Positions 1 to 64,000 of a stretch of 64,000 nt of DNA are shown in pieces. Numbering within the stretch: position 1 is the first letter of the stretch; each line of letters begins with the position of its first letter. The DNA is from Candidatus Obscuribacterales bacterium. Lineage in GTDB: Bacteria; Cyanobacteriota; Vampirovibrionia; Obscuribacterales; Obscuribacteraceae. The stretch lies in assembly GCA_020050685.1 (NCBI GenBank), contig JAGVKG010000060.1, positions 1 to 64,000 on the forward strand, given 5' to 3'. The notes under the pieces were generated by a model. The model saw only the letters and a list, made by a program, of their open reading frames with translations, made no database searches and was not told where the DNA came from. The translations under genes were made by a program, and so were the position numbers.

Positions 1-125
1 CAGGTTCACTCCTTTTGCTGCCTGACTGCACAATGGTTTAACGTGCTACGGTCATTTGGCTGGGCTTGACAAATCGGGCGCTTTCATGGAAGCGCTTATG
101 ACAAATCACGTTATAATAACCAAAC

Positions 126-3020
126 ATGGCAGCCAGGAAAGACACTGTTACCAAGCACGGTAATTCGCCGGATAATTTTGGCGATGCAATTTTTGTGCGT
201 GGTGCCAGACAACATAACCTGAAGAACATCGATGTTGTCATTCCGCGCAATAAGCTCGTGGTAATTACTGGCGTTTCCGGATCGGGTAAATCCAGTTTGG
301 CATTTGACACGGTTTTTGCCGAAGGGCAAAGGCGTTACGTTGAATCACTTTCTGCTTATGCCCGCCAATTCCTTGGCCAATTGGATAAACCGGATGTCGA
401 TGGAATCGATGGATTGAGTCCGGCCATTTCCATCGATCAAAAATCCACAAGTCACAATCCCCGATCGACTGTGGGTACTGTGACAGAGATTTACGACTAC
501 ATGCGCTTGCTCTATGCTCGCTGCGGTACTCCGCATTGTCCGCAATGCGACAAGCTGATTAATCCCCAAACAATTGATCAAATTGTCGATCAAGTGGTGG
601 CACTGCCGGAAGGAACAAAAATCCAAATCCTTTCGCCAATTGTGGCTGGGCGAAAAGGAGAGTATCAATCTCTTTTCAATGAATTACGCAAAGACGGTTT
701 TGCTCGTGTGCGTGTCGACGGCAAAACAGAAAGTCTTGATGACGATATTTCCATTGATAAAAACAAAAAGCATTCAATTGAATTGGTTATTGATAGGTTA
801 GTCGTCCGCCCCAATCTTGGATCACGACTGGCTGATTCCTTGCAATTAGCCTTGAAGTGGGGCAAGTCCGTCGTGCTTGTAGACCTGGTTGATAAACCTG
901 GATCTGAACTTTTGTTTTCCGAACATCTGGCTTGTGCCAATTGCAATATAAGTTTTGCAGAAATTTCCCCTCGCACTTTTAGTTTCAATAGTCCATATGG
1001 AGCCTGCAGCGAATGTCATGGACTAGGCAGCACCTTTGAAATTGATCCGGACTTGGTTGTTCCGGATCCGAATAAGACGCTTGAAGAAGGGGCAATTTAT
1101 CCTTGGGCGAAAACCGGCAATCCCTACTACAACCAAATCGTAAAATCGCTGGCCAAGCACTATAAGGTAAGTATCGATGTGCCTTTTAAGAAACTACCGG
1201 CACAAGTGCGCAATGTCTTTCTTTACGGTTCGGGAGAAGAGAAAGTAAAACTGGCTCACGATTCTTTCGATGGTAGTGAATTTTGGGAATACAAAAAACC
1301 TTTTGAAGGTGTGATAAATAATCTCAAAAGACGTTATGAAGAATCATCATCAGAACGCGTCAAACAAGATCTTGCCAATTACATGGCGCAAAGAACTTGC
1401 GAGACGTGCGAAGGCACAAGATTGAAGAAAGAAAGTCTGGCTGTGCGTGTCGGTGACTTGTCCATTGCTCAAGTCGGCGCACTTTCCGTAGCGGACTGCC
1501 AGAAATTCTTTAATCAATTGCCAACCAAACTTTCTGAAAGGCAAGAAAAAATTGCCCATCAAGTTTTAATTGAAATCAATTCACGCCTCAAGTTTTTGTC
1601 CGACGTAGGACTGGAATATTTAACTGTCGATCGCCAAGCTAATACTTTATCTGGCGGCGAAGCACAGCGCATTCGCCTGGCTACACAAATCGGCTCAGGA
1701 CTATCCGGCGTGCTTTATGTTTTGGACGAACCTTCTGTTGGTCTCCACCAAAAGGACAACAATAGACTGCTTGCCACTCTCAAGCATTTGCGAGACTTGG
1801 GCAATACGCTTTTAGTGGTTGAACACGATGAAGACACTATGCGTCAAGCCGACTGGCTAATCGACATCGGACCGGGTGCCGGAGTACATGGCGGTCATCT
1901 TGTCGCTGAAGGCGATATCACTGCCATCGCTAAAGCGGCCGATTCATCAACCGGTGCGTACCTATCAGGAAAGAAGAAGATTGCCATACCGAAAAAAAGA
2001 CGGGCAGGCAACGGATTATTCCTAAACCTAATTGATGCTTCGCAAAACAATCTGCAAAATATCAATGTCGATATTCCCCTGAATAAATTTGTCGCTGTCA
2101 CCGGTGTTTCCGGCTCGGGCAAATCAACTTTGGTCAACGATTTGCTTTATGAATTCTTGCGGCACAAACTTTTGGGCACCGTACCAAAACCTGCCGGCGT
2201 CTCCGACTTAAAAGGTGTGGAAAGTCTGGACAAAGTAATTGATATTGATCAAAGTCCAATTGGTCGTACACCAAGATCAAACCCCGCTACTTATACTGGT
2301 CTATTTGATGTGGTCCGCGAAGTCTTCTCTATGACCAATGAGGCTAAGGCCCGCGGCTATCAACCAGGCAGATTTTCATTCAACGTCAAAGGCGGCCGTT
2401 GTGAGGCCTGCTCAGGCGAAGGCATGAACGAAATTGAAATGAATTTCTTGCCTTCGGTTTTTGTCACCTGCGATGTCTGCAAAGGGGCGCGCTACAATCG
2501 CGAGACTCTCGAGGTCAAGTTCAAAGGCAAATCAATTGCCGACGTATTGGAAATGACTGTCGAAGAGGCATTGTCATTCTTCTCCAACATTCCCAAAGCG
2601 ATGACCAAGCTTGCCACCATGCATGAAGTTGGCCTCGACTACATCAAACTTGGCCAACCTGCCACCACATTGTCCGGTGGTGAAGCCCAACGTGTAAAAC
2701 TAGCCGAGCAACTGGCACGCCGTTCAACAGGCAAGACCATTTACATTTTGGACGAGCCAACAACCGGTCTTTCTTTCCATGATGTAGACAAGCTCTTGCA
2801 TGTGCTCAACAAATTGGTTGATGCAGGCAACACTGTCTTAGTTATCGAACACAATTTAGACGTAATCAAACAGGCAGATTGGCTAATTGATCTTGGTCCG
2901 GATGGTGGCGACCGCGGCGGACAAGTGGTGGCATCTGGCACTCCCGAACAAGTGGCTACAACTTCGGCCTCTCACACAGGACAGTTTCTCAAGAAGATTC
3001 TTAATCTGTCCTATGTTTAA
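126..3020 (+). CDS. uvrA: UvrABC system protein A (excinuclease ATPase subunit)
   Basis: UvrA is the damage-recognition ATPase of nucleotide excision repair; it works as a dimer and loads UvrB at lesions. The 964-residue protein has both ABC modules: Walker A GVSGSGKS at about 49-56 and again at about 660, and signature LSGGEAQR at about 509 and 850. Two zinc sites are visible, C-x2-C pairs at about 270/295 and about 758/783. Length fits the family. The ATG at 126 is the first possible start, since an in-frame TAA lies at 117-119. It adds about 18 residues ahead of the usual N-terminal VRGARxHNLKNI block. A perfect TATAAT lies at 112-117, so any transcript from it would be nearly leaderless. 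No uvrB or uvrC is in the window, and I see no clear LexA box. Confidence 0.97.
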
Positions 3021-3282
3021 CGGCTTATGTTTAATTGCTTTTGTTTAATGGCGCTTGACTAGCTCAGTGCATTATCATTTAGCAAAACTTGGCAATCTGA
3101 GAAATTTTTGCCTGGGTCTGGCCATTCAATTTATACGTTGTCAACAAACCACTTCGGTTGTCAAGAAATTAGATTACTATCCAGTATGCCTTGAGAATGC
3201 ACCGTATATCCCAAATAAGACCAATCAGCAATCCATTGCATAAAGATTCGGCACAAAAGACAAAATCACTCCGGTAGGAACT

Positions 3283-3516
3283 TTGACACTAGCAGAAGCA
3301 AAAGAAGGACAAAAACTAATCGTTACCACAACCGGTAACGACGAAGTAACCTGGCAAGCGCTGCGTTTCGGCATTGAAACGGGAGCCGAAATCACTGTAC
3401 AGAAGGCCATACCAGGAGGCCCGGTAATTATTTCCAAAAATCATTTGGAAATTGCCCTCGGGCGCCAAATAGCTGAATCTATTGGCGTCTGCCCGAGCCC
3501 GGCCAGCGAGAAATAA
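3283..3516 (+). CDS. feoA: FeoA-domain protein (ferrous iron transport accessory)
   Basis: This 77-residue protein is a stand-alone FeoA domain, the small SH3-like cytoplasmic partner of the FeoB ferrous-iron permease. The family pattern is clear: LRFGIETGAEITV in the middle, then GGPVII, then a C-terminal ALGRQIAESIGV. The start is TTG at 3283; AGGA at 3276-3279 is well spaced and an in-frame stop at 3241 excludes a longer form containing an ATG. No FeoB follows. Instead a zinc-ribbon gene begins 4 nt after the stop, so the two are probably co-transcribed. It may serve a FeoB encoded elsewhere, or be one of the FeoA-like domains with another partner. Confidence 0.85.
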   Translation: MTLAEAKEGQKLIVTTTGNDEVTWQALRFGIETGAEITVQKAIPGGPVIISKNHLEIALGRQIAESIGVCPSPASEK

Positions 3517-3520
3517 ACGA

Positions 3521-3844
3521 ATGCCCTTGGTCGAATTAAAATGCCCGCAATGCCAATGCCTCGTCAATCCGCCGCAGGCAGGAGCAACTGGCATGCATTG
3601 CCCGCGCTGCCTTACCTGGTTGGAGTTTGACCCCCTTTGTCTTGGCTCATGTCTTTCTTGTCATAAAATGCGCGAGGCCAATCCCGGACCCTGTATCGAC
3701 GAGTCAAATTCCGAACCGGAAACCGTTACCCTGGGATTTATTCCAAGCTCAAAAGTCGCAAAAGATGCTCAGGAAAATAATTGGCTAAACGGGCGGTCAA
3801 GTCGTTGGCAGGATTTGTTTTCCTGGATCTCAAACTCCCGCTAA
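3521..3844 (+). CDS. small zinc-ribbon protein, unknown function
   Basis: I chose the ATG at 3521, 4 nt after the feoA stop, giving 107 residues beginning MPLVELKCPQCQC. A longer reading from a TTG at 3482 would overlap feoA out of frame and adds only a basic, low-information stretch. The protein has three cysteine pairs in its first half (CPQC, CPRC, CLSCH), which looks like one zinc ribbon plus an extra Cys-x2-Cys-His, so a metal-binding role is likely. The C-terminal half is polar with a Trp-rich end and has no recognised domain. Position suggests a link to iron handling with FeoA, but that is context only. Confidence 0.6.
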   Translation: MPLVELKCPQCQCLVNPPQAGATGMHCPRCLTWLEFDPLCLGSCLSCHKMREANPGPCIDESNSEPETVTLGFIPSSKVAKDAQENNWLNGRSSRWQDLFSWISNSR

Positions 3845-3973
3845 ATGGACCCGAAATCCCACAGATTTGTACAGATTGTTAAGAGTTTCAACAGCAATTA
3901 AGACATCTTTACAAGCAGGCCGTAAACTAAGGAACCTCTTCTATTGGGCAATAGCAGCCTTAAACTATGAGAA

Positions 3974-4084
3974 ATGAAAACCAGTATGACATTCATATCG
4001 GCATCATTTACGCTTTCATTAGGCGCTATTCCGGAAACATTAGAACAGGTGGGTTACAATACCGAATTGGCGAGCTTTAATTAA
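3974..4084 (+). CDS. possible 36-residue small ORF
   Basis: Between the zinc-ribbon gene and the reductase gene lie about 295 bases with no clear gene. The only thing I can read there is an ATG-initiated frame of 36 codons starting MKTSMTFISASF and ending in TAA at 4082-4084. It has no convincing ribosome-binding site and matches no family I know. It could equally be chance. No clear promoter or terminator is visible in the gap. Confidence 0.12.
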   Translation: MKTSMTFISASFTLSLGAIPETLEQVGYNTELASFN

Positions 4085-4139
4085 TAGTTGTAGTCGCCTT
4101 TAAATTTCTACTTCAGTTCTTGGAGACTCTTGGTTGGCA

Positions 4140-5129
4140 ATGGATGTTTTTGACGTAACTATTATTGGCGGCGGACCGACAGGACTTTTTGGAACATTTT
4201 ACGCCGGCTTGCGGGGATTGAAGACTAAGGTCATCGATGTACTGCCAGAGCTAGGCGGTCAGCTAACAGCACTGTACCCGGAAAAGTACGTGTATGACGT
4301 TGCTGGCCATCCAAAAATTCTGGCTAAGGACTTAGCAAAGAACCTTGCAGTACAAGCTTCGCTTTTCAAACCAAGTATTTGCTTGGGCGAAAAGGTAGTT
4401 GGTTTCTCGCGCGTGGATGACGCCACCCTCAAGCTAACCACCGATCGCCAAACTGAGCACTTCAGCAAATCAATCATTCTCGGTCTGGGAGCTGGTGCCT
4501 GCGTGCCCAAGAAACTAGACATCGATTACAACACCAACTTAGAAGGTGACTCGATTTGTTATGCGGTGAAGAACAAAGAAAAATTCCGCGACAAAAATGT
4601 TTTGATTATTGGTGGTGGTGATTCAGCTGTTGACTGGGCAAACGAGTTTTCTCATATTGCTAAGAATGTCACTTTGATTCACCGCCGTGATCAGTTCCGT
4701 GCTGTGCAAACCTCTGTCGACGAAATGCGCACAAACAAAGTTGATGTGCGAGTGTTTTACGAATTGAAGCAAATTCTCGGACAAAATAAAGTTGACGGAG
4801 CTACGATTTTTGACAATCGCACCGGCAAAGAAGAAACACTGGCAATTGATGCGATCATGATCAACATTGGTTTTGTGATCAATTTGGACTTCTTGAAGAG
4901 CTGGGGATTGCAAATGGAAGGTAATGCCATCGTCGTCAACGAGAAGATGGAAACTAACTTGCCGGGCGTTTATGCAGCCGGCGACATTGCCACACATCCA
5001 GCTAAGCTCAAGCTGATTGCCACGGGTGCGGCTGAAGCTGCCACTGCAGTCAATTTTGCTGTCACTTACATCAATCCAACTGCCAAAGCCTTCCCAGGTC
5101 ACAGCTCGAATCTGAATCTCAGCATCTAG
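4140..5129 (+). CDS. ferredoxin--NADP(+) reductase, thioredoxin-reductase-like type
   Basis: This flavoprotein should move electrons between NADPH and ferredoxin or flavodoxin. It has the two-dinucleotide-fold layout of the thioredoxin reductase family: FAD motif GGGPTGLFGTFYAG near the N-terminus, the LGGQLTALYPEKYVYDVAG block typical of the YumC-like FNR group, an NADP motif GGGDSAVDWANEF near residue 165, and a C-terminal GVYAAGDIA FAD contact. The redox CxxC of true thioredoxin reductases is absent from the NADP domain, which separates it from TrxB. Two starts are possible: ATG 4140, or TTG 4134, which sits 8 nt from GGAG at 4122-4125; the difference is two residues. It stands alone between intergenic gaps. 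Confidence 0.9.
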   Translation: MDVFDVTIIGGGPTGLFGTFYAGLRGLKTKVIDVLPELGGQLTALYPEKYVYDVAGHPKILAKDLAKNLAVQASLFKPSICLGEKVVGFSRVDDATLKLTTDRQTEHFSKSIILGLGAGACVPKKLDIDYNTNLEGDSICYAVKNKEKFRDKNVLIIGGGDSAVDWANEFSHIAKNVTLIHRRDQFRAVQTSVDEMRTNKVDVRVFYELKQILGQNKVDGATIFDNRTGKEETLAIDAIMINIGFVINLDFLKSWGLQMEGNAIVVNEKMETNLPGVYAAGDIATHPAKLKLIATGAAEAATAVNFAVTYINPTAKAFPGHSSNLNLSI

Positions 5130-5153
5130 GGACAAGCTAACTTTCGCATATCT

Positions 5154-5212
5154 GTGCCAAAGCCTCTAATTAAGGTATTTTGCCTGCTTGGTTTGCCTTT
5201 ATTTTGGCACAA
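5154..5212 (+). other. inverted repeat upstream of nrdJ
   Basis: A perfect 9-bp inverted repeat (TGTGCCAAA at 5154-5162, TTTGGCACA at 5204-5212) encloses about 41 nt, 51 bases before the nrdJ start. It could be a regulator site pair or a stem in the nrdJ leader. The gap of about 134 bases is too short for a standard cobalamin riboswitch, I do not see the B12 box, and nothing matches the NrdR box pattern. Confidence 0.3.
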
Positions 5213-5263
5213 TAAAGTAGTAGGCTCCGTCAGCATTATTACCAGACCAAGTTGGGTAAATAG

Positions 5264-7075
5264 ATGTCCACGCAATTCTCAGAAAATGCCATTACAGTCT
5301 TGGAAAAGCGCTACCTGATGCAAGATGAGGAAGGGCGCATTTTGGAGACCCCTGACGCGCTTCTACGCCGGGTAGCTGACGGTGTGGCAGAGGCGGAATC
5401 TGCCTTCGGTAAAAGCAAAGAAGAAATTAGCCAGCTTGCCGATAATTATTTTCAGGCGATGAGCGAGCACAAATTTTTGCCCAATTCGCCAACCTTGATG
5501 AATGCAGGCAAACCTGGGGGACAATTGTCTGCTTGTTTTGTCTTACCTGTGCCAGACAATTTGGAAGGCATATTTGAAACTTGTAAAAATGCCGCCCTAA
5601 TTCACAAAACAGGTGGTGGCACAGGGTTTTCATTTAGCCGCTTAAGACCAATACACGATCGCGTTTCTTCCACAGTCGGAGTAGCCTCCGGCCCAGTTAG
5701 TTTCATGACAGTTTACGATGCAGCCACAGAAGCAATTCGCCAAGGTGGCACCAGGCGTGGTGCCAATATGGGAATCCTGCGCATTGATCATCCGGACATT
5801 GAACAATTTATTTCTTGCAAAGCCAATCAAGACAAACTGAATAACTTCAATATTTCCGTTGCAGTGACAGATCAATTTATGCAAGCCGTCAAACAAGACA
5901 AAGAATTTGCATTGGTGCATCCAAGCAATAAAAAGATTTGTCGGACTGTGAAGGCGCGTGAGCTTTTCCAAAAAATTGCGGAAAACGCACACTTAAGTGG
6001 CGAGCCTGGTCTCGTCTTTATCGATCGTATCAATCAAACTGATCCACTGATTCAAACAGTAGGCATTGACAGTCTCATTGTTCCAGGCACAGAAGACATT
6101 GAAGCAACCAATCCTTGTGGCGAACAACCGCTTGGCCCAGGAGACGCATGCAATCTAGGTTCCATCAACGTGGCAAAATTTGTCGACACAAATTCTCGTG
6201 ATTTTGATTGGCAGAAACTGAAGGAAATGATTGAGCTTGCCGTTCGTTTTCTTGATGATGTTGTCGAAGCCAATCACTATCCGATGGATTTCATCGACAA
6301 GGCAGCGCGCAATAACCGCCGCATTGGCGTTGGCATCATGGGTTTAGCAGAGGCGCTTATCTTACTTTCCATTCGCTATGACTCCGATGAAGCATTGGTC
6401 AAGGCAGAAGAGCTGGCCAAATTTCTACAAAAGCATACTCACGAAGCTTCAAGCAAGCTGGCGCAAGAAAGAGGGAACTTTCCCAATTGGTCGTTCAGCA
6501 CATGGGGCAAAAATGACATTCCCATGCGCAATGCAACAACAACTGCAATTGCACCAACTGGTACCATTTCCATAATTGCTGGTACATCGTCCGGAATTGA
6601 ACCTTTGTTTGCTGTATCTTTTGTACGACGTGTGCTTGGTGGCATCGAGCTTGTCGATGTCAATCCGCTATTTGAAAGATTCGCAAAAGAGCAAGGATTT
6701 TACAGTGAAAGACTAATGGTTGAAATTGCGGAGAAGGGCACGATTCAAGAAGTCGTTGGTGTTCCCCAATCTGTCAAACAACTATTTATTTGTGCACACG
6801 ATATCGACTACATCTGGCATTTAAAAATGCAAGCTGCTTTCCAAAAATACACCGACTCAGGCGTCTCCAAAACAATCAACTTCCCCAGTCAAGCCACAAC
6901 AGAAGATGTTCTGAAAACCTACCTCGAAGCTTATGAACTTGGTCTTAAGGGAATCACCGTCTACCGAGACAAATCCCGCCAAAGCCAAGTATTAAACATT
7001 ACCAAACCAGATGGCCAACATTTACCGGCGAGGCGCTTCTGCACGCCCTGCGGCGACATGGAACCGGAAGGCTAA
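5264..7075 (+). CDS. nrdJ: adenosylcobalamin-dependent (class II) ribonucleoside-diphosphate reductase
   Basis: NrdJ reduces ribonucleotides to deoxyribonucleotides using a radical from adenosylcobalamin, so it needs neither oxygen nor a small subunit. In the 603 residues I see the first redox cysteine (SACFVLP, about 90), the GGGTGFSFSRLRP block, the thiyl-radical cysteine in NPCGEQPL at about 284 followed by DACNLGSIN with the second redox cysteine, and a C-terminal CTPCG pair at about 593 that would regenerate the active site. The protein begins directly in the reductase N-domain, so the allosteric ATP-cone found in many homologs is missing. The start is ATG at 5264. dcd follows 185 bases downstream, pairing two deoxynucleotide genes. 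Confidence 0.95.
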   Translation: MSTQFSENAITVLEKRYLMQDEEGRILETPDALLRRVADGVAEAESAFGKSKEEISQLADNYFQAMSEHKFLPNSPTLMNAGKPGGQLSACFVLPVPDNLEGIFETCKNAALIHKTGGGTGFSFSRLRPIHDRVSSTVGVASGPVSFMTVYDAATEAIRQGGTRRGANMGILRIDHPDIEQFISCKANQDKLNNFNISVAVTDQFMQAVKQDKEFALVHPSNKKICRTVKARELFQKIAENAHLSGEPGLVFIDRINQTDPLIQTVGIDSLIVPGTEDIEATNPCGEQPLGPGDACNLGSINVAKFVDTNSRDFDWQKLKEMIELAVRFLDDVVEANHYPMDFIDKAARNNRRIGVGIMGLAEALILLSIRYDSDEALVKAEELAKFLQKHTHEASSKLAQERGNFPNWSFSTWGKNDIPMRNATTTAIAPTGTISIIAGTSSGIEPLFAVSFVRRVLGGIELVDVNPLFERFAKEQGFYSERLMVEIAEKGTIQEVVGVPQSVKQLFICAHDIDYIWHLKMQAAFQKYTDSGVSKTINFPSQATTEDVLKTYLEAYELGLKGITVYRDKSRQSQVLNITKPDGQHLPARRFCTPCGDMEPEG

Positions 7076-7174
7076 AAGATTATATATACGCCAGATATCC
7101 GCGGCGCGCCTGAAAGGCTCGATTTGCGCCTAATTCTACTTAGACATCGTGCTGCTATGCGGCTCTACAAACGC

Positions 7175-7180
7175 TATAAT
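7175..7180 (+). promoter_or_regulatory. perfect -10 hexamer upstream of dcd
   Basis: TATAAT at 7175-7180 lies about 80 bases before the dcd start, in the gap after nrdJ. No good -35 box is present at 16-18 bp, so if it is a promoter it relies on other contacts or is weak. It suggests that dcd can be transcribed separately from nrdJ. Confidence 0.35.
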
Positions 7181-7260
7181 AATTACCTCGGTTAGATACG
7201 AGTACCAGCGATGCGCAACATTGCGCAAGAGCATTTTTGATTCAATGCGGAGTGAAGAGT

Positions 7261-7830
7261 ATGTCTATTATTGTGGACCACGAAATCAGAAAAGAAATCG
7301 CCGAAGGCGCTCTAATTATTTCTCCTTTTGAGGACAAATTGATTCAGCCAAACTCTTATGATGTGCGTTTGTCTGAACGATTCACCTGGCACCTCAAGTC
7401 CAATGAAGTAATCGATCCTTATGATCTGGAAACCATAAATAAGGATGTGATGCAATTGGCCAATGACTCAATAGACCTTGCGCCCGGTCAATTTATTTTG
7501 GGCGCAACTTTAGAGAAGTTTTCTTTGCCCAGAACCATAGTCGGGCAAATTACCGGCAAATCCAGCTTAGCTCGTTTGGGCGTCATGGTGCACGTGACTG
7601 CTGGTTTCATCGATGCCGGATTCAGCACACCGCCAGCCCCAATCACCCTAGAAATTGTCAACGTCGGCAACCGCCCGGTTCGTCTCCATGCCGGCATGTC
7701 CATTGCCCAAATGGTCTTCACCAGGACCGCGCCCTGCCAAATCGCCTACAACGAAAAGCCCGGCGCCAAATACAACGGCCAACCCGCCGCCGCTCACAGC
7801 CGCTATTACATGAACCCATCGATTAAATAA
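7261..7830 (+). CDS. dcd: dCTP deaminase
   Basis: Dcd converts dCTP to dUTP, feeding dTTP synthesis. The 189-residue length is normal. The trimeric dUTPase-like fold is marked by GKSSLARLGVMVHVTAGFID, carrying the catalytic-region Ser and Arg, and by ITLE with the catalytic glutamate. A C-terminal AKYNGQ is the usual lid motif. The start is set at ATG 7261 because GGAG at 7249-7252 sits 8 nt upstream; an upstream in-frame ATG at 7237 would overlap that site. HVTAGFIDAGF has some resemblance to bifunctional deaminase/dUTPases, so dUTPase activity cannot be excluded. The stop codon TAA begins a short hairpin. Confidence 0.94.
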   Translation: MSIIVDHEIRKEIAEGALIISPFEDKLIQPNSYDVRLSERFTWHLKSNEVIDPYDLETINKDVMQLANDSIDLAPGQFILGATLEKFSLPRTIVGQITGKSSLARLGVMVHVTAGFIDAGFSTPPAPITLEIVNVGNRPVRLHAGMSIAQMVFTRTAPCQIAYNEKPGAKYNGQPAAAHSRYYMNPSIK

Positions 7831-7850
7831 TTCCACATACGTGGGAATTA
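7828..7850 (+). other. hairpin starting at the dcd stop codon
   Basis: TAATTCCAC (7828-7836) and GTGGGAATTA (7841-7850) form a stem of nine pairs with a one-base bulge and a 4-nt loop. There is no T-tract after it, so it is not a classical Rho-independent terminator. It could protect the 3' end of the dcd transcript or act as a weak terminator. Confidence 0.35.
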
Positions 7851-7945
7851 CCCCATGATTGACGGGAAATACGAATACCCAGGCAGGAAAGCCTAACTTA
7901 AGATTGCAAGGCTAGACAAATAGCAAGCAATTCGAGGGATATGCC

Positions 7946-10936
7946 ATGGGTGGCGACAGCCAAATCTCCGATCAATCCAAAAACACACAGGACTTTGCCG
8001 ACCTTGGTCGCTTCATTGATTTGAGCGGCATCAAGAAAGACGGCGCCGAAACCAAATCAACCCAACCAAGCACATCCCCCAGCGACAGTTCTTCCGCTAA
8101 TACAAACCCACAAAACACAGACCGGCAAAAGGATATCGAACTTCCTCGCACAGGTCAGACTCGTCCCAACACCGGCGATCCCACTCCTTATAATGGCGAT
8201 CAACAACAAGGGCAAAGCATCCAAGAACGAAATATGCAGAGAGCAATCGAGCGTGGTGGCACCATGCCGGTTTATTCTGAAACGAAAGCAGAAGTAGAGC
8301 GCATAGTCAGTGGCGCCACACACTTGGCTGTACCCAATAAACTTATCAATGCACCATTGCTGGGCACGCCAGGAGCGATGGGTGATCGCGCCGAAAATGT
8401 TGGCGCTAAGATCTTGCTCAAAGAAGAGCAAAAGAAACGCGCTGGTGAGAATCACGGCGCGCCAATTGAAAATCATTTTTTCGCCAGCGGACTGACGGCG
8501 GCTAGCGTGGCTCTACTTGAAGCCCCGATAAAAGTTGGTGTTACAGCCCTCAAACTGAATCCAGTTCCGCTGATCTCGACGCCAGCTGCGACTGGGGCCG
8601 GCCGTGCTCTTCAATTTTTAGGTAAAGCTCCAACTTGGTTTGGACGCGGTGCGATAGCGGCTGTTGGGTATCAGTTGGTTAATGATGGGCTTGATAATTT
8701 CTTCAACAAAGCTGACCATAAGAATAATATGGGCTCTTACTTAGGTTGGGGCGCCGGCAGTATGGCAATGGCAATAGCTCCATCAGAAGTATTAAGAAAT
8801 AACCCAGTAGGCGCAGAAATCACAGGATTAATCGTTAAGCCATTGGCGGTCGGTGGTGCAATTGGCGGCGCTAACTTGTTTGGCAAAAATCTTATGGCTC
8901 CTAATGAAGTTGGCGTCCATACACGCGGCTTCCGTTCACACGTGCCTGAATCAATAGCGGTTGGTGCCATTGTTGCTGCTCCAATTCATTGGGGATTAAA
9001 AGCAGCCGGTATTGCTACGGTATTTGTTGGCGGAAGGGTTATCGACGCAACCGCGCCGTGGCTACAGCCTTGCCCGAATGATATTCGCAAAAATGCGCGC
9101 GAAAAACTGATTCCAGATGATCAAAAACAACGCACTGCTGACTCAATGAATAAGGCCATTGATGAGTACAAGAAGTATGGTACTGATCAAAATAAATCTG
9201 CATGGCAAATGGGCAGTGGCATGGATGATGTCTTGGCGCAAGATTTTAATAGCTGGGAACGCGATAAATTATTCAAGAACCCAGAAGCAGACAAGCTGGT
9301 GACAGCCTTGCGTGGTAAAACTATCGTCGCTATAGCTGCCGGTGAATCGCGGTTGGCGCTTGGTACGCTGTTGCCAAAAAACAATCTGAAAGATGACAAC
9401 GAGGAACCACGTTATATTCTTGCTCCAGACCGCAACAAAGGCCAAGAAAATGACTATGTGGACTTGGGCGGCCAAGCTCTCTATCTGCTCAAAAATGGTT
9501 ATCAACTCCTGAAGAAGGCTCAAGATGCAACACAAGTTGCGCTTGCCTCTGGTATTAAGATTGCCGATAAGCCTGTCGATAGCAAGGAAATCGAAGACTT
9601 GCAAAAAATGGAGCCACGCGTAAGACAGAACATCGAAAAGATTCTGCAGAGAAATCTTGATGGCTCAGCACCAGCATCTTATAAGGGACACGATTTATAT
9701 GGTGCCCTGCAAGAACTTTGCCACAAGGATGAATTCAATCTTGTCACCGCATTGCAAGACATTGGCAAAGTCTTTACCGGCAAACCAATTCACTATCAAG
9801 ATATCTTAGGTCTGGGAAGCAAGGTCTTCAAGAACGAATCATCGCTCATACAAAAGTTAAAGCAATACAGAACCCAAAGTGAAAAATCAACCGATCCACT
9901 AGATAGCTTGTACGTAGCAAAAATTGATCGTGATTTGGCATTGTTGCAATTGGGCATGGTTGTAAAATATCCGGCCGCAGGCGCTGCCAAAGATTTCCAA
10001 CAAGCTTTAGCCTACATACGTGATGCTAAGTCTCGCGATCCGGACAATCCGGATAATGCCAAGCTTGATACCATTGCTAGCACCATGGCAGGTGTCAACT
10101 GGCAATCGCCGGCTGAGCTTACTTGGATGACAGAACAAATGGAAGTAAATTCCGCCGACCTGAAACAAGCTTGGGAAGTTCATTCCAAGACTGCAATCCC
10201 AATAAATCCAGTGGAAAGACCAAAGACAATCAATTCACAAGACGGCACAACCCAAGGCAATGTAGAGTCAACTCAACCTCAAGCGCAAACTCAGTCTCAA
10301 GCAACAACAACACAGAGCACTGAGCAAACTGCAGTACAAACTTCACCGGAAACAAAAAAACCAGAAGAAGCTCCTCCAATCACCGAGCCTGCTAATCCGT
10401 ATGATGAATTAACAGCAAAACAAAAGGGCGATGTGGATCGCTGGCAGCAACTACAAGAATTGCAAGACCAAGTGGTGCGCGATAGAAATCGCCGTCGGCA
10501 AGAACAAGCAATTGAACAGGTCGATAAGCAAGCGGCCGACGAACAAACTCGCCTGCAAGAGCAAGCTGCAACACAATTCCAATCGGTACAGCAGCAACAA
10601 CGCCAAGCAAGATATCAGCAATTGCAAACGCAGTCTTACAATAACTTCTATCGCCAAACCGGCAGAATGCAGAATCCGGCTCAGCAGCAAATACAGATGA
10701 ATCAGAATCAGATTTATCCGCAGTATCAAGATGTACAAGGTAATATGCAGGTACAGCAAGGCAATGTAGATTCGAACTCATTTGCTCAACAACAGCGTAT
10801 GCAACAGCAGCTCGAACAATTGGCTGCTCAGCAACAAGCGCAACAAATTCAACAGCAAAATCAGTGGCAGCAAGCTCCGCAGCAATACATGCCACAAGGC
10901 GAATCATACGACCAGAATGCCGGTCAGGTATTCTAA
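7946..10936 (+). CDS. hypothetical 996-residue protein with glycine/alanine-rich core and Gln-rich tail
   Basis: I do not recognise this protein. The start is ATG 7946 with GAGGGA about 6 nt upstream. Four regions are visible. Residues 1-150 are polar and low-complexity (Ser, Thr, Asn, Asp, Gln). Residues about 175-370 are rich in Gly and Ala with several hydrophobic stretches that could be membrane-inserting or colicin-like helices. Residues about 380-760 are a charged, probably helical region with a TPR-like stretch around FQQALAYIRDAKSRDPDNP. The last 230 residues are dominated by Gln (QQQQRQAR, QQLEQLAAQQQAQQ), with possible coiled coil. There is no N-terminal signal peptide. Neighbours (dcd, comEC) give no functional hint. 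Confidence 0.7.
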   Translation: MGGDSQISDQSKNTQDFADLGRFIDLSGIKKDGAETKSTQPSTSPSDSSSANTNPQNTDRQKDIELPRTGQTRPNTGDPTPYNGDQQQGQSIQERNMQRAIERGGTMPVYSETKAEVERIVSGATHLAVPNKLINAPLLGTPGAMGDRAENVGAKILLKEEQKKRAGENHGAPIENHFFASGLTAASVALLEAPIKVGVTALKLNPVPLISTPAATGAGRALQFLGKAPTWFGRGAIAAVGYQLVNDGLDNFFNKADHKNNMGSYLGWGAGSMAMAIAPSEVLRNNPVGAEITGLIVKPLAVGGAIGGANLFGKNLMAPNEVGVHTRGFRSHVPESIAVGAIVAAPIHWGLKAAGIATVFVGGRVIDATAPWLQPCPNDIRKNAREKLIPDDQKQRTADSMNKAIDEYKKYGTDQNKSAWQMGSGMDDVLAQDFNSWERDKLFKNPEADKLVTALRGKTIVAIAAGESRLALGTLLPKNNLKDDNEEPRYILAPDRNKGQENDYVDLGGQALYLLKNGYQLLKKAQDATQVALASGIKIADKPVDSKEIEDLQKMEPRVRQNIEKILQRNLDGSAPASYKGHDLYGALQELCHKDEFNLVTALQDIGKVFTGKPIHYQDILGLGSKVFKNESSLIQKLKQYRTQSEKSTDPLDSLYVAKIDRDLALLQLGMVVKYPAAGAAKDFQQALAYIRDAKSRDPDNPDNAKLDTIASTMAGVNWQSPAELTWMTEQMEVNSADLKQAWEVHSKTAIPINPVERPKTINSQDGTTQGNVESTQPQAQTQSQATTTQSTEQTAVQTSPETKKPEEAPPITEPANPYDELTAKQKGDVDRWQQLQELQDQVVRDRNRRRQEQAIEQVDKQAADEQTRLQEQAATQFQSVQQQQRQARYQQLQTQSYNNFYRQTGRMQNPAQQQIQMNQNQIYPQYQDVQGNMQVQQGNVDSNSFAQQQRMQQQLEQLAAQQQAQQIQQQNQWQQAPQQYMPQGESYDQNAGQVF

Positions 10937-11017
10937 TTGCAGATTTAACCACTTGACTGTGAACTTTTTGCCCTAGTAATCCGTCTTTAAAGATGGACAC
11001 TTTGGCTGGAGCTCGCT

Positions 11018-12982
11018 ATGTCATCTTTTTGGCTTAAACCACGTTTGGTTTGCTTTGTTGCGTTCTTGGCAGCCCTGGGCGCAGCATTAGCTATAACAGA
11101 AATTCCCGCGCCCTGGCTTATTGTCCCGTGCGTTATTGCTTTTGTAATTGGTAGAAGCGAAAAACGTGAGACTTACCAAGTCATTCTGTTGACTACCTTC
11201 TTGGTTCTCGTACCAATCTGCTTTTACGCATACACTCTTTACCGCCTGCCGCATCCGGAACAAAATGATCTGAGCAATTGGGCACAACAAAAGCATGTGA
11301 CTTTTCAAGCAAGAATCACACAGATTATCGACGAGAAGACAACTACTCAGGCGATCGTAATTTGTGAAAGACTTGTCGTTCCTTATACGCATCCGCTTTG
11401 CGGCAAAACACTTGTCACCATATATGGTGGCACATTTACACCGACTGTCGGAGACTCAATTATCGTGGAAGGCAAACCACGTCTGCCACGAGAGAACAAA
11501 TACCCTTGGGAAATTGACGAGAAAGCATGGCTAGCAAAGCAAAATATTTTCTCACGAGTGACAGCCACACATGTTCAAAAGCAAATCACTAGCGACCCTC
11601 TGCCAACTCAGCAATCAATTTCTATTTCTATTTCTCCGAGTCAAACACCAGGCTCACCAGACAGCTTCGGTAAGCTGATCGATAAAATGCGCAGTCGTGT
11701 TGTCGCGGAGCACAAACGATTAGCCGGCGAACAAGAAGGGAGTCTACTTTCTTCAATCGTTCTTGGAGAACGAGCAGTACAACTGCCGAAAGAAATCACC
11801 AAGGAATTTAGGACTGCCGGACTATCGCACATGCTGGCTGCCTCCGGATTCAACCTAACTATTGTTACGGCTATGACCTGGTGGCTAGCTAATTTGATCA
11901 TCAAACGACAACTTGTGGTTCATAGCCTCTGCTTTGTCACGATGATCATCTATGTACTCTTTGCCGGACCATCTCCTTCAGTGCAAAGAGCTGCACTTAT
12001 GTGCTCGCTTGTCTTGCTTGCCCGCTCACAAAATCGGACAATTTACAGCCCGGCTGCAATTGGTCTTGCCTTAATCATTACCTTATTGATTTGTCCAATG
12101 GCAATTTCGGATGTCGGGCTGCATCTTTCTTACATAGCAACAATTGGCATTGTATTTGGTGCACTGCATCTTGCCAGAACCTTTACCGACGGCAAATCGC
12201 ACAAAATTGTCAGCTGGCTAATTCAAGGCATTTCCGTCGTGCTTATGGCTCAAGCCAGCGTGCTACCTATTCAGTTATTGCACTTCTGGCAAATAAGCGC
12301 ATTCTTTCTGCCCGCCAATCTCATCCTTGCGCCTCTAATTGAGTTGGTTACTTGGCTGGGTTTCTCCTCTACATTTCTTTTAGTCGCAGAACCAATTCAA
12401 GATCCCCTCGATAGCTCAAAAGGATTGTTCAGACCAATGGCGGCACTAATAGATTGGCTTGCCATTCCCATACTCCGATTCGTATTATTTTTGGTCTACT
12501 CTTTTGCCTCACAAGAACAAGCAAACATAATTCTCGGTCCGCCAAGTGCTCTAGCTTTGATTGCCTATTACATTTGTCTTTGTCTCTTTCTAGTGGCCCT
12601 TTACAGACGTCAGCTAAGAGCCGTAAGTTTTGTCTTGCTCAGTATTTCCCTGGTCGGACTTTTGTGGCGTGCACCTTTGTCGCAAATCATCATCGCCCAT
12701 TTCCCCAATTCTCTTCTGGTGATTGATTGCGATCGCAAAGCCTATGGCTTCGGAGAATTCAACCGACCCAATGTGCAGAGGCTCGCAGCCTACTATGGCG
12801 CCAAGGTAATCGATGGCGAAGCCGAAGTCAAAACTCACCCCGATTCCAACATTGCCACGAGAATAAATCACGAACCTCACACGGATTTGTTTCTGGCCAA
12901 GGGCAACAGACAAAGGGCAAAAATTGATTTTGATTCTATAATAATGCCATGCAATATGAATCCGAAATTCAAAAGGCTTTGA
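11018..12982 (+). CDS. comEC: ComEC/Rec2-family membrane protein lacking the metallo-beta-lactamase domain
   Basis: ComEC forms the inner-membrane channel for single-stranded DNA during natural transformation. The 654 residues start with two hydrophobic helices, then a DUF4131-like OB region (about 90-190), then the polytopic Competence domain with its hallmark LSHMLAASGFNLTIV at about 270. After the last helices (about 560) only some 95 residues remain, without the HxHxDH metal motif of the C-terminal metallo-beta-lactamase-like domain of full-length ComEC. So either a separate nuclease-like partner exists or this is a reduced form. GGAG at 11008-11011 supports the ATG. The 3' end overlaps tsaC by 34 bases, suggesting one transcript. 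Confidence 0.87.
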   Translation: MSSFWLKPRLVCFVAFLAALGAALAITEIPAPWLIVPCVIAFVIGRSEKRETYQVILLTTFLVLVPICFYAYTLYRLPHPEQNDLSNWAQQKHVTFQARITQIIDEKTTTQAIVICERLVVPYTHPLCGKTLVTIYGGTFTPTVGDSIIVEGKPRLPRENKYPWEIDEKAWLAKQNIFSRVTATHVQKQITSDPLPTQQSISISISPSQTPGSPDSFGKLIDKMRSRVVAEHKRLAGEQEGSLLSSIVLGERAVQLPKEITKEFRTAGLSHMLAASGFNLTIVTAMTWWLANLIIKRQLVVHSLCFVTMIIYVLFAGPSPSVQRAALMCSLVLLARSQNRTIYSPAAIGLALIITLLICPMAISDVGLHLSYIATIGIVFGALHLARTFTDGKSHKIVSWLIQGISVVLMAQASVLPIQLLHFWQISAFFLPANLILAPLIELVTWLGFSSTFLLVAEPIQDPLDSSKGLFRPMAALIDWLAIPILRFVLFLVYSFASQEQANIILGPPSALALIAYYICLCLFLVALYRRQLRAVSFVLLSISLVGLLWRAPLSQIIIAHFPNSLLVIDCDRKAYGFGEFNRPNVQRLAAYYGAKVIDGEAEVKTHPDSNIATRINHEPHTDLFLAKGNRQRAKIDFDSIIMPCNMNPKFKRL

Positions 12983-13566
12983 GCGCCATCAATAAAGATG
13001 GCGGCATTATTACTGTGCCGACGGATACGACTTATGGTTTGATTTGCAAAGTGGGCGACCTCAAGGCCGTCGATCGAATTTATGAGATTAAGCGGCGCGA
13101 TATATCAAAGCCACTGATTATTCTCGGTGGAAAGGCAGAAAGTCTTTGGCGCTGGACCAAGCAACAAAATGCGGCACTCATGCTTTTGGCAGAAAAGTTT
13201 TGGCCAGGACCTTTGACGTTGGTTGTCCAAGCATCTGACCTTGTACCAAAAGAAATTATGGCGGGCAAATGCACAATTGGTTTGCGCGTTCCCAATCATC
13301 CGATATGTCAATCGTTACTTAATCAGCTTCCATCTGGTTCGGCAGCATCTACTTCCGCCAATCTTTCTGGTGCCGGCGCCCCAAAAACAATTGCTGACGT
13401 GCGCAATCAAATCGGTTTGCAAGTCGATTACATTTTAGAAGACTGCGGCCAAAGTCCAAACGGAACAGAATCTACCGTGCTAGACATTTCTGGTCCGACA
13501 CCAAACGTATTGAGAGCCGGCGAACTAAATTCCGACTTGATATTAGAGGCATTGCGTAACCCGTAG
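12949..13566 (+). CDS. tsaC: L-threonylcarbamoyladenylate synthase (Sua5/YciO/YrdC family)
   Basis: This enzyme makes threonylcarbamoyl-AMP from threonine, bicarbonate and ATP, the first step of the t6A37 modification of ANN-decoding tRNAs. The 205-residue YrdC domain shows VPTDTTYGL, the KRRDISKPL nucleotide-binding segment, FWPGPLTLVV, IGLRVPNHP and the STSANLSG motif. It lacks the extra C-terminal Sua5 domain, so it is the short TsaC type. It starts inside the end of comEC. The stop codon TAG (13564-13566) lies inside a palindromic repeat element, so the last codon and the stop come from the repeat. Confidence 0.94.
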   Translation: MQYESEIQKALSAINKDGGIITVPTDTTYGLICKVGDLKAVDRIYEIKRRDISKPLIILGGKAESLWRWTKQQNAALMLLAEKFWPGPLTLVVQASDLVPKEIMAGKCTIGLRVPNHPICQSLLNQLPSGSAASTSANLSGAGAPKTIADVRNQIGLQVDYILEDCGQSPNGTESTVLDISGPTPNVLRAGELNSDLILEALRNP

Positions 13567-13590
13567 GGGCGCGGTTTCCGCGCCCTCATC
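13561..13590 (+). repeat. 30-nt palindromic repeat, copy 1
   Basis: The element has an 8-bp perfect stem, GGGCGCGG and CCGCGCCC, with a 3-nt loop, flanked by CCGTA and TCATC. The same 30-nt frame occurs in reverse orientation at 28491-28520, with G/C swaps that keep the stem paired. A partial inverted partner lies at 13636-13659. It supplies the stop codon of tsaC. I read it as a REP-like dispersed element. Confidence 0.8.
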
Positions 13591-13635
13591 GCAGACAACG
13601 AACATCGCTACCAAGAAATTGTCCGTGCACATTGT

Positions 13636-13659
13636 GGGCGGGGAAACCCCGCCCCTACG
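13636..13659 (-). repeat. palindromic repeat, copy 2, inverted relative to copy 1
   Basis: The stem is GGGCGGGG / CCCCGCCC with loop AAA, followed by CTACG, the complement of the CGTAG that opens copy 1. Copies 1 and 2 face each other about 45 bases apart between the convergent tsaC and tonB-like genes, like a paired REP unit. The hairpins could also limit read-through or protect mRNA 3' ends from both sides. Confidence 0.75.
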
Positions 13660-13669
13660 AATGCACAAA

Positions 13670-14968
13670 TTATTGCCATGCGGAATTTCTGATTTCTGCT
13701 AGCCCATCAACTTTGTAATTGAACGTGTAGCGAACATCAAGGTAGCCTAGCGGATAGCCAGAAGGCAAAGGTCTAAATGGAGCCGTTCCAGCAATTGCTT
13801 TGACAACAGAAGAATCCAATTCGTTGTTGCCAGATGAATGAAGAATGCGGACAAAAGCTAATCTCCCCGTATCTCGAATCCGAAATAGTACTTCTGCGGC
13901 TCGCGAATCTTTTCCTGGTGGAATCCAGGCGCTCTTTATTTTCTTGTTCAATTCTTTCAAGTAATCGACAAGATCGGAATGTTGCCCGGTGCTATCTTGT
14001 GAATGACCGCCCGGTTGCCAAACATTCGGACTTTGATCGCCTTTGTTATCGACAAGCTCAATCATTTCCGGAGGCCGAAGCTCTTCCATGAAAGGTTCAT
14101 CTTTTTTTTGCGCCGGTGTCTTCAAATTTTTAGTCGTATTTTTTTGGCGAGAGGCCTGCATCACAGATGGTGGAACTGGCTTTGTCACAAGGCGGGTCGG
14201 ATCGTTTTCCCGACTGGCGCTTTCTGCCAGGGGTTGCCCTTGTACCAAGAAAAATTTTGTTTGGTAAGTCGGCGCATTCACGCCTGCCGTTGCCAGCACA
14301 GGCGATTTAGCCGAGCTAGCTTTAGCTGCTACGTGAGCCGGCATCGGCATTTGGGAGGCTCTTGGATCAATGGCGCTGGATGAATCGTCGCCTCTTGATT
14401 TGGCTGGATTGAGACTCTCGCTTTTGGCTAACTTAATTTGGCTGACACCATGGACGGTGACTTGCGGTGACGGCACACTTTTCCGCAATGTCGGCTTGGG
14501 TTTGCTGCCGGACAAAAGCATTTGCTTGTCTTGATAGTCTTTCAAGGCAACAAGCTCAATATCAACTACTTGTTGTTCTACTTTGATTTGACTTTCCGTG
14601 TGCTTGACTAACAAGTGCATGACAATCCAACATCCCAGCATCATCGAGAGCAGTGCATAGCTTGTAGCGCATGAGGCAAGAAATGTTACCGCTTTGTTTT
14701 CACGAATTTGGCCAAATATACCTATCTTATGTTTCCCTATCGGGGTTCTATGTTCGCCATTCGGCGTCTTATTTTCGCCAATTAGAGATTGGCTAATTTG
14801 ACCTTGCGGTTGTTTTTTAGCGTTGCAAAGAAAGATAAGCGACGTGACAAAAAGCACAGCGCACCAAGGCAAAAGCGAATCAGCAATGCCACCAATGACA
14901 AGTGCTGCTAGCCAAATAAGACTAGTAAGACCAATGGTAAGTTTTGCTTTGTCAGGTCGGACGCGCAC
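13670..14968 (-). CDS. TonB-family energy-transducer-like protein
   Basis: The 432-residue protein has an N-terminal pair of hydrophobic segments (about 12-50), a third membrane segment at about 95-122, and a long proline/serine/lysine-rich linker (about 150-320). It ends in a roughly 90-residue TonB/TolA C-terminal-type domain, recognisable from SAWIPPGKDSRAAEVLFRI, GRLAFVRILHSSGNNELDSSVVKAI and the final DVRYTFNY. Such proteins bridge the periplasm and transmit force or interact with cell-envelope partners. The annotated start is GTG at 14968, with no strong ribosome-binding site. It is the last gene of the MoxR-DUF58-transglutaminase-AAA operon, and there is no ExbB/ExbD in the window. An envelope-scaffold or TolA-like role is as likely as nutrient uptake. 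Confidence 0.78.
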   Translation of the reverse strand: MRVRPDKAKLTIGLTSLIWLAALVIGGIADSLLPWCAVLFVTSLIFLCNAKKQPQGQISQSLIGENKTPNGEHRTPIGKHKIGIFGQIRENKAVTFLASCATSYALLSMMLGCWIVMHLLVKHTESQIKVEQQVVDIELVALKDYQDKQMLLSGSKPKPTLRKSVPSPQVTVHGVSQIKLAKSESLNPAKSRGDDSSSAIDPRASQMPMPAHVAAKASSAKSPVLATAGVNAPTYQTKFFLVQGQPLAESASRENDPTRLVTKPVPPSVMQASRQKNTTKNLKTPAQKKDEPFMEELRPPEMIELVDNKGDQSPNVWQPGGHSQDSTGQHSDLVDYLKELNKKIKSAWIPPGKDSRAAEVLFRIRDTGRLAFVRILHSSGNNELDSSVVKAIAGTAPFRPLPSGYPLGYLDVRYTFNYKVDGLAEIRNSAWQ

Positions 14969-15001
14969 TTGTATTAGCTCACGAGGCTCTTGAAGATGCT
15001 T

Positions 15002-16282
15002 CTATTTCCCCATAGCCGCAAAGTACACAGCGCAAGCATGATCGAGATACTCACGCGAGAGCCTTGCCGGCGCACCAAGGAAATTACACAAGTTAGAGAC
15101 TTGATCGATAATGTCACGAGGATGGCAACAACGCATTTGTCTTCGTCCACTCCGATATTGGGTCTCAATCAAGTAGTTAACAGCCTCTTCATTATAAGGC
15201 ACTCCTACCTTCTGACAATACTGCAAAAATATCCATTTAAACTCGTCTTCCGTTGGATTGGTAATGTGAATCTTGTAGGGAATACGGCGTAAGAACGCTT
15301 CGTCCACCAAATCCGACGGATTAAGGTTGGTCGAAAAAACAATCAATTGTTCAAACGGCACCTCAAGCTTTTTACCTGTGTGCATTGTCAAATAATCGAC
15401 ACGTTTTTCCAAAGGTACAATCCAACGATTGAGTAGCGACTTGTGGTCAATTCTTTGTCTGCCAAAGTCGTCAATCAGAAGCAATCCGCAATTCGACTTA
15501 AGCTGAATTGGTGCTTCATAAAGTTTGGTTGTGTAGTCGTATTGCAGCTCGAGCATATCAATCGTCAACTCACCACCAACCACAACGCATGGGCGCTGGA
15601 TTCTCACCCAACGGTGATCGTAATCGGCCGGATAGCTGCCGGCAGAAACTTCCGTGTGATTGTGGTTGTCGTAAACCCGAATGATTTGCGAGTCAATTTC
15701 CACAGCATACGGCAAGAACATGTGTCCTTTGAAGCTGCGCACAATCCGCTCAGCCACTGAAGTCTTACCATTGCCGGCTTCACCGAAGAGGAACATACCG
15801 CGTCCGGAGTTAATCGCTGGACCAACGGAGTTAATCGTCTTGCGATTAATCATGATGTCTGAGAATGCCACTTCCAGATCGCGTGTGGTCACATGCTCGC
15901 GGCGAATTGTCTGCAAGCGCAAAGAATCCATGAATGAATGCCAAGGCACAGGACATGGTCCGACATAGGAGTTGTAATCAAAAGCAGATCTGGCTCGGTC
16001 GCGTCCTTTGTCCGTCACCGTATATTCATAGTCAGCCAAACCACCAGAGGTGCGCACCTCAATTAAGAGTTGCCGCTTAAGCGATTCAATAATTTCTTCT
16101 ATCAATTTGAATGGCAGCATACAACGCTGCGCCAGCTCACGGCCAAGCGCATAGTTGACCAGGTAAATGTCTTTGAGAATGAGCTCTTCCAAAAATCCTG
16201 ATTTGAGCCCCGTTTCCTCAATCGTATTGGGATAAGGCGGGACAAACTCTTGGGATTGGCTTGATCTTAATTGCTGAACCAT
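15002..16282 (-). CDS. winged-helix AAA-type ATPase, unknown target
   Basis: This 426-residue protein has an N-terminal winged-helix-like region (about 25-105, LIEEIIESLKRQLLIEV followed by a DKGRDRA segment). A AAA ATPase core follows: Walker A GEAGNGKTS at about 166-174, Walker B LLLIDDFG near 270, sensor-1 FSTNLNPSD near 315 and an arginine-finger-like FLRRIPYKI. A C-terminal helical lid carries GRRQMRCCHPRDII. The layout is that of a DNA- or protein-remodelling ATPase. I cannot name the family. It sits 33 bases upstream of the TonB-like gene and 66 bases after the transglutaminase gene, all on one strand. The motifs look intact, so it should be active. Confidence 0.75.
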   Translation of the reverse strand: MVQQLRSSQSQEFVPPYPNTIEETGLKSGFLEELILKDIYLVNYALGRELAQRCMLPFKLIEEIIESLKRQLLIEVRTSGGLADYEYTVTDKGRDRARSAFDYNSYVGPCPVPWHSFMDSLRLQTIRREHVTTRDLEVAFSDIMINRKTINSVGPAINSGRGMFLFGEAGNGKTSVAERIVRSFKGHMFLPYAVEIDSQIIRVYDNHNHTEVSAGSYPADYDHRWVRIQRPCVVVGGELTIDMLELQYDYTTKLYEAPIQLKSNCGLLLIDDFGRQRIDHKSLLNRWIVPLEKRVDYLTMHTGKKLEVPFEQLIVFSTNLNPSDLVDEAFLRRIPYKIHITNPTEDEFKWIFLQYCQKVGVPYNEEAVNYLIETQYRSGRRQMRCCHPRDIIDQVSNLCNFLGAPARLSREYLDHACAVYFAAMGK

Positions 16283-16348
16283 AGGTTTTCTCTTTACTGA
16301 AATTAGTACTAACGCCCCTGATGCTTATTTACCTGAAAATTGCAAAAT

Positions 16349-18745
16349 TTAATCCTTATTTCGAAAATTAATGACACTTTCTTGAATTTTATTGCTTATC
16401 AGACATAATTGGCTCATTTTATCTACCGTTTTACCTGCCGCTTTGTCGCTAGATTGGCTGTCACTTTCGCCCGCCGGAAGCTCTTCGGCACCAAAGCGCC
16501 GGTCTTCATATTGAGCCAGAAATTGGCTTACAAGCAGGTCCAAATCCTTGGGTACTTTTAGCCCATCGTTAATCCTTTGTTGCAGGCAACGTTCCAGGCG
16601 TTCTCTCACGTCTTCCGGTGTATCCTGCTTTTGACGCTCGACAGCCAAGCTCTCCAATGCCTTCAGTACACGCAGATATTCAGTCGAGGCTGGATGCAAG
16701 TGCTCCTCGGTTTTGACAGAAGCTGGCCTTTTCACACAAGCAAAAGCAACAATCACAGGAGCTAACTTGAGCGCACTAATTACAGCCAAAGCCAATAAAA
16801 ATGCCAATAGTACATAGGACCAAATGCTCCACAAGTGCACGACACTGCCAGACATCCATTGCAAGAGCGGATGAACAATTTTGCCTATGTCGCGGATAAG
16901 CATTGCCACCGCGGGAATTTCTTCCAGGCGGGCACAAAGCCATTTGATTTGTTCGGCAAGATACTGAGCACAAGAGGCTGCATCTTTGCCAGGCAGTCCA
17001 GGTAAAGCCCCGTCCGGAGTGGAATCAAAAGGCACCCAACCCCAAGCGGGCAAGAAAACTTCCGCCCAAGCATGAGCATCACGCATGCGCACTTCCCAAA
17101 GCCCAGTGAGAGGGTTGTGTTCACCAGGAGTAAAGCCAGTCACTAACCTTGCAGGAATGCCTTGCAAGCGGCAAAGCACCACAAAGGAAGTGGCAAAATG
17201 CTCACAATAACCTTGCTTTTTGCTAAACAAGAAATCTGATACCACTTCCTGATTTTCTGGAGTTGGTGGCACGTCAAGGTTGTATTTGTAAGTGCGCTTG
17301 AGGAAATTATCAATCGCTTCCGCCTTCTTGAACCAAGTTGGTTGGAAACCGGCAATTTCGAAAGCCAGCTTAGACAAATCTGGTGACAGCGATTGAGGAA
17401 CTTGTAAGTAATTGGCAAGACGTTTTTGAATTCTTTCCTTTTGACGGGCCGATTCTGGACGGCTATTGCGCAGAGCCTTGATCATATAGCGCGGTACATG
17501 AGAAAAGACAGTATAAACAGTGTCCTTGTCCATGAACATTGGGCTTCTGATTGCACCATAGCGATCAACTTCCACGTTGCCGATTGGGAAATAGATGAGA
17601 TATGGAACAGAGGCGGCTGGAACAAGATTTGGCTGGTCAGCCTCATAGTAAAAGACTTGTGTGAGATTCGACGTACGCACCCGACGTGGCACCACAAGTG
17701 ATGGCACTTCGCCCAGGCCAATACCGGAGCCATATGAGCTTACGCGAGTATAAGTGGTATCAGGATCGCTCATCGTCCAGCGATGTCCATCAAACTTATC
17801 AAAAGCCATTGCCCGCCAATATTCACCCGTGGTACTGCCAACCCGCAAGACAATATCTTTGGAAAGAGCTCCGCGATAGTTCAAATCAAGTTCTTTGGCA
17901 AAGCCAAAATAAGCCATCGGATCTACTTCAATGGCACCATCTTGGCGCCTGGTGTGAGGAAGCATGGGATTGCTAACTTGACTGGCACTTTGCATAGGAA
18001 TATTGAGCTTGAGTGAAACACGAACATTGCGGAACAGCCCCAAATCAAATCGAGGCAAACAGACAAACATAATTCCTGCGCAAGCAGCAACCAAGCCAAT
18101 CAGAATCAAGGCAGATAGCCTGGCGGTGCGATAACGACGGACAAAATGCCCTTTTTGTATTGTCGGTGATCCCAAGGCATGACTAGCTCCATTGACGTCT
18201 GCAATCGCGATACCAGATATGGTGCGCGACACTCCATCAAGATAGAGCATGTACAAACCAAACAAGCCAAAGACTGTTAGATAAATGCCAAATGTCAAAT
18301 CACGACTCAATGTTGCAGATGATGAAATCAACACCAGACCAACCAGAGCCGATACGTTCAAATCGCGCCGTTTTGGCAAATCAAAACAGTGCAAGGCAAG
18401 CAAAGCAATCATCATATTTGTCAGTGGTTCACGCGCATCAGTAATTGAGGCTTGCACACGAAAAACAATATCTTCCACAAAGAAGCGCAAAACGATGAGA
18501 ATCCCGCCAGCAATTGCCCACTTGATCCAAAAATTGTTTTTGTCTCGGCGAACATAACTGACAAAGCTACCAAGAATCGTGCCGCATATGGCAAAGATGG
18601 CCAAGTTAACTGGTGTGTCAGCCATCTGGCAGGCAGCCAAAATACCGACAATCGCCATTGCCGAGGTGATCACTCTCAGCCCAATTGAGTCCTCCACTGG
18701 ATTGTCGAGGCCGACTTTGTTACCGCTGTGTAAATCCCATGTCAT
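16349..18745 (-). CDS. transglutaminase-like membrane protein (TgpA/DUF3488 type)
   Basis: A 798-residue membrane protein: a block of about six N-terminal transmembrane helices (20-250), an extracytoplasmic region, a papain-like transglutaminase core, another helix near 655, and a cytoplasmic acidic tail. The catalytic triad is visible as Cys in QGYCEHFA (about 513), His in RDAHAWAEVF (about 555) and Asp in PFDSTPDG (about 574). Homologs are encoded with MoxR and DUF58 genes, as here, and some are periplasmic cysteine-protease- or transglutaminase-like enzymes; the substrate is not known. The start ATG overlaps the DUF58 stop by 4 bases (ATGA), so translation is probably coupled. Confidence 0.88.
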   Translation of the reverse strand: MTWDLHSGNKVGLDNPVEDSIGLRVITSAMAIVGILAACQMADTPVNLAIFAICGTILGSFVSYVRRDKNNFWIKWAIAGGILIVLRFFVEDIVFRVQASITDAREPLTNMMIALLALHCFDLPKRRDLNVSALVGLVLISSSATLSRDLTFGIYLTVFGLFGLYMLYLDGVSRTISGIAIADVNGASHALGSPTIQKGHFVRRYRTARLSALILIGLVAACAGIMFVCLPRFDLGLFRNVRVSLKLNIPMQSASQVSNPMLPHTRRQDGAIEVDPMAYFGFAKELDLNYRGALSKDIVLRVGSTTGEYWRAMAFDKFDGHRWTMSDPDTTYTRVSSYGSGIGLGEVPSLVVPRRVRTSNLTQVFYYEADQPNLVPAASVPYLIYFPIGNVEVDRYGAIRSPMFMDKDTVYTVFSHVPRYMIKALRNSRPESARQKERIQKRLANYLQVPQSLSPDLSKLAFEIAGFQPTWFKKAEAIDNFLKRTYKYNLDVPPTPENQEVVSDFLFSKKQGYCEHFATSFVVLCRLQGIPARLVTGFTPGEHNPLTGLWEVRMRDAHAWAEVFLPAWGWVPFDSTPDGALPGLPGKDAASCAQYLAEQIKWLCARLEEIPAVAMLIRDIGKIVHPLLQWMSGSVVHLWSIWSYVLLAFLLALAVISALKLAPVIVAFACVKRPASVKTEEHLHPASTEYLRVLKALESLAVERQKQDTPEDVRERLERCLQQRINDGLKVPKDLDLLVSQFLAQYEDRRFGAEELPAGESDSQSSDKAAGKTVDKMSQLCLISNKIQESVINFRNKD

Positions 18746-20043
18746 AGCTGGCGAATGTCATCCTCACAGGCAATTATTGACTTGGCAGGAAAGTCCTGAC
18801 CTGGTTGCGTGCTTTGCGAAGCATCACGCAATTCTGAGCGCACCTCGACTAAATAAGACGCTTGCGGACAAGAAGGCATCTCATTGGCCGATATTTCTAC
18901 CAAGGCCTTTTGCCTACTTAGCTGCAAAAATAAAGGCGTGTTAAATAGATGAGAATCATCTTTTGCTGAAATGGGAAATATGCGTGCCAATATTTCCATC
19001 TGTTCCTCAATACCTGGTGTTACTCCTGGCAATTCAAATTTCTCATTCAAAGCATCAAGATCCGGATGCAAAATCAATCGCGGTCCAATTCCCATTGAAT
19101 GACCAAGTGAAAGCAGAGATGCGGCAGCACAGATAGCCAGCTCGAATTGGTTTTCACTTGCCCAGGATCCGCAGAGATTTAAAAATATATCGAAGGCAGG
19201 CAGTCCCTCTGCTTCGAATTCACGCACTAAAAGTCTGCCCGTGCGCGCAGACGATGCCCAGTGAATAAAGCGGGGACTATCACCACGTCTGTATTCGCGC
19301 ACACCAACCGTTTGTGTCGATTGCCTGGACATTACATTGGTAATGGCAATGGCTGACGCACTCATCGTCGATGGTGGCAGCTTATAGAGGAAGAATCCTT
19401 GGATTGGCACAACTCTCGGATAAATTGTTATCTGAGGCTTTGTCAGAGGAATGAACTTCTTGCGAAACCAGACTAAACCAAGAGGGAAAGAGGATTCCAA
19501 CCAAATTGTTGGCGCCTTATGCATACCGCGTTTGTCAGCCTGCAATTTCCAGGTGAAGGAGCCTTTCTTCTCTAAGCTCGGCACGACAATTGCTGCATCC
19601 TGTCCAGGAGTTTTATGTCGCTTATCACCAGAGAATATCGATACCAACCTCAACCAATCAACCGGCAGTGCAATCCTTTTTCGCACGCTAATGTTGAGGT
19701 CGAGCACTTCTCCAATAATTGCCTTGGTTTGCATATGCTGATCAACATCACAGGCCAGCACCTGCGTTAAAGGGATAAGAAACGCCATTAAAATTGCGCC
19801 GAGCAAACCTGCACAAATCAAATACAACCAGCCAGAACCAATATTGCCGGCAATGAAATAAAGCACAAACGCCAAACCGAACACAATCAAAAATCGTGTT
19901 TCCAGATAACAAGAAAGGCTAGTTTGAAATACGCGGCTTACAGTTGCCTGACTGCTTGAAGAGTTTTCTGGATTCGCACTGTCTTGCGACTTCTCAGATT
20001 GGAACTGGAATTTCTTCCAAAATTTGTTCAATAATTTCAGCAT
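18742..20043 (-). CDS. DUF58-domain membrane protein
   Basis: This 433-residue protein has two membrane helices at about 50-95 and a DUF58 region with the family signature VREYRRGDSPRFIHWASSARTGRLLVREFE at about 245-275, followed by a vWA-like C-terminal fold. DUF58 proteins are partners of MoxR ATPases and transglutaminase-like proteins in envelope-related operons; the biochemical role is unsettled. It overlaps moxR by 50 bases upstream and the transglutaminase gene by 4 bases downstream. The N-terminal 40 residues are polar and Ser/Gln-rich. A start further downstream is possible but I see no better ribosome-binding site. Confidence 0.88.
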   Translation of the reverse strand: MLKLLNKFWKKFQFQSEKSQDSANPENSSSSQATVSRVFQTSLSCYLETRFLIVFGLAFVLYFIAGNIGSGWLYLICAGLLGAILMAFLIPLTQVLACDVDQHMQTKAIIGEVLDLNISVRKRIALPVDWLRLVSIFSGDKRHKTPGQDAAIVVPSLEKKGSFTWKLQADKRGMHKAPTIWLESSFPLGLVWFRKKFIPLTKPQITIYPRVVPIQGFFLYKLPPSTMSASAIAITNVMSRQSTQTVGVREYRRGDSPRFIHWASSARTGRLLVREFEAEGLPAFDIFLNLCGSWASENQFELAICAAASLLSLGHSMGIGPRLILHPDLDALNEKFELPGVTPGIEEQMEILARIFPISAKDDSHLFNTPLFLQLSRQKALVEISANEMPSCPQASYLVEVRSELRDASQSTQPGQDFPAKSIIACEDDIRQL

Positions 20044-20968
20044 GGCAAACTTTGTTGAATTTTTGTTTGGGAATTATGCGATGGCCAAAGACGAATGGTG
20101 CCAAAAGTTTTACATCCTCCGGCTGAACAAAGTCTCGTTCGTTGATCAAGGCTGACGCCTGTGCTGCTCTCATGAGAAGCTGGCTGCCACGCGGACTAAC
20201 ACCTAAGACAACTTGCGGATGGGATCTGGTGGCATTAACGATATCAACGATATAGCGCTGAATAGATGTCTCAACAAACACGCATTGCACACGCTTGCGC
20301 GCTTGAATTACTTCTTCTTGGGAAAGCACCGGTCCGGCTTCAAACGCACCTTCACGCAAAGTTTTTGTCAGCATCATTACTTCTTCTTCCGGCTTGGGAT
20401 AACCAAGCGAAAGACACATCATGAAACGATCGAGTTGTGCTTCGGGCAAAGGAAAAGTGCCGTGATACTCCACAGGATTTTGTGTGGCAATAACGAAGAA
20501 AAGCTCAGGCAATTTGCGCGTCTCGCCTTCGTTTGTCACTTGTGATTCTTCCATGGCTTCAAGCAAACTTGATTGAGTGCGCGGTGTGGCGCGGTTAATT
20601 TCGTCTGCCAACAATATGTTGGTAAAAATTGGACCAGGCACAAAATTGAATGTGCCTTCTTTCTGGTTGAAAACGCTGACACCAGAAATATCAGACGGTA
20701 GAAGATCCGGTGTGCACTGAATACGCTTAAAAGTTGCCTTTACAGAACGCGCCAAAGATTTTGCCAAAAGCGTCTTGCCCACGCCCGGCACATCTTCCAA
20801 TAGCACGTGCCCGCCAGCCAAAAACGCGGTGGCTGCCAGCTGCACTGAACGCGTCTGACCAATCAGAACCCGATTCATATTATCCAAAAGACTGCGCAGC
20901 CTTCGACTCAATCCCTGAGTCAAGACTTCTGAACGTTCGAAGTCAGATTCTGCCTTCATTTGGGCCAT
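19994..20968 (-). CDS. MoxR-family AAA+ ATPase
   Basis: MoxR ATPases act as chaperone-like remodelers for partner proteins, usually the vWA/DUF58 protein encoded next to them. The core has Walker A EDVPGVGKT, the PDLLPSDISG and FVPGPIFTN loops, Walker B LLADEINRATPR, sensor-1 IATQNPVE and the LDRFMM arginine-finger region. It ends with the AAA lid (SPRGSQLLMRAAQA). I chose the ATG at 20968 (324 residues) because GGAAGG lies just upstream; ATGs at 20980 and 20959 are close alternatives, and a TTG at 21037 would give 347. It is the first gene of a five-gene minus-strand operon ending with the TonB-like gene. Confidence 0.92.
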   Translation of the reverse strand: MAQMKAESDFERSEVLTQGLSRRLRSLLDNMNRVLIGQTRSVQLAATAFLAGGHVLLEDVPGVGKTLLAKSLARSVKATFKRIQCTPDLLPSDISGVSVFNQKEGTFNFVPGPIFTNILLADEINRATPRTQSSLLEAMEESQVTNEGETRKLPELFFVIATQNPVEYHGTFPLPEAQLDRFMMCLSLGYPKPEEEVMMLTKTLREGAFEAGPVLSQEEVIQARKRVQCVFVETSIQRYIVDIVNATRSHPQVVLGVSPRGSQLLMRAAQASALINERDFVQPEDVKLLAPFVFGHRIIPKQKFNKVCHAEIIEQILEEIPVPI

Positions 20969-21135
20969 TCTACCTTCCATCCGAATTATGCCGGCTGCCA
21001 AGGAATTTATGCCCTGGCTGGTCAGCAAATAACCCAAACTGCAATCGCATATACTGAGATTTCGCTTAGGTCAAGCCAACTGATTTGCTCTTGAGTGGTT
21101 AATATAACCGGCAAATCTCGCTTGATTACCCTTAG

Positions 21136-21144
21136 TGTTATAAA
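21136..21144 (+). promoter_or_regulatory. extended -10 promoter element for the adhesin gene
   Basis: TGTTATAAA at 21136-21144 matches TGn plus a five-of-six -10 box. The expected start of transcription near 21151 gives a leader of about 170 nt that contains the hairpin at 21230-21254. No matching -35 box is evident, as is usual for extended -10 promoters. Confidence 0.4.
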
Positions 21145-21229
21145 TAGAAATTTTCAGCAAGATTAGAAATATCGTTGTGTAAACGACCTTATGATAAGCT
21201 CGTATGGTAAAGACAAATGGGGTTGGCTG

Positions 21230-21263
21230 GGGGCGATATTTTGGCATAATCGCCCTGTTTTTT
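21230..21263 (+). terminator. terminator-like hairpin inside the adhesin leader
   Basis: GGGCGAT (21230-21236) pairs perfectly with ATCGCCC (21248-21254) around an 11-nt loop, followed by TGTTTTTTT. This has the form of a Rho-independent terminator on the plus strand. No plus-strand gene lies upstream for it to terminate, because moxR is transcribed the other way. It sits between a likely promoter and the adhesin start, so an attenuator or riboregulator is plausible. Confidence 0.5.
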
Positions 21264-21320
21264 TGCGCCTAGCTGCGCTTACGTTTCGGGCTTCGATAGC
21301 CTATTATCAGAGGTGGGGTT

Positions 21321-24248
21321 ATGAAAAATATGAGTAGCTTGCGTTCAACAGCGTGGGTTTCTTTCCTTGCGCTTTTACTTTTCTTTACGAATGCGCCGGG
21401 AGCCATGGCAGATCCTCAGGCAGGCGGATGGGCGGCACGACAAGCAACACGTAATATGGATTTGGATCTTTCATCGTCAAACGCTTCAGTTGCTGCCAAT
21501 GCAAGGCTATTTAGCCAGGTGGGTTCTGTCGACATTCAAGTTGCCGGTAATACCAGAACGGTAACGGCAGGCGACATGTTGACACCGGCTGAGTTTGTGG
21601 CAATGACGCAAGTCTTGCGGTCCGGTGCGCAAAATCTCGTACTTGATACGCAAGGTAGAGCATCGGGCGGAACATTTTCGCTCACCCAACTTGGTGTCAG
21701 CCAGCTTTCATCACTGGTGATTCCAGCAAATGTCACAGCCCAAGCCCAAGGTCTTGCTTCGATATTGAATGTGCAAGGGCAATTCTCCACCCAAGGTACT
21801 TTGTCGGGAGCAACACGGCATCTCATGGTCAACGCAGGTTCCGTTGATGTTGGCACGGGCGGTGTGGTAACAACTGTTTCTCCAAATAACCGTGCGGTTG
21901 ATCTTTCAATTTCATCGCTCGCCAATATTTTCAACTCCGGATCAATTACTGCCTCAGGTGTTTTGAATTTGAGTGCAGCCGGCGATATCGTTAACGCTCT
22001 TCCCAATGGCACAAGTGGTGCGGCACCAGTTATGTCTGGTGCAATGGGTACAAATTTGTATGCAGGCTCGGGACAGTTCGTCAACTCTGGACTAATTGCT
22101 TCGCAATCTGGTTCTGTTAATTTCGCAACCGGAGCGACAACGGATCTGGTTCTCAACAACGCAAGCGGGCAAGTGCAAGCCCTGCAATCTATTAACATGC
22201 GCGATGCCATGTTTGCCGGCAAACAACTGACAGCTGTAGATGGTGGCACGTTCACAGCAGAGAACGCCAACTTTTATGGTGGTGACGGACATGTTAGGGC
22301 ACATACCCATCAACTTGCAGCCCTGGCAAATATTTATGCCGGTACTGCTTCTTTGCTGAATAGCAGCGGTGATTTGAATGTTGGCACAATTACTCTCAGT
22401 GGAGATCCAACTATTGCCAATTCAGATGGCGATGTAATCTTGAATGGCAATATCACCGTTCCCGGTAACGACGTAGCGATTATTGCCTCTGAAAACGTCA
22501 GGGTTGCTACAGGGGCAAAAGTAGCGATAAACCTTTCAACCAATGTTCCTGATGCAAATGGGGGAAATTTACACATCATTGCTGGATTTGACTTTACGCC
22601 AGCTACACCCGGCCAAGTGACGGACACCACAACCACATTTACATTCCCGGAAGATGGCGATCACTCATTTTTCGGTGGTGGCATCCAACTACAAGGAGTG
22701 GCCATTAATACCTCAAGCTCCGCTTCTGCTGGAGATAGCTCGGCCGGCAATGTAACTTTAATAGCCGCAAAAGGCAGCGCGCCAAATTTCAATCCTAATA
22801 ATTTGCCCCTCATAGTTACAGGTGGTATCACCGCTGCAAGCAAGAGAGGTGTTGGTGGCAATGTAACCGCCATTGGAGAATGGAGTGTCTCTGTAGGCGG
22901 GCCAATCGACGTAAGTGGTACATTTGGCGGCGGAACAGTGAGTATTACTGGCGGAAGCCCCATAATAGAAGGTGGAGACATCACTTTCCTCAATGGCACC
23001 GTCGGTGGTGACGGAAATTTTGGCATGGACTTTCCAACTGGCGCACCGATTGTAGTTGCCGGAAAAATCAACGCCAGCGGCACTCAAGGTCCTGGCGGAG
23101 AAATCATTTTTTTTAGTGGCGGCAATGTAGCAGTGACAGGGGCAATTAGTGCTACTGGTGGAAGCATTGGCGGCGAATTCGGCGAAGGCTTTGCCGGTGG
23201 CAGCCTGACAGTTGACAGCGGCAGTTTTGTTTCTCTCAGCAGTGTCACATTGAATGGTGGCGCATCGCCTGCACCAGCTCCAGCTGGCGATGGTGGATCA
23301 CTAACAATTTTTGCAGCCGCGGCAATAATAAATGGCCATGTCAATTTGCAAGGTGGCGATGGGAAATCCGGCTTAGAAGGATCGGACGCTGGTTTTGGCG
23401 GCACACTTAACGTAGACATTTTCGCACCGGGTGGATCCTTTCAAGTACTGAAAGGTAGCATCGATTTAAGCGGTGGCAATGCCTCTGCTGGTGGTGGTGG
23501 AGCTGACGGCGGTACGGCAACTATTTTTGCAGATGAGCTTTTAATTCAAGGTGATATGAATGTTTCTGGCGGCAATTCTTCAGGAGCATTTTTCTTTGGC
23601 GGCAACGGTGGAACTATTGATCTTACTGGTACAGGCGACTATACAATTACCGGCGACGTGGAATTGAATGGTGGCAATGCCACCGGAATGGAAGGCTTTG
23701 GTGGCTCAGGCGGTGGTCTGACTGTAGATCTGCCAGGTGGAAGTTTAACAATTGACGGAGCAATAAATGCCTTTGGTGGCTCAGGTTCTGGAAGTCCTGG
23801 TGGCGGCGGTGATGTATTCATTGTTGCAAACGAAGTTATGGTTGGAAACAATATTTACTTGGCAGGTGCAAATGCAACACTTGCATTCGCACCTGGCGGT
23901 TTTGGTGGCAATTTGACAATTATGGCTCTCAATTCAATTATGGTGGATGGAAACATTGTCACAAGAGGTGGCTCTAACAAATCTACTGTTATAGAAGAAG
24001 GGGCCGCTGGCGGGGATTCTGGTTCCGTCCTTTTGGAAACAGGATTAGTAGCTGATGCCTACGACGGCATCTTCGATGATCCGACTACCTTTAGGCTTGG
24101 ATCGATTGTGGTAAGCGGTTATGTTGATGCGCGTGGTGGCGATGCTTCCGCTGCTGATGGAATTGGCGGTTTAGGCAACGACGTGACAATGTCAGCCGCC
24201 ACCGTTCAAGTGAAGGGTAAAAATGGAAACTTCAGTGTCAGTTCATAG
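21321..24248 (+). CDS. secreted filamentous-haemagglutinin-like protein, N-terminal part (ends at in-frame TAG)
   Basis: A 975-residue product with a clear signal peptide: Lys, hydrophobic core WVSFLALLLFF, cleavage near APGAMADPQ. The rest is Gly/Ser/Thr/Asn-rich with short repeated beta-strand units, typical of a right-handed parallel beta-helix surface protein. From about residue 415 the segment IIAGFDFTPATPGQ and a long GG-x-(L/V)-x repeat region match the paralog at 50-64 kb. The frame ends at TAG 24246-24248, but it stays open for another 830 codons after that and the protein family continues across it. I therefore read this as the N-terminal half of one interrupted 1,805-residue gene. 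The start is ATG 21321 with AGGTGG upstream. A beta-barrel transporter partner is not in the window. Confidence 0.8.
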   Translation: MKNMSSLRSTAWVSFLALLLFFTNAPGAMADPQAGGWAARQATRNMDLDLSSSNASVAANARLFSQVGSVDIQVAGNTRTVTAGDMLTPAEFVAMTQVLRSGAQNLVLDTQGRASGGTFSLTQLGVSQLSSLVIPANVTAQAQGLASILNVQGQFSTQGTLSGATRHLMVNAGSVDVGTGGVVTTVSPNNRAVDLSISSLANIFNSGSITASGVLNLSAAGDIVNALPNGTSGAAPVMSGAMGTNLYAGSGQFVNSGLIASQSGSVNFATGATTDLVLNNASGQVQALQSINMRDAMFAGKQLTAVDGGTFTAENANFYGGDGHVRAHTHQLAALANIYAGTASLLNSSGDLNVGTITLSGDPTIANSDGDVILNGNITVPGNDVAIIASENVRVATGAKVAINLSTNVPDANGGNLHIIAGFDFTPATPGQVTDTTTTFTFPEDGDHSFFGGGIQLQGVAINTSSSASAGDSSAGNVTLIAAKGSAPNFNPNNLPLIVTGGITAASKRGVGGNVTAIGEWSVSVGGPIDVSGTFGGGTVSITGGSPIIEGGDITFLNGTVGGDGNFGMDFPTGAPIVVAGKINASGTQGPGGEIIFFSGGNVAVTGAISATGGSIGGEFGEGFAGGSLTVDSGSFVSLSSVTLNGGASPAPAPAGDGGSLTIFAAAAIINGHVNLQGGDGKSGLEGSDAGFGGTLNVDIFAPGGSFQVLKGSIDLSGGNASAGGGGADGGTATIFADELLIQGDMNVSGGNSSGAFFFGGNGGTIDLTGTGDYTITGDVELNGGNATGMEGFGGSGGGLTVDLPGGSLTIDGAINAFGGSGSGSPGGGGDVFIVANEVMVGNNIYLAGANATLAFAPGGFGGNLTIMALNSIMVDGNIVTRGGSNKSTVIEEGAAGGDSGSVLLETGLVADAYDGIFDDPTTFRLGSIVVSGYVDARGGDASAADGIGGLGNDVTMSAATVQVKGKNGNFSVSS

Positions 24249-24254
24249 GGCGGT

Positions 24255-26741
24255 TTGGCACCAGTTGCGCTTGGCACGCCTGGGGATCCCGGTATTATTA
24301 CCATCGAAACGTTTGGCACTCAACCTCTGCCGACAAACTTCAACCTCACAAGTACAACACAAAGTGAGTTTGCCTTACCTGGCGGACTGTTTAACGTAGG
24401 CAATGCCACAGTCAATGGTAGTGCAGCCAGTATTGTTGCTGGAGAATTTTCTGCCACATCTCAAAACGCAGGTAATGTACTAACGAATTTCGATGCCGGC
24501 ACTGGTCAACTGACAATTACGGTCACCGGCAACTCATTTAACGTAACAGGCGTAACCGGCCCAATCACTTCTGGTGCAACCGGCACCACTCGAAACAAGG
24601 TAACACCGGGTGTTGCACTTGCCTTATTCCAAGTCACGCGCAATACAGCTCTTGATGCTCAGACAATAGGACTTAACCTCCAGGGTCAGGTGACTGACAC
24701 CAATCCTCAAACCTCAGCTTCACCAAGCGTGCTGACAATTGCCGCGACTGATTTATACCGCTCATTCACAACTTTCAATTTAGCAACATCCGTTGCCAAT
24801 CAAGTGGAACTGGTAGTCAATCTAGCATCATCAGGTCCAACCAACGCCCTGATGGATCTTTCAGTAGCAAGCCTAATCAATATCGCAGGCCGAATCAATT
24901 TTGCTGAACCTGAATCTAGCACAATTGCGTTCGGTAGCAAGGCACCATTTATTGCCCAAACCGGCCGCATATTTACACATGCAGATGGCATTCTGACGTT
25001 AACGAGCACCAATTCAACCTGGACTCTTAATGGCATCATTGAGGCAGACCAAATCACCTTAAGAAACCCCTCTGGTGGAACCAATTTGATGATGTCATCT
25101 TCTGCTCAACTAATTGGCTTTGATGGAGATAGCCAACTCTTCCTCTCTGCCGTCAAGAATTTCAACATTGTCAACGCAACTCCAAATTTAACGCCACCAC
25201 TAATCAACAACTTGCGAATTTCAGCAGCAGCAGCCTCAATACAAATTGGCAGTATTCCAAAATCAGGGCCAGCTGCACCGATACTTCTTGGTTCTGGCGC
25301 AACCTTCCTAACCATGGCAGCTGGTAATGGCACACTCGGTATAGTTGCAGTCGGAAATATTGTTACACAAGCGCTTGAGATTGCACCAGGATTTTTCACA
25401 TTTGCAAATATGACAGGCGCAACAGGTGTATCAATACAGACTACTGGAAATATCGAATTCGATGAGTTGGCTTCGGTTAGGACATCAATGACATCAACGA
25501 AGGCGACGATTTCGATGGCGGCAGCCAATGTAATATTTGCCGACAATGTTACTGTTGATAGCAGTGCTGCAATGACGATTAATGCCACTCAACAGATTAC
25601 TCAAACCGGTGATGGCAACTTATTCATCAGCGACAACGGTACAATCCTGATAATTGGTCAGCAAGGCGTTAGCTTGGAAAGCGATTTCTTCTTCACTAAT
25701 CAGGACATACATGTTACAGGACTTGCCGGCACTATTGATCTTTCCAATAGCCAATTCACCTCCCTTGCTTCAAATGCCACATTAGGAAGCTACAAACCAG
25801 CCAAGGGCGCTCAGTTTACCTTTGCCGGTGATCTAATTGTTGGCGGTGATTTCACTACAAAAACCGGTATGACTATGGATGCAGATTCCGTGACCATAGA
25901 GGATGATAGTACAGTCTATAATACGCTAGGCAGCGGCTCTATCAATATAATTTCCCGGACAGGCGATGTGCTAATCGGCGATGGAGCTGAACTGCAAGCT
26001 GGAATGCTTTTCCCTGCACCACCACCAGGAGTGCTTGCCACAAACAACATACAGTTTAAGGGAAGTGTAAATATAACTGCACAAGGTGCATTTAACCTTG
26101 GCCACAGCGGACTGATTCAATCGGTCGGCGGTGACGTCAAAGTCGCAACTAACACAGGCGATATAAACTTGGACAACTCAGTGCCGAACGGCGAAATTAG
26201 AGCAGATGGTGGCAATATTGTCTTTGCTGCAGCAGGAGATATCCTAAACAATGACAATGACTCTTTCATCTTCTTTGCCAGAGCCGTCGGAACTTCAAAG
26301 AGTTTCACTGGTGGTGGCATATCACTAGTTGCCGGCAGTTCTAATATTGTCCAAGCCTCTACCGATCTAGTTAACGCTCTCAAGACAAGACCAGCAACGT
26401 TTCTATCAGTACCTGATCCGTTCACTGGTTTTGGCGTGACCTTAAATGCCGGCACCAGAGGGGTAGCTCGAGCTACTTTTGGTACAGTGGACTCAATAGA
26501 TATGGCGATTAACGGTAGTAATTCCGGATTCAACGTTAATGGTGGTGTCATAACACTGACAACGACTGCCGGTGGAGCAGTAATAGAAATGGACAATGTA
26601 AATGCAACTGCACTTGCACCAATTGCATTCCACCAAAAAAACAATTCTATGAATGCAGAAAGTGGCGCTGAACTAGTTGTCGATACTGGAGACGATTTCA
26701 GCTCGGAAGATGAAGTGCAAGATATGGCACTTGCGAAATAA
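24255..26741 (+). CDS. C-terminal part of the same adhesin-like gene, downstream of the in-frame TAG
   Basis: This 828-codon stretch is in the same frame as the preceding half and begins right after its TAG. Its opening (IITIETFGTQPLPTNFNL, SEFALPGG) aligns with an uninterrupted stretch of the giant paralog (INTFSIQPLPTNFDL, SEFAMPGA), so it was once translated as one protein with the upstream part. No signal peptide is present. A TTG at 24255 behind AGGGCGG could allow reinitiation, but the product would lack an export signal. The end, with (V/I)VDTG(D/E)D followed by an acidic tail, matches the end of the giant paralog. It is a pseudogene fragment, a read-through product or a sequencing error; the sequence alone does not decide. 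Confidence 0.65.
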   Translation: MAPVALGTPGDPGIITIETFGTQPLPTNFNLTSTTQSEFALPGGLFNVGNATVNGSAASIVAGEFSATSQNAGNVLTNFDAGTGQLTITVTGNSFNVTGVTGPITSGATGTTRNKVTPGVALALFQVTRNTALDAQTIGLNLQGQVTDTNPQTSASPSVLTIAATDLYRSFTTFNLATSVANQVELVVNLASSGPTNALMDLSVASLINIAGRINFAEPESSTIAFGSKAPFIAQTGRIFTHADGILTLTSTNSTWTLNGIIEADQITLRNPSGGTNLMMSSSAQLIGFDGDSQLFLSAVKNFNIVNATPNLTPPLINNLRISAAAASIQIGSIPKSGPAAPILLGSGATFLTMAAGNGTLGIVAVGNIVTQALEIAPGFFTFANMTGATGVSIQTTGNIEFDELASVRTSMTSTKATISMAAANVIFADNVTVDSSAAMTINATQQITQTGDGNLFISDNGTILIIGQQGVSLESDFFFTNQDIHVTGLAGTIDLSNSQFTSLASNATLGSYKPAKGAQFTFAGDLIVGGDFTTKTGMTMDADSVTIEDDSTVYNTLGSGSINIISRTGDVLIGDGAELQAGMLFPAPPPGVLATNNIQFKGSVNITAQGAFNLGHSGLIQSVGGDVKVATNTGDINLDNSVPNGEIRADGGNIVFAAAGDILNNDNDSFIFFARAVGTSKSFTGGGISLVAGSSNIVQASTDLVNALKTRPATFLSVPDPFTGFGVTLNAGTRGVARATFGTVDSIDMAINGSNSGFNVNGGVITLTTTAGGAVIEMDNVNATALAPIAFHQKNNSMNAESGAELVVDTGDDFSSEDEVQDMALAK

Positions 26742-26761
26742 TATCGCGCGCCAGAGCATCC

Positions 26762-28030
26762 TTACGTATCAAGTTCAAAAGCTTTGTGAATTAGCTTGGC
26801 CGCTTTTTCGGCATCGCCTTTGGCGACAACTACAGTCAACTTCATTTCGCTTGTCGAAATCATCTTCATGTTGATGCCGGCTTCGCCAAGCGTAGAAAAG
26901 ACAATGGCAGCAATCCCAGGCTGACCGGCCAATCCGGCACCAATGATACTAACTTTGGCAATATCCGGATCGGATAGCACCTCGCTTGCCCCCAGCTTGT
27001 CTTTCAATTCGCTGAGAGTAGCAATCGTGTCTTTCACGTCACTTTGATGAACGGTAAAGGTAATAGAAGATAATCCGCTGGTCGGGTGAAAGGCTTGCAT
27101 GATCATATCGATAACAATATGTTTGTCCGCCAGCGCTTGCATAATTTTTCCAGCCACACCTGGTTGGTCAGGAATATCAAGAATAGCCACGCGCGCTTGA
27201 TCTTTATCGATAGCCACACCGGATACGGTGCGTACAATCTCCATGTCTTCTCCTCCATCAATTACCGTGCCTTCATGGTCCGGTTTAAAAGTATTGCGCA
27301 CTCTCAGTTTTACGTTGTAATTGCGAGCCAGCTCAACTGCACGCGGATGAATAACTTGAGCACCGAGTCTAGCCATTTCCACAACTTCAGCATAAGAAAC
27401 TCTGGGCAAAAGTCGCGCGCCAGAAATGACATTCGGATCAGCATTGTAAATACCATCAACATCTGTATAGATATCACAAACACTGGCACCACATGCGGCC
27501 GCCAAAGCTACTGCGGTAGTGTCCGAACCACCACGTCCAAGCGTTGTGATATCACCATCTTGCGTCACACCCTGAAAGCCCGCGACAACCACAATATTGT
27601 TTGCTTCGATAGCTTTGACTAAACGATCGATCTCGATATCAACAATGCGTGCCTTGGAATGTACTGTCTCGGTAAATATGCCAATTTGATGAGCGGTCAA
27701 CGAGCGAGCCTTCACACCCATAGCATGCAAGGTCATCGTCACAAGCGTAATCGAGATTTGTTCACCAACGGACAAAAGCTGATCGAGTTCGCGCGGCTCG
27801 GGGTGGTTAGAACAATGACTAGCGAGCTTGACCAAATAATCTGTCGTATCACCCATGGCAGAGACAACCACTAAAACCGGGCCAATCTTCGAACGCTCAG
27901 CAATAATTTCAGCTACGTGTTGAATGCGACCGATATTCTTTACAGATGTGCCGCCAAACTTAACCACAGAAATATTCTTAACCTTGTGGTTAGTCGATTT
28001 GGTTTTTTGGCTCGTCTCACTCTTGGTCAT
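26762..28030 (-). CDS. lysC: aspartate kinase
   Basis: Aspartate kinase phosphorylates aspartate, the entry step to lysine, threonine and methionine. The 422 residues show the kinase motif VVKFGGTSV near 22-30, SAMGDTTDYLV, VVVAGFQG, TTLGRGGSDTTAV and the YTDVDGIYNADP motif, then two ACT domains in the last 150 residues (ILDIPDQPGVAGKIM and SIIGAGLAGQPGI), which give feedback control by end-product amino acids. About 20 polar residues precede the kinase core. The start overlaps the thrB stop by 4 bases (ATGA). It is the last gene of the hom-thrC-thrB-lysC operon and ends 20 bases from the convergent adhesin gene. Confidence 0.96.
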   Translation of the reverse strand: MTKSETSQKTKSTNHKVKNISVVKFGGTSVKNIGRIQHVAEIIAERSKIGPVLVVVSAMGDTTDYLVKLASHCSNHPEPRELDQLLSVGEQISITLVTMTLHAMGVKARSLTAHQIGIFTETVHSKARIVDIEIDRLVKAIEANNIVVVAGFQGVTQDGDITTLGRGGSDTTAVALAAACGASVCDIYTDVDGIYNADPNVISGARLLPRVSYAEVVEMARLGAQVIHPRAVELARNYNVKLRVRNTFKPDHEGTVIDGGEDMEIVRTVSGVAIDKDQARVAILDIPDQPGVAGKIMQALADKHIVIDMIMQAFHPTSGLSSITFTVHQSDVKDTIATLSELKDKLGASEVLSDPDIAKVSIIGAGLAGQPGIAAIVFSTLGEAGINMKMISTSEMKLTVVVAKGDAEKAAKLIHKAFELDT

Positions 28031-29031
28031 TCGTTAACCTGCTGCACGCCCTGATTATCCACATTGAGATCCAAAATCTTGTCTCCCATTCCTTTGTTCT
28101 CGGTCCATTGGTTCAGATGCGCAAATACTTCTTGCTTGTGACTGTCAGCAACAATCACCAATATCGATGATCCGGCACCGCTCAAGACACAACCAAGAAT
28201 TGGCAGCTTGGTCAAATCCTTACGCAACTCCGGCAGCTCTGCTACCAATCTTTCCCGATATGGTTCGTGGAATTTATCGCGCAAAGCGAAGGACAATGCT
28301 TCGTCATCGGAATTAGCAACAGCAGCAACAACCATACAAGCATTTTGCACATTTGAAGTTCCGTCCGCCAAACTTACTTGCGTAGGCAAAACGGCCCGTG
28401 CTTCCGCAGTCGCCAATGTGTAATGTGGTACTACAAGCAATGTTTTCCATTTGTCAGGCCATGCAAGTTTTTGCGTAAGTATTTCTTGGAGATGAGGGCG
28501 GGGAGACCCCGCCCCTACGGATTCTGATTTGCAGGCACAAACAACCATGCCGCCAAACAAACTGGCAGCCGCATTATCCGGATGTCCCTCAATTGCCGTT
28601 GCTTGCGCAAGAACAGTATCCGGACAAACTTTGGTATCAAGAAAATAATTAGCAGCCCAAGCCGCACCAACTGCAGCACTAGCACTTGATCCTAATCCGC
28701 GTGCCAGTGGAATTGCCGATTCAACTTCCACTACCGCACGGCGCAAAAGTTCAGGATTGTCTTTCCAGGCATACTTGAGTGTTCTCTCAATCAAATTGCT
28801 TTTGTCGCTACTGAGCGCATGAGCAAGAGCGCCATGAAATTGAACAATTGGGCCCTTTTGATTTTCATCATCTGTCAAAGTAAATTTCAGTTTTGTATAT
28901 ACGGCCAGCGCCAAAGCCAAGGCATCAAAACCAGGGCCGAGATTACCTGATGATCCTGGCACCATGATGGTCAGCTGTTTGGCACGACCAGTGGTGGCTA
29001 TGTTGTTTTCTTGATCTGTTTCTCTGCTCAT
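28027..29031 (-). CDS. thrB: homoserine kinase with a translated palindromic repeat
   Basis: ThrB phosphorylates homoserine before threonine synthase acts. This GHMP-family protein of 334 residues has SSGNLGPGFDALALAL near the N-terminus, the ATP-binding PLARGLGSSASAAVGAA near 108, EGHPDNAA, and the C-terminal GCVLSGAGSSILV. Between about residues 170 and 182 the peptide SVGAGSPRPHLQ is encoded largely by a 30-nt palindromic repeat (28491-28520) that also occurs outside genes at 13.6 kb. The reading frame is kept and the flanking motifs are intact, so the enzyme is probably functional with an extra surface loop. It overlaps lysC and thrC by 4 bases each. Confidence 0.94.
   Translation of the reverse strand: MSRETDQENNIATTGRAKQLTIMVPGSSGNLGPGFDALALALAVYTKLKFTLTDDENQKGPIVQFHGALAHALSSDKSNLIERTLKYAWKDNPELLRRAVVEVESAIPLARGLGSSASAAVGAAWAANYFLDTKVCPDTVLAQATAIEGHPDNAAASLFGGMVVCACKSESVGAGSPRPHLQEILTQKLAWPDKWKTLLVVPHYTLATAEARAVLPTQVSLADGTSNVQNACMVVAAVANSDDEALSFALRDKFHEPYRERLVAELPELRKDLTKLPILGCVLSGAGSSILVIVADSHKQEVFAHLNQWTENKGMGDKILDLNVDNQGVQQVNE
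28491..28520 (-). repeat. 30-nt palindromic repeat, copy 3, inside thrB
   Basis: Stem GGGCGGGG / CCCCGCCC with loop AGA, in the same 30-nt frame as the copy at 13561-13590 but in reverse orientation. The differences are stem swaps that keep pairing and one loop base. It lies within the thrB coding region and is read in frame without a stop codon. Confidence 0.8.
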
Positions 29032-30092
29032 AGCCCCATTGCCTTCACTAGTTGCTTAGCTTCAGCTTTTACTGGTGTTAAATCGACTTGGCTCGATTTC
29101 AATGCAGAGTCAGGATCCTTCAATCCATTGCCTGTTAAAACACAGGTGACTAATGCGTCAGGCAAAACAGATCCTGCTTTTAACTGCTTAATCAAACCAG
29201 CCACACTAGCTGCACTGGATGGTTCGCAAAAAATCCCTTCCGATTCTGCCAATAATTTGTAGGCATGCAATATCTCGTCATCGGTAACAGAATCAATTAG
29301 TCCGCCTGATTCATTGGCAGCCAATTCTGCTTCCTGCCAGCTTGCTGGATTGCCAATGCGAATGGCAGTAGCAAAAGTTTCCGGATTAGCAATTGGCTTT
29401 CCTTGCACAATTGCAGCGGCACCTTCGGCTTCAAAGCCAAACATCATGGGAGCTTTGGCAATTTTTCCTGACTGCCACCATTGTTTAAAACCACGGCGAT
29501 AGGCACTAATGTTTCCAGCATTACCAACCGGAATGCAAAAATATTCTGGTGCTTGTCCAAGCGCTTCGATAATTTCAAATGCGCCTGTCTTTTGTCCTTC
29601 CAAACGATATGGATTGATGGAATTGACAATCGTCACCTGACAATCGTCAGCAATTTCACGCACAAGCTCCAAGGCCCTGTCAAAGTTACCTTCAATTGGT
29701 ATAACTTTGGCACCATACAAAATTGCTTGCGCCAATTTACCAAGCGCCACATGACCTGCAGGCAATATCACATAACACTTCAACCCTGCTTTTGCAGCAA
29801 ATGCAGCAGCTGATGCAGAAGTGTTCCCGGTTGATGCACAAATCACACCACGTGCGCCAGCTTCCACAGCCTTGGAAATGGCCAAAGTCATGCCACGATC
29901 TTTAAAGCTGCCAGTGGGATTCAAGCCCTCGAGCTTGAAATACAATTTCATTCCGGATGCACCAATCAAACGATGCAAATTTACTGCCTTGACCAATGGC
30001 GTATTACCTTCGCCCAAAGAAATAATTGGCGTTGCATCTGTAATTGGCAGATACTCGCGATAACGTTCAATCAATGCTAGTTGACTATGCAT
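29028..30092 (-). CDS. thrC: threonine synthase
   Basis: ThrC makes threonine from O-phosphohomoserine using pyridoxal phosphate. The 354 residues match the short bacterial form of fold type II: SLGEGNTPLV near 26, the Schiff-base lysine in NPTGSFKDRGM near 62, ASTGNTSASAAAFA, the glycine-rich VGNAGNISAYRRG phosphate loop, and the C-terminal CVLTGNGLKDPD. The start overlaps the hom stop by 8 bases and its end overlaps thrB by 4, so the four genes are very likely translated from one transcript. Confidence 0.96.
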   Translation of the reverse strand: MHSQLALIERYREYLPITDATPIISLGEGNTPLVKAVNLHRLIGASGMKLYFKLEGLNPTGSFKDRGMTLAISKAVEAGARGVICASTGNTSASAAAFAAKAGLKCYVILPAGHVALGKLAQAILYGAKVIPIEGNFDRALELVREIADDCQVTIVNSINPYRLEGQKTGAFEIIEALGQAPEYFCIPVGNAGNISAYRRGFKQWWQSGKIAKAPMMFGFEAEGAAAIVQGKPIANPETFATAIRIGNPASWQEAELAANESGGLIDSVTDDEILHAYKLLAESEGIFCEPSSAASVAGLIKQLKAGSVLPDALVTCVLTGNGLKDPDSALKSSQVDLTPVKAEAKQLVKAMGL

Positions 30093-31404
30093 TTTCCTGC
30101 CTCGGCTGGAAAATGCGAATTACGGATTCAAGATCCTTGAGGAAATTACTTTTCTTCAACTCATCGATTGCTTGATTCATGGAGGTCTCTTCCACTTCAC
30201 CAGTAATCACAACAATTTGAGCAAAATCTTTTGCTTTACCATTAGCCTCCGCAGAAACTTTGCGTTGCACAATCGTTTGCATGTTAATGCCGTTATCACC
30301 AAATATGGTGCCTAGCTTACCGAAAACTCCTGGCACATCTTTGACAGTCAGTCTCAGATAATAAGGACAAGTAAAAGCACGAGCCACATTTGCCCAATCG
30401 GAAGTTATGTGTGGGCTGAAATAGGCAGCGAAGTCCGGCAACTGCAATGCCGAAGCTAAATTCAAACAATCACCAACTATTGCCGATGCAGTTGGCATTT
30501 GCCCAGCACCCGGACCAACCATAACAATTTCGCCCACAGCACTGCCACGCACCAAAATGCCATTGTTTCCATCGGACACAGAAGATAGCGCATGATTGAG
30601 CGGCACAAGCATTGGATGCACGCGCACATCCAAACTTCTTTCACCTTTAGGTTTATCCGTGCCACCACTTTGCCTGCGCGTCAAACCAATCAGTTTGATG
30701 CAATAGCCAAACTCGCGCGCATCGGCCATATCGCGGCTGGAAACTTTGCGAATCCCTTCCTTATATATATCAGACGGATTAACAAAGCAATCAAATGCTA
30801 AAGCTGAAAGAATCGAAAGTTTATAGGCAACATCATGGCCGTCCACATCCGATGTTGGGTCCGCTTCAGCAAATCCCAAAGCTTGCGCACCAGCCAAAGC
30901 CTCTTCATACGCTTGACCGGATTCTTGCATGCAAGAAAGTATGTAATTGGTGGTGCCATTGAGAATGCCGGTAACAGACAAGACTTCATTTGCCTCTAAA
31001 CCCTTTTGCATTGTCGAAATCAGAGGAATGCCACCAGCCACAGAGGCTTCGAAAAATATGGTTACGCCTTTTTCTCGAGCCAGAGCAAAAAGCTCCGGTC
31101 CATGTTTTGCCAACACTTCCTTGTTGGCTGTGACCACGTGCTTACGTTTATTAATTGCGGCCCGAATGTAATCCAGTGCAGGCTGATCGCCACCCATCAC
31201 CTCAATCAAAATTTCGATTTCCGGATCGTTTATCACATCGTCGACATTGGTCGTGATTGGACAAGGTGCTTTCACCGAGCGCGCCTTGTTTAAATCGCGC
31301 ACGGCAATTTTCTTTAGAACCACCTGGCGCTGATGGGCCAAAAGCGAGACCACACCACTACCCACGGTGCCAAGCCCAATCATTCCAACTACAACTTTAG
31401 CCAA
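30085..31404 (-). CDS. hom: homoserine dehydrogenase
   Basis: Homoserine dehydrogenase reduces aspartate semialdehyde to homoserine with NAD(P)H. The 439 residues have the Rossmann motif GLGTVGSGV at about 10, VVTANKEVLAKHG near 93, the catalytic-domain block EASVAGGIPLI and NGTTNYILS, the AEADPTSDVDGHDVAYKL segment with catalytic Asp and Lys region, and a C-terminal ACT domain (VKDVPGVFGKLGTIF) for feedback by threonine. It is the first gene of the threonine operon. In the 260-base divergent region upstream I see only a weak GATAAT-like -10 box (31462-31467, minus strand) and no T-box or attenuator. Confidence 0.96.
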   Translation of the reverse strand: MAKVVVGMIGLGTVGSGVVSLLAHQRQVVLKKIAVRDLNKARSVKAPCPITTNVDDVINDPEIEILIEVMGGDQPALDYIRAAINKRKHVVTANKEVLAKHGPELFALAREKGVTIFFEASVAGGIPLISTMQKGLEANEVLSVTGILNGTTNYILSCMQESGQAYEEALAGAQALGFAEADPTSDVDGHDVAYKLSILSALAFDCFVNPSDIYKEGIRKVSSRDMADAREFGYCIKLIGLTRRQSGGTDKPKGERSLDVRVHPMLVPLNHALSSVSDGNNGILVRGSAVGEIVMVGPGAGQMPTASAIVGDCLNLASALQLPDFAAYFSPHITSDWANVARAFTCPYYLRLTVKDVPGVFGKLGTIFGDNGINMQTIVQRKVSAEANGKAKDFAQIVVITGEVEETSMNQAIDELKKSNFLKDLESVIRIFQPRQENA

Positions 31405-31607
31405 TGTGTCCCGGTTTCTTTCTAGACAATCTCATCAAGATATCTACCAAGATCTGACCGGATTATCACACAGCGCGATTCACCTTTGGTCGCCGCAACT
31501 CGACCAGACCATAGTTGTAAATGGATGTTTACATTCCAATTTGGATTGGCGAGAAATTCGCCCCTCTTGTAAACTGGCTATATATCTAGTTTCTATGCGA
31601 TTCTAAC

Positions 31608-31636
31608 TTGTCATTTGGTTAGGTTGCACTAATAAT
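31608..31636 (+). promoter_or_regulatory. sigma-70-type promoter for the NAGPA-domain gene
   Basis: TTGTCA at 31608-31613 and AATAAT at 31631-31636 each match consensus at five of six positions, with the ideal 17-bp spacer. Transcription would begin near 31643, leaving a leader of about 34 nt with GGGAG at 31667-31671 ahead of the ATG at 31677. Confidence 0.6.
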
Positions 31637-31676
31637 TGGGTATATGAACGTAGTTGGCAACTAGTTGGGAGCGAGG

Positions 31677-33185
31677 ATGGGCACGACGAATTGGGGAAGA
31701 CCAGGTGCAGGAAGACTGGTCTCAAGACACATTGTCACTAGACTTTTAGCTTTGACAGCCACAGTGAACTTAGTGGCTGTCTCATTTTTGCCTCAGGCCA
31801 TGGCTATAGGTGTGGTGACACCTATGCCAGGAGGTGGCCTGCGCGCGCACGTTACTTACCGCGCTCACAACCGGGGAACTTCGCACAAGCGTCCTATAAA
31901 AAAGAGATATCGTTCGGCCAAGATGAATTCGCGGACTAAAGCCAAGGCCTCAAAGCCACAAGCATTAGTGCCACTGGTTCCTCTGGCAGACAGACTTTCG
32001 GAAAGGACTTTGGCTCCCGGAGTAATTTACAAATATCATCACGGCGGATTAAACGTAAACGTTGTCGACATCGACATGATGAATGCTCAAGTGGAAGTAC
32101 GTCCGGTTCTTGCCGGTGAGTCCTTCAACCAATTGGCAGAAGTGAAAAGTCACGCTCAGAGAATTAATGCCCTGGCAGCTGTGAACGCCAATTACTTTAA
32201 GAGCGACGGCACGCCGCTTGGCACACTAATCTTGAATGGTGAATGGATTGCCGGTTCGCTTTATGATCGCGTTTCGCTTGGTATAAATCGGGCAGGCTAT
32301 GTGCGAATTGACCGCGTCAATACACACGGCTTTATGACCACGTCTAACCCCAATTTGCCTTCACTTTGGGTGAACAGCATTAATCAGCCGCGCCGCTCTG
32401 GCTGCAAACTGATTGTTTATACCAGACGATGGGGATCTTATGTCCGCCTGCCATATGCTGGAACTTTGATTGCCGTAAACAGCCAAGGTATAGTTTTGGA
32501 CAAACATCCGCGCGAAATGGTTATTCCTTATGGCGGTTGCGTACTTACCGACTCCAAGGTTAGCCCAATTGCCACGTTGGAGCGGGGCGACAATGTACAT
32601 ATCGATTGGCTCACCAATCCGGAATCTTGGTCGGATGTTGTGCAAGCTGTTAGTGGTGGTCCACTTTTGATTAAAGACGGCAAAGTGCACATCGACTTGC
32701 AGTCGGAAAAATTCCGCCGGGCTTGGACCGGTAGTCAGATTCATGCGCGCACCGCAGTTGGTGTCACTGGTGATAATCATCTTTTGTTAGCTACGATTGA
32801 AGGACCACATACACTTTGGGATTTTGCTAAATTCCTCAATGCCCTAGGTGCGGTAGAAGCGATGAACTTGGACGGTGGCGGCTCAACCACAATGGTTGTA
32901 AACGGCTCGACCGTGACGCGCAACAATAATGTCCATCAACGGCGCGTAGCATCGTCCTTGGCTGTCATTGCCACGAACAATCATATGGTGAATCACGACT
33001 ACAACAGAATCAACAGCCGCCTGATGAACTTTTATAACAAACATGATGATGAAGTGCCCCCACCAAACATATCCAACGTAGATGGTATCGACACTAGGTT
33101 AGAGTCAGAAGCTGGTTCGTCGGAGACAACCGAAACGCGGATTTCGTCAACAATGGTACCGGTTACCGCTCAATCTATTCCGTAG
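31677..33185 (+). CDS. secreted phosphodiester glycosidase (NAGPA)-domain protein
   Basis: The 502-residue protein starts with a basic N-terminus and a hydrophobic segment (LLALTATVNLVAVSFLPQAMA), which looks like a signal peptide or anchor, then a basic linker rich in Arg, Lys and His (about 65-100). The rest is a NAGPA/phosphodiester-glycosidase domain: VNANYF near 170, QAVSGGPLLIKDGK, the RTAVGV motif, and the catalytic-site MNLDGGGSTTMVVNG near 405. Members cleave phosphodiester-linked sugars, and some act on cell-surface glycans; the substrate here is unknown. I chose ATG 31677 over TTG 31665 because GGGAG at 31667-31671 precedes it. A polar, acidic tail of about 60 residues follows the domain. 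Confidence 0.85.
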   Translation: MGTTNWGRPGAGRLVSRHIVTRLLALTATVNLVAVSFLPQAMAIGVVTPMPGGGLRAHVTYRAHNRGTSHKRPIKKRYRSAKMNSRTKAKASKPQALVPLVPLADRLSERTLAPGVIYKYHHGGLNVNVVDIDMMNAQVEVRPVLAGESFNQLAEVKSHAQRINALAAVNANYFKSDGTPLGTLILNGEWIAGSLYDRVSLGINRAGYVRIDRVNTHGFMTTSNPNLPSLWVNSINQPRRSGCKLIVYTRRWGSYVRLPYAGTLIAVNSQGIVLDKHPREMVIPYGGCVLTDSKVSPIATLERGDNVHIDWLTNPESWSDVVQAVSGGPLLIKDGKVHIDLQSEKFRRAWTGSQIHARTAVGVTGDNHLLLATIEGPHTLWDFAKFLNALGAVEAMNLDGGGSTTMVVNGSTVTRNNNVHQRRVASSLAVIATNNHMVNHDYNRINSRLMNFYNKHDDEVPPPNISNVDGIDTRLESEAGSSETTETRISSTMVPVTAQSIP

Positions 33186-33253
33186 CGGCAAATCGCATCT
33201 GAATTCTGAATAGTTGATTTATGCTCAGGCCTGCTATTCGCCGGTTCAGGCTC

Positions 33254-33269
33254 GACGCAATTCTGCGTC
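33254..33269. other. short hairpin between the NAGPA-domain and ROK genes
   Basis: GACGCA (33254-33259) and TGCGTC (33264-33269) form a perfect 6-bp stem with a 4-nt loop. No T-tract follows. It may be an operator-like palindrome or a weak terminator. An extended -10 box, TGATAAAAT, lies at 33319-33327 and could start the ROK transcript. Confidence 0.3.
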
Positions 33270-33367
33270 AGACTTAGTTTGCTGCAAATCCCAGGGATTT
33301 TTAGTGGTTGAGACAAGCTGATAAAATGTGCATGATTATGCTCTTGAGGCAAACATGCGGGGTAAGT

Positions 33368-34330
33368 ATGGCGGAAAAATATGCTGTTGGGGTTGATTTT
33401 GGTGGCACCAAGATTTTGGCTGGTGTTGTCAATTTAGATAATGGGCGACTTGTCTCGTCTGGCAAAAAGAAAACCCGGCAGGTGCAAGAGCATGACGATG
33501 TCATCAAGAGATTGAACGACGTTATTGATGAGGCGCTGATTGATGCGGCTATTAGACCGAATCAGCTAGCCGGAATCGGCATTGGTGCAGCCGGACAAGT
33601 AGATAGGAAAAAAGGTGTTCTTGTCTATGCGGCAAATATTGGTGTGAGTGATGTGCCATTGGCTCAACCGATTTCCAACCGTTACAAAGTGCCGTGTTAT
33701 TTGGGTAATGATGTAGAAGTAGCGACACTTGGCGAATTAAAATTCGGTGCAGGCAGAAGATGCGACAGCTTCGTTTGCATTTTCGTCGGCACGGGAATCG
33801 GCTCTGGTATCGTATCTGGTGGCACACCCTGGAGGGGGCACACCGGATCAGCCGGTGAAATTGGACATATCGTTATCGATCCACACGGCAGACTCTGCGG
33901 CTGTGGAGCACTCGGTTGCCTGGAAGCTTATGCTTCTCGTACAGCGATTGCCAAACATATCGTCAACGAACTTAAGCGTGGAACGGATTCTTTCATTCGC
34001 GACAAAATAGATTTACAAAAAGGAATTCTCAGATCGAAAGCCTTAGCAGAAGCAGTGCAAATGCAAGATGAATTGGTTGTGCATTGCATAAAGGAAGCGG
34101 CGGAATTCATGGGCATGGGTCTGGCAACCGTTATGAATTTCTACAATCCCCAAAGAATTATTCTTGGTGGTGGCTTAATCCAAGAAGTCGATCTCTATTT
34201 CCAACAAGTCGTGAAAGTCGCCAAACGACAAGCCTTGAAAGTCCCGACCAAGAAAATCGAAATCGTCAAAGCCGAACTCGGTGATTACTCAGGCGTAGTC
34301 GGCGCCGCCATGCTAGTCCGCCAACAGTAA
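33368..34330 (+). CDS. ROK-family sugar kinase (glucokinase-like)
   Basis: ROK proteins phosphorylate glucose or related hexoses with ATP. The 320 residues begin AVGVDFGGTK, the phosphate-1 loop, followed by GIGIGAAGQVD, the sugar-site LGNDVEVATLGE and GTGIGSGIV. The signature zinc-binding block is GEIGHIVID plus CGCGALGCLEAYAS, in which three cysteines and a histidine bind zinc. There is no N-terminal helix-turn-helix, so this is an enzyme rather than a NagC-type repressor. ATG 33368 is preferred over an upstream in-frame start at 33308 because the protein then begins at the normal place, behind a GGGG-containing site. Exact sugar specificity cannot be read from the sequence. Confidence 0.92.
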   Translation: MAEKYAVGVDFGGTKILAGVVNLDNGRLVSSGKKKTRQVQEHDDVIKRLNDVIDEALIDAAIRPNQLAGIGIGAAGQVDRKKGVLVYAANIGVSDVPLAQPISNRYKVPCYLGNDVEVATLGELKFGAGRRCDSFVCIFVGTGIGSGIVSGGTPWRGHTGSAGEIGHIVIDPHGRLCGCGALGCLEAYASRTAIAKHIVNELKRGTDSFIRDKIDLQKGILRSKALAEAVQMQDELVVHCIKEAAEFMGMGLATVMNFYNPQRIILGGGLIQEVDLYFQQVVKVAKRQALKVPTKKIEIVKAELGDYSGVVGAAMLVRQQ

Positions 34331-34343
34331 ATCCGCCAACAAC

Positions 34344-34382
34344 ATGTCATCCTGAGGCGCAAGCGCCGAAGGACCTCTCATG
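34344..34382. repeat. second type of palindromic repeat between convergent genes
   Basis: The element contains TCCT (34350-34353), GGCGC (34356-34360), GCGCC (34363-34367) and AGGA (34370-34373), a nested hairpin. It resembles the GTCATCCTGAG...CGAAGGA type of palindromic repeats that I recall from many bacterial genomes; this family link is from memory and unverified. It fills most of the 69-base gap between the ROK and radical-SAM genes and may terminate both. Confidence 0.6.
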
Positions 34383-34399
34383 CTTCAACGAAGCAATTT

Positions 34400-35341
34400 C
34401 TATGTAAGCGCCGCAACCGCAGGAGCAAATTTACTTCCCTGCCGCGTCCCACGCCGATCAAATTCATCTTCGATCTTATTCATAATGCGTTCTTTATCAA
34501 ATCCCCACTCAGGCGCAAGCAATTCACCCTTTGTGCCTTCCGCCATCAAACGCATAATGATCATCTCTGGCGGCAGCATCTCCACCGCATCACAAACCAT
34601 ATCAATATATTCGTCTTCACCAAGCATGGGAATTTCACCCGCACGCCACTGTGCTTCCATTGGTGCACCAGAAAAAACGCAGAGCTGATGTATCTTCAGC
34701 GCGTCAACTTTTGAGTTGGCAATCTGACGCACAGTTTCCATCATATCTGCGCGCGTTTCACCAGCAAATCCAAATATCAAATGGGTTGCCACCATCAAGC
34801 CACGCGCTTTCGCGCGCTCAACCGCATCGAAAAATTCTTCTGCAGAATGTCCGCGATTGATATCTTCAAGCGTACGATTGTGCACTGTTTGCACACCGAG
34901 CTCCAACAAAACATAAGTTTTCTGCGCGTATTCGGCTAGTAAATCCAGTACATTATCCGGTACGCAATCCGGTCGAGTGCCAATACAAAGTCCAACCACA
35001 TCCGGATGGTCAAGAGAAAGGTCATAAAGATTTTTCAGCGTCGCCTCCGGTGCATATGTATTGGAGAACGCTTGGAAATAGGCCATGAACTTTTGGGCTT
35101 TGAAACGATGCTTGATTCGATCAATTCCCTCTAATAACTGTTTACGGACCGAAAGCTCAGTCTTAATTGTCGGCGCGCCAGAGCCACGCTCATCACAAAA
35201 GGTGCAGCCGCCAAAGGCACGTTGTCCGTCCCGATTAGGGCAGGTAAAGCCAGCGTCCAATGGCACGCGGTAGACCCGAGCGCCGAAATACTCGCGCAGG
35301 TAATTATTGAAGCTCCGATAGTGCGTCGTTGGCCGAGGCAA
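34400..35341 (-). CDS. TIGR01212/YhcC-family radical SAM protein
   Basis: A 313-residue radical SAM enzyme of the YhcC-like group. The cluster-binding cysteines are in DAGFTCPNRDG and GGCTFCDERG, so the spacing is longer than the usual Cx3Cx2C, as is typical for this group. FQAFSNTYAP, CIGTRPDCV, LLELGVQTV and the HLIFGFAGET motif follow in the expected order. The reaction is not established from sequence. Members occur widely in bacteria, including cyanobacteria. It starts 76 bases from the tRNA-Glu promoter on the opposite strand. Confidence 0.88.
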   Translation of the reverse strand: MPRPTTHYRSFNNYLREYFGARVYRVPLDAGFTCPNRDGQRAFGGCTFCDERGSGAPTIKTELSVRKQLLEGIDRIKHRFKAQKFMAYFQAFSNTYAPEATLKNLYDLSLDHPDVVGLCIGTRPDCVPDNVLDLLAEYAQKTYVLLELGVQTVHNRTLEDINRGHSAEEFFDAVERAKARGLMVATHLIFGFAGETRADMMETVRQIANSKVDALKIHQLCVFSGAPMEAQWRAGEIPMLGEDEYIDMVCDAVEMLPPEMIIMRLMAEGTKGELLAPEWGFDKERIMNKIEDEFDRRGTRQGSKFAPAVAALT

Positions 35342-35417
35342 CGTTACTTTCCTTTTAACTTCCCGTCCTGGTGGGCATTCAATATTACTACACGTTGCCA
35401 GGAAGAGGGTGGTTCAT

Positions 35418-35447
35418 TGACAGCCTCTCTTGCAGTTTGTTAGTATG
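35418..35447 (+). promoter_or_regulatory. sigma-70-type promoter for tRNA-Glu
   Basis: A perfect TTGACA at 35418-35423 is followed, after 18 bp, by TAGTAT at 35442-35447. The predicted start of transcription is near 35454, about 9 bases before the tRNA. This is a consistent, strong-looking promoter for a stable RNA. Confidence 0.7.
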
Positions 35448-35462
35448 ACTTCCCTGTGCTAT

Positions 35463-35535
35463 GCCCCCATCGTCTAGAGGCCTAGGACACCTCCCTTTCA
35501 CGGAGGTAACGGGGATTCGAATTCCCCTGGGGGTA
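35463..35535 (+). tRNA. trnE: tRNA-Glu (anticodon UUC)
   Basis: A full cloverleaf is visible. The acceptor GCCCCCA pairs with TGGGGGT (first pair G-U). The D arm contains TCTAGAGGCCTAGGA. The anticodon stem CCTCC/GGAGG encloses CTTTCAC, with TTC at 35498-35500. The T arm is GGGGA-TTCGAAT-TCCCC, and the discriminator base is A. No CCA is encoded. The acceptor and body match the cyanobacterial and plastid tRNA-Glu type closely, which supports a Cyanobacteriota origin. In such lineages tRNA-Glu also feeds the C5 heme pathway. It is a single gene with its own promoter and terminator. Confidence 0.97.
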
Positions 35536-35542
35536 AATTTTA

Positions 35543-35574
35543 ACGAGGCGGTCGTTACCGCCTCGTATTTTTTT
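35543..35574 (+). terminator. Rho-independent terminator after tRNA-Glu
   Basis: ACGAGGCGGT (35543-35552) and ACCGCCTCGT (35557-35566) form a perfect 10-bp stem with loop CGTT, followed by A and seven T residues at 35568-35574. It begins 7 bases after the tRNA. Confidence 0.93.
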
Positions 35575-35640
35575 GTGGCTGGAGAAATCATCCAGCCGCC
35601 TGCAAGAGGTTTTTAATGAACATGGTAGTACATACTGCGT

Positions 35641-35670
35641 GCAGGTGCCACCACAGGCAGTGGCACCTGC
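35641..35670. repeat. perfect 11-bp hairpin at the end of the small-protein gene
   Basis: GCAGGTGCCAC (35641-35651) and GTGGCACCTGC (35660-35670) are exact inverted repeats around an 8-nt loop. On the minus strand the hairpin begins at the last base of the small protein's TAG stop codon. No T-tract follows on either side. It could be another REP-like element or an mRNA 3' stabiliser. Confidence 0.7.
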
Positions 35671-35870
35671 TAAGGCGACGTTTGTGATTTTATCGTCCAG
35701 GGGCGTCTGCATTCTCGCCCAACTTGGCGAGCGACCGTATAAGCGATTTGTTGAAGCCTAACAAGCCTCTTCAACTTTTCCTCAATTGGTAATGAGGCCA
35801 GTTCGCGCCGCCTTGCAGCTTTCTGGCGGTACACTTCTTCTTGCGATGCAGGAACGTGCTTCATATTCAT
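35670..35870 (-). CDS. small charged protein paired with a nucleotidyltransferase-like gene
   Basis: A 66-residue, very basic protein beginning MNMKHVPASQ, with a helix-forming core (KAARRRELASLPIEEKLKRLVRLQQIAY). I place the start at 35870, where ATGA overlaps the stop of the upstream nucleotidyltransferase-like gene by 4 bases; an ATG at 35888 would add six residues. The pattern LPIEEKLxxLVxLQ in short proteins next to such nucleotidyltransferases is one I have seen before, from memory only. Coupled translation suggests a two-gene unit, possibly toxin-antitoxin-like or an accessory subunit. The function is unknown. Confidence 0.6.
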   Translation of the reverse strand: MNMKHVPASQEEVYRQKAARRRELASLPIEEKLKRLVRLQQIAYTVARQVGRECRRPWTIKSQTSP

Positions 35871-36415
35871 GAGGACAATGCACTCCATTTATTACTCAAA
35901 TTATATCGCTTCAACAAGTCGTTGAGCTTGCTCATGTCAGGCTTAAGGGATTCCAATGCGGAGGCTATTTTAGCCCTGTCCTTAGGTCTGCCGGTTTCCG
36001 TCATTATCGCCAACAAATACTCATACTGAAACACTCGGGTAGGCACAGATTCAACCACTGTTTCTGTCGCATTATCCAAAGCCTCCGCCACCAGCTTTGT
36101 TGGAGGAATAAGAAATTGAACGGCTACACCCTCTATGGTTATGCATTCCCCCTCAGGTTTGTAGCCCGAAGCAGTCAAATGCCTATAGATAGGAGATAGA
36201 TCTTCGAGAAGTCCAGCCTGCGGAACATAACAAAAAATATCCAAATCATCAGTGAGAATTGGCTCGACGTAGAACAATAGCGCCATTGCTCCACCAATTG
36301 CATATTTACCAATGACTCCTTCGGTCTCCAAAGAATTTATTACCGCAAGGGTGTCCCTCAAAATTGAGCCGTCACTTGCTTCAAACTCATCTGTAAAGAC
36401 TTTGCCTTCGCTCAT
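35867..36415 (-). CDS. nucleotidyltransferase-like protein (AbiEii/DUF6036-like)
   Basis: The 182 residues carry the pattern of minimal nucleotidyltransferase-fold proteins: KYAIGGAMALLFYVEPILTDDLDIF at about 37-61, with the GG and the D-x-D-like TDDLDI pair that hold metal and nucleotide in this fold. A helical region follows, ending in EYLLAIMTETGRPKDRAKI, similar to the C-terminal R-x-KDR block of AbiEii-type and related proteins. Many such proteins are toxins of type IV toxin-antitoxin or abortive-infection pairs, but others are not. It is followed with a 4-base overlap by a small basic protein. No cognate AbiEi antitoxin is seen. Confidence 0.6.
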   Translation of the reverse strand: MSEGKVFTDEFEASDGSILRDTLAVINSLETEGVIGKYAIGGAMALLFYVEPILTDDLDIFCYVPQAGLLEDLSPIYRHLTASGYKPEGECITIEGVAVQFLIPPTKLVAEALDNATETVVESVPTRVFQYEYLLAIMTETGRPKDRAKIASALESLKPDMSKLNDLLKRYNLSNKWSALSS

Positions 36416-36526
36416 TTGTTGGATTCAAACTTTCGTTGCACTTGATTACATTTTAGGGCATGCAGGATCAAACATATAGAAACGTCTTATAAATCAAGAT
36501 TAAGTGTTTGTAAATGCAGATTAAGC

Positions 36527-37666
36527 TCACTTGGTAAATAAAGCCAAGTAAGGATCATAACGAAAACGGCGATTGCGTTTTGTGCCTGTACTTTCTTTCA
36601 GTAACCCCAACTCCACAAATTGATCGATCAGTTTGGCTGCAGTAACATAGGCACAATTAAGATGCTGCTCCGCCATTCGCACGGTAGTAATAGGATTTTT
36701 GAACAAGAAATCAAGCAAGACCATGCCGTTTGTAGCACCGCCAATTTCATTGCGAATTTTCAATCGATGACTTTCTTGAAGTTCCAGTATTGAACGTGCT
36801 GTTGCCGCAGCTTCTTGACTCACTTGATCTACGCCCTCGAGAAAAAAGCTGAGCCATCCTTCCCAATCACCATCAGTGCGCACAGCCATTAACTTGGCAT
36901 AGTACTCCTCTCTGTGAATTTTGAAATAATGGCTTAAATAAAGCAAGGGTAAATGTAATATCTTCTTTTGGCAAAGCATGAATGTAATCAGCAGCCTGCC
37001 TACTCTTCCATTGCCATCTAAGAAAGGGTGAATCGTTTCAAATTGCGCATGAACGATTCCACATTGAATCAGTGGTGGTAAATCAGTATCAGAATGAAGA
37101 AATTTTTCCAAATCATTTAGGGCGTCTTTCATCTCTGGAACAGGTGGAGGAACGAAACTGGCATTTGTCAGTGTACATCCTGCTGGACCGACCCAGTTTT
37201 GCGTGCGCCTAAACTCACCAGGCTGTTTCTGTCCTCCGCGAACCCCTTCCATGAGTTTTTCGTGGATTTCGCGAATCAGGCGTAATGACAAGGGTAATTT
37301 TTGCAAGCGGCCCAATCCATAATTCATGGACTTGATGTAGTTGACTACTTCCTCAACATCTTTTGGTTGATCGGCAGGACCAGCTCCGCTTTCAAATTGC
37401 AAAACATCTTCCAGTGTGCTTTGCGTTCCTTCAATTTGCGAACTATACACTGCTTCTTGGCGAACATACATTGCCACAAATAAGCTGGGATTGGGCAAAA
37501 CTGAGCCAGCTCCATCCAAGCGCCCAAGTGCCCTGTCGGCCGCTGATAGCCGTGACATTAAACTGCCGGTTAAATCAATCGACGGCCGGGGTGGTAGCGA
37601 AGCTGGAATAAAGGCACTGTAGCCAGTTCCCTGCTTCACATATTTACCTGCCCGACTACTGGTCAT
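36527..37666 (-). CDS. Fic-family protein (probable AMP transferase)
   Basis: Fic proteins transfer AMP or related groups to Ser, Thr or Tyr of targets. The 379 residues have an N-terminal helix with the inhibitory-type motif SSQIEGT near 75-81, the Fic core with the active-site loop HPFLDGNGRVGR near 207-218, and a C-terminal winged-helix-like region (TTVRMAEQHLNCAYVTAAKLIDQFVELGLL) usual in this subgroup. With the inhibitory motif in the same chain ahead of the Fic core, it is a class II, self-inhibited Fic. All catalytic residues are present. It lies downstream of a block of four ~40-bp repeats, which could be binding sites for its own winged helix. Confidence 0.93.
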   Translation of the reverse strand: MTSSRAGKYVKQGTGYSAFIPASLPPRPSIDLTGSLMSRLSAADRALGRLDGAGSVLPNPSLFVAMYVRQEAVYSSQIEGTQSTLEDVLQFESGAGPADQPKDVEEVVNYIKSMNYGLGRLQKLPLSLRLIREIHEKLMEGVRGGQKQPGEFRRTQNWVGPAGCTLTNASFVPPPVPEMKDALNDLEKFLHSDTDLPPLIQCGIVHAQFETIHPFLDGNGRVGRLLITFMLCQKKILHLPLLYLSHYFKIHREEYYAKLMAVRTDGDWEGWLSFFLEGVDQVSQEAAATARSILELQESHRLKIRNEIGGATNGMVLLDFLFKNPITTVRMAEQHLNCAYVTAAKLIDQFVELGLLKESTGTKRNRRFRYDPYLALFTK

Positions 37667-37693
37667 ATTAAAGGATCCCTTAATAAACAGCTT

Positions 37694-37840
37694 CCTTATT
37701 TTAGCATACTGGCAAATTTTAAAATAAAAACCTTATTTAGGGATTTTGAAATATGGAATAGTCCAGGTATCCATATTTAGCAGTATTGAAATAAAAACCC
37801 GATTGGCAGACCCTTATTTAGGCATTTTGAAATATGAAAA
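37694..37840. repeat. four degenerate ~40-bp tandem repeats upstream of fic
   Basis: Units begin at about 37694, 37731, 37771 and 37812, a period of 37-41 bases. Each starts CC(T/A)TATTT(T/A)(A/G)G and continues through a T-rich stretch ending near GAAATA. The second and fourth share 24 of 25 bases (37731-37755 and 37812-37836). An AATAAAAACC segment recurs between units. The block lies within 30 bases of the fic start on its promoter side and before ychF. It contains no ORF. Confidence 0.75.
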
Positions 37841-37914
37841 ACACGTTTAAGAAAACAAGAATGTCGCACGATAGACAAAATGGAAACAAGACAATGTCTT
37901 TGTAAGTTTTTCCG

Positions 37915-39015
37915 TTAGACGTTAAAGCGGAAGTGCACCACGTCGCCGTCATTCATCAGGTATTCTTTTCCTTCAAGACGCATCAATCCCTTATCTTTTG
38001 CGTTCTTCTCAGACCCTGACGAGATGTAATCATCATAGCCAATTACTTCTGCACGTATAAAGCCGTGTTCAAAGTCCGTGTGAATGATTCCGGCACACTG
38101 CGGAGACGTATAGCCTTTTGGAAACGGCCAAGCACGCACTTCCTTTTCACCGGCTGTGAAATATGTCTTCAGACCCAGAACATCAAAGGCACTGCGAATC
38201 AAATTATTCACACCAGAATCGGCAACACCTAAATGTTTCAGATAATCATCGCGCTCTTCTGGTGCAAGTGATGCAAGTTCTGCTTCAATCTGGGCGGAAA
38301 TAATTACTACCAAACGATTCTCTTTTGCCGCAAGCTCACGCAGGGCTTGTACGTGTTTGTTATTCGATGGATCAGCAAGCTCATCTTCTTTGACATTAGC
38401 GGCATAAATCATGGGCTTGCTAGACAACAATTGCAATTGCGGCAGAAGCTTCCGCTCCTCGTCGTTGAAGATACTCAGATCAATTGCCTCAACATTGTCG
38501 AGGAAAGGACGTACCTTCGTGTAGACCTGAACTTCAAGTGCGGCACGCTTGTCTCCCGAGCGAACTTGCTTTTGCAGGCGCTCGACCCGCTTATCGATAG
38601 AGCCGGCATCGGCCATTGCCAATTCTATATGAATTGTTTCCACATCGCGGATTGGATCAACAGGACCATCTACGTGAGTGATGTTGTCGTCGTCAAAGCA
38701 GCGCACCACGTGCACAATTGCATCGACTTCCCGAATATGGGCAAGAAATTGGTTCCCCAGTCCTTCGCCTTTGCTAGCGCCACGCACCAGACCGGCAATG
38801 TCGACAAACTCGAAGGCGGCAGGCAAAATATTTTGCGGATTTACCAGCCTAGCCAGCTCAGATAGCCTTCTGTCCGGCACCTTAACGATGCCTGAATTGG
38901 GTTCAATCGTGCAAAACGGATAGTTTGCACTCTCTGCCTGATATGAGGCTGTCAACGCATTGAAAAGTGTCGATTTACCAACGTTGGGAAGCCCAACTAT
39001 TCCTGCTTTTAGCAC
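37915..39015 (-). CDS. ychF: redox-regulated ATPase YchF (Obg-like, ribosome-binding)
   Basis: YchF is a universal P-loop protein that prefers ATP and binds ribosomes. It has the G1 motif GLPNVGKST, a G3-like region in [22 protein letters not shown], and the C-terminal TGS domain ([19 protein letters not shown]) ending VHFRFNV as in the family. The start is set at GTG 39015, because GGGAG lies 6 nt upstream and the product then begins [11 protein letters not shown] like its homologs (366 residues, normal). A TTG at 39033 would add six residues. It appears to be a single-gene unit. Confidence 0.95.
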
Positions 39016-39221
39016 TTTTGTCTCCCAGGTCAAACCTTTGCCAATTTTAAGCTGTTCGCCAGGCAGACCTACGAGATTGAAAGCAAAATATAAGAAATGG
39101 GTTCGCCGTAGATGTCCTATGAGATATCCCTTATTTACTCATACTGACTTTGCACGCAAACAATATTTTTCGAGCGGCATACCTAATATTCGTCAAAGAG
39201 CTAGTGCAATCCGAGGGAAAA

Positions 39222-40640
39222 TCACGGACGCGAATCACCAGACATTTTTTGCAAAGTTGCGTGTGGAAAACTAATCTGGACGATTGTGCCTCCGCCCTGC
39301 CGGTCACGTACTTGTATAGTCAAGCCGCTGCTTGCAGCTATCTCGGAAACTATCGAAAGACCAAGACCACAACCGGTCACATTACTGCCAGGAATGCGAT
39401 AAAAGCGCTCAAACACTTTTTGTTTTTGTGCATCCGGGATGCCTGGTCCGTTGTCTTCCACCGTAACAACAATATTGTCTTCCAGTTTCATAGTAACCCA
39501 GACCGAACAATTGGCGCCGGAATATTTAATTGCGTTATCGATTAGGTTCGTAAACATTTCCACCAAATCAGCGCGGTCTGCAAATACATTTACTGGAGTA
39601 TCGGGAATATCAAATTCTAGATTGACTTTCCTTTCCAATGCTTCATTTATGACATTGGCTGCAGCATCATTTATCACATCGACCAGATCAACCAGCTCGA
39701 GTGATCTTAGTGAACCTTCCTCTGTTCTTGCCAGACTCAGGAGCCGGTTAATTGTATGAGTTATTCGGTCGGTAGCTTCAGACATCTGCTTTAACAAACT
39801 GCTAAAGGGAGTGGAAATGTCTTCTGGTAAGCGTCGTGCATGATCCACATAGGTGCGAAGAGCCGTAACAGGCGTCCTGAGCTGATGAGCAGCATCTCCG
39901 ATGAATCGACGCTGCCTTGATATTTGATTATCGACGTTCGCAAACAGTTCGTTTAGGGCTTTGATTACAGGAGCCAGTTCGGCTGGCGTATTTCCGATAT
40001 TTATCGAAGTAAGATCAATTTTTGATTTAAGCAAGGCCCCAAGTCTGTCTAAAGGCTCCAATCCATGTTTTACGCCCAACCAAACCGAAAAGCTGGCAAG
40101 CAATACGAGCACCAATTGCGGTATCATAATGCTCAGAAAAATTTGCTGCAGCAACCAATGTCTACTATGTAGCGTTTCTGCCACTTGTATCCAAATATCG
40201 TCTGTACTGGGTGCAATTTGCACAGCCAGTCGGCATATCCGCACTTGCGTACCTTGTACTGTACCATAACGAAATCTCGGGCCTTTAACATCTACATTTG
40301 CTGGCAATGGCAAAACTGCATCACCGGTTAATCGATGCCCCTGGCTGTCGGCAATTTGATAAAAAAACCGATCTCTGCCGTTGTGCCGCAGGATTGCTTG
40401 GGCCGCGATTGGCAAATCTGCCACCACAATTCCGGCCTCGTTTCTGCTCAGCCTGGACATTATTGATTCAGCAGATTCCACCAATAATAAATCGTAAGAC
40501 TGATTAGCAAATGTCTCGGCAAGCCTGTATGCAACCAGCGACGACACAGTACATAAGCAAACAAGAGGAATCAAAAGCCAGAGCAACAGTTGCTTGCGAA
40601 TACTGCTTCCAGGTGTATCATGGCTCAGCAAGAAAACCAA
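39222..40640 (-). CDS. QseC/TctE-like sensor histidine kinase, pair 1
   Basis: The 472 residues have an N-terminal helix (about 17-38), an extracytoplasmic 2CSK_N-like sensor region of about 130 residues, a second helix near 165-190, a HAMP-like linker, a dimerisation domain with phospho-acceptor histidine in AAHQLRTPVTAL near 245, and an ATPase domain with N-box NLIDNAIKYS, G1 DNGPGIPD and G2 GCGLGLSIV. The gene starts 23 bases inside the end of the upstream response regulator, giving a coupled pair. It is closely similar to the kinase at 44.9-46.3 kb over its whole length, including the sensor region (IAAQAILRHNGRD versus PAAQAILHYNRQD). Confidence 0.93.
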   Translation of the reverse strand: MVFLLSHDTPGSSIRKQLLLWLLIPLVCLCTVSSLVAYRLAETFANQSYDLLLVESAESIMSRLSRNEAGIVVADLPIAAQAILRHNGRDRFFYQIADSQGHRLTGDAVLPLPANVDVKGPRFRYGTVQGTQVRICRLAVQIAPSTDDIWIQVAETLHSRHWLLQQIFLSIMIPQLVLVLLASFSVWLGVKHGLEPLDRLGALLKSKIDLTSINIGNTPAELAPVIKALNELFANVDNQISRQRRFIGDAAHQLRTPVTALRTYVDHARRLPEDISTPFSSLLKQMSEATDRITHTINRLLSLARTEEGSLRSLELVDLVDVINDAAANVINEALERKVNLEFDIPDTPVNVFADRADLVEMFTNLIDNAIKYSGANCSVWVTMKLEDNIVVTVEDNGPGIPDAQKQKVFERFYRIPGSNVTGCGLGLSIVSEIAASSGLTIQVRDRQGGGTIVQISFPHATLQKMSGDSRP

Positions 40641-41277
40641 GCCCCCGAATTGTTTGAAGTTTTAGTCCATAAGGCTCTAACTTTTTCCGCAAGCGATGAA
40701 TTACGATATCAACAGCATTATAAGTGACTGGCGCATCCCAATCACTTAGCAGCGATGCCATTTTTTGCTTCGTCACTAGAGATCCTAAGTTATGCAGCAG
40801 AATCTCGAGAACGGCAAACTCTCGACGCGATAATTCAATATTTTCATCCCCTTTGCGAAGCACCCTGCCGACAGTATCAAACGTCAGATCACCAACATTC
40901 ACCGTCATGGCATTATTCAAGCTTATTCTAAACAAGGCTCGAATTCTTGCTTCAAGCTCACCCAAGTGGAAAGGCTTAGTCACATAATCATTGGCCCCAC
41001 AGTCAAGTCCGGCAATTCTGTCCTCATGGCTGTCCTTGGCTGTTAATATCAGAACTGGTAAGTTTATCTTTCTTGCCCGCACGCGTTTGAGTAATTCCAA
41101 ACCCTCCATCTCAGGTAGGCCGAGATCGAGAATAATCAAATCATACGGTTCAGTCTTTATTGTGGTTTCAGCCTGGGTAGCGCTACTAATCCAATCGACA
41201 ACATAACCACTAGCTCTTAGGGCGCAGGCGAGTGAATCGGCGACCAGATCATCATCTTCTATCAAAAGTATTTTCAT
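40618..41277 (-). CDS. OmpR-family response regulator, pair 1
   Basis: A 219-residue regulator: receiver domain with acidic pocket LLIEDDD, phospho-acceptor Asp in IILDLGLPEMEG near 51, Thr in LILTAKD and Lys in DYVTKPF, then an OmpR/PhoB winged helix (LSRREFAVLEILLHN to the final IRGLGFL). I set the start at ATG 41277, where the receiver begins; an upstream in-frame start would add only eight unlikely residues. A pair of TTGAAAG direct repeats 11 bp apart lies 54-71 bases upstream and could be its own binding site. It is paralogous to the regulator at 44.2 kb. Confidence 0.93.
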   Translation of the reverse strand: MKILLIEDDDLVADSLACALRASGYVVDWISSATQAETTIKTEPYDLIILDLGLPEMEGLELLKRVRARKINLPVLILTAKDSHEDRIAGLDCGANDYVTKPFHLGELEARIRALFRISLNNAMTVNVGDLTFDTVGRVLRKGDENIELSRREFAVLEILLHNLGSLVTKQKMASLLSDWDAPVTYNAVDIVIHRLRKKLEPYGLKLQTIRGLGFLAEP

Positions 41278-41330
41278 AATCCAGCCCCAAACTGCGCACA
41301 CAAAACATCACAACTTCCACACGGCGTATT

Positions 41331-41348
41331 TTGAAAGAAAATTGAAAG
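41331..41348. promoter_or_regulatory. TTGAAAG direct repeat, candidate response-regulator site
   Basis: TTGAAAG occurs at 41331-41337 and again at 41342-41348, start to start 11 bp. OmpR-family regulators usually bind tandem half-sites at 10-11 bp spacing. The site is upstream of the pair 1 regulator, pointing to autoregulation, though no such repeat is evident before the pair 2 regulator. Confidence 0.4.
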
Positions 41349-41511
41349 ATATGATTTGCTATGGTGTAAGTGTTATGGCCTCAGATACTCAGTTGCCCTG
41401 AAGAAGCTTCTTCACCCCCATCATCGCACAAGCCAAATGAGCTTGCAAACTTACTAATTACAAAGCTCTGTCAGGGGCTCTGCCCTCGGACGCTTAAGCG
41501 GAGGAGAAATC

Positions 41512-41721
41512 ATGTACGCCAATATAACAAAGACGACCCAAAAGCCCTCTATCATGTACGAGTGTCTTAATTGCGAGAACACTTTTGTTCGCACAAACAA
41601 TACTGCATGCTGTCCTGTTTGTTTGTCTCAAAATAGAAGCAATCTTGTGATTATCCATATGGAAGAAGATGCAGAAAGGGCTGAATGGCTTGAGCTGGTT
41701 GACTTTTCCGCAGGCGACTAA
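41512..41721 (+). CDS. small zinc-ribbon protein, unknown function
   Basis: A 69-residue protein with a very strong ribosome-binding site (GGAGGAG at 41500-41506) before ATG 41512, which argues that it is real. It has two Cys-x2-Cys knuckles (YECLNCEN and CCPVCLS) 16-20 residues apart, the pattern of a rubredoxin-like or FmdB-like zinc ribbon, followed by a short acidic C-terminus. It resembles short zinc-ribbon proteins of unknown role. It lies between divergent and convergent signalling genes, one base from the end of the opposite-strand DUF5985-like gene. Confidence 0.65.
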   Translation: MYANITKTTQKPSIMYECLNCENTFVRTNNTACCPVCLSQNRSNLVIIHMEEDAERAEWLELVDFSAGD

Positions 41722-41722
41722 T

Positions 41723-41998
41723 TTACTCACTTTTGTGAAACAAATTCTTTGTGGCAATTCCAATTATAATAAGGCTAAAGGCAATTAATCGCAGGCCATA
41801 AGTAAATGGTACATAGTCACCGGATGTTCCAGGAGTGATAGACCAAATCTGGCTAACACCCAAAGCAAGAAACGAAACAGCAAAAAACGCAAATATTTGA
41901 TCCTTGGATTTCAGCCAAAACTGCACGAAAAATAAACCAATACCAAAGCAAGACACCATTGTGCCTCCACGCAAAAGATTAATAATTGCATCAAACAT
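41723..41998 (-). CDS. DUF5985-like small membrane protein
   Basis: A 91-residue protein beginning MFDAIINLLRGGTMVS, with three predicted helices (about 10-30, 35-55, 65-85). The pattern LLRG-x(n)-LFF-x-FWLKSKDQIFAFFAVSF is that of the DUF5985 family, as far as I recall it. The start at 41998 shares its first base with the last base of the upstream stop (TAATG), so translation is coupled. It forms a pair with the next small membrane protein, probably as partners in one membrane complex. The function is unknown. Confidence 0.68.
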   Translation of the reverse strand: MFDAIINLLRGGTMVSCFGIGLFFVQFWLKSKDQIFAFFAVSFLALGVSQIWSITPGTSGDYVPFTYGLRLIAFSLIIIGIATKNLFHKSE

Positions 41999-42255
41999 TA
42001 CTTGCGCTCCCATATTAGAGCAAACAAAAGGGACGAGCAGCCGACAAAACCGGCCAGAGTTCGCCACAATGTCAGATCAACCTGCGATACCATGGATAAG
42101 TCAATAAACAAAATAATGTTTTGAATGGCCAGAAAGAAGAAACACACAGCACTCCAAAAAATTAGCTTCATCTTGTTATTGACGTAACTACGGACTAGTA
42201 GTGTAAAACACACTAAACTAGTCGCTGCACAAAGAGCATAAACAACTGAAACCAT
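41998..42255 (-). CDS. DUF5985-like small membrane protein
   Basis: An 85-residue protein with three hydrophobic helices (about 3-22, 30-52 and 63-82). The motif YALCAATSLVCFTLLVRSY, followed by FWSAVCFFFLAIQNIILFIDL, resembles DUF5985-type proteins that are often encoded as neighbouring pairs. It is joined to both neighbours by TAATG overlaps at 42255 and 41998, making a three-gene operon with the winged-helix regulator upstream. No catalytic motif is visible. Confidence 0.68.
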   Translation of the reverse strand: MVSVVYALCAATSLVCFTLLVRSYVNNKMKLIFWSAVCFFFLAIQNIILFIDLSMVSQVDLTLWRTLAGFVGCSSLLFALIWERK

Positions 42256-42608
42256 TAACCCTCCTCCCTGCCAAACTTAAACGCATCAGCAAAATTTTGC
42301 ATCGGGCTGGAAAATATCATTTCGATTACATTGACACGCTGCTCTGCATATGCCCGCGAACACTGTTTCACAGTTTCCCGCAAAACTTCAGTCTTTGGGC
42401 TGTAAACATATGACTTTAGACTTTCGTCATTTACACTTACCAATCCATCGCTAACAAAACGTTTTAGAACCAAATCAACCGCTTGCGGACTAACATACAT
42501 TCTCTTTGCAATTTCAAGCGCAGTCAGCTGCCCAGTTGCTTGACTGAGAAAAAGCAACAATTCTAACTCCCACACCGATCGAATGTATCTGCGCAGAAAC
42601 GCTTTCAC
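42255..42608 (-). CDS. winged-helix transcriptional regulator-like protein
   Basis: A 117-residue protein with a helix-turn-helix segment ALEIAKRMYVSPQAVDLVLKRFVSDGLV, followed by a wing-like SVNDESLKSYVYSP and a C-terminal helix. This is the shape of a small MarR- or PadR-like DNA-binding protein. It is first in an operon with two small membrane proteins and likely controls them. It starts 45 bases from the end of the GT20 gene on the same strand, so it may also belong to that transcript. Confidence 0.7.
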   Translation of the reverse strand: MKAFLRRYIRSVWELELLLFLSQATGQLTALEIAKRMYVSPQAVDLVLKRFVSDGLVSVNDESLKSYVYSPKTEVLRETVKQCSRAYAEQRVNVIEMIFSSPMQNFADAFKFGREEG

Positions 42609-42653
42609 AGTGTGCGAGATCGCTGAAATAACTCACCTCCCGACTTTACAAAG

Positions 42654-44069
42654 TCATCTAAAAGAGCGTTCACGCATGTCCAATAAACACTCACGGATGG
42701 AATCATCTCTGTCATCATCGGTATTGCTAAAACGTTGGAACCAATTGACAAGCGAGTGGGATTTTACATTAGATTTCAACCGGAACAAACGCTCCCTTCT
42801 TTGATCATCAGGCATAGAAAGCGCCTCTAATAACCGAGCTACCATCTCGTCCTTGCAATACGGATCGATGGTTAAGGAACCATCTTCCAATTCATGCCAG
42901 GCTCCGGCATACTGCGAAAGCAACAAGACGCCAGAATCCGAACAAGCAATGAACTCCTTGGCCGTAAGGTTGAGGCCGTCTCGTAAAGAACTGACCAATA
43001 AGGCTCTGGCATGGCGATAAAGAATGGCAAGCCCTGTCGGTTCAATTTGTTCTTTGATCCAGACAATCGGCTTCCATTTTTGAGTTGCATAACGCAGATT
43101 GATTTCAGATGCCTTGTTCAGACAATCGTACCAATACTTATCAAAATTCGGCAAACCTGAGCGCGTCCTTTGGCAAACTTGCAGAAAGCTTACCCGCCCT
43201 ATCCAATCAGGGTTAGTCCTAAAAAATTGATCTATAGCATCGAACCGTTCAATTACGCCTTTGGTATAGTCAGCTCGATCAACCGACAATACAAATGTCT
43301 GATCCAGGCTAAAATCTTGATCCTGAAACAAATTTGCTTGGCTGACCTTATCACACTGGTACTGCCAGTAGGATGAATCAATTCCCAGGGGTTCAACAAA
43401 TACTTTGGTCCGGAATAGTTCTCTCAGCGAGAACGGCACTGCTACTTCATTTACTCTGCGAACATATTTTCTGCTCATATCAACCGTATATTCAGGCATG
43501 CATTTTCGAACAAATTGCAAGAAGTTTCTAGCATATTCTTCCGTATGAAAACCAATTTGATTAGCTGACAAAAGCCCATTAGCAATCTCAGCCATAAAAG
43601 GAATATGCAGGTCCAATATAGCCTTTGGCCAAGGAACATGCCAAAAGACAGAGACTTTCACATGGACCATTCTCTGAATGAAAAAAGGTACTAATGCCAG
43701 TTGATAGTCCTGGATAAAATAGAGTTGACGTTCGAATCCTTGCGCAAATCGGCTCATGTTCCAACCCAAGGCCAAATTGAACGCTTGATAAGCGGTCCTG
43801 TCTGCCTCATCAAAAATTGCATAGGTGGGTAGATCATGAAATATGGGCCATAAGAAGTTGTTGCAAAATCGATAATGCCCTTCAATGATGTGTTCTGGAA
43901 TTTTGCAAGCGCAAGCAACGATCTTGCCGGCTCTCTCTCTTCTAAGCACTTTCGTACCAGAAACGTGCCACCATGCTTCATTATTAGAAGCCACATTCTC
44001 AAAAATGGTTGATAGCGCACCGGCTACGCCGCCGGCTCTATTAGGACCCCTATACGAGATGATGTTCAT
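42654..44069 (-). CDS. GT20 glycosyltransferase (trehalose-6-phosphate synthase-like)
   Basis: OtsA-type enzymes join UDP-glucose to glucose-6-phosphate. The 471 residues retain the main GT20 landmarks: N-terminal SYRGPNRAGGVAGAL, FWHVPWP, the UDP-glucose-binding SVDRADYTKG, and SLRDGLNLTAKEF with its acidic residues. The usual HDYH acceptor-side motif reads QDYQ: the Asp stays but both His are Gln. So it may be a trehalose-phosphate synthase variant or a related enzyme such as glucosylglycerol-phosphate synthase. No trehalose-phosphatase is in the window. I prefer ATG 44069, with GGTGA five bases upstream, over GTG 44081. It may contribute to osmolyte synthesis. The gene lies divergent to the pair 2 regulator. 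Confidence 0.82.
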   Translation of the reverse strand: MNIISYRGPNRAGGVAGALSTIFENVASNNEAWWHVSGTKVLRRERAGKIVACACKIPEHIIEGHYRFCNNFLWPIFHDLPTYAIFDEADRTAYQAFNLALGWNMSRFAQGFERQLYFIQDYQLALVPFFIQRMVHVKVSVFWHVPWPKAILDLHIPFMAEIANGLLSANQIGFHTEEYARNFLQFVRKCMPEYTVDMSRKYVRRVNEVAVPFSLRELFRTKVFVEPLGIDSSYWQYQCDKVSQANLFQDQDFSLDQTFVLSVDRADYTKGVIERFDAIDQFFRTNPDWIGRVSFLQVCQRTRSGLPNFDKYWYDCLNKASEINLRYATQKWKPIVWIKEQIEPTGLAILYRHARALLVSSLRDGLNLTAKEFIACSDSGVLLLSQYAGAWHELEDGSLTIDPYCKDEMVARLLEALSMPDDQRRERLFRLKSNVKSHSLVNWFQRFSNTDDDRDDSIRECLLDMRERSFR

Positions 44070-44204
44070 ATGATTCACCACAGCCAGTTATGCCATCAAA
44101 ATCACAATCCTTCATATTCTTAAGTGTAGACAGCGAATATTTCGCCAAGATTTCATGTCTGTCCTTAAGGCTAAATTCGAGTTACGATTAGAATTGAGGT
44201 GCAG

Positions 44205-44873
44205 ATGAGAATCCTAATTGCTGAAGATGACCAATTACTTGCCGATGGACTTTCCATGGTCTTGCGTGACAACGGCTATGCCATTGATATTGCACCCACA
44301 GGAGCCGACGCGGATGCAGCCTTAATGAGTGGAATTTACGATCTGCTAATTTTAGACTTGGGCCTTCCATCGCTTAACGGGCTCGAAATTCTCAAAAGGC
44401 TGCGTGATCGAGAACAAACTCTGCCTGTATTAATCCTAACTGCTCGCGACCGCCTGGAAGATAGAGTTCTCGGTCTTGATCTGGGTGCAAACGACTACAT
44501 TACAAAGCCTTTCGCACTTCCCGAACTCGAAGCACGAATTAGAGCGTTATTGAGAAAAAACCTCTGGTCAAATCGCAGGGAAATTACTTTCGGATCACTG
44601 AGTTTTAATACTGCTTCTCGAGTAGTCACCGCCAACCAGCAAGTACTTGATCTTTCTGCTCGCGAACTTGCTGTGCTTGAAATTTTACTTCAACGATTGG
44701 GGCAAGCAGTCAACAAAGATCAAATTACAGATTTGGTTTCAAGCTGGGACTTGGAAGTCACAGGCAATGCCATCGTCATTGCTATTCACCGGCTTAGAAA
44801 AAAGCTTGAAGACCATGGAATTACGATTAAAGCATCACGGGGGCTAGGATATCGTCTTGAAGAATCAAGTTAA
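44205..44873 (+). CDS. OmpR-family response regulator, pair 2
   Basis: A 222-residue regulator with receiver motifs LIAEDDQ, Asp in LILDLGLPSLNG, LILTARD and DYITKPFALPELEARIRALL, then an OmpR winged helix (LSARELAVLEILLQR, final ASRGLGYRL). ATG 44205 is preferred because GAGG at 44196-44199 lies five bases upstream; a GTG at 44199 overlaps that site. It is followed, with a 17-base overlap, by its kinase. It is clearly homologous to the pair 1 regulator at 40.6-41.3 kb. Confidence 0.93.
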   Translation: MRILIAEDDQLLADGLSMVLRDNGYAIDIAPTGADADAALMSGIYDLLILDLGLPSLNGLEILKRLRDREQTLPVLILTARDRLEDRVLGLDLGANDYITKPFALPELEARIRALLRKNLWSNRREITFGSLSFNTASRVVTANQQVLDLSARELAVLEILLQRLGQAVNKDQITDLVSSWDLEVTGNAIVIAIHRLRKKLEDHGITIKASRGLGYRLEESS

Positions 44874-46287
44874 GTCATCCAGCAATATTCAGCCAATAAG
44901 AATTCAACTTCTATCTTCGTTGTTGATTCCGTTGCTGATTCTTTGGGTGATCAGTGCAGCGGTAGCTTATTACCTAGCGATCGGCTTTGCCGATGACGCT
45001 TATGATCGAGAATTGATTAATTCGGCTGATTCCGTGGCTGCCAGATTGCGAACAAACGGAACCAAAATCTGGGCTGACATCCCTCCGGCCGCCCAAGCAA
45101 TTTTGCATTATAATCGACAGGATCAAATTTACTACCAAGTTCTTAGTCAGGATGGAACACGCATCTTCGGTGATGCAGTCATACCAGGACCAGTCACCGG
45201 TTTACAAGCGGCAGAGCCTATGTTCCGTTATGCCTCACTTGAAGGCAACAAGATTCGCATTGCCAGAATCCGTGTTCAAGTCCCCGATTATCCTAGCAAA
45301 GTAATATTCGTGCAGGTAGCAGAAACTCTTCATGCGCGCCAGAGATTGGCAGAGCAGATTCTTCTTAGCATTATGATTCCTCAACTGGTATTGATTTGCC
45401 TAGGAGCTGCTAGCATCTGGCGCGGCATTACAAGAAGTTTGATACCACTGAAAAACTTGACTGATGCCATATCTAAACGCTCACAAACTGACTTGACAGC
45501 GGTGGAGGAATCGGAAGCGCCTCGAGAAGTGCGGCCGCTTGTCACAGCTATAAACGATTTGCTGTTACGTTTAAAAAGTGAGATTGAATCTCAACGGCGT
45601 TTCGTAGCTAATGCTGCGCATCAATTTCGAACACCACTGGCTGCTCTAAAAACTTACATTTACTACGCTAAACGGTTAGCTGAAAATGAGGAAATGGATT
45701 CTGTTCTCGAGAAAATAGATATCGGCACGGAACGCATGTCACATCTATCAAACAAGCTTCTTGCATTGGCAAAGGCAGAGCCTTCCAATCGTTTCGATCA
45801 TTACAGGCAAGTTGACTTAAACTACATTGCGTCCGAAATTACAGCTAGCTTCACTCCGGCAGCAACAAAAAAGAATCTTGAGGTAACCTTTAGTGGACTG
45901 GATTCCCCCGCGCTGATATATGGAGATCCTGAGAACCTGGCGGAATTGGTGACCAACTTGGTAGAGAATGCAATTCTTTACACAAAACCAGGTGGCAGAG
46001 TCGCTGTCAGAATTGCCAATGGTGAACAAATTAAATTAATCGTCGAAGACAACGGAACAGGCATTCCCAAGGATGAAAGAGAAGAGGTATTTGAGCGTTT
46101 CTATCGAGTGCTCGGTACCAACATGCCTGGCAGCGGGTTAGGGTTACCCATAGTCAAGGAAATCGCCAATTCTCATGGTGCCCGAGTAAGCCTTGAGGAA
46201 GGAAATTCAGGGATAGGAACAATTGTCAGTGTTTACTTTCCCAAACAAACAGAATCACTGGCGAACAACTTTCATCTTAAGGCGTGA
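44857..46287 (+). CDS. QseC/TctE-like sensor histidine kinase, pair 2
   Basis: A 476-residue kinase: N-terminal helix (about 19-40), a sensor region of about 130 residues with VSAARLRT-type and QAILHYNRQDQIYYQVL segments, a second helix near 170-190, phospho-acceptor His in AAHQFRTPLAAL near 250, N-box NLVENAILYT, G1 DNGTGIPKD and G2 GSGLGLPIV. The start is TTG 44857 inside the regulator gene, with AGGA upstream; translation is likely coupled to the regulator. It ends 4 bases from the convergent DUF389 gene. It is homologous over its full length to the pair 1 kinase. Confidence 0.92.
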   Translation: MKNQVKSSSNIQPIRIQLLSSLLIPLLILWVISAAVAYYLAIGFADDAYDRELINSADSVAARLRTNGTKIWADIPPAAQAILHYNRQDQIYYQVLSQDGTRIFGDAVIPGPVTGLQAAEPMFRYASLEGNKIRIARIRVQVPDYPSKVIFVQVAETLHARQRLAEQILLSIMIPQLVLICLGAASIWRGITRSLIPLKNLTDAISKRSQTDLTAVEESEAPREVRPLVTAINDLLLRLKSEIESQRRFVANAAHQFRTPLAALKTYIYYAKRLAENEEMDSVLEKIDIGTERMSHLSNKLLALAKAEPSNRFDHYRQVDLNYIASEITASFTPAATKKNLEVTFSGLDSPALIYGDPENLAELVTNLVENAILYTKPGGRVAVRIANGEQIKLIVEDNGTGIPKDEREEVFERFYRVLGTNMPGSGLGLPIVKEIANSHGARVSLEEGNSGIGTIVSVYFPKQTESLANNFHLKA

Positions 46288-46290
46288 AAT

Positions 46291-47439
46291 TCATTGTTTA
46301 TTGGGTTGACTATCAGTATGCAGATTTTCAGGCAGCGGATATTTCGTCTCCGGCATCTCCATCAGTTGCGTTTCCGCCGGATTAGCAAGCTTATCACTCT
46401 GCTGTTGGCTAGCCTCGTGCTCAGGGGTAATTTCAGTTTTCGTCTGATCAGGGTTGGTTATCGGTGGTGGCTGAGCCTTTCCCGTGACTGCTTTCTCCTC
46501 CGCAGCATTAATCTCAATTATTGGAATTACTTGAATACGAAATTCTAAAGCCATATTCAACTGCCTGACGAGAAGATCTTGCACCATTCGTACTTGATTA
46601 TGACTAATCGGTTGATCGGTAAACACCGTAGCGAGTACGAGCGGCGGCTTGCGATATCTTCTAATTTCCACGTCACGCAGTCTAGCATTCCTAAAAGTAT
46701 AAGTCTGCTTCAAGATCTGACGAATCTCGGTATTAAGACGATTTTGCAAAATCATGCTTTTCATGCTAATTGCCAGGGGAACTATTAGCATTGCTACAAG
46801 AGCACTGGATATCATAAGACCTCTCTTTGCTCTGTGTGGTGGAGCATATCCCAGACAAAGAAAGGTTAAGGCTCCGGCAATGCTAATGCCTACAAGATTT
46901 GTCAAATATAACAGACCGGCCCCCTGCCACAAGTCTGTTTGACCGAATGCAAGTCCAATGCCAACCACACTTAAAGGTGGCACAAGTGCTACGGCAATTG
47001 CAACACCAGCAAGAGAATCGGCCAGAGTTTTGTTAGCCTGGCAATATGCTCCAATAACACCGGCAAAAAATGCAATACCCAGATCAAGCAAAGTTGGTTT
47101 TGTTCGCGCCAGAATTTCTGGAGTAAGTTCGATTTGGTGAAGCAGGCTTGCCAAACAACATGCGATTGATACACCAATCAGAGTGCCAAGCACCAAAGTA
47201 ATAGCAGCTCGCTGTAAAAGCAAGATGTCAGCTGTCAACAAGGACAATGAAAGCCCAGCCAATGGGCGCATTAGGGGAGCAATGATCATCGCGCCGATAA
47301 TAACAGCAGCACTGTTCTCAAATAATCCGAGGGTGGCAATCACTACTGATGCTGTTAATAAAGCAACAAATTCTAGCGAAAACTTGCTAATAACTTCCAG
47401 CTGCTTTTCAAGACTGGTTATTTCGGCATCTGATAACAT
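46291..47439 (-). CDS. DUF389 (TIGR00341-like) membrane protein
   Basis: A 382-residue protein with a hydrophobic block of about six helices. The DUF389 hallmarks are ENSAAVIIGAMIIAPLMRPLAGLSLSL near 41-67 and the VALVPPLSVVGIGLAFG repeat near 158. A soluble region of about 80 residues follows, then a Pro/Gln/Glu-rich disordered tail of about 60 residues. Function is not established for this family. It is monocistronic or follows nothing on its own strand within 70 bases, apart from the signalling genes upstream. Confidence 0.9.
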   Translation of the reverse strand: MLSDAEITSLEKQLEVISKFSLEFVALLTASVVIATLGLFENSAAVIIGAMIIAPLMRPLAGLSLSLLTADILLLQRAAITLVLGTLIGVSIACCLASLLHQIELTPEILARTKPTLLDLGIAFFAGVIGAYCQANKTLADSLAGVAIAVALVPPLSVVGIGLAFGQTDLWQGAGLLYLTNLVGISIAGALTFLCLGYAPPHRAKRGLMISSALVAMLIVPLAISMKSMILQNRLNTEIRQILKQTYTFRNARLRDVEIRRYRKPPLVLATVFTDQPISHNQVRMVQDLLVRQLNMALEFRIQVIPIIEINAAEEKAVTGKAQPPPITNPDQTKTEITPEHEASQQQSDKLANPAETQLMEMPETKYPLPENLHTDSQPNKQ

Positions 47440-47512
47440 TCACACAAATACCCCTTCGATACTGCCACCATATTTAGTATCATATAGCTCAATTTAATTA
47501 TTTCACCAAATG

Positions 47513-48316
47513 TCACAATGCTAATGTCTTATTGGCAGCCGTCGCAATGAAAATATTAGTGTCTTCTGTCAAACGATTAAGAATGGGCTCCGGAATGTTG
47601 GGATTCTGTGCAACTACTAAACGCACATCGTCGTTTTCGTCTTGAGCAAGTTTCTCCAGCAAGTCTTGCGGCGCCCGCGGATTTTCAGCAACACTTATTC
47701 GCACATCAGGATCTGCATCAGAAGACAGCTTCGCTAAGACTTCATAAGACGTATGAGGATTTTCGGCTACACAGGAACGAATGCGAGAATAACGGCTCTC
47801 TGCAAGTTTAGCTAAGACCGCAGGTGACGTATGAGGATTACAGGCCAAAATCGAGCAAACATGCTCGTCTTCATTGATGCTACTCTCTCCGGCAGAAATA
47901 GCGCTCTCCTCGGACATGAGCTCAAAAATCGCCTTGAGCAAAACTCGCAATTGCTCAGCCGAAACAGGCTTATTGAGATAGTAGTTCATCTTCAACCTGA
48001 GCGCCTCAAGCACATCGTGATCGCTACGAGAGACTGTGAGCAAGACTACCGGAATATTTACAAGAACAGGATCTTGGCTAATTTCCGCCAGCACTTCGTG
48101 ACCATTCTTGCGTGGCATATTTAAGTCCAACAAGATCACATCCGGCAATCGCATATTGGGATCACTCTTGTGTTTCTGCAGGTAATCCATAGCTTCCTCA
48201 CCGTTAAAAACAACGTCGAGGCTATAGTCCAGTCCGGAATCCCTTAGCTCTTCTTCCGTCAGTCTGACGTCGGCTGGGCTATCTTCCACTAAGAGAATAT
48301 CAATCCGACTCCGCAT
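47513..48316 (-). CDS. response regulator fused to leucine-rich-repeat-variant (LRV) repeats
   Basis: The first 130 residues are an Rcp1-like single receiver: LLVEDSPADVRLTEEEL, phospho-acceptor Asp in VILLDLNMPRKNG near 66, Thr in VVLLTVSRSD and Lys in NYYLNKPV. Residues about 150-267 are four tandem LRV-type repeats of about 24 residues, each with the pattern (V/I)RxxVAxNPxxPxxxLxxLxxD, a helical superhelix expected to bind other proteins. No DNA-binding domain is present, so output should be by protein contact. The 5' end overlaps the upstream kinase gene by 17 bases, so the two are probably a kinase-regulator pair. Confidence 0.9.
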   Translation of the reverse strand: MRSRIDILLVEDSPADVRLTEEELRDSGLDYSLDVVFNGEEAMDYLQKHKSDPNMRLPDVILLDLNMPRKNGHEVLAEISQDPVLVNIPVVLLTVSRSDHDVLEALRLKMNYYLNKPVSAEQLRVLLKAIFELMSEESAISAGESSINEDEHVCSILACNPHTSPAVLAKLAESRYSRIRSCVAENPHTSYEVLAKLSSDADPDVRISVAENPRAPQDLLEKLAQDENDDVRLVVAQNPNIPEPILNRLTEDTNIFIATAANKTLAL

Positions 48317-49883
48317 GATTTACCTCCTTCAGTTGATCAACAGCTGGTAGCGTAAAGAAAAAAATCGATCCATGTCCGACTTCGGACTGCGCCCAAATGG
48401 TACCACCATTGGCGTTGACTATTTTCTTACAAATGGCCAGTCCCATACCGGTGCCAGAATACTCTGTCTTGCCGTGCAATCTGGCAAACATATCAAAAAT
48501 TTTGTCCGCATATTTTGAATCAAAACCCAAGCCATTGTCTCTGACCGAAAACACCCATTCGTTAACGCTGCGCTCGGCTGAGATAATTATATGAGGTGTC
48601 TCATTGGGCTTTCTGTATTTAATTGCGTTGCTGATAATATTTTGGAAAAGTTGTACGAGCTTAGATCTTTCCACCGCCACCATTGGCAGCTCACCCACTT
48701 CAAAGGTTGCACTACTTTCATCAATCAACTGAGCCAAATTTGCTTGTACCTCTTTTAGTACAACAAGCGTATTTGTTTCAGGGCGATGACTGCGATCAAC
48801 TTGTATGTTGGAGTGCGCAAGCACATCCTGAATAAGCCTTTGCATGCGCTGCATACCATCAAGAATGAAATCGATAAACTCATCCCCATCCTTGCCCAAC
48901 TTTCCTTTGTAACGCTTAGCTAATAGTTTGGCAAAACCCTCCACTGCTCGCAACGGCTCTTGTAAATCATGCGAAGCAATTTTTGCAAATTGCTGCAATT
49001 CCTCGTTTGAGCGTTGCAGCTCAGTAGTCTTTTCTTGAACCAGGCGGTCCAGCTCATCATTCAATTTTTCCTTACGTTCTTCCATTAGCTTCCTGTCCGT
49101 AATATCTTCAATGAAGCAACAGAAAGTCTCCTTGCCCGCATCCTTGATTTCAAAGAAAGCAACCTCGATGGGAAATTCATGACCCTCACGATGAATAGCC
49201 CCAAGCTCCGTACGCCGATTGAGATATTTTTGCCGGCGAACTTTTCTTTCTTCCACTGTCAAATTGCGCTTATCGCGGAACCGCTCAGGAATAATCAGGT
49301 CAGCCATTTTTTCGCCAAGCGCTTCCATCTTCTTCCAGCCAAACATGGCTTCTGCCTTCTTGTTCCAATCAACGATAAAACCATCAGCATCACAGGCAAC
49401 AAAAGCATCCAGAGAATGTTCGATAACCATGCGCAAACGGTGCTCGCTATCCAACAAGGCTTGCTCAACCCGGCTGCGTTCGAAAGCATAATGCAGGCAG
49501 CGCACAATTGAATGATTGCTGGCTTGCCCCTTGATCAGATAATCTTGAGCGCCGTTATGCATGCATTCAATGGCTATGGTTTCATCATTCAGCCCGGTAA
49601 GAATGACCACCGGTATCCGGCGCGCTTCGGCACGCAAAGCATAAAATGTACCAATGCCGGTGCTGTCAGGCAAAGTCAAATCAAGCAAGACAACATCAAT
49701 GCCCGGCTGATGAACCCGAAGCAAAGCCTCCGATAAATTAAAGGCAGTCTCAGGTGCAAGACCGTTGCCACTCAACATGAGGGTCAAGGCCTTTGAGAGT
49801 GTCGGGCTGTCCTCGACCACCAGGACCCGGATTCTCTCATTTGAGACTTGTTTTTGGACTTCTCTTTCAGCACTGCTTTGCAT
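48300..49883 (-). CDS. hybrid sensor kinase: receiver-PAS-histidine kinase
   Basis: A 527-residue soluble protein: an N-terminal receiver (VLVVEDSPTLSKAL, Asp in VLLDLTLPDSTG, Thr in VILTGLND, Lys in DYLIKGQ), a PAS domain (about 150-265) ending CFIEDITDRKLMEE, then a short coiled coil, a dimerisation domain with His in IASHDLQEPLRAVEGFAKLL near 310 and an ATPase domain with NIISNAIKYRKP, NGLGFD and GTGMGLAICKK. The HDLQEPLR box is typical of the HWE-less, Cph1-like kinases that pair with Rcp1 regulators. It has no membrane helices. I set the start at ATG 49883 with AGG upstream; a GTG at 49892 is possible. The cognate LRV regulator follows directly. Confidence 0.92.
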   Translation of the reverse strand: MQSSAEREVQKQVSNERIRVLVVEDSPTLSKALTLMLSGNGLAPETAFNLSEALLRVHQPGIDVVLLDLTLPDSTGIGTFYALRAEARRIPVVILTGLNDETIAIECMHNGAQDYLIKGQASNHSIVRCLHYAFERSRVEQALLDSEHRLRMVIEHSLDAFVACDADGFIVDWNKKAEAMFGWKKMEALGEKMADLIIPERFRDKRNLTVEERKVRRQKYLNRRTELGAIHREGHEFPIEVAFFEIKDAGKETFCCFIEDITDRKLMEERKEKLNDELDRLVQEKTTELQRSNEELQQFAKIASHDLQEPLRAVEGFAKLLAKRYKGKLGKDGDEFIDFILDGMQRMQRLIQDVLAHSNIQVDRSHRPETNTLVVLKEVQANLAQLIDESSATFEVGELPMVAVERSKLVQLFQNIISNAIKYRKPNETPHIIISAERSVNEWVFSVRDNGLGFDSKYADKIFDMFARLHGKTEYSGTGMGLAICKKIVNANGGTIWAQSEVGHGSIFFFTLPAVDQLKEVNHAESD

Positions 49884-50065
49884 AACCAACACCTACTCGT
49901 ACTTCCATTCTATTCCCAAAGCAGTCCCCTCGGCCACCGCAGGAAAGACGCATTGCTATCAAATTAGTTCCATCGCTGACCAACCAGACACAGATTGGGC
50001 GCAGGCTTAAATCCCTTAGCAAACGCACATTAAACTTGCATTTGCCAAATGGCGAAAACCCAATA

Positions 50066-53000
50066 TTAAGGCTGGATTTCAACATTATGCAAAAGCGAAA
50101 CTGGCAGAGCTGAATCTTCAATATCTGCTCCATCCTCACCGGTATCGACTATTGCTTCTCCCGCTTCTTGAGTTAAGTGTTCGTAAGCCACAGGGGCATC
50201 GACACGAACCGTGGCGCCATTAATGTTGACCTGCTTGCCGTTGCCCTTACCGTCGAGAATAACCGCGCCACCGAATATATCAAGCAAGCCAGGATTGCCA
50301 CCGGTACCGAGGCTGACAGAGCCAGAACCAGAGAGATTAACTTGCACCACGCCGCGATCGATGGAATTGTTATCGATGGTTACCGTGCCAATTGGTGGCA
50401 GTGGATTTGGCTGCAAGGTAAATGTGGCTGGACGATTAGCTAGCAGCTTAGCCAAGTTATTAACATTGGTCGTGCCCGAACCGAATTCAACACCGCCTCC
50501 GGTAAAGGAGGAGAGCGTGCCCACTGCACGTGCAGTGAAGGTGCCATCCGTGCCACCGGTCAATGAATTGTTGGAAAGGAAGAGGATGTTGCCGCCATTG
50601 GCTTCCACTTGTAAGGAATCACCAAATGTCAGACTTTCTGTCATGTTAGCGGTCAGCTGAACATTGCCACCATTGGCTATCAATGTTGTTTGATCAGCGC
50701 CGGCACCGGAATTGATGGTGAAGATGCCGCTTGTGTTATCACCGGAACCTGAGCTGATGATAATGCTTCCAGCAGCAAGAACATCGGCTGATGCAAGCAC
50801 GCCTGTTGCTGGTGCTAATGGCGATAAGGTTCCAGCTTGCAAGGTATTGCCTAAGCCAATTGTAGTTGCCGTCTTAGATGTAATAGATAAGTTACCAGCG
50901 TTGGCTTGCAGGCTGACGCCAGTTCCTGTCGTGAACGCTGATGCAGAAATGGTCATGCTGGTCGCGGAATTCAAACTGGCACCAGCGCCGACTGCGAGGT
51001 TGCCTTGGTTACTCTTATATGTAAAGCTACCAGAAGTTGTGGTAATTTGGGCACCATCAGCAATTGCCATGCTGATATTGCCCGGAGCAAAATTCATGCT
51101 CACAGCCGTGGAAGTGCCAAGAGCATTATTAACAAAGTTGCCACCTCTCACGTCCAGGGCTCCGTTCGGCATGTTGAACATTACTTGCCCGCCAGCCACT
51201 GGTGAAGAAATAGTTGACATTCCGAGAGTAAGTTTTAAGGATGTGGCTGAATTTGTCATGGTGACGTTGGCAAAGTTGATTGGGCCTTGAATATTCCACT
51301 TGGCATTGGAACCGGTAAACTCAATTGAACTAAAACCTAAGCTTGTGAAGGAACCCGTAGTTGCAAGCGGGAAGGCCGCGTCACCGAGTGCCACCAAAAC
51401 ATTCGTGCCGCTTTGTGCAAAGTTGAGCGTGCCGCCAACATACGGTTTAGTTACACCAACCAAATTCAATAATGCTTCGTTGCCAGTGATATTAATTGTC
51501 ATCACACCGGAGCCAGTGGTCTTGATGTTGAAGGCTGTGTACTGCGGCAAAAGCTCAAAGCCAGGAATTGTGATTTGGCTCGGACTTGATGGCGATTGAG
51601 GATTCTTATTGGTCACAGCACCGGAATTATTCAGACCAATTGTTTGTGCAGTTGCACTTGAATCACGTGAAACTTGGAAGAGTGCCAATGCTTGTCCAGG
51701 AGTAACCATGGTGCGGACTCCGGAACCATTATCAACGTTGATGGTATTGGCGGTACCATTTTGATTAATGGTATAGCTGGATGGACCAGTAACAGTCAGG
51801 CTAATCGAACCATCTGCAAATGGATTGGTGGATACAATTCTTCCGGCATTACCGGTAGTGGCAGAGTTGCCACCACTAACGATGGTGCCAGCCGTACCAT
51901 TGGCTTCGGCATTGCCAACAGCGAACATCGCACCTGGCATAGCAAACTCACTTAATGTGTGGCTTGCCAGATCGAAGTTCGTTGGCAATGGCTGTATCGA
52001 GAAAGTATTGATTGTGACAGCACCACTTGCACCCGGCAACCCTCCACTACCAGCGCTTGTATTGATGCTTACCCCAGCATTCATGCCTATTACACGTACT
52101 GCCCCAGTTGTCACAGTCATCGTTCCCCCGGCACCGCCATTGCCTGTCGCCGAGTTACCACCACGCATGTCCATGTATCCGCCCACTACCAAATTACCAA
52201 CATGGTACGGACGGGAATTAAATCCGCCAAGAGTATTGACGTTAGTCAATATTGAAACATTGCCAGCCTGACCACCTTCTCCAGAACCAAGAGCTTGTCC
52301 GCCATTGGTAATGATATTGCCACCAACGGAGATAAAGGCTGCTGCATTTAATTGTACAAAGCCACCATCACCACCTGGGTTTGCTCCGGCAGCAGGCAAT
52401 CCAGAAGTATCAAGGTTGCCGCTTACTGAAAGCGTTGAGCTGAGTGATTGAATTGTCACTGAACCACCAGCTGTACCCGATGTTAATATGCTGCCAGTCA
52501 TCGCCACTTGCGCACCGCTGGCAAGAACCACAGCTCCACCTGCACCACTGACGCCGGCGGTTGTGATGTTACCGTTAACATTGATTTGTGCCATCGTTCC
52601 ATCTACAGGATCAACGGCTATGAATCGTCCAGTTCCACCTTGAATGCCATTTGTAAATGTAATAGCACCACCTGTGGTTTGTGGCTCCGCAGCAATTAAG
52701 AACACCGAACCACCCTTATTAGTTCCGGCCGTATTTATAGAACCTGATTGCACTCCACCTTGACCAAGCAATGCCACCAAGCCACCATTACCAGCACCAG
52801 AGCTGGTGTTAACCGCGCCAATTGCAATCTCGCCATCGTTAAGCAATCCTGCATGAGCAGCGATGTAAACATCACCACCAACATTGCCCGTGGAATTTGT
52901 CAGAATTTGCACATTGCCCATTTCAACCGAACCACCAGTTGCAGATGGTCCAACCAAAGTGTAGGTATTTGATGTATCGGTAATTTGTCCTGCGGTTGCT

Positions 53001-56000
53001 GGTGTAAAGTCGAAGCCGGCAACAATTGAAAGTCTGCCACCAGCACCAGTTGTGCCGGAAAGATCAATCATTGTCATACCGGATGCAGCAATCACATTTC
53101 CTGATGCCAGTACTGCCAAACTGCTACCGTTGAAGACCAAATTGCTCGGCAAGACAACATCACCAACAGTGTTGACGATTGTGCCGCAACCGGAAGCACA
53201 TGTGCTGCTGAATGTGAATGTACCAGCAGCTGTTAAACCTGGCGGTGGATTGATCAATGTGCAAGCATTCACTGTCACATCACCTGTGCCATCAACGCTA
53301 ACACCAGAATCAACTTCGACAACCGAGGCAGGTCCGCTGGCAGTAATTGTTGCATTACCATTCAAGGTTTGATCACCTGTGAAATGCAATGGGCTATTGG
53401 AAGAGGATAATGTGATACCAGCTTGGGCAACTAGCGAACCACCACCACTTACTTCCAAGGCACCAAGTGCTGGGCTGGAAACATTGACTGTTCCTGCAGC
53501 ACCACTACCAGTGATGGTGAAGGCATTAGCCAAAGTTGGCGTGATCAATTGCACAAACTGCGCAGTCAAATCGCCAGCCGTTGTCAGAGTGCCGGTGGTT
53601 GTCAAATTGAATGTCGTACCGGCACTAGACTCATCCAGAATCACAGCTCCTGTTTGGGTGACATAAACCACACCACTAGCTTCTGCAGACAGCATGGATG
53701 CTTGGGTAGCAATTGCCGTGCCACCAACACCTGGGTTGCTACCGATGCTTCCACCAGCAGCCTGCAACTGCACCATATTTGCCGTTAGCGTGCCGGACTC
53801 GCGAGTAATGCTGCCGGTGCCCGAAGCACTAAGAATGATTGTTCCACCACTTGCCGTTATGCCACCATCGATTTCAATATTCGCGGCACCAGTTGTGGTG
53901 AAGCTAAAGGTCTTGCCACTGCCAACGGAAATTGCCGAAAGCGTGACTGAACTGGAATCCTTGACGTAAACATTGCCAGTGGTAGTGACTGACAAATTCG
54001 CTGCTAAGGTAGAAATGTTACCGGATTCTGATCCGATATCACCTGAGTCGGAAGTCAACGTCAAGCTGGGTGATACCACGACAGCCACTGATTCTTGAAT
54101 TGAGCCAGCACCATCTGCATCAAGTGTTACGGATGTGCCACCAGTTATGGTGCTGGCACCGAGATCAATTGAACCATTGGATAGTGTAGTCAAATTAAAA
54201 TGATTACCGGATGATGTACCAAGATTGACAGTGCCACCAGTTGGTGTAACTGTGACGAACACATCGCCTGCCGTATTCAATGCATTATTGACAGTAAGGC
54301 TTGAAGCATTGGTCAAGATATTATTGCCAAAGCTACCGATTGCACCGCTGCCAGACTGCAGAGCAAGTGTTGTCGTATCAATATTGCCTGTGGTTTCGGT
54401 AATCGTTCCAGATCCTGCGGCAGTTAGCGATACTGATGTTCCTCCAGTCAGAGTGCTGGCACCCAAGACAATGGAACCATTTGTCGTTAAATTGAAATTG
54501 TTGGCAGAAGATGAACCCAAGGCAACGGTGCCACCAGTTGGCGTGGCGATAACAAATACATTACCAGTTGTATTGAGAACGCCGTTAACGGTCAAGCTTG
54601 AGGCAGTGGTTTGAATGTTGGCAGTTTGGCTACCAATTGAGCCACTACCCGACTGCAGGTTCAAAGTAGTTGTTGCGATGTTACCAGTGGTCTCGGTAAT
54701 TGATCCTGAACCATGAGCGTTCAATGTCACCGAAGTGCCACTAGTCAGTACGCTTGCGCCCAGGGCAATCGAGCCATTCGACAAAGTGGAAAGATTGAAA
54801 TTATTGCCTGATGATGTGCCCAGGTCGACAGTGCCACCAGTTGGTGTGACCGTAACGAATACATCACCGCTTGTATTAGTGGTGCTATTGACACTGAGGC
54901 TCGAAGCATTCGTCAAAATGTTGTTGCCCGAGCTGCCAATTGCTCCACTTCCTGATTGCAAGGAAAGCGTGGTCGTAGCGATATTGCCTGAGGTTTCTGT
55001 GATTGCACCAGAACCATTGGCGGTTAGCGAGACTGACATACCACCGGTTAATGTGCTGGCACCCAAGGCAATCGAGCCATTCGACAATGTTGTCAAATTG
55101 AAATTGTTACCAGACGATGTTCCTAAGCTAACGGTGCCACCGGTTGGTGTAGATGTAACAAACACATCGCCTGTCGTATTCATTGTGCTGTTGACGGTCA
55201 AGCTCGAGGCATTGGTCATGACGTTGTTGGAGCTTGTGCCCACCGAGCCACTGCCGGATTGCATATTCAATGTCGTCGCGGCAATGCTACCGGATGCGTT
55301 GAGAATGTCTCCAGATCCATCGGCAATAACATTGACAGTTGTACCGGAAACCGTATTGCCACTACCCATATTTAAGGTAATAGAACCATTGCTTCCGGAC
55401 GCACTGGTCAAATCAACCGTGCTGCCACTGACATTGTCAGTCAGAGTCAAACCATTGTTGCCGGTGAGAGAAACTGCTCCAGCAGACGAAACTGCACCAA
55501 CTGTTAATGATGTCGTGCCGGCGGCTTGCAAGCTGACGGTTGCACCATTGGCGGTGGCAGTACCAGAAATTGAATTAACATCAACTGAGACATCGCCTGT
55601 GCCACCGTTGAAACTGACAGTGCCTCCGGAACCGGCAAGCAAGTCTCCCAAGCCGGACGATGTAAAGATCACATCACCAGAGTTTATACTATTAAGTTCA
55701 ATATTGCCTGACGCACTAATTTGTGATCCGGCTGCCATATCGACAGAAAGAACAAAAGTCGGATCCGGTGGATTTATTGCTTCAATTCCCAAGGTGCCAT
55801 TAGCATTTGATACAGATGCACCGGGCATAAGGTTGAGGTTATTAACAAACAGATAGCCGTTGAGTTCAAGCGAACCAGAGACATTAAGCGTGTAAGGTGC
55901 CGCAACTGAACCATCTGAAACTATTGCAGCATTGCTACCTATATTCTTAGTGCCAGCGTCGAAAGTTATGAGTGCCAACAAACCACCGTTACTATTAAAA

Positions 56001-59000
56001 TTGAATGTTGCATTATCGATCGGTGAACCGGCTGAGTTAGCAAAATAAATCGAACTACCGCTGCCAGTTGCAGTGAGAACAATGTAACCACCATTGGAGC
56101 TTATTGTATTGCTTGTGTCATCACCAGCTGAGACATTCAAATCGCTTGTAACCAATCCGGAATCAATTAGGATTTGCGAAGCAGCGGTTGCTTGCAAGTG
56201 AGCATTGTTGCCACCAAACACAAGATTCGGTGCACTCAAGTGCACATCGCCACCACCGGCAACAGTCAAGTTCAAGCTGTCAGCAAGAGTCAAAGATGTT
56301 GTAGCAGAGAATGTTGTTGTGCCGCTATCAGTTTGATCAACCAAGCCACTACCGGCAAGTGTCAAGTTGCTCGTGCTTGTCACGGTTATTGAATTGCCGC
56401 TTGCACTGCTTCTTAGTGTGCCATCATTGGTCATTGTGCCGCCATTAGCATTCATTGTCATGGCATTGTCTGAATATAAAGTAGTGTTGGCGGAAACAAC
56501 CATATTAGTGGCAGTAGCACTGACAGCTTGACCATTCAATGCCAGCTCGGCCGGTCCACCATCATTATCGAAAGTCAAAGTTGCCGAGGCACCAGCGGTG
56601 AGTACGACTCCACCAGAACCATTCTTGGTGAGAGTGGCAGGTGAAAGTGTCGACGTGACCATGAGAGTTGGGGCATCAATTAGAAGTTGACCATTGCCAC
56701 CATTAACTGTTTGGTTGACATCAAGCACACCGCCAAATGTAATCTGGCTATTGGCAGCAAATCTAGTTGTGCCATTGCTGGTTTGAGTAAAGGCACCAGT
56801 ACCATCCAAGGTCCAAGCGCCACCCGTGTTTTGCACCAGGATGGATGTTCCACCGGCAGACGATTGAATCGTGCCATTGTTGGTCAATGTGCCGCCATTG
56901 ACGTTCATGGTTATTGAATTGGATGAAGACAGTGTAGTGCCGCTGTTCAACATAATATCGTTGGCGGACATAGTGACATTAGCACCATTGAGTTGAAGCC
57001 CTGCAGCAGATCCATCATTGCCGACGGTCAAAGTTGTCGAGGCACCGGATGTGACCATGATCGAACCGGCACCATTTTTGGTAATTACCGCTGGTGCGGT
57101 TGCAGATGCAACTGTCAAAGTTGGGGCATCAATGACCAACTGACCATTGCCACCATTCACAGTTTGATTGACACCAGATGCACCACCAAACGTAATTTGT
57201 GTATCGGCAGCCAATCTGGTCGTACCGTTGCTTGATTGATCGAAACTGCCTGTGCCATCAAGTGTCCAGCCGCCCGTTGTATTTTGGACAACCAGCGATG
57301 TTCCACTTGCCGATGAGCCAAGCGAGCCATTGTTGGTTAAAGTGCCACCATTGACATTGATTGTCAGGACAGCATTAGACGATACTGATGCATCCGATTC
57401 TAAAGCCAGGTTGAAACTGGTTGTCGTCACACTAGAACCATTCAATATAAAGGTTGTGCTATCTGTACCAGGATTCGGCACGCCGAATGTGAGCGTATCA
57501 CCGGACATTGGCTGCAAGTTAAGAGTACCAGCAGCAGCTAATGTGGCAGGGCCACCATCCACACCTTGCAAACGGTTGGCTTGAACCAACATCTTGCCGG
57601 CTGTTGTTAAGTTGGTTCCATTGTTCAGAAGCAATGTTGTAGCACCAAATGCAAGAGTGTTGCTCGCAGCACCAACATCAAATACGCCTTGGCTCGAACC
57701 ATTACCACCAGCCAGTGACAGATTAGCGACACCATTGACACTGATTGTCTGTGCATTGGTTGAAGCTCCCGTATAATCAACCACACCATTGTGAGTGAAG
57801 GTTCCACCGGAAGCAAGATTTAAATTCATGGCATTGTTGGAAGCTAGTGTCACACCACTATTGATAGTCAGGTTAGTGCTATTGGTCTCTAATTGACCGC
57901 CATTGAATGTCAAAGTTGCGTTAGAACCAGCTTGTAAGCCCATCGTCAATGTGCCACCAGCATTGCTTATATTGAATACGGTTGTACCGCTGGAACCATT
58001 GAAGGTCGGCGTGCCACCATTATTGCCTTGCAAGAGTGGCACAACCATATCGAGCTCGCCACCATTACCAATTGTTTGAATGAAGCTGCTATCCAAAACA
58101 ATGGCTGTTGGTTGAGTGATACTCACCTTATTGCCGGTGCCTGGGTTGAGGCTGCCCGAACCATTCATCATAGTCATTGTCGAGGTCACAGCTGAACCGG
58201 CATTAATGCTTATTGTTGTTGCACCAGTTGCTGCGCCTGTATAAGTTAAAGCACCAGTATTACTAAATGTGCCATCGACCACTTCGATGTTAAATCCGGT
58301 ATTGCTATTTTGATTTCCGGAATTTGAATAGCTGCTTGGATCAACATCGATCAAACCATGAGCAGAAATAGTGCCATTATTCGTAAAGCTTCCCGGCGTC
58401 GTGAATTTAATTCCGCCGGAAGTTGTGCCAACGTTTGTGCCTGTATCTACCAGGATATTGCCACTGTTGGTAACGTTGATACCGCCACCGCCAACTGCAC
58501 CATTCACAGTTAGATTTCCATCAACGCCGTTTGTAGCCGCACTTGAGGAAATCGTGAATGTTGTTGCGCTGTTGGCAGTCAGGTTGATCGTGCCACCAAC
58601 ACCGGATCCGGCAGCATTGGCAGAGAGCGAATTGCTAACAAACAAGTTACCAGTTCCACCGTCACCGGCAGTCAGGTCATAGATTGCGCCATTACCGTTG
58701 CCACCACCTGGGGATGCGTTCAAGAAGGTTGGATTAACCGTAAGATCTTGACCAGCTGTCAGGTATACTTCACCACCGCTGCCTGTTGCACCGCCAGTTG
58801 CAGTAACTTGGAATTGTCCGGCAACCGTCGGATCACCAACTACTAAATTGGACGTACCGGACATAGTCACGGAAACAATACCACCCTTACCGCTGCCAAG
58901 TCCGTTAGCAGACAGGCTCAAACCGGTAGCCAACGATTGGGCAATAATAATGATTGTGCCACCAAATGAACCCGGAGCCGTAGCATTAACCGATAACGAA

Positions 59001-62000
59001 CCGGTGGTCGGTGAAAGATTATTGACTGTCAATGTGCCACCAGCGGCATTGAGGCTTATCGTGCCACCATTAGTACCACTGAATGCATTCACCGAACCAG
59101 CCAAGTTAATCGCTTGCGATAGCATTGCCACTGTGCCGTTGGATGCAGTAAGAGTTTGGCCGGATGCTAAATTGATAGCGCCCGTTCCGTGCGTTTCCAG
59201 ACCCAAGTTAGTGCCGGCGGTAACCGCTGCGTTTAAATCAATATTGCCATTATTGGATAATGTTTCTATTGTCATTGCACCAGCCGTGGTTACCGCATCA
59301 TTCAATTCAATGCCACCATGGGCAGACAGCAACAAGTCGCCGTCACTAGTCAATGAACCACCAGATCCGAGCAAGAATGCTGTTCCGGACATTCCGGAAT
59401 TGACAGTGATAACACCAACAGAAGCCGGACCAGGGCTTGTGAATTCCATGGTACCTAAGAGTGTAATTGGATTAGCAATTCCATCATTGGCTAAGAACGA
59501 AATGGAATCAGATGAACCGAATCCATCAAATGTAATGACGACACTGCCCGGAATGTAGCCAGCCATATTAGCTGCCGTTTGACCCGGAGCAATAATCACA
59601 TTGCCACCAGTAGCAATGCCACCAGATTCAGTCAGTATACCGCCCAATAATCCTTGTTGTTGCAAGCTAATGATACTGGCCACAACCGATGTGTTATTCA
59701 AATCCAAACTCGTGACAATAGCCAAGTTCGGATCAAGACTTGGATTCGGAGTATTGTCCAAACCAGTGAAGACTTGAGTGCCGACCACGAATGAAGGATC
59801 AACCGGTGCCAATTGCGATGGGGGGTCGGCAGTAATTGTCGTGCCACCATTTAGGGTAATGGCACTGGCTGCTAAGGAACCTGTATTGAAGACTACATTT
59901 GTGCCAATTGCCGTAATGTTGTTGGTTGGTGCATTAGCAGTAATGCTATTAGCACCCCAGAATACTTGACCGCCATTAGCTGTGGTCACATTAACGTTAG
60001 ATGGAGCTGTGCCGGCAACCGGGCTAACAGGAACAGCACCGATGACAATATTGACATTTCCAGCGGCTGGTTGCTGGTTGGTAAAGGCGATAATCGAAGC
60101 ATTGGTATCAATCAAGATTGAACCGCCACTGGAAGTGAAATCGTTTTCGATTGTAATGTTGCCGTTGTTGGCGAACAAGGAGCTACCGGCAGCAACAGTC
60201 ATGGTGGTTGTACCAGCGGTATTGGCGCGATTGACAAATATCGATCCGCCACCGGCAAATATACTGCCGACATTCACAGCACCAGCGTTCACTACCAAGC
60301 TGTAGCTTGTGCCACCACGTCCATCAACGCTGCCAGTATGCGATTGAATGGTGGCATTGACAAAGCTATCGGTGCTAGCAAGCGTTGTGTTCGTGCCAGT
60401 AAGAATAGTCTGACTGCCTGAATTGGTAAGCGTGATACCACCGCCGGATGTCAGACTTATGTAATTGGAAACTGCTGAGTTGATACCACCAGCATTAAGC
60501 GCATTGGTAGCAGTGATTGTTCCATACGGGGCAGCAAGAATGATATTGCCTGCTGATGTACCGGCCGTTGATGAGGATGACGATGTATTGATTGCGCCTG
60601 CAGCATTAATCGTATTGGAAGCTTGTGATAGTGAATACATTTCCACAGCGCCTCCAGATACGGAAGCTGATGATGTATTGATTGATGAAAGTGTGATTGT
60701 GCCACCAGTAAAGAGTGTAAAGTGTTGGCCGGCACCACTAACCGTACCAAGTGCTGCATTATTTTGGACCACGGCTAATGGCAGTCCAGTTAAGCCGTAG
60801 TTTGTTAAGGTCAACGTAGAAGTATTGGAGAAGCTGCTAAAGCCACCACCCGGTAACAAATCAGGTGATATGGAAAATACGCCGGTCGAAGAGAAGGCTC
60901 GCGGCAAGACAGACTTGTTCGTATCCGTTGTTGCGCCACCACCACCAGTAATTGTGGCACCGGATGTGAACATTGATGCAGCACCTGGCGCGGCACCAGA
61001 AACGTTGAAAGAACTGACATTTATGGCACCAGCAGGATTATTCAGAGTGCTGAGCGTCGTACCACTAGCTGTCGATAATGGTTGAGCCGTGGTGATCATC
61101 AACGTACCACCAACAGATGCACCACCACCGGTTGCCGCTGCACTGAGAGTAGCAGTTGTCAGAGCGCCAACCGAGGAAAGGTAAATTGCACCGCCTCGAC
61201 CACCGGAGCCGCTGGCTTGAGCATTGACGTTATTGAGAGAAATGCTACCACGTGATACCACAGCAATCGAGCCGCCGCTTGTCGTACCATTTGCAGATAC
61301 AGGAACTGGTGATACTCCAGATGTTGTGATTGATCCAGTGCCATAGTTCACGAAGAAGATATTGCCGCCTTCACCAGCAGTGGCATCGGCAGTCACTCCA
61401 ACCATATGGGAAAGAGAAATATTGCCGGATGATGTCGTCACCAGACTAATTGAACCACCACGAGTCGTACCATTAGCATTGATAACAGCACCAACCGGAC
61501 CAGTACCGGATCCGTTAAGCACTGAGCTTATACTGCCAGCACCAACCAGATAAATTTCACCACCGGCTCCATTGCCAGATGAAACATCAATACTGGAATT
61601 GTATGTAAAGCCTATTGGATGTCTTTGGTTTAGCGTAATGCCGTCACCATAGTTGGAAATTCTGACCGTGCCACCTGTGCCGGCAGAAGAGGTTGCAGTA
61701 ATTGTCGTCTGATATATCTCAATTGAACCAAATACGCCAAGCGTAGATATATCAATCAATCCACCACGCACCGTGCCGTTGGCGGATACTGTATTTTGAG
61801 TTTGGTTGCTTGACATGCTTAACATGACCCCAAGAGGAGCCGAAATTCTAATCACACCACCGTAACCTGCTGTGCCATTTGCATTGAAACTGCCACCACT
61901 GTACAAAAGGAAATCCGGACCAATCAAGTTTATGATTCCACCGTTAGCGCCCGATACATCTATACCTGAAACATAGAGCGAGCCGGGTGTGGACATGGTT

Positions 62001-64000
62001 ACTAGTCCGCCAACAGATCCTGCTGGGTCCGTTGCCTTTGCTTGAATGGAGCTTGCGAAAGTATCAATTGCAAAGTAAACAGAGTTAATCAGCACACTAC
62101 CACCAGCAGTAGCACCGTTTGCGCTAATCGTAGCGGTACTGGTGCCAGTGCAGCAAATCGTGTTGTCGCGAATAACATTTACTGCCAATGGTCCAATCAA
62201 ACTAACCGTGCCACCAAATCCCAATGTAGATGATGCATCAATATTGGCATTGTAATGGTTAGTGGTATCCCACTCAGAGAAAACATAAACTGGTCCATTA
62301 ATTGATTGCAGCAATATTGAACCGCCGGAGACCGATGTGCCTGTAGCCAAAATAGACGTTTCGTAATCAGTCACACCCCAACCGTTCGCATCCTGACCAG
62401 CAAGAATGCTAATTGAGCCACCGGTTTGACCAGAAGCATTTACGGTGTTGCCAGTCTGATTATCGGCAGCACCCAAGAATACAGAACCATTTAGACCTGC
62501 CACCAAAATAGATCCGCCGAGTCCCACATTGCCAACTGAATGAGCAAGCAGAGATGAACCACTTGGAACGTTAACACCAGTTTGTCCAACTACTGCCATC
62601 AATCCACCAGTAGTACCACTAACGTCCACGCCTTGAACAGAAGTGAAGCCCACCGTACTTTCTATATAAGCAAGTCCACCAGCTTGCGTAGCACTGGCAG
62701 AGGTCACATTACCAGTTAACGTGATACTGCCTGCACCAATTAAGGTAACAGGGCTTGGTCTGTTGCTTGTCACAGCGCCAGTCAATCCAGCAAGCGAAAT
62801 ATCTCCGCCATGGGCAACAACCGGAACAATCAAGCGGTTATCACCGTGCGTATCAATAGTCAGTACATTGCCAGGTGCATTGATAGAAGTAAAGCCACCA
62901 GGATTAAAGACACTTACTCCCGAAGTTTGGAAGTCCAATGTTGCTGCACCGGTAATCGATGAGCTTATGCTGGTCGGCGTGCCACTAAATGTTGCGCCAG
63001 CCGTGCCACCAGTTTGCGACATTGTCCCCAAACTGGTCGTTACGCCTGTGCTGTAAACAAAATAGGCATTGCCACCCAAATTGCCAGCACCACTGCCGGT
63101 GGCATTAAGGTTGATGTTGCCAGTCGTGATGCCTGTACCGGCTGTATTCTTGCCCGGTGACAAGAACAAGTCACCAGCTTGAGCAGTAGTGCTCGAACCA
63201 TTGCTATTTGCATTTGCCGTAATTGCGCCAAGCGCAATTGTGGAAGCATTACCTCCAGCCACCATGCCAATGCTGCCTGCCACTCCATTCAATCCAGTTG
63301 CACTTGTGGTAATTGCGCCACCGGAAATATTGCCATCGGCATTAGCAACAATAAGATGTCCACCAAAGGCAACTGCAGATGTATTGACGATACCGAATGT
63401 CAATGTTCCGCTTTGAGCTGGTGCTAAAGGTGTTCCGGTTGTGCCGGCTGCCATAAATACTGTGCCGCCGCGCCCTGCGGTACTTGTGGTGGAAGTAGTA
63501 ATGTTACCGGCGGAAACCGTTCCAGGAGCCGTCAAATTCACTCTGCCACCATTGCCAACATTACCGGCACCTGTACTGGATAGTGCCCCAGTAGAAAGAT
63601 TACCGGTATAAATATCGCCAACGCCAGCCGCAAGTACGATGTCACCACCACTGCCGGATGCAGTACCACTATTAGCAGAAATGCCCAAAGTAGTGATATC
63701 GTTCATGGCCGCCACAAATACGTTGCCACCATTGCCACCAGTTCCGGTGTTAGAAGTAGTAATACTTCCGGAATTCATTACAAACGAATCGCCAACTGCA
63801 CTCACCGAGCCAGCCGTCGCACCAGATGAGCTGCTCGTATCAATGCCACCCGTAATAGCAACTGCACCAGTTGTAACCGTAAAGCCATCAAAGTACCAAC
63901 TTTGAATTGTGACACTGCCAGAGCTTCTGCCACCACCCGTGCCGTTCGTCTTAATACCATTTGTCGTAATTGTGATGCTCTCTCCCAATTGCGAAATCAA
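50066..64000 (-). CDS. giant filamentous-haemagglutinin-like/adhesin protein, 3' part (runs off the window)
   Basis: An uninterrupted minus-strand frame of at least 4,644 codons extends beyond position 64000, so the N-terminus and any signal are not visible. The protein is made of Gly/Ser/Thr/Asn-rich short beta-strand units (ANGTTSGGSIAVVS, SGAGGAV, VGGTINLT), consistent with a very long parallel beta-helix. Two families of long internal repeats occur (near 54.1-55.3 kb and 56.2-57.4 kb). Its last 1,000 residues match the split adhesin gene at 21.3-26.7 kb (IVAGFDFTPATAGQ, SIQPLPTNFDL), and both end in IVDTG(E/D)D plus a short acidic tail. Few Lys, Cys and charged residues overall. A surface or extracellular role is likely; the target is unknown. 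The dense open frames on the opposite strand here are antisense shadows. Confidence 0.87.
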   Translation of the reverse strand: MISQLGESITITTNGIKTNGTGGGRSSGSVTIQSWYFDGFTVTTGAVAITGGIDTSSSSGATAGSVSAVGDSFVMNSGSITTSNTGTGGNGGNVFVAAMNDITTLGISANSGTASGSGGDIVLAAGVGDIYTGNLSTGALSSTGAGNVGNGGRVNLTAPGTVSAGNITTSTTSTAGRGGTVFMAAGTTGTPLAPAQSGTLTFGIVNTSAVAFGGHLIVANADGNISGGAITTSATGLNGVAGSIGMVAGGNASTIALGAITANANSNGSSTTAQAGDLFLSPGKNTAGTGITTGNINLNATGSGAGNLGGNAYFVYSTGVTTSLGTMSQTGGTAGATFSGTPTSISSSITGAATLDFQTSGVSVFNPGGFTSINAPGNVLTIDTHGDNRLIVPVVAHGGDISLAGLTGAVTSNRPSPVTLIGAGSITLTGNVTSASATQAGGLAYIESTVGFTSVQGVDVSGTTGGLMAVVGQTGVNVPSGSSLLAHSVGNVGLGGSILVAGLNGSVFLGAADNQTGNTVNASGQTGGSISILAGQDANGWGVTDYETSILATGTSVSGGSILLQSINGPVYVFSEWDTTNHYNANIDASSTLGFGGTVSLIGPLAVNVIRDNTICCTGTSTATISANGATAGGSVLINSVYFAIDTFASSIQAKATDPAGSVGGLVTMSTPGSLYVSGIDVSGANGGIINLIGPDFLLYSGGSFNANGTAGYGGVIRISAPLGVMLSMSSNQTQNTVSANGTVRGGLIDISTLGVFGSIEIYQTTITATSSAGTGGTVRISNYGDGITLNQRHPIGFTYNSSIDVSSGNGAGGEIYLVGAGSISSVLNGSGTGPVGAVINANGTTRGGSISLVTTSSGNISLSHMVGVTADATAGEGGNIFFVNYGTGSITTSGVSPVPVSANGTTSGGSIAVVSRGSISLNNVNAQASGSGGRGGAIYLSSVGALTTATLSAAATGGGASVGGTLMITTAQPLSTASGTTLSTLNNPAGAINVSSFNVSGAAPGAASMFTSGATITGGGGATTDTNKSVLPRAFSSTGVFSISPDLLPGGGFSSFSNTSTLTLTNYGLTGLPLAVVQNNAALGTVSGAGQHFTLFTGGTITLSSINTSSASVSGGAVEMYSLSQASNTINAAGAINTSSSSSTAGTSAGNIILAAPYGTITATNALNAGGINSAVSNYISLTSGGGITLTNSGSQTILTGTNTTLASTDSFVNATIQSHTGSVDGRGGTSYSLVVNAGAVNVGSIFAGGGSIFVNRANTAGTTTMTVAAGSSLFANNGNITIENDFTSSGGSILIDTNASIIAFTNQQPAAGNVNIVIGAVPVSPVAGTAPSNVNVTTANGGQVFWGANSITANAPTNNITAIGTNVVFNTGSLAASAITLNGGTTITADPPSQLAPVDPSFVVGTQVFTGLDNTPNPSLDPNLAIVTSLDLNNTSVVASIISLQQQGLLGGILTESGGIATGGNVIIAPGQTAANMAGYIPGSVVITFDGFGSSDSISFLANDGIANPITLLGTMEFTSPGPASVGVITVNSGMSGTAFLLGSGGSLTSDGDLLLSAHGGIELNDAVTTAGAMTIETLSNNGNIDLNAAVTAGTNLGLETHGTGAINLASGQTLTASNGTVAMLSQAINLAGSVNAFSGTNGGTISLNAAGGTLTVNNLSPTTGSLSVNATAPGSFGGTIIIIAQSLATGLSLSANGLGSGKGGIVSVTMSGTSNLVVGDPTVAGQFQVTATGGATGSGGEVYLTAGQDLTVNPTFLNASPGGGNGNGAIYDLTAGDGGTGNLFVSNSLSANAAGSGVGGTINLTANSATTFTISSSAATNGVDGNLTVNGAVGGGGINVTNSGNILVDTGTNVGTTSGGIKFTTPGSFTNNGTISAHGLIDVDPSSYSNSGNQNSNTGFNIEVVDGTFSNTGALTYTGAATGATTISINAGSAVTSTMTMMNGSGSLNPGTGNKVSITQPTAIVLDSSFIQTIGNGGELDMVVPLLQGNNGGTPTFNGSSGTTVFNISNAGGTLTMGLQAGSNATLTFNGGQLETNSTNLTINSGVTLASNNAMNLNLASGGTFTHNGVVDYTGASTNAQTISVNGVANLSLAGGNGSSQGVFDVGAASNTLAFGATTLLLNNGTNLTTAGKMLVQANRLQGVDGGPATLAAAGTLNLQPMSGDTLTFGVPNPGTDSTTFILNGSSVTTTSFNLALESDASVSSNAVLTINVNGGTLTNNGSLGSSASGTSLVVQNTTGGWTLDGTGSFDQSSNGTTRLAADTQITFGGASGVNQTVNGGNGQLVIDAPTLTVASATAPAVITKNGAGSIMVTSGASTTLTVGNDGSAAGLQLNGANVTMSANDIMLNSGTTLSSSNSITMNVNGGTLTNNGTIQSSAGGTSILVQNTGGAWTLDGTGAFTQTSNGTTRFAANSQITFGGVLDVNQTVNGGNGQLLIDAPTLMVTSTLSPATLTKNGSGGVVLTAGASATLTFDNDGGPAELALNGQAVSATATNMVVSANTTLYSDNAMTMNANGGTMTNDGTLRSSASGNSITVTSTSNLTLAGSGLVDQTDSGTTTFSATTSLTLADSLNLTVAGGGDVHLSAPNLVFGGNNAHLQATAASQILIDSGLVTSDLNVSAGDDTSNTISSNGGYIVLTATGSGSSIYFANSAGSPIDNATFNFNSNGGLLALITFDAGTKNIGSNAAIVSDGSVAAPYTLNVSGSLELNGYLFVNNLNLMPGASVSNANGTLGIEAINPPDPTFVLSVDMAAGSQISASGNIELNSINSGDVIFTSSGLGDLLAGSGGTVSFNGGTGDVSVDVNSISGTATANGATVSLQAAGTTSLTVGAVSSAGAVSLTGNNGLTLTDNVSGSTVDLTSASGSNGSITLNMGSGNTVSGTTVNVIADGSGDILNASGSIAATTLNMQSGSGSVGTSSNNVMTNASSLTVNSTMNTTGDVFVTSTPTGGTVSLGTSSGNNFNLTTLSNGSIALGASTLTGGMSVSLTANGSGAITETSGNIATTTLSLQSGSGAIGSSGNNILTNASSLSVNSTTNTSGDVFVTVTPTGGTVDLGTSSGNNFNLSTLSNGSIALGASVLTSGTSVTLNAHGSGSITETTGNIATTTLNLQSGSGSIGSQTANIQTTASSLTVNGVLNTTGNVFVIATPTGGTVALGSSSANNFNLTTNGSIVLGASTLTGGTSVSLTAAGSGTITETTGNIDTTTLALQSGSGAIGSFGNNILTNASSLTVNNALNTAGDVFVTVTPTGGTVNLGTSSGNHFNLTTLSNGSIDLGASTITGGTSVTLDADGAGSIQESVAVVVSPSLTLTSDSGDIGSESGNISTLAANLSVTTTGNVYVKDSSSVTLSAISVGSGKTFSFTTTGAANIEIDGGITASGGTIILSASGTGSITRESGTLTANMVQLQAAGGSIGSNPGVGGTAIATQASMLSAEASGVVYVTQTGAVILDESSAGTTFNLTTTGTLTTAGDLTAQFVQLITPTLANAFTITGSGAAGTVNVSSPALGALEVSGGGSLVAQAGITLSSSNSPLHFTGDQTLNGNATITASGPASVVEVDSGVSVDGTGDVTVNACTLINPPPGLTAAGTFTFSSTCASGCGTIVNTVGDVVLPSNLVFNGSSLAVLASGNVIAASGMTMIDLSGTTGAGGRLSIVAGFDFTPATAGQITDTSNTYTLVGPSATGGSVEMGNVQILTNSTGNVGGDVYIAAHAGLLNDGEIAIGAVNTSSGAGNGGLVALLGQGGVQSGSINTAGTNKGGSVFLIAAEPQTTGGAITFTNGIQGGTGRFIAVDPVDGTMAQINVNGNITTAGVSGAGGAVVLASGAQVAMTGSILTSGTAGGSVTIQSLSSTLSVSGNLDTSGLPAAGANPGGDGGFVQLNAAAFISVGGNIITNGGQALGSGEGGQAGNVSILTNVNTLGGFNSRPYHVGNLVVGGYMDMRGGNSATGNGGAGGTMTVTTGAVRVIGMNAGVSINTSAGSGGLPGASGAVTINTFSIQPLPTNFDLASHTLSEFAMPGAMFAVGNAEANGTAGTIVSGGNSATTGNAGRIVSTNPFADGSISLTVTGPSSYTINQNGTANTINVDNGSGVRTMVTPGQALALFQVSRDSSATAQTIGLNNSGAVTNKNPQSPSSPSQITIPGFELLPQYTAFNIKTTGSGVMTINITGNEALLNLVGVTKPYVGGTLNFAQSGTNVLVALGDAAFPLATTGSFTSLGFSSIEFTGSNAKWNIQGPINFANVTMTNSATSLKLTLGMSTISSPVAGGQVMFNMPNGALDVRGGNFVNNALGTSTAVSMNFAPGNISMAIADGAQITTTSGSFTYKSNQGNLAVGAGASLNSATSMTISASAFTTGTGVSLQANAGNLSITSKTATTIGLGNTLQAGTLSPLAPATGVLASADVLAAGSIIISSGSGDNTSGIFTINSGAGADQTTLIANGGNVQLTANMTESLTFGDSLQVEANGGNILFLSNNSLTGGTDGTFTARAVGTLSSFTGGGVEFGSGTTNVNNLAKLLANRPATFTLQPNPLPPIGTVTIDNNSIDRGVVQVNLSGSGSVSLGTGGNPGLLDIFGGAVILDGKGNGKQVNINGATVRVDAPVAYEHLTQEAGEAIVDTGEDGADIEDSALPVSLLHNVEIQP
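54110..55330 (-). repeat. tandem ~100-residue repeats in the giant protein (four copies)
   Basis: Copies are recognisable by TPTGG-coding points at 54234, 54531, 54834 and 55137, that is, periods of 297, 303 and 303 bases (99-101 codons). Each unit carries the sequence order T-P-T-G-G-T-V-x-L-G, N-F-N-L-T, L-x-G-x-S-V and S-G-S-I-G. The copies differ at many third positions as well as at some amino acids, so they are not very recent. Confidence 0.85.
56230..57400 (-). repeat. ~151-residue repeats in the giant protein (two clear copies, one degenerate)
   Basis: The motif V-N-G-G-N-G-Q-L-x-I-D-A-P-T-L is encoded at about 56690 and 57144, exactly 453 bases (151 codons) apart. The preceding block T-L-T-N-N-G-x-x-x-S-S-A-x-G-T-S recurs with it. 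A third, weaker copy lies around 56230-56460. This family differs from the ~100-residue repeats just downstream in the protein. Confidence 0.75.

Follow-up and report, generated by a model that had tools for sequence, protein, structure and literature searches.

One of about 25 paralogous secreted solenoid genes in a Candidatus Obscuribacterales genome is probably interrupted by a recent nonsense mutation

Genes that stop at a single codon and then continue, open, in the same frame raise the question of whether that codon marks a true loss, a regulated or leaky signal, or an error. Such a gene was found in a 64,000-nucleotide stretch of DNA (the window) from a Candidatus Obscuribacterales bacterium, which is part of contig C52 of a draft genome of 4.2 Mb in 70 contigs, estimated at 98.7% complete. 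Among named records, the closest to the neighbouring aspartokinase come from Candidatus Obscuribacterales metagenome bins (71% and 66% identity), consistent with an uncultured organism within or near that order. Translation of positions 21321–26741 yielded 975 residues, one stop (TAG), a further 830 codons and a TAA at 26739–26741, about 1,806 codons in total (Table 1), in agreement with a first-pass annotation that had described 975 open codons, a TAG at 24246–24248 and ~830 codons more in the same frame. The ATG of the gene is preceded, 5 nt upstream, by a Shine-Dalgarno-like GAGGTG. Downstream of the TAG no further stop and no frameshift were observed, and codon usage in that half is retained in frame. 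The gene is 25–44% identical to its paralogues on either side of the TAG, its nearest homologue being only about 40% identical. This identity, together with the 830-codon open frame, indicates that the downstream frame is not a product of chance. As judged from the assembly consensus, from which alone the base is known, the TAG interruption is confirmed as a real feature of the assembled sequence.

Table 1. Coordinates of the interrupted gene, its parts and the giant paralogue within the window.
Feature	Positions	Strand	Description
N-terminal open frame	21321..24248	+	975 codons; signal peptide-like start, secreted beta-solenoid domain (predicted), Gly-rich repeats; closed by TAG
In-frame TAG	24246..24248	+	Sense codon in all aligned paralogues
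Same frame downstream of TAG	24249..26741	+	830 codons; C-terminal region with family tail ELVVDTGDD; terminates at TAA
Conserved C-terminal tail (approximate limits)	26630..26741	+	Common to twelve other paralogues in the genome
Giant paralogue	50066..64000	-	10,226-aa frame extending past the window on the contig; no interruption at the homologous point

The interrupted gene belongs to a family with about 25 paralogues in this genome, counted as matches to its N-terminal part, which was also matched in 38 of the order's 53 genomes (E ≤ 1e-30). Excluding the window gene itself, the open frames of the family in this genome range from 1,572 to 14,495 aa. The longest is on contig C34 (G000:C34:129723, L216), and several other members exceed 6,000 aa, and a noticeable share of the 4.2 Mb genome is taken up by giant genes for predicted secreted solenoids. 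The giant paralogues (the C34 frame and the gene at 50–64 kb of the window) have the same N-terminal domain as the window gene, and the gene at 50–64 kb also shares its C-terminal region and tail; they differ in being several times longer and uninterrupted. Searches of the N-terminal part against Pfam returned a weak match to DUF4097 and nothing more, and the family had no match in NCBIfam or in sequence searches of solved structures. A first scan of the genome contig collection found no homologue of the window gene, as did a scan of plasmids, and our literature search found nothing specific on this family in the Obscuribacterales.

An AlphaFold2 model of residues 1–620 (16-sequence alignment) confidently predicted an all-beta solenoid over residues 44–620 (pLDDT 87, pTM 0.83), and prediction of the C-terminal half was of low confidence (pLDDT 58). 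The top Foldseek matches were the two-partner-secretion proteins EtpA, HxuA and hemopexin-binding protein, with a best E-value of 0.05 and none significant. Like the exoproteins of two-partner secretion (EtpA, HxuA, HMW1), which have an N-terminal secretion beta-helix, the window protein combines a signal peptide-like start with a predicted long beta-solenoid. It differs from them in having no haemagglutination-type Pfam domain, and neither Pfam nor NCBIfam recognized a two-partner secretion domain in it. A search for the TpsB/ShlB-type partner (PF03865) gave no match in the genome, but control genomes gave none either. Based on the model, the protein looks like a secreted adhesin-type solenoid with a putative role in adhesion.

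Comparison with the paralogues addresses whether the TAG might be the natural end of the gene. Nine paralogues (L082–L089 and the giant gene at 50–64 kb) have a sense codon at the site and run on into the shared C-terminal region. The first-pass annotation had noted an alignment without a stop for the giant paralogue; the eight others extend this. The alignments take in a Q-x-P motif just downstream of the site, and the comparison excludes the case in which homologues naturally end here. A VDTGD-like tail, with the pattern (L/I)VDTGD, was found in twelve other family members of the genome; further members there end in a different type of tail. Since nine paralogues are open at the site and twelve others carry the tail, the window copy appears to have lost its tail rather than to end naturally. 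The alignments and conserved tails thus support the earlier view that a single codon divides a full-length from a tail-less form. Outside this genome, the C-terminal region was found in just two genomes, one from each of two further genera, and no copy there has a stop; the comparison with these two, which covers part of the region, shows the TAG site open.

The tails of the family are of two conserved kinds, an acidic VDTGD-like tail (L082–L089, L098, L100, L101) and an AAC...HGPY-like tail (L102–L107, L111, L112), which perhaps represent two anchoring or sorting routes.

It is scarcely credible that the 830 codons after the TAG form an independent gene with a start codon of their own. A TTG at 24255, 5 nt past an AGG, makes re-initiation just after the TAG conceivable; however, start signals are weak throughout, no signal peptide-like stretch was seen by eye at internal starts, and in all paralogues a single frame spans both halves.

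Whether the codon acts as a stop depends on the organism's decoding machinery. RF1 (prfA) is present in the genome, and at least five paralogues terminate at TAG. No tRNA with a CUA anticodon was found among 43 tRNA genes (Rfam search, 150 of 207 candidates scored), a census that is not full proof, as tRNAs for some ordinary codons (e.g., UCA) are also missing from the 43. On these observations reassignment of TAG was rejected, and, judged from gene content, TAG is an ordinary stop codon in this organism. The same observations bear on read-through of the TAG at some rate, which would yield two products, one short and secreted, the other full-length and bearing the tail. The downstream frame does stay open with no signs of decay, as read-through would predict, and Belinky et al. 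(2021, PMC7918605) argue for read-through of many bacterial in-frame stops. Nevertheless, RF1 is present, a CUA tRNA was not found, there is no stable RNA structure downstream of the TAG relative to shuffled sequences (z = -0.59), and the position of the TAG is not conserved in the family, whose other interrupted members have their stop elsewhere. For these reasons we consider read-through at this TAG very unlikely, and the suppressor read-through proposed by the first-pass annotation is unsupported; the amber suppressor tRNA that it suggested looking for was not among the 43 tRNA genes. A leaky TAG that lets this uncultured, non-photosynthetic relative of the cyanobacteria produce two secreted solenoid forms, a long one ending in the C-terminal tail and a short one lacking it, would be a highly improbable arrangement.

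Large sets of paralogous surface proteins are a common setting for phase variation, and a phase-like variant had also been suggested for this gene, whose surface protein would then be switched reversibly. That suggestion had no direct or inverted repeat behind it, as none was found within 200 nt of the TAG. No homopolymer run was seen by eye at the site, and we know of no high-frequency switch that operates by point substitution. Phase-like switching is therefore extremely unlikely here.

The surroundings of the gene offer some information on its history. Four relatives retain lysC followed by moxR-DUF58-tgpA and have no family member in between; in the three of these examined closely (L193, L196, L204), an opposite-strand glyQ occupies the lysC–moxR interval. 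In the present genome the window gene fills this interval and no glyQ was found; a dimeric-type glycyl-tRNA synthetase (glyS) is present on each of two small contigs, C23 and C24 (L214, L215). These contigs (4.7–4.9 kb) are 87–93% identical over most of their length, which may reflect strain mixture, duplication or contamination. An orthologue at the same locus was sought and is absent in the relatives in which lysC and moxR are linked. As these relatives have no family member there, we infer that the window gene arrived or expanded in this lineage, which is consistent with a dispensable copy.

The condition of the downstream half limits how long the TAG can have been present. In relative-rate tests with the closest paralogue and five outgroups, the window gene had not changed significantly more than that paralogue downstream of the TAG, and those differences that reach significance there run in the opposite direction. 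About 2% of substitutions would create stops; on the assumption that 10% of mutations are indels, the downstream stretch is unlikely to have taken more than roughly 30 neutral mutations (about 1.3%) and still lack a second lesion. A downstream half with no extra stop, no frameshift and no faster change points to a recent or polymorphic stop or to an error, and the lack of decay is equally expected of an error or of a gene that is read through.

An error in the consensus or assembly, with the gene intact in cells, is an unlikely explanation of the TAG, yet one to be weighed. The genome is a draft in 70 contigs, probably metagenome-assembled, with a contamination estimate of 3%; the 87–93% identity of C23 and C24 suggests that related strains or duplicated sequence were mixed in the assembly; and the downstream half looks fully functional. 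Against this, the TAG lies in non-repetitive sequence, where substitution errors in a consensus are rare if coverage is normal, and the window region is present as a single copy in the assembly.

Interrupted members of the family are also found in other genomes. Of roughly 150 matches to the N-terminal domain that were listed for the order, three carry one in-frame stop, two of them TAG and one TGA. These stops (in L108, L109 and L110, respectively, from three related genomes) are at positions that differ from one another and from that of the window gene. The frequency of stops in the family is about 3–4 per 100,000 codons, and as the family codons in this genome sum to about 100,000 (summed by hand), one interrupted copy is unsurprising, at about the level of chance. 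Published work has found in-frame stops to be widespread among bacterial genes and, for the most part, of young age (PMC7918605). The window gene resembles the transient in-frame stops of that study, in that a single substitution places a stop in an otherwise intact gene with a functional-looking downstream part. It differs in that those stops are common to orthologues of at least two species, whereas the stop here is known from one genome and as an assembly base only.

Overall, of the explanations in the first-pass annotation, read-through and phase-like switching lack support, and a nonsense mutation, a population variant and a base-calling error remain. Our data suggest that the TAG is probably a recent, ordinary nonsense mutation or allele. 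As in a unitary pseudogene, the in-frame stop lies where intact homologues continue the same frame, and the codon works as a stop in this organism. The downstream half, with neither further lesions nor a raised rate of change, would fit a stop too young for decay or a gene that is not a pseudogene. We propose that one substitution converted a sense codon to TAG in one of about 25 secreted beta-solenoid paralogues. Translation, as read from the sequence, would then end in the cell after 975 residues, leaving a product that would retain its signal peptide and roughly half the solenoid and would be without the C-terminal region and VDTGD-like tail. Such a product would probably amount to a loss-of-function or reduced form, and the many paralogues that remain may explain why it is tolerated. 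Either the allele would be recent, or the population would hold a second one as well.

By itself, a nonsense allele changes little when its paralogous family is redundant. Isolated nonsense codons recur in this family at differing positions, as expected of long redundant genes. The case also documents a large family of predicted secreted solenoid proteins in the Obscuribacterales, with open frames of up to 14,495 aa, that is missed by Pfam and NCBIfam.
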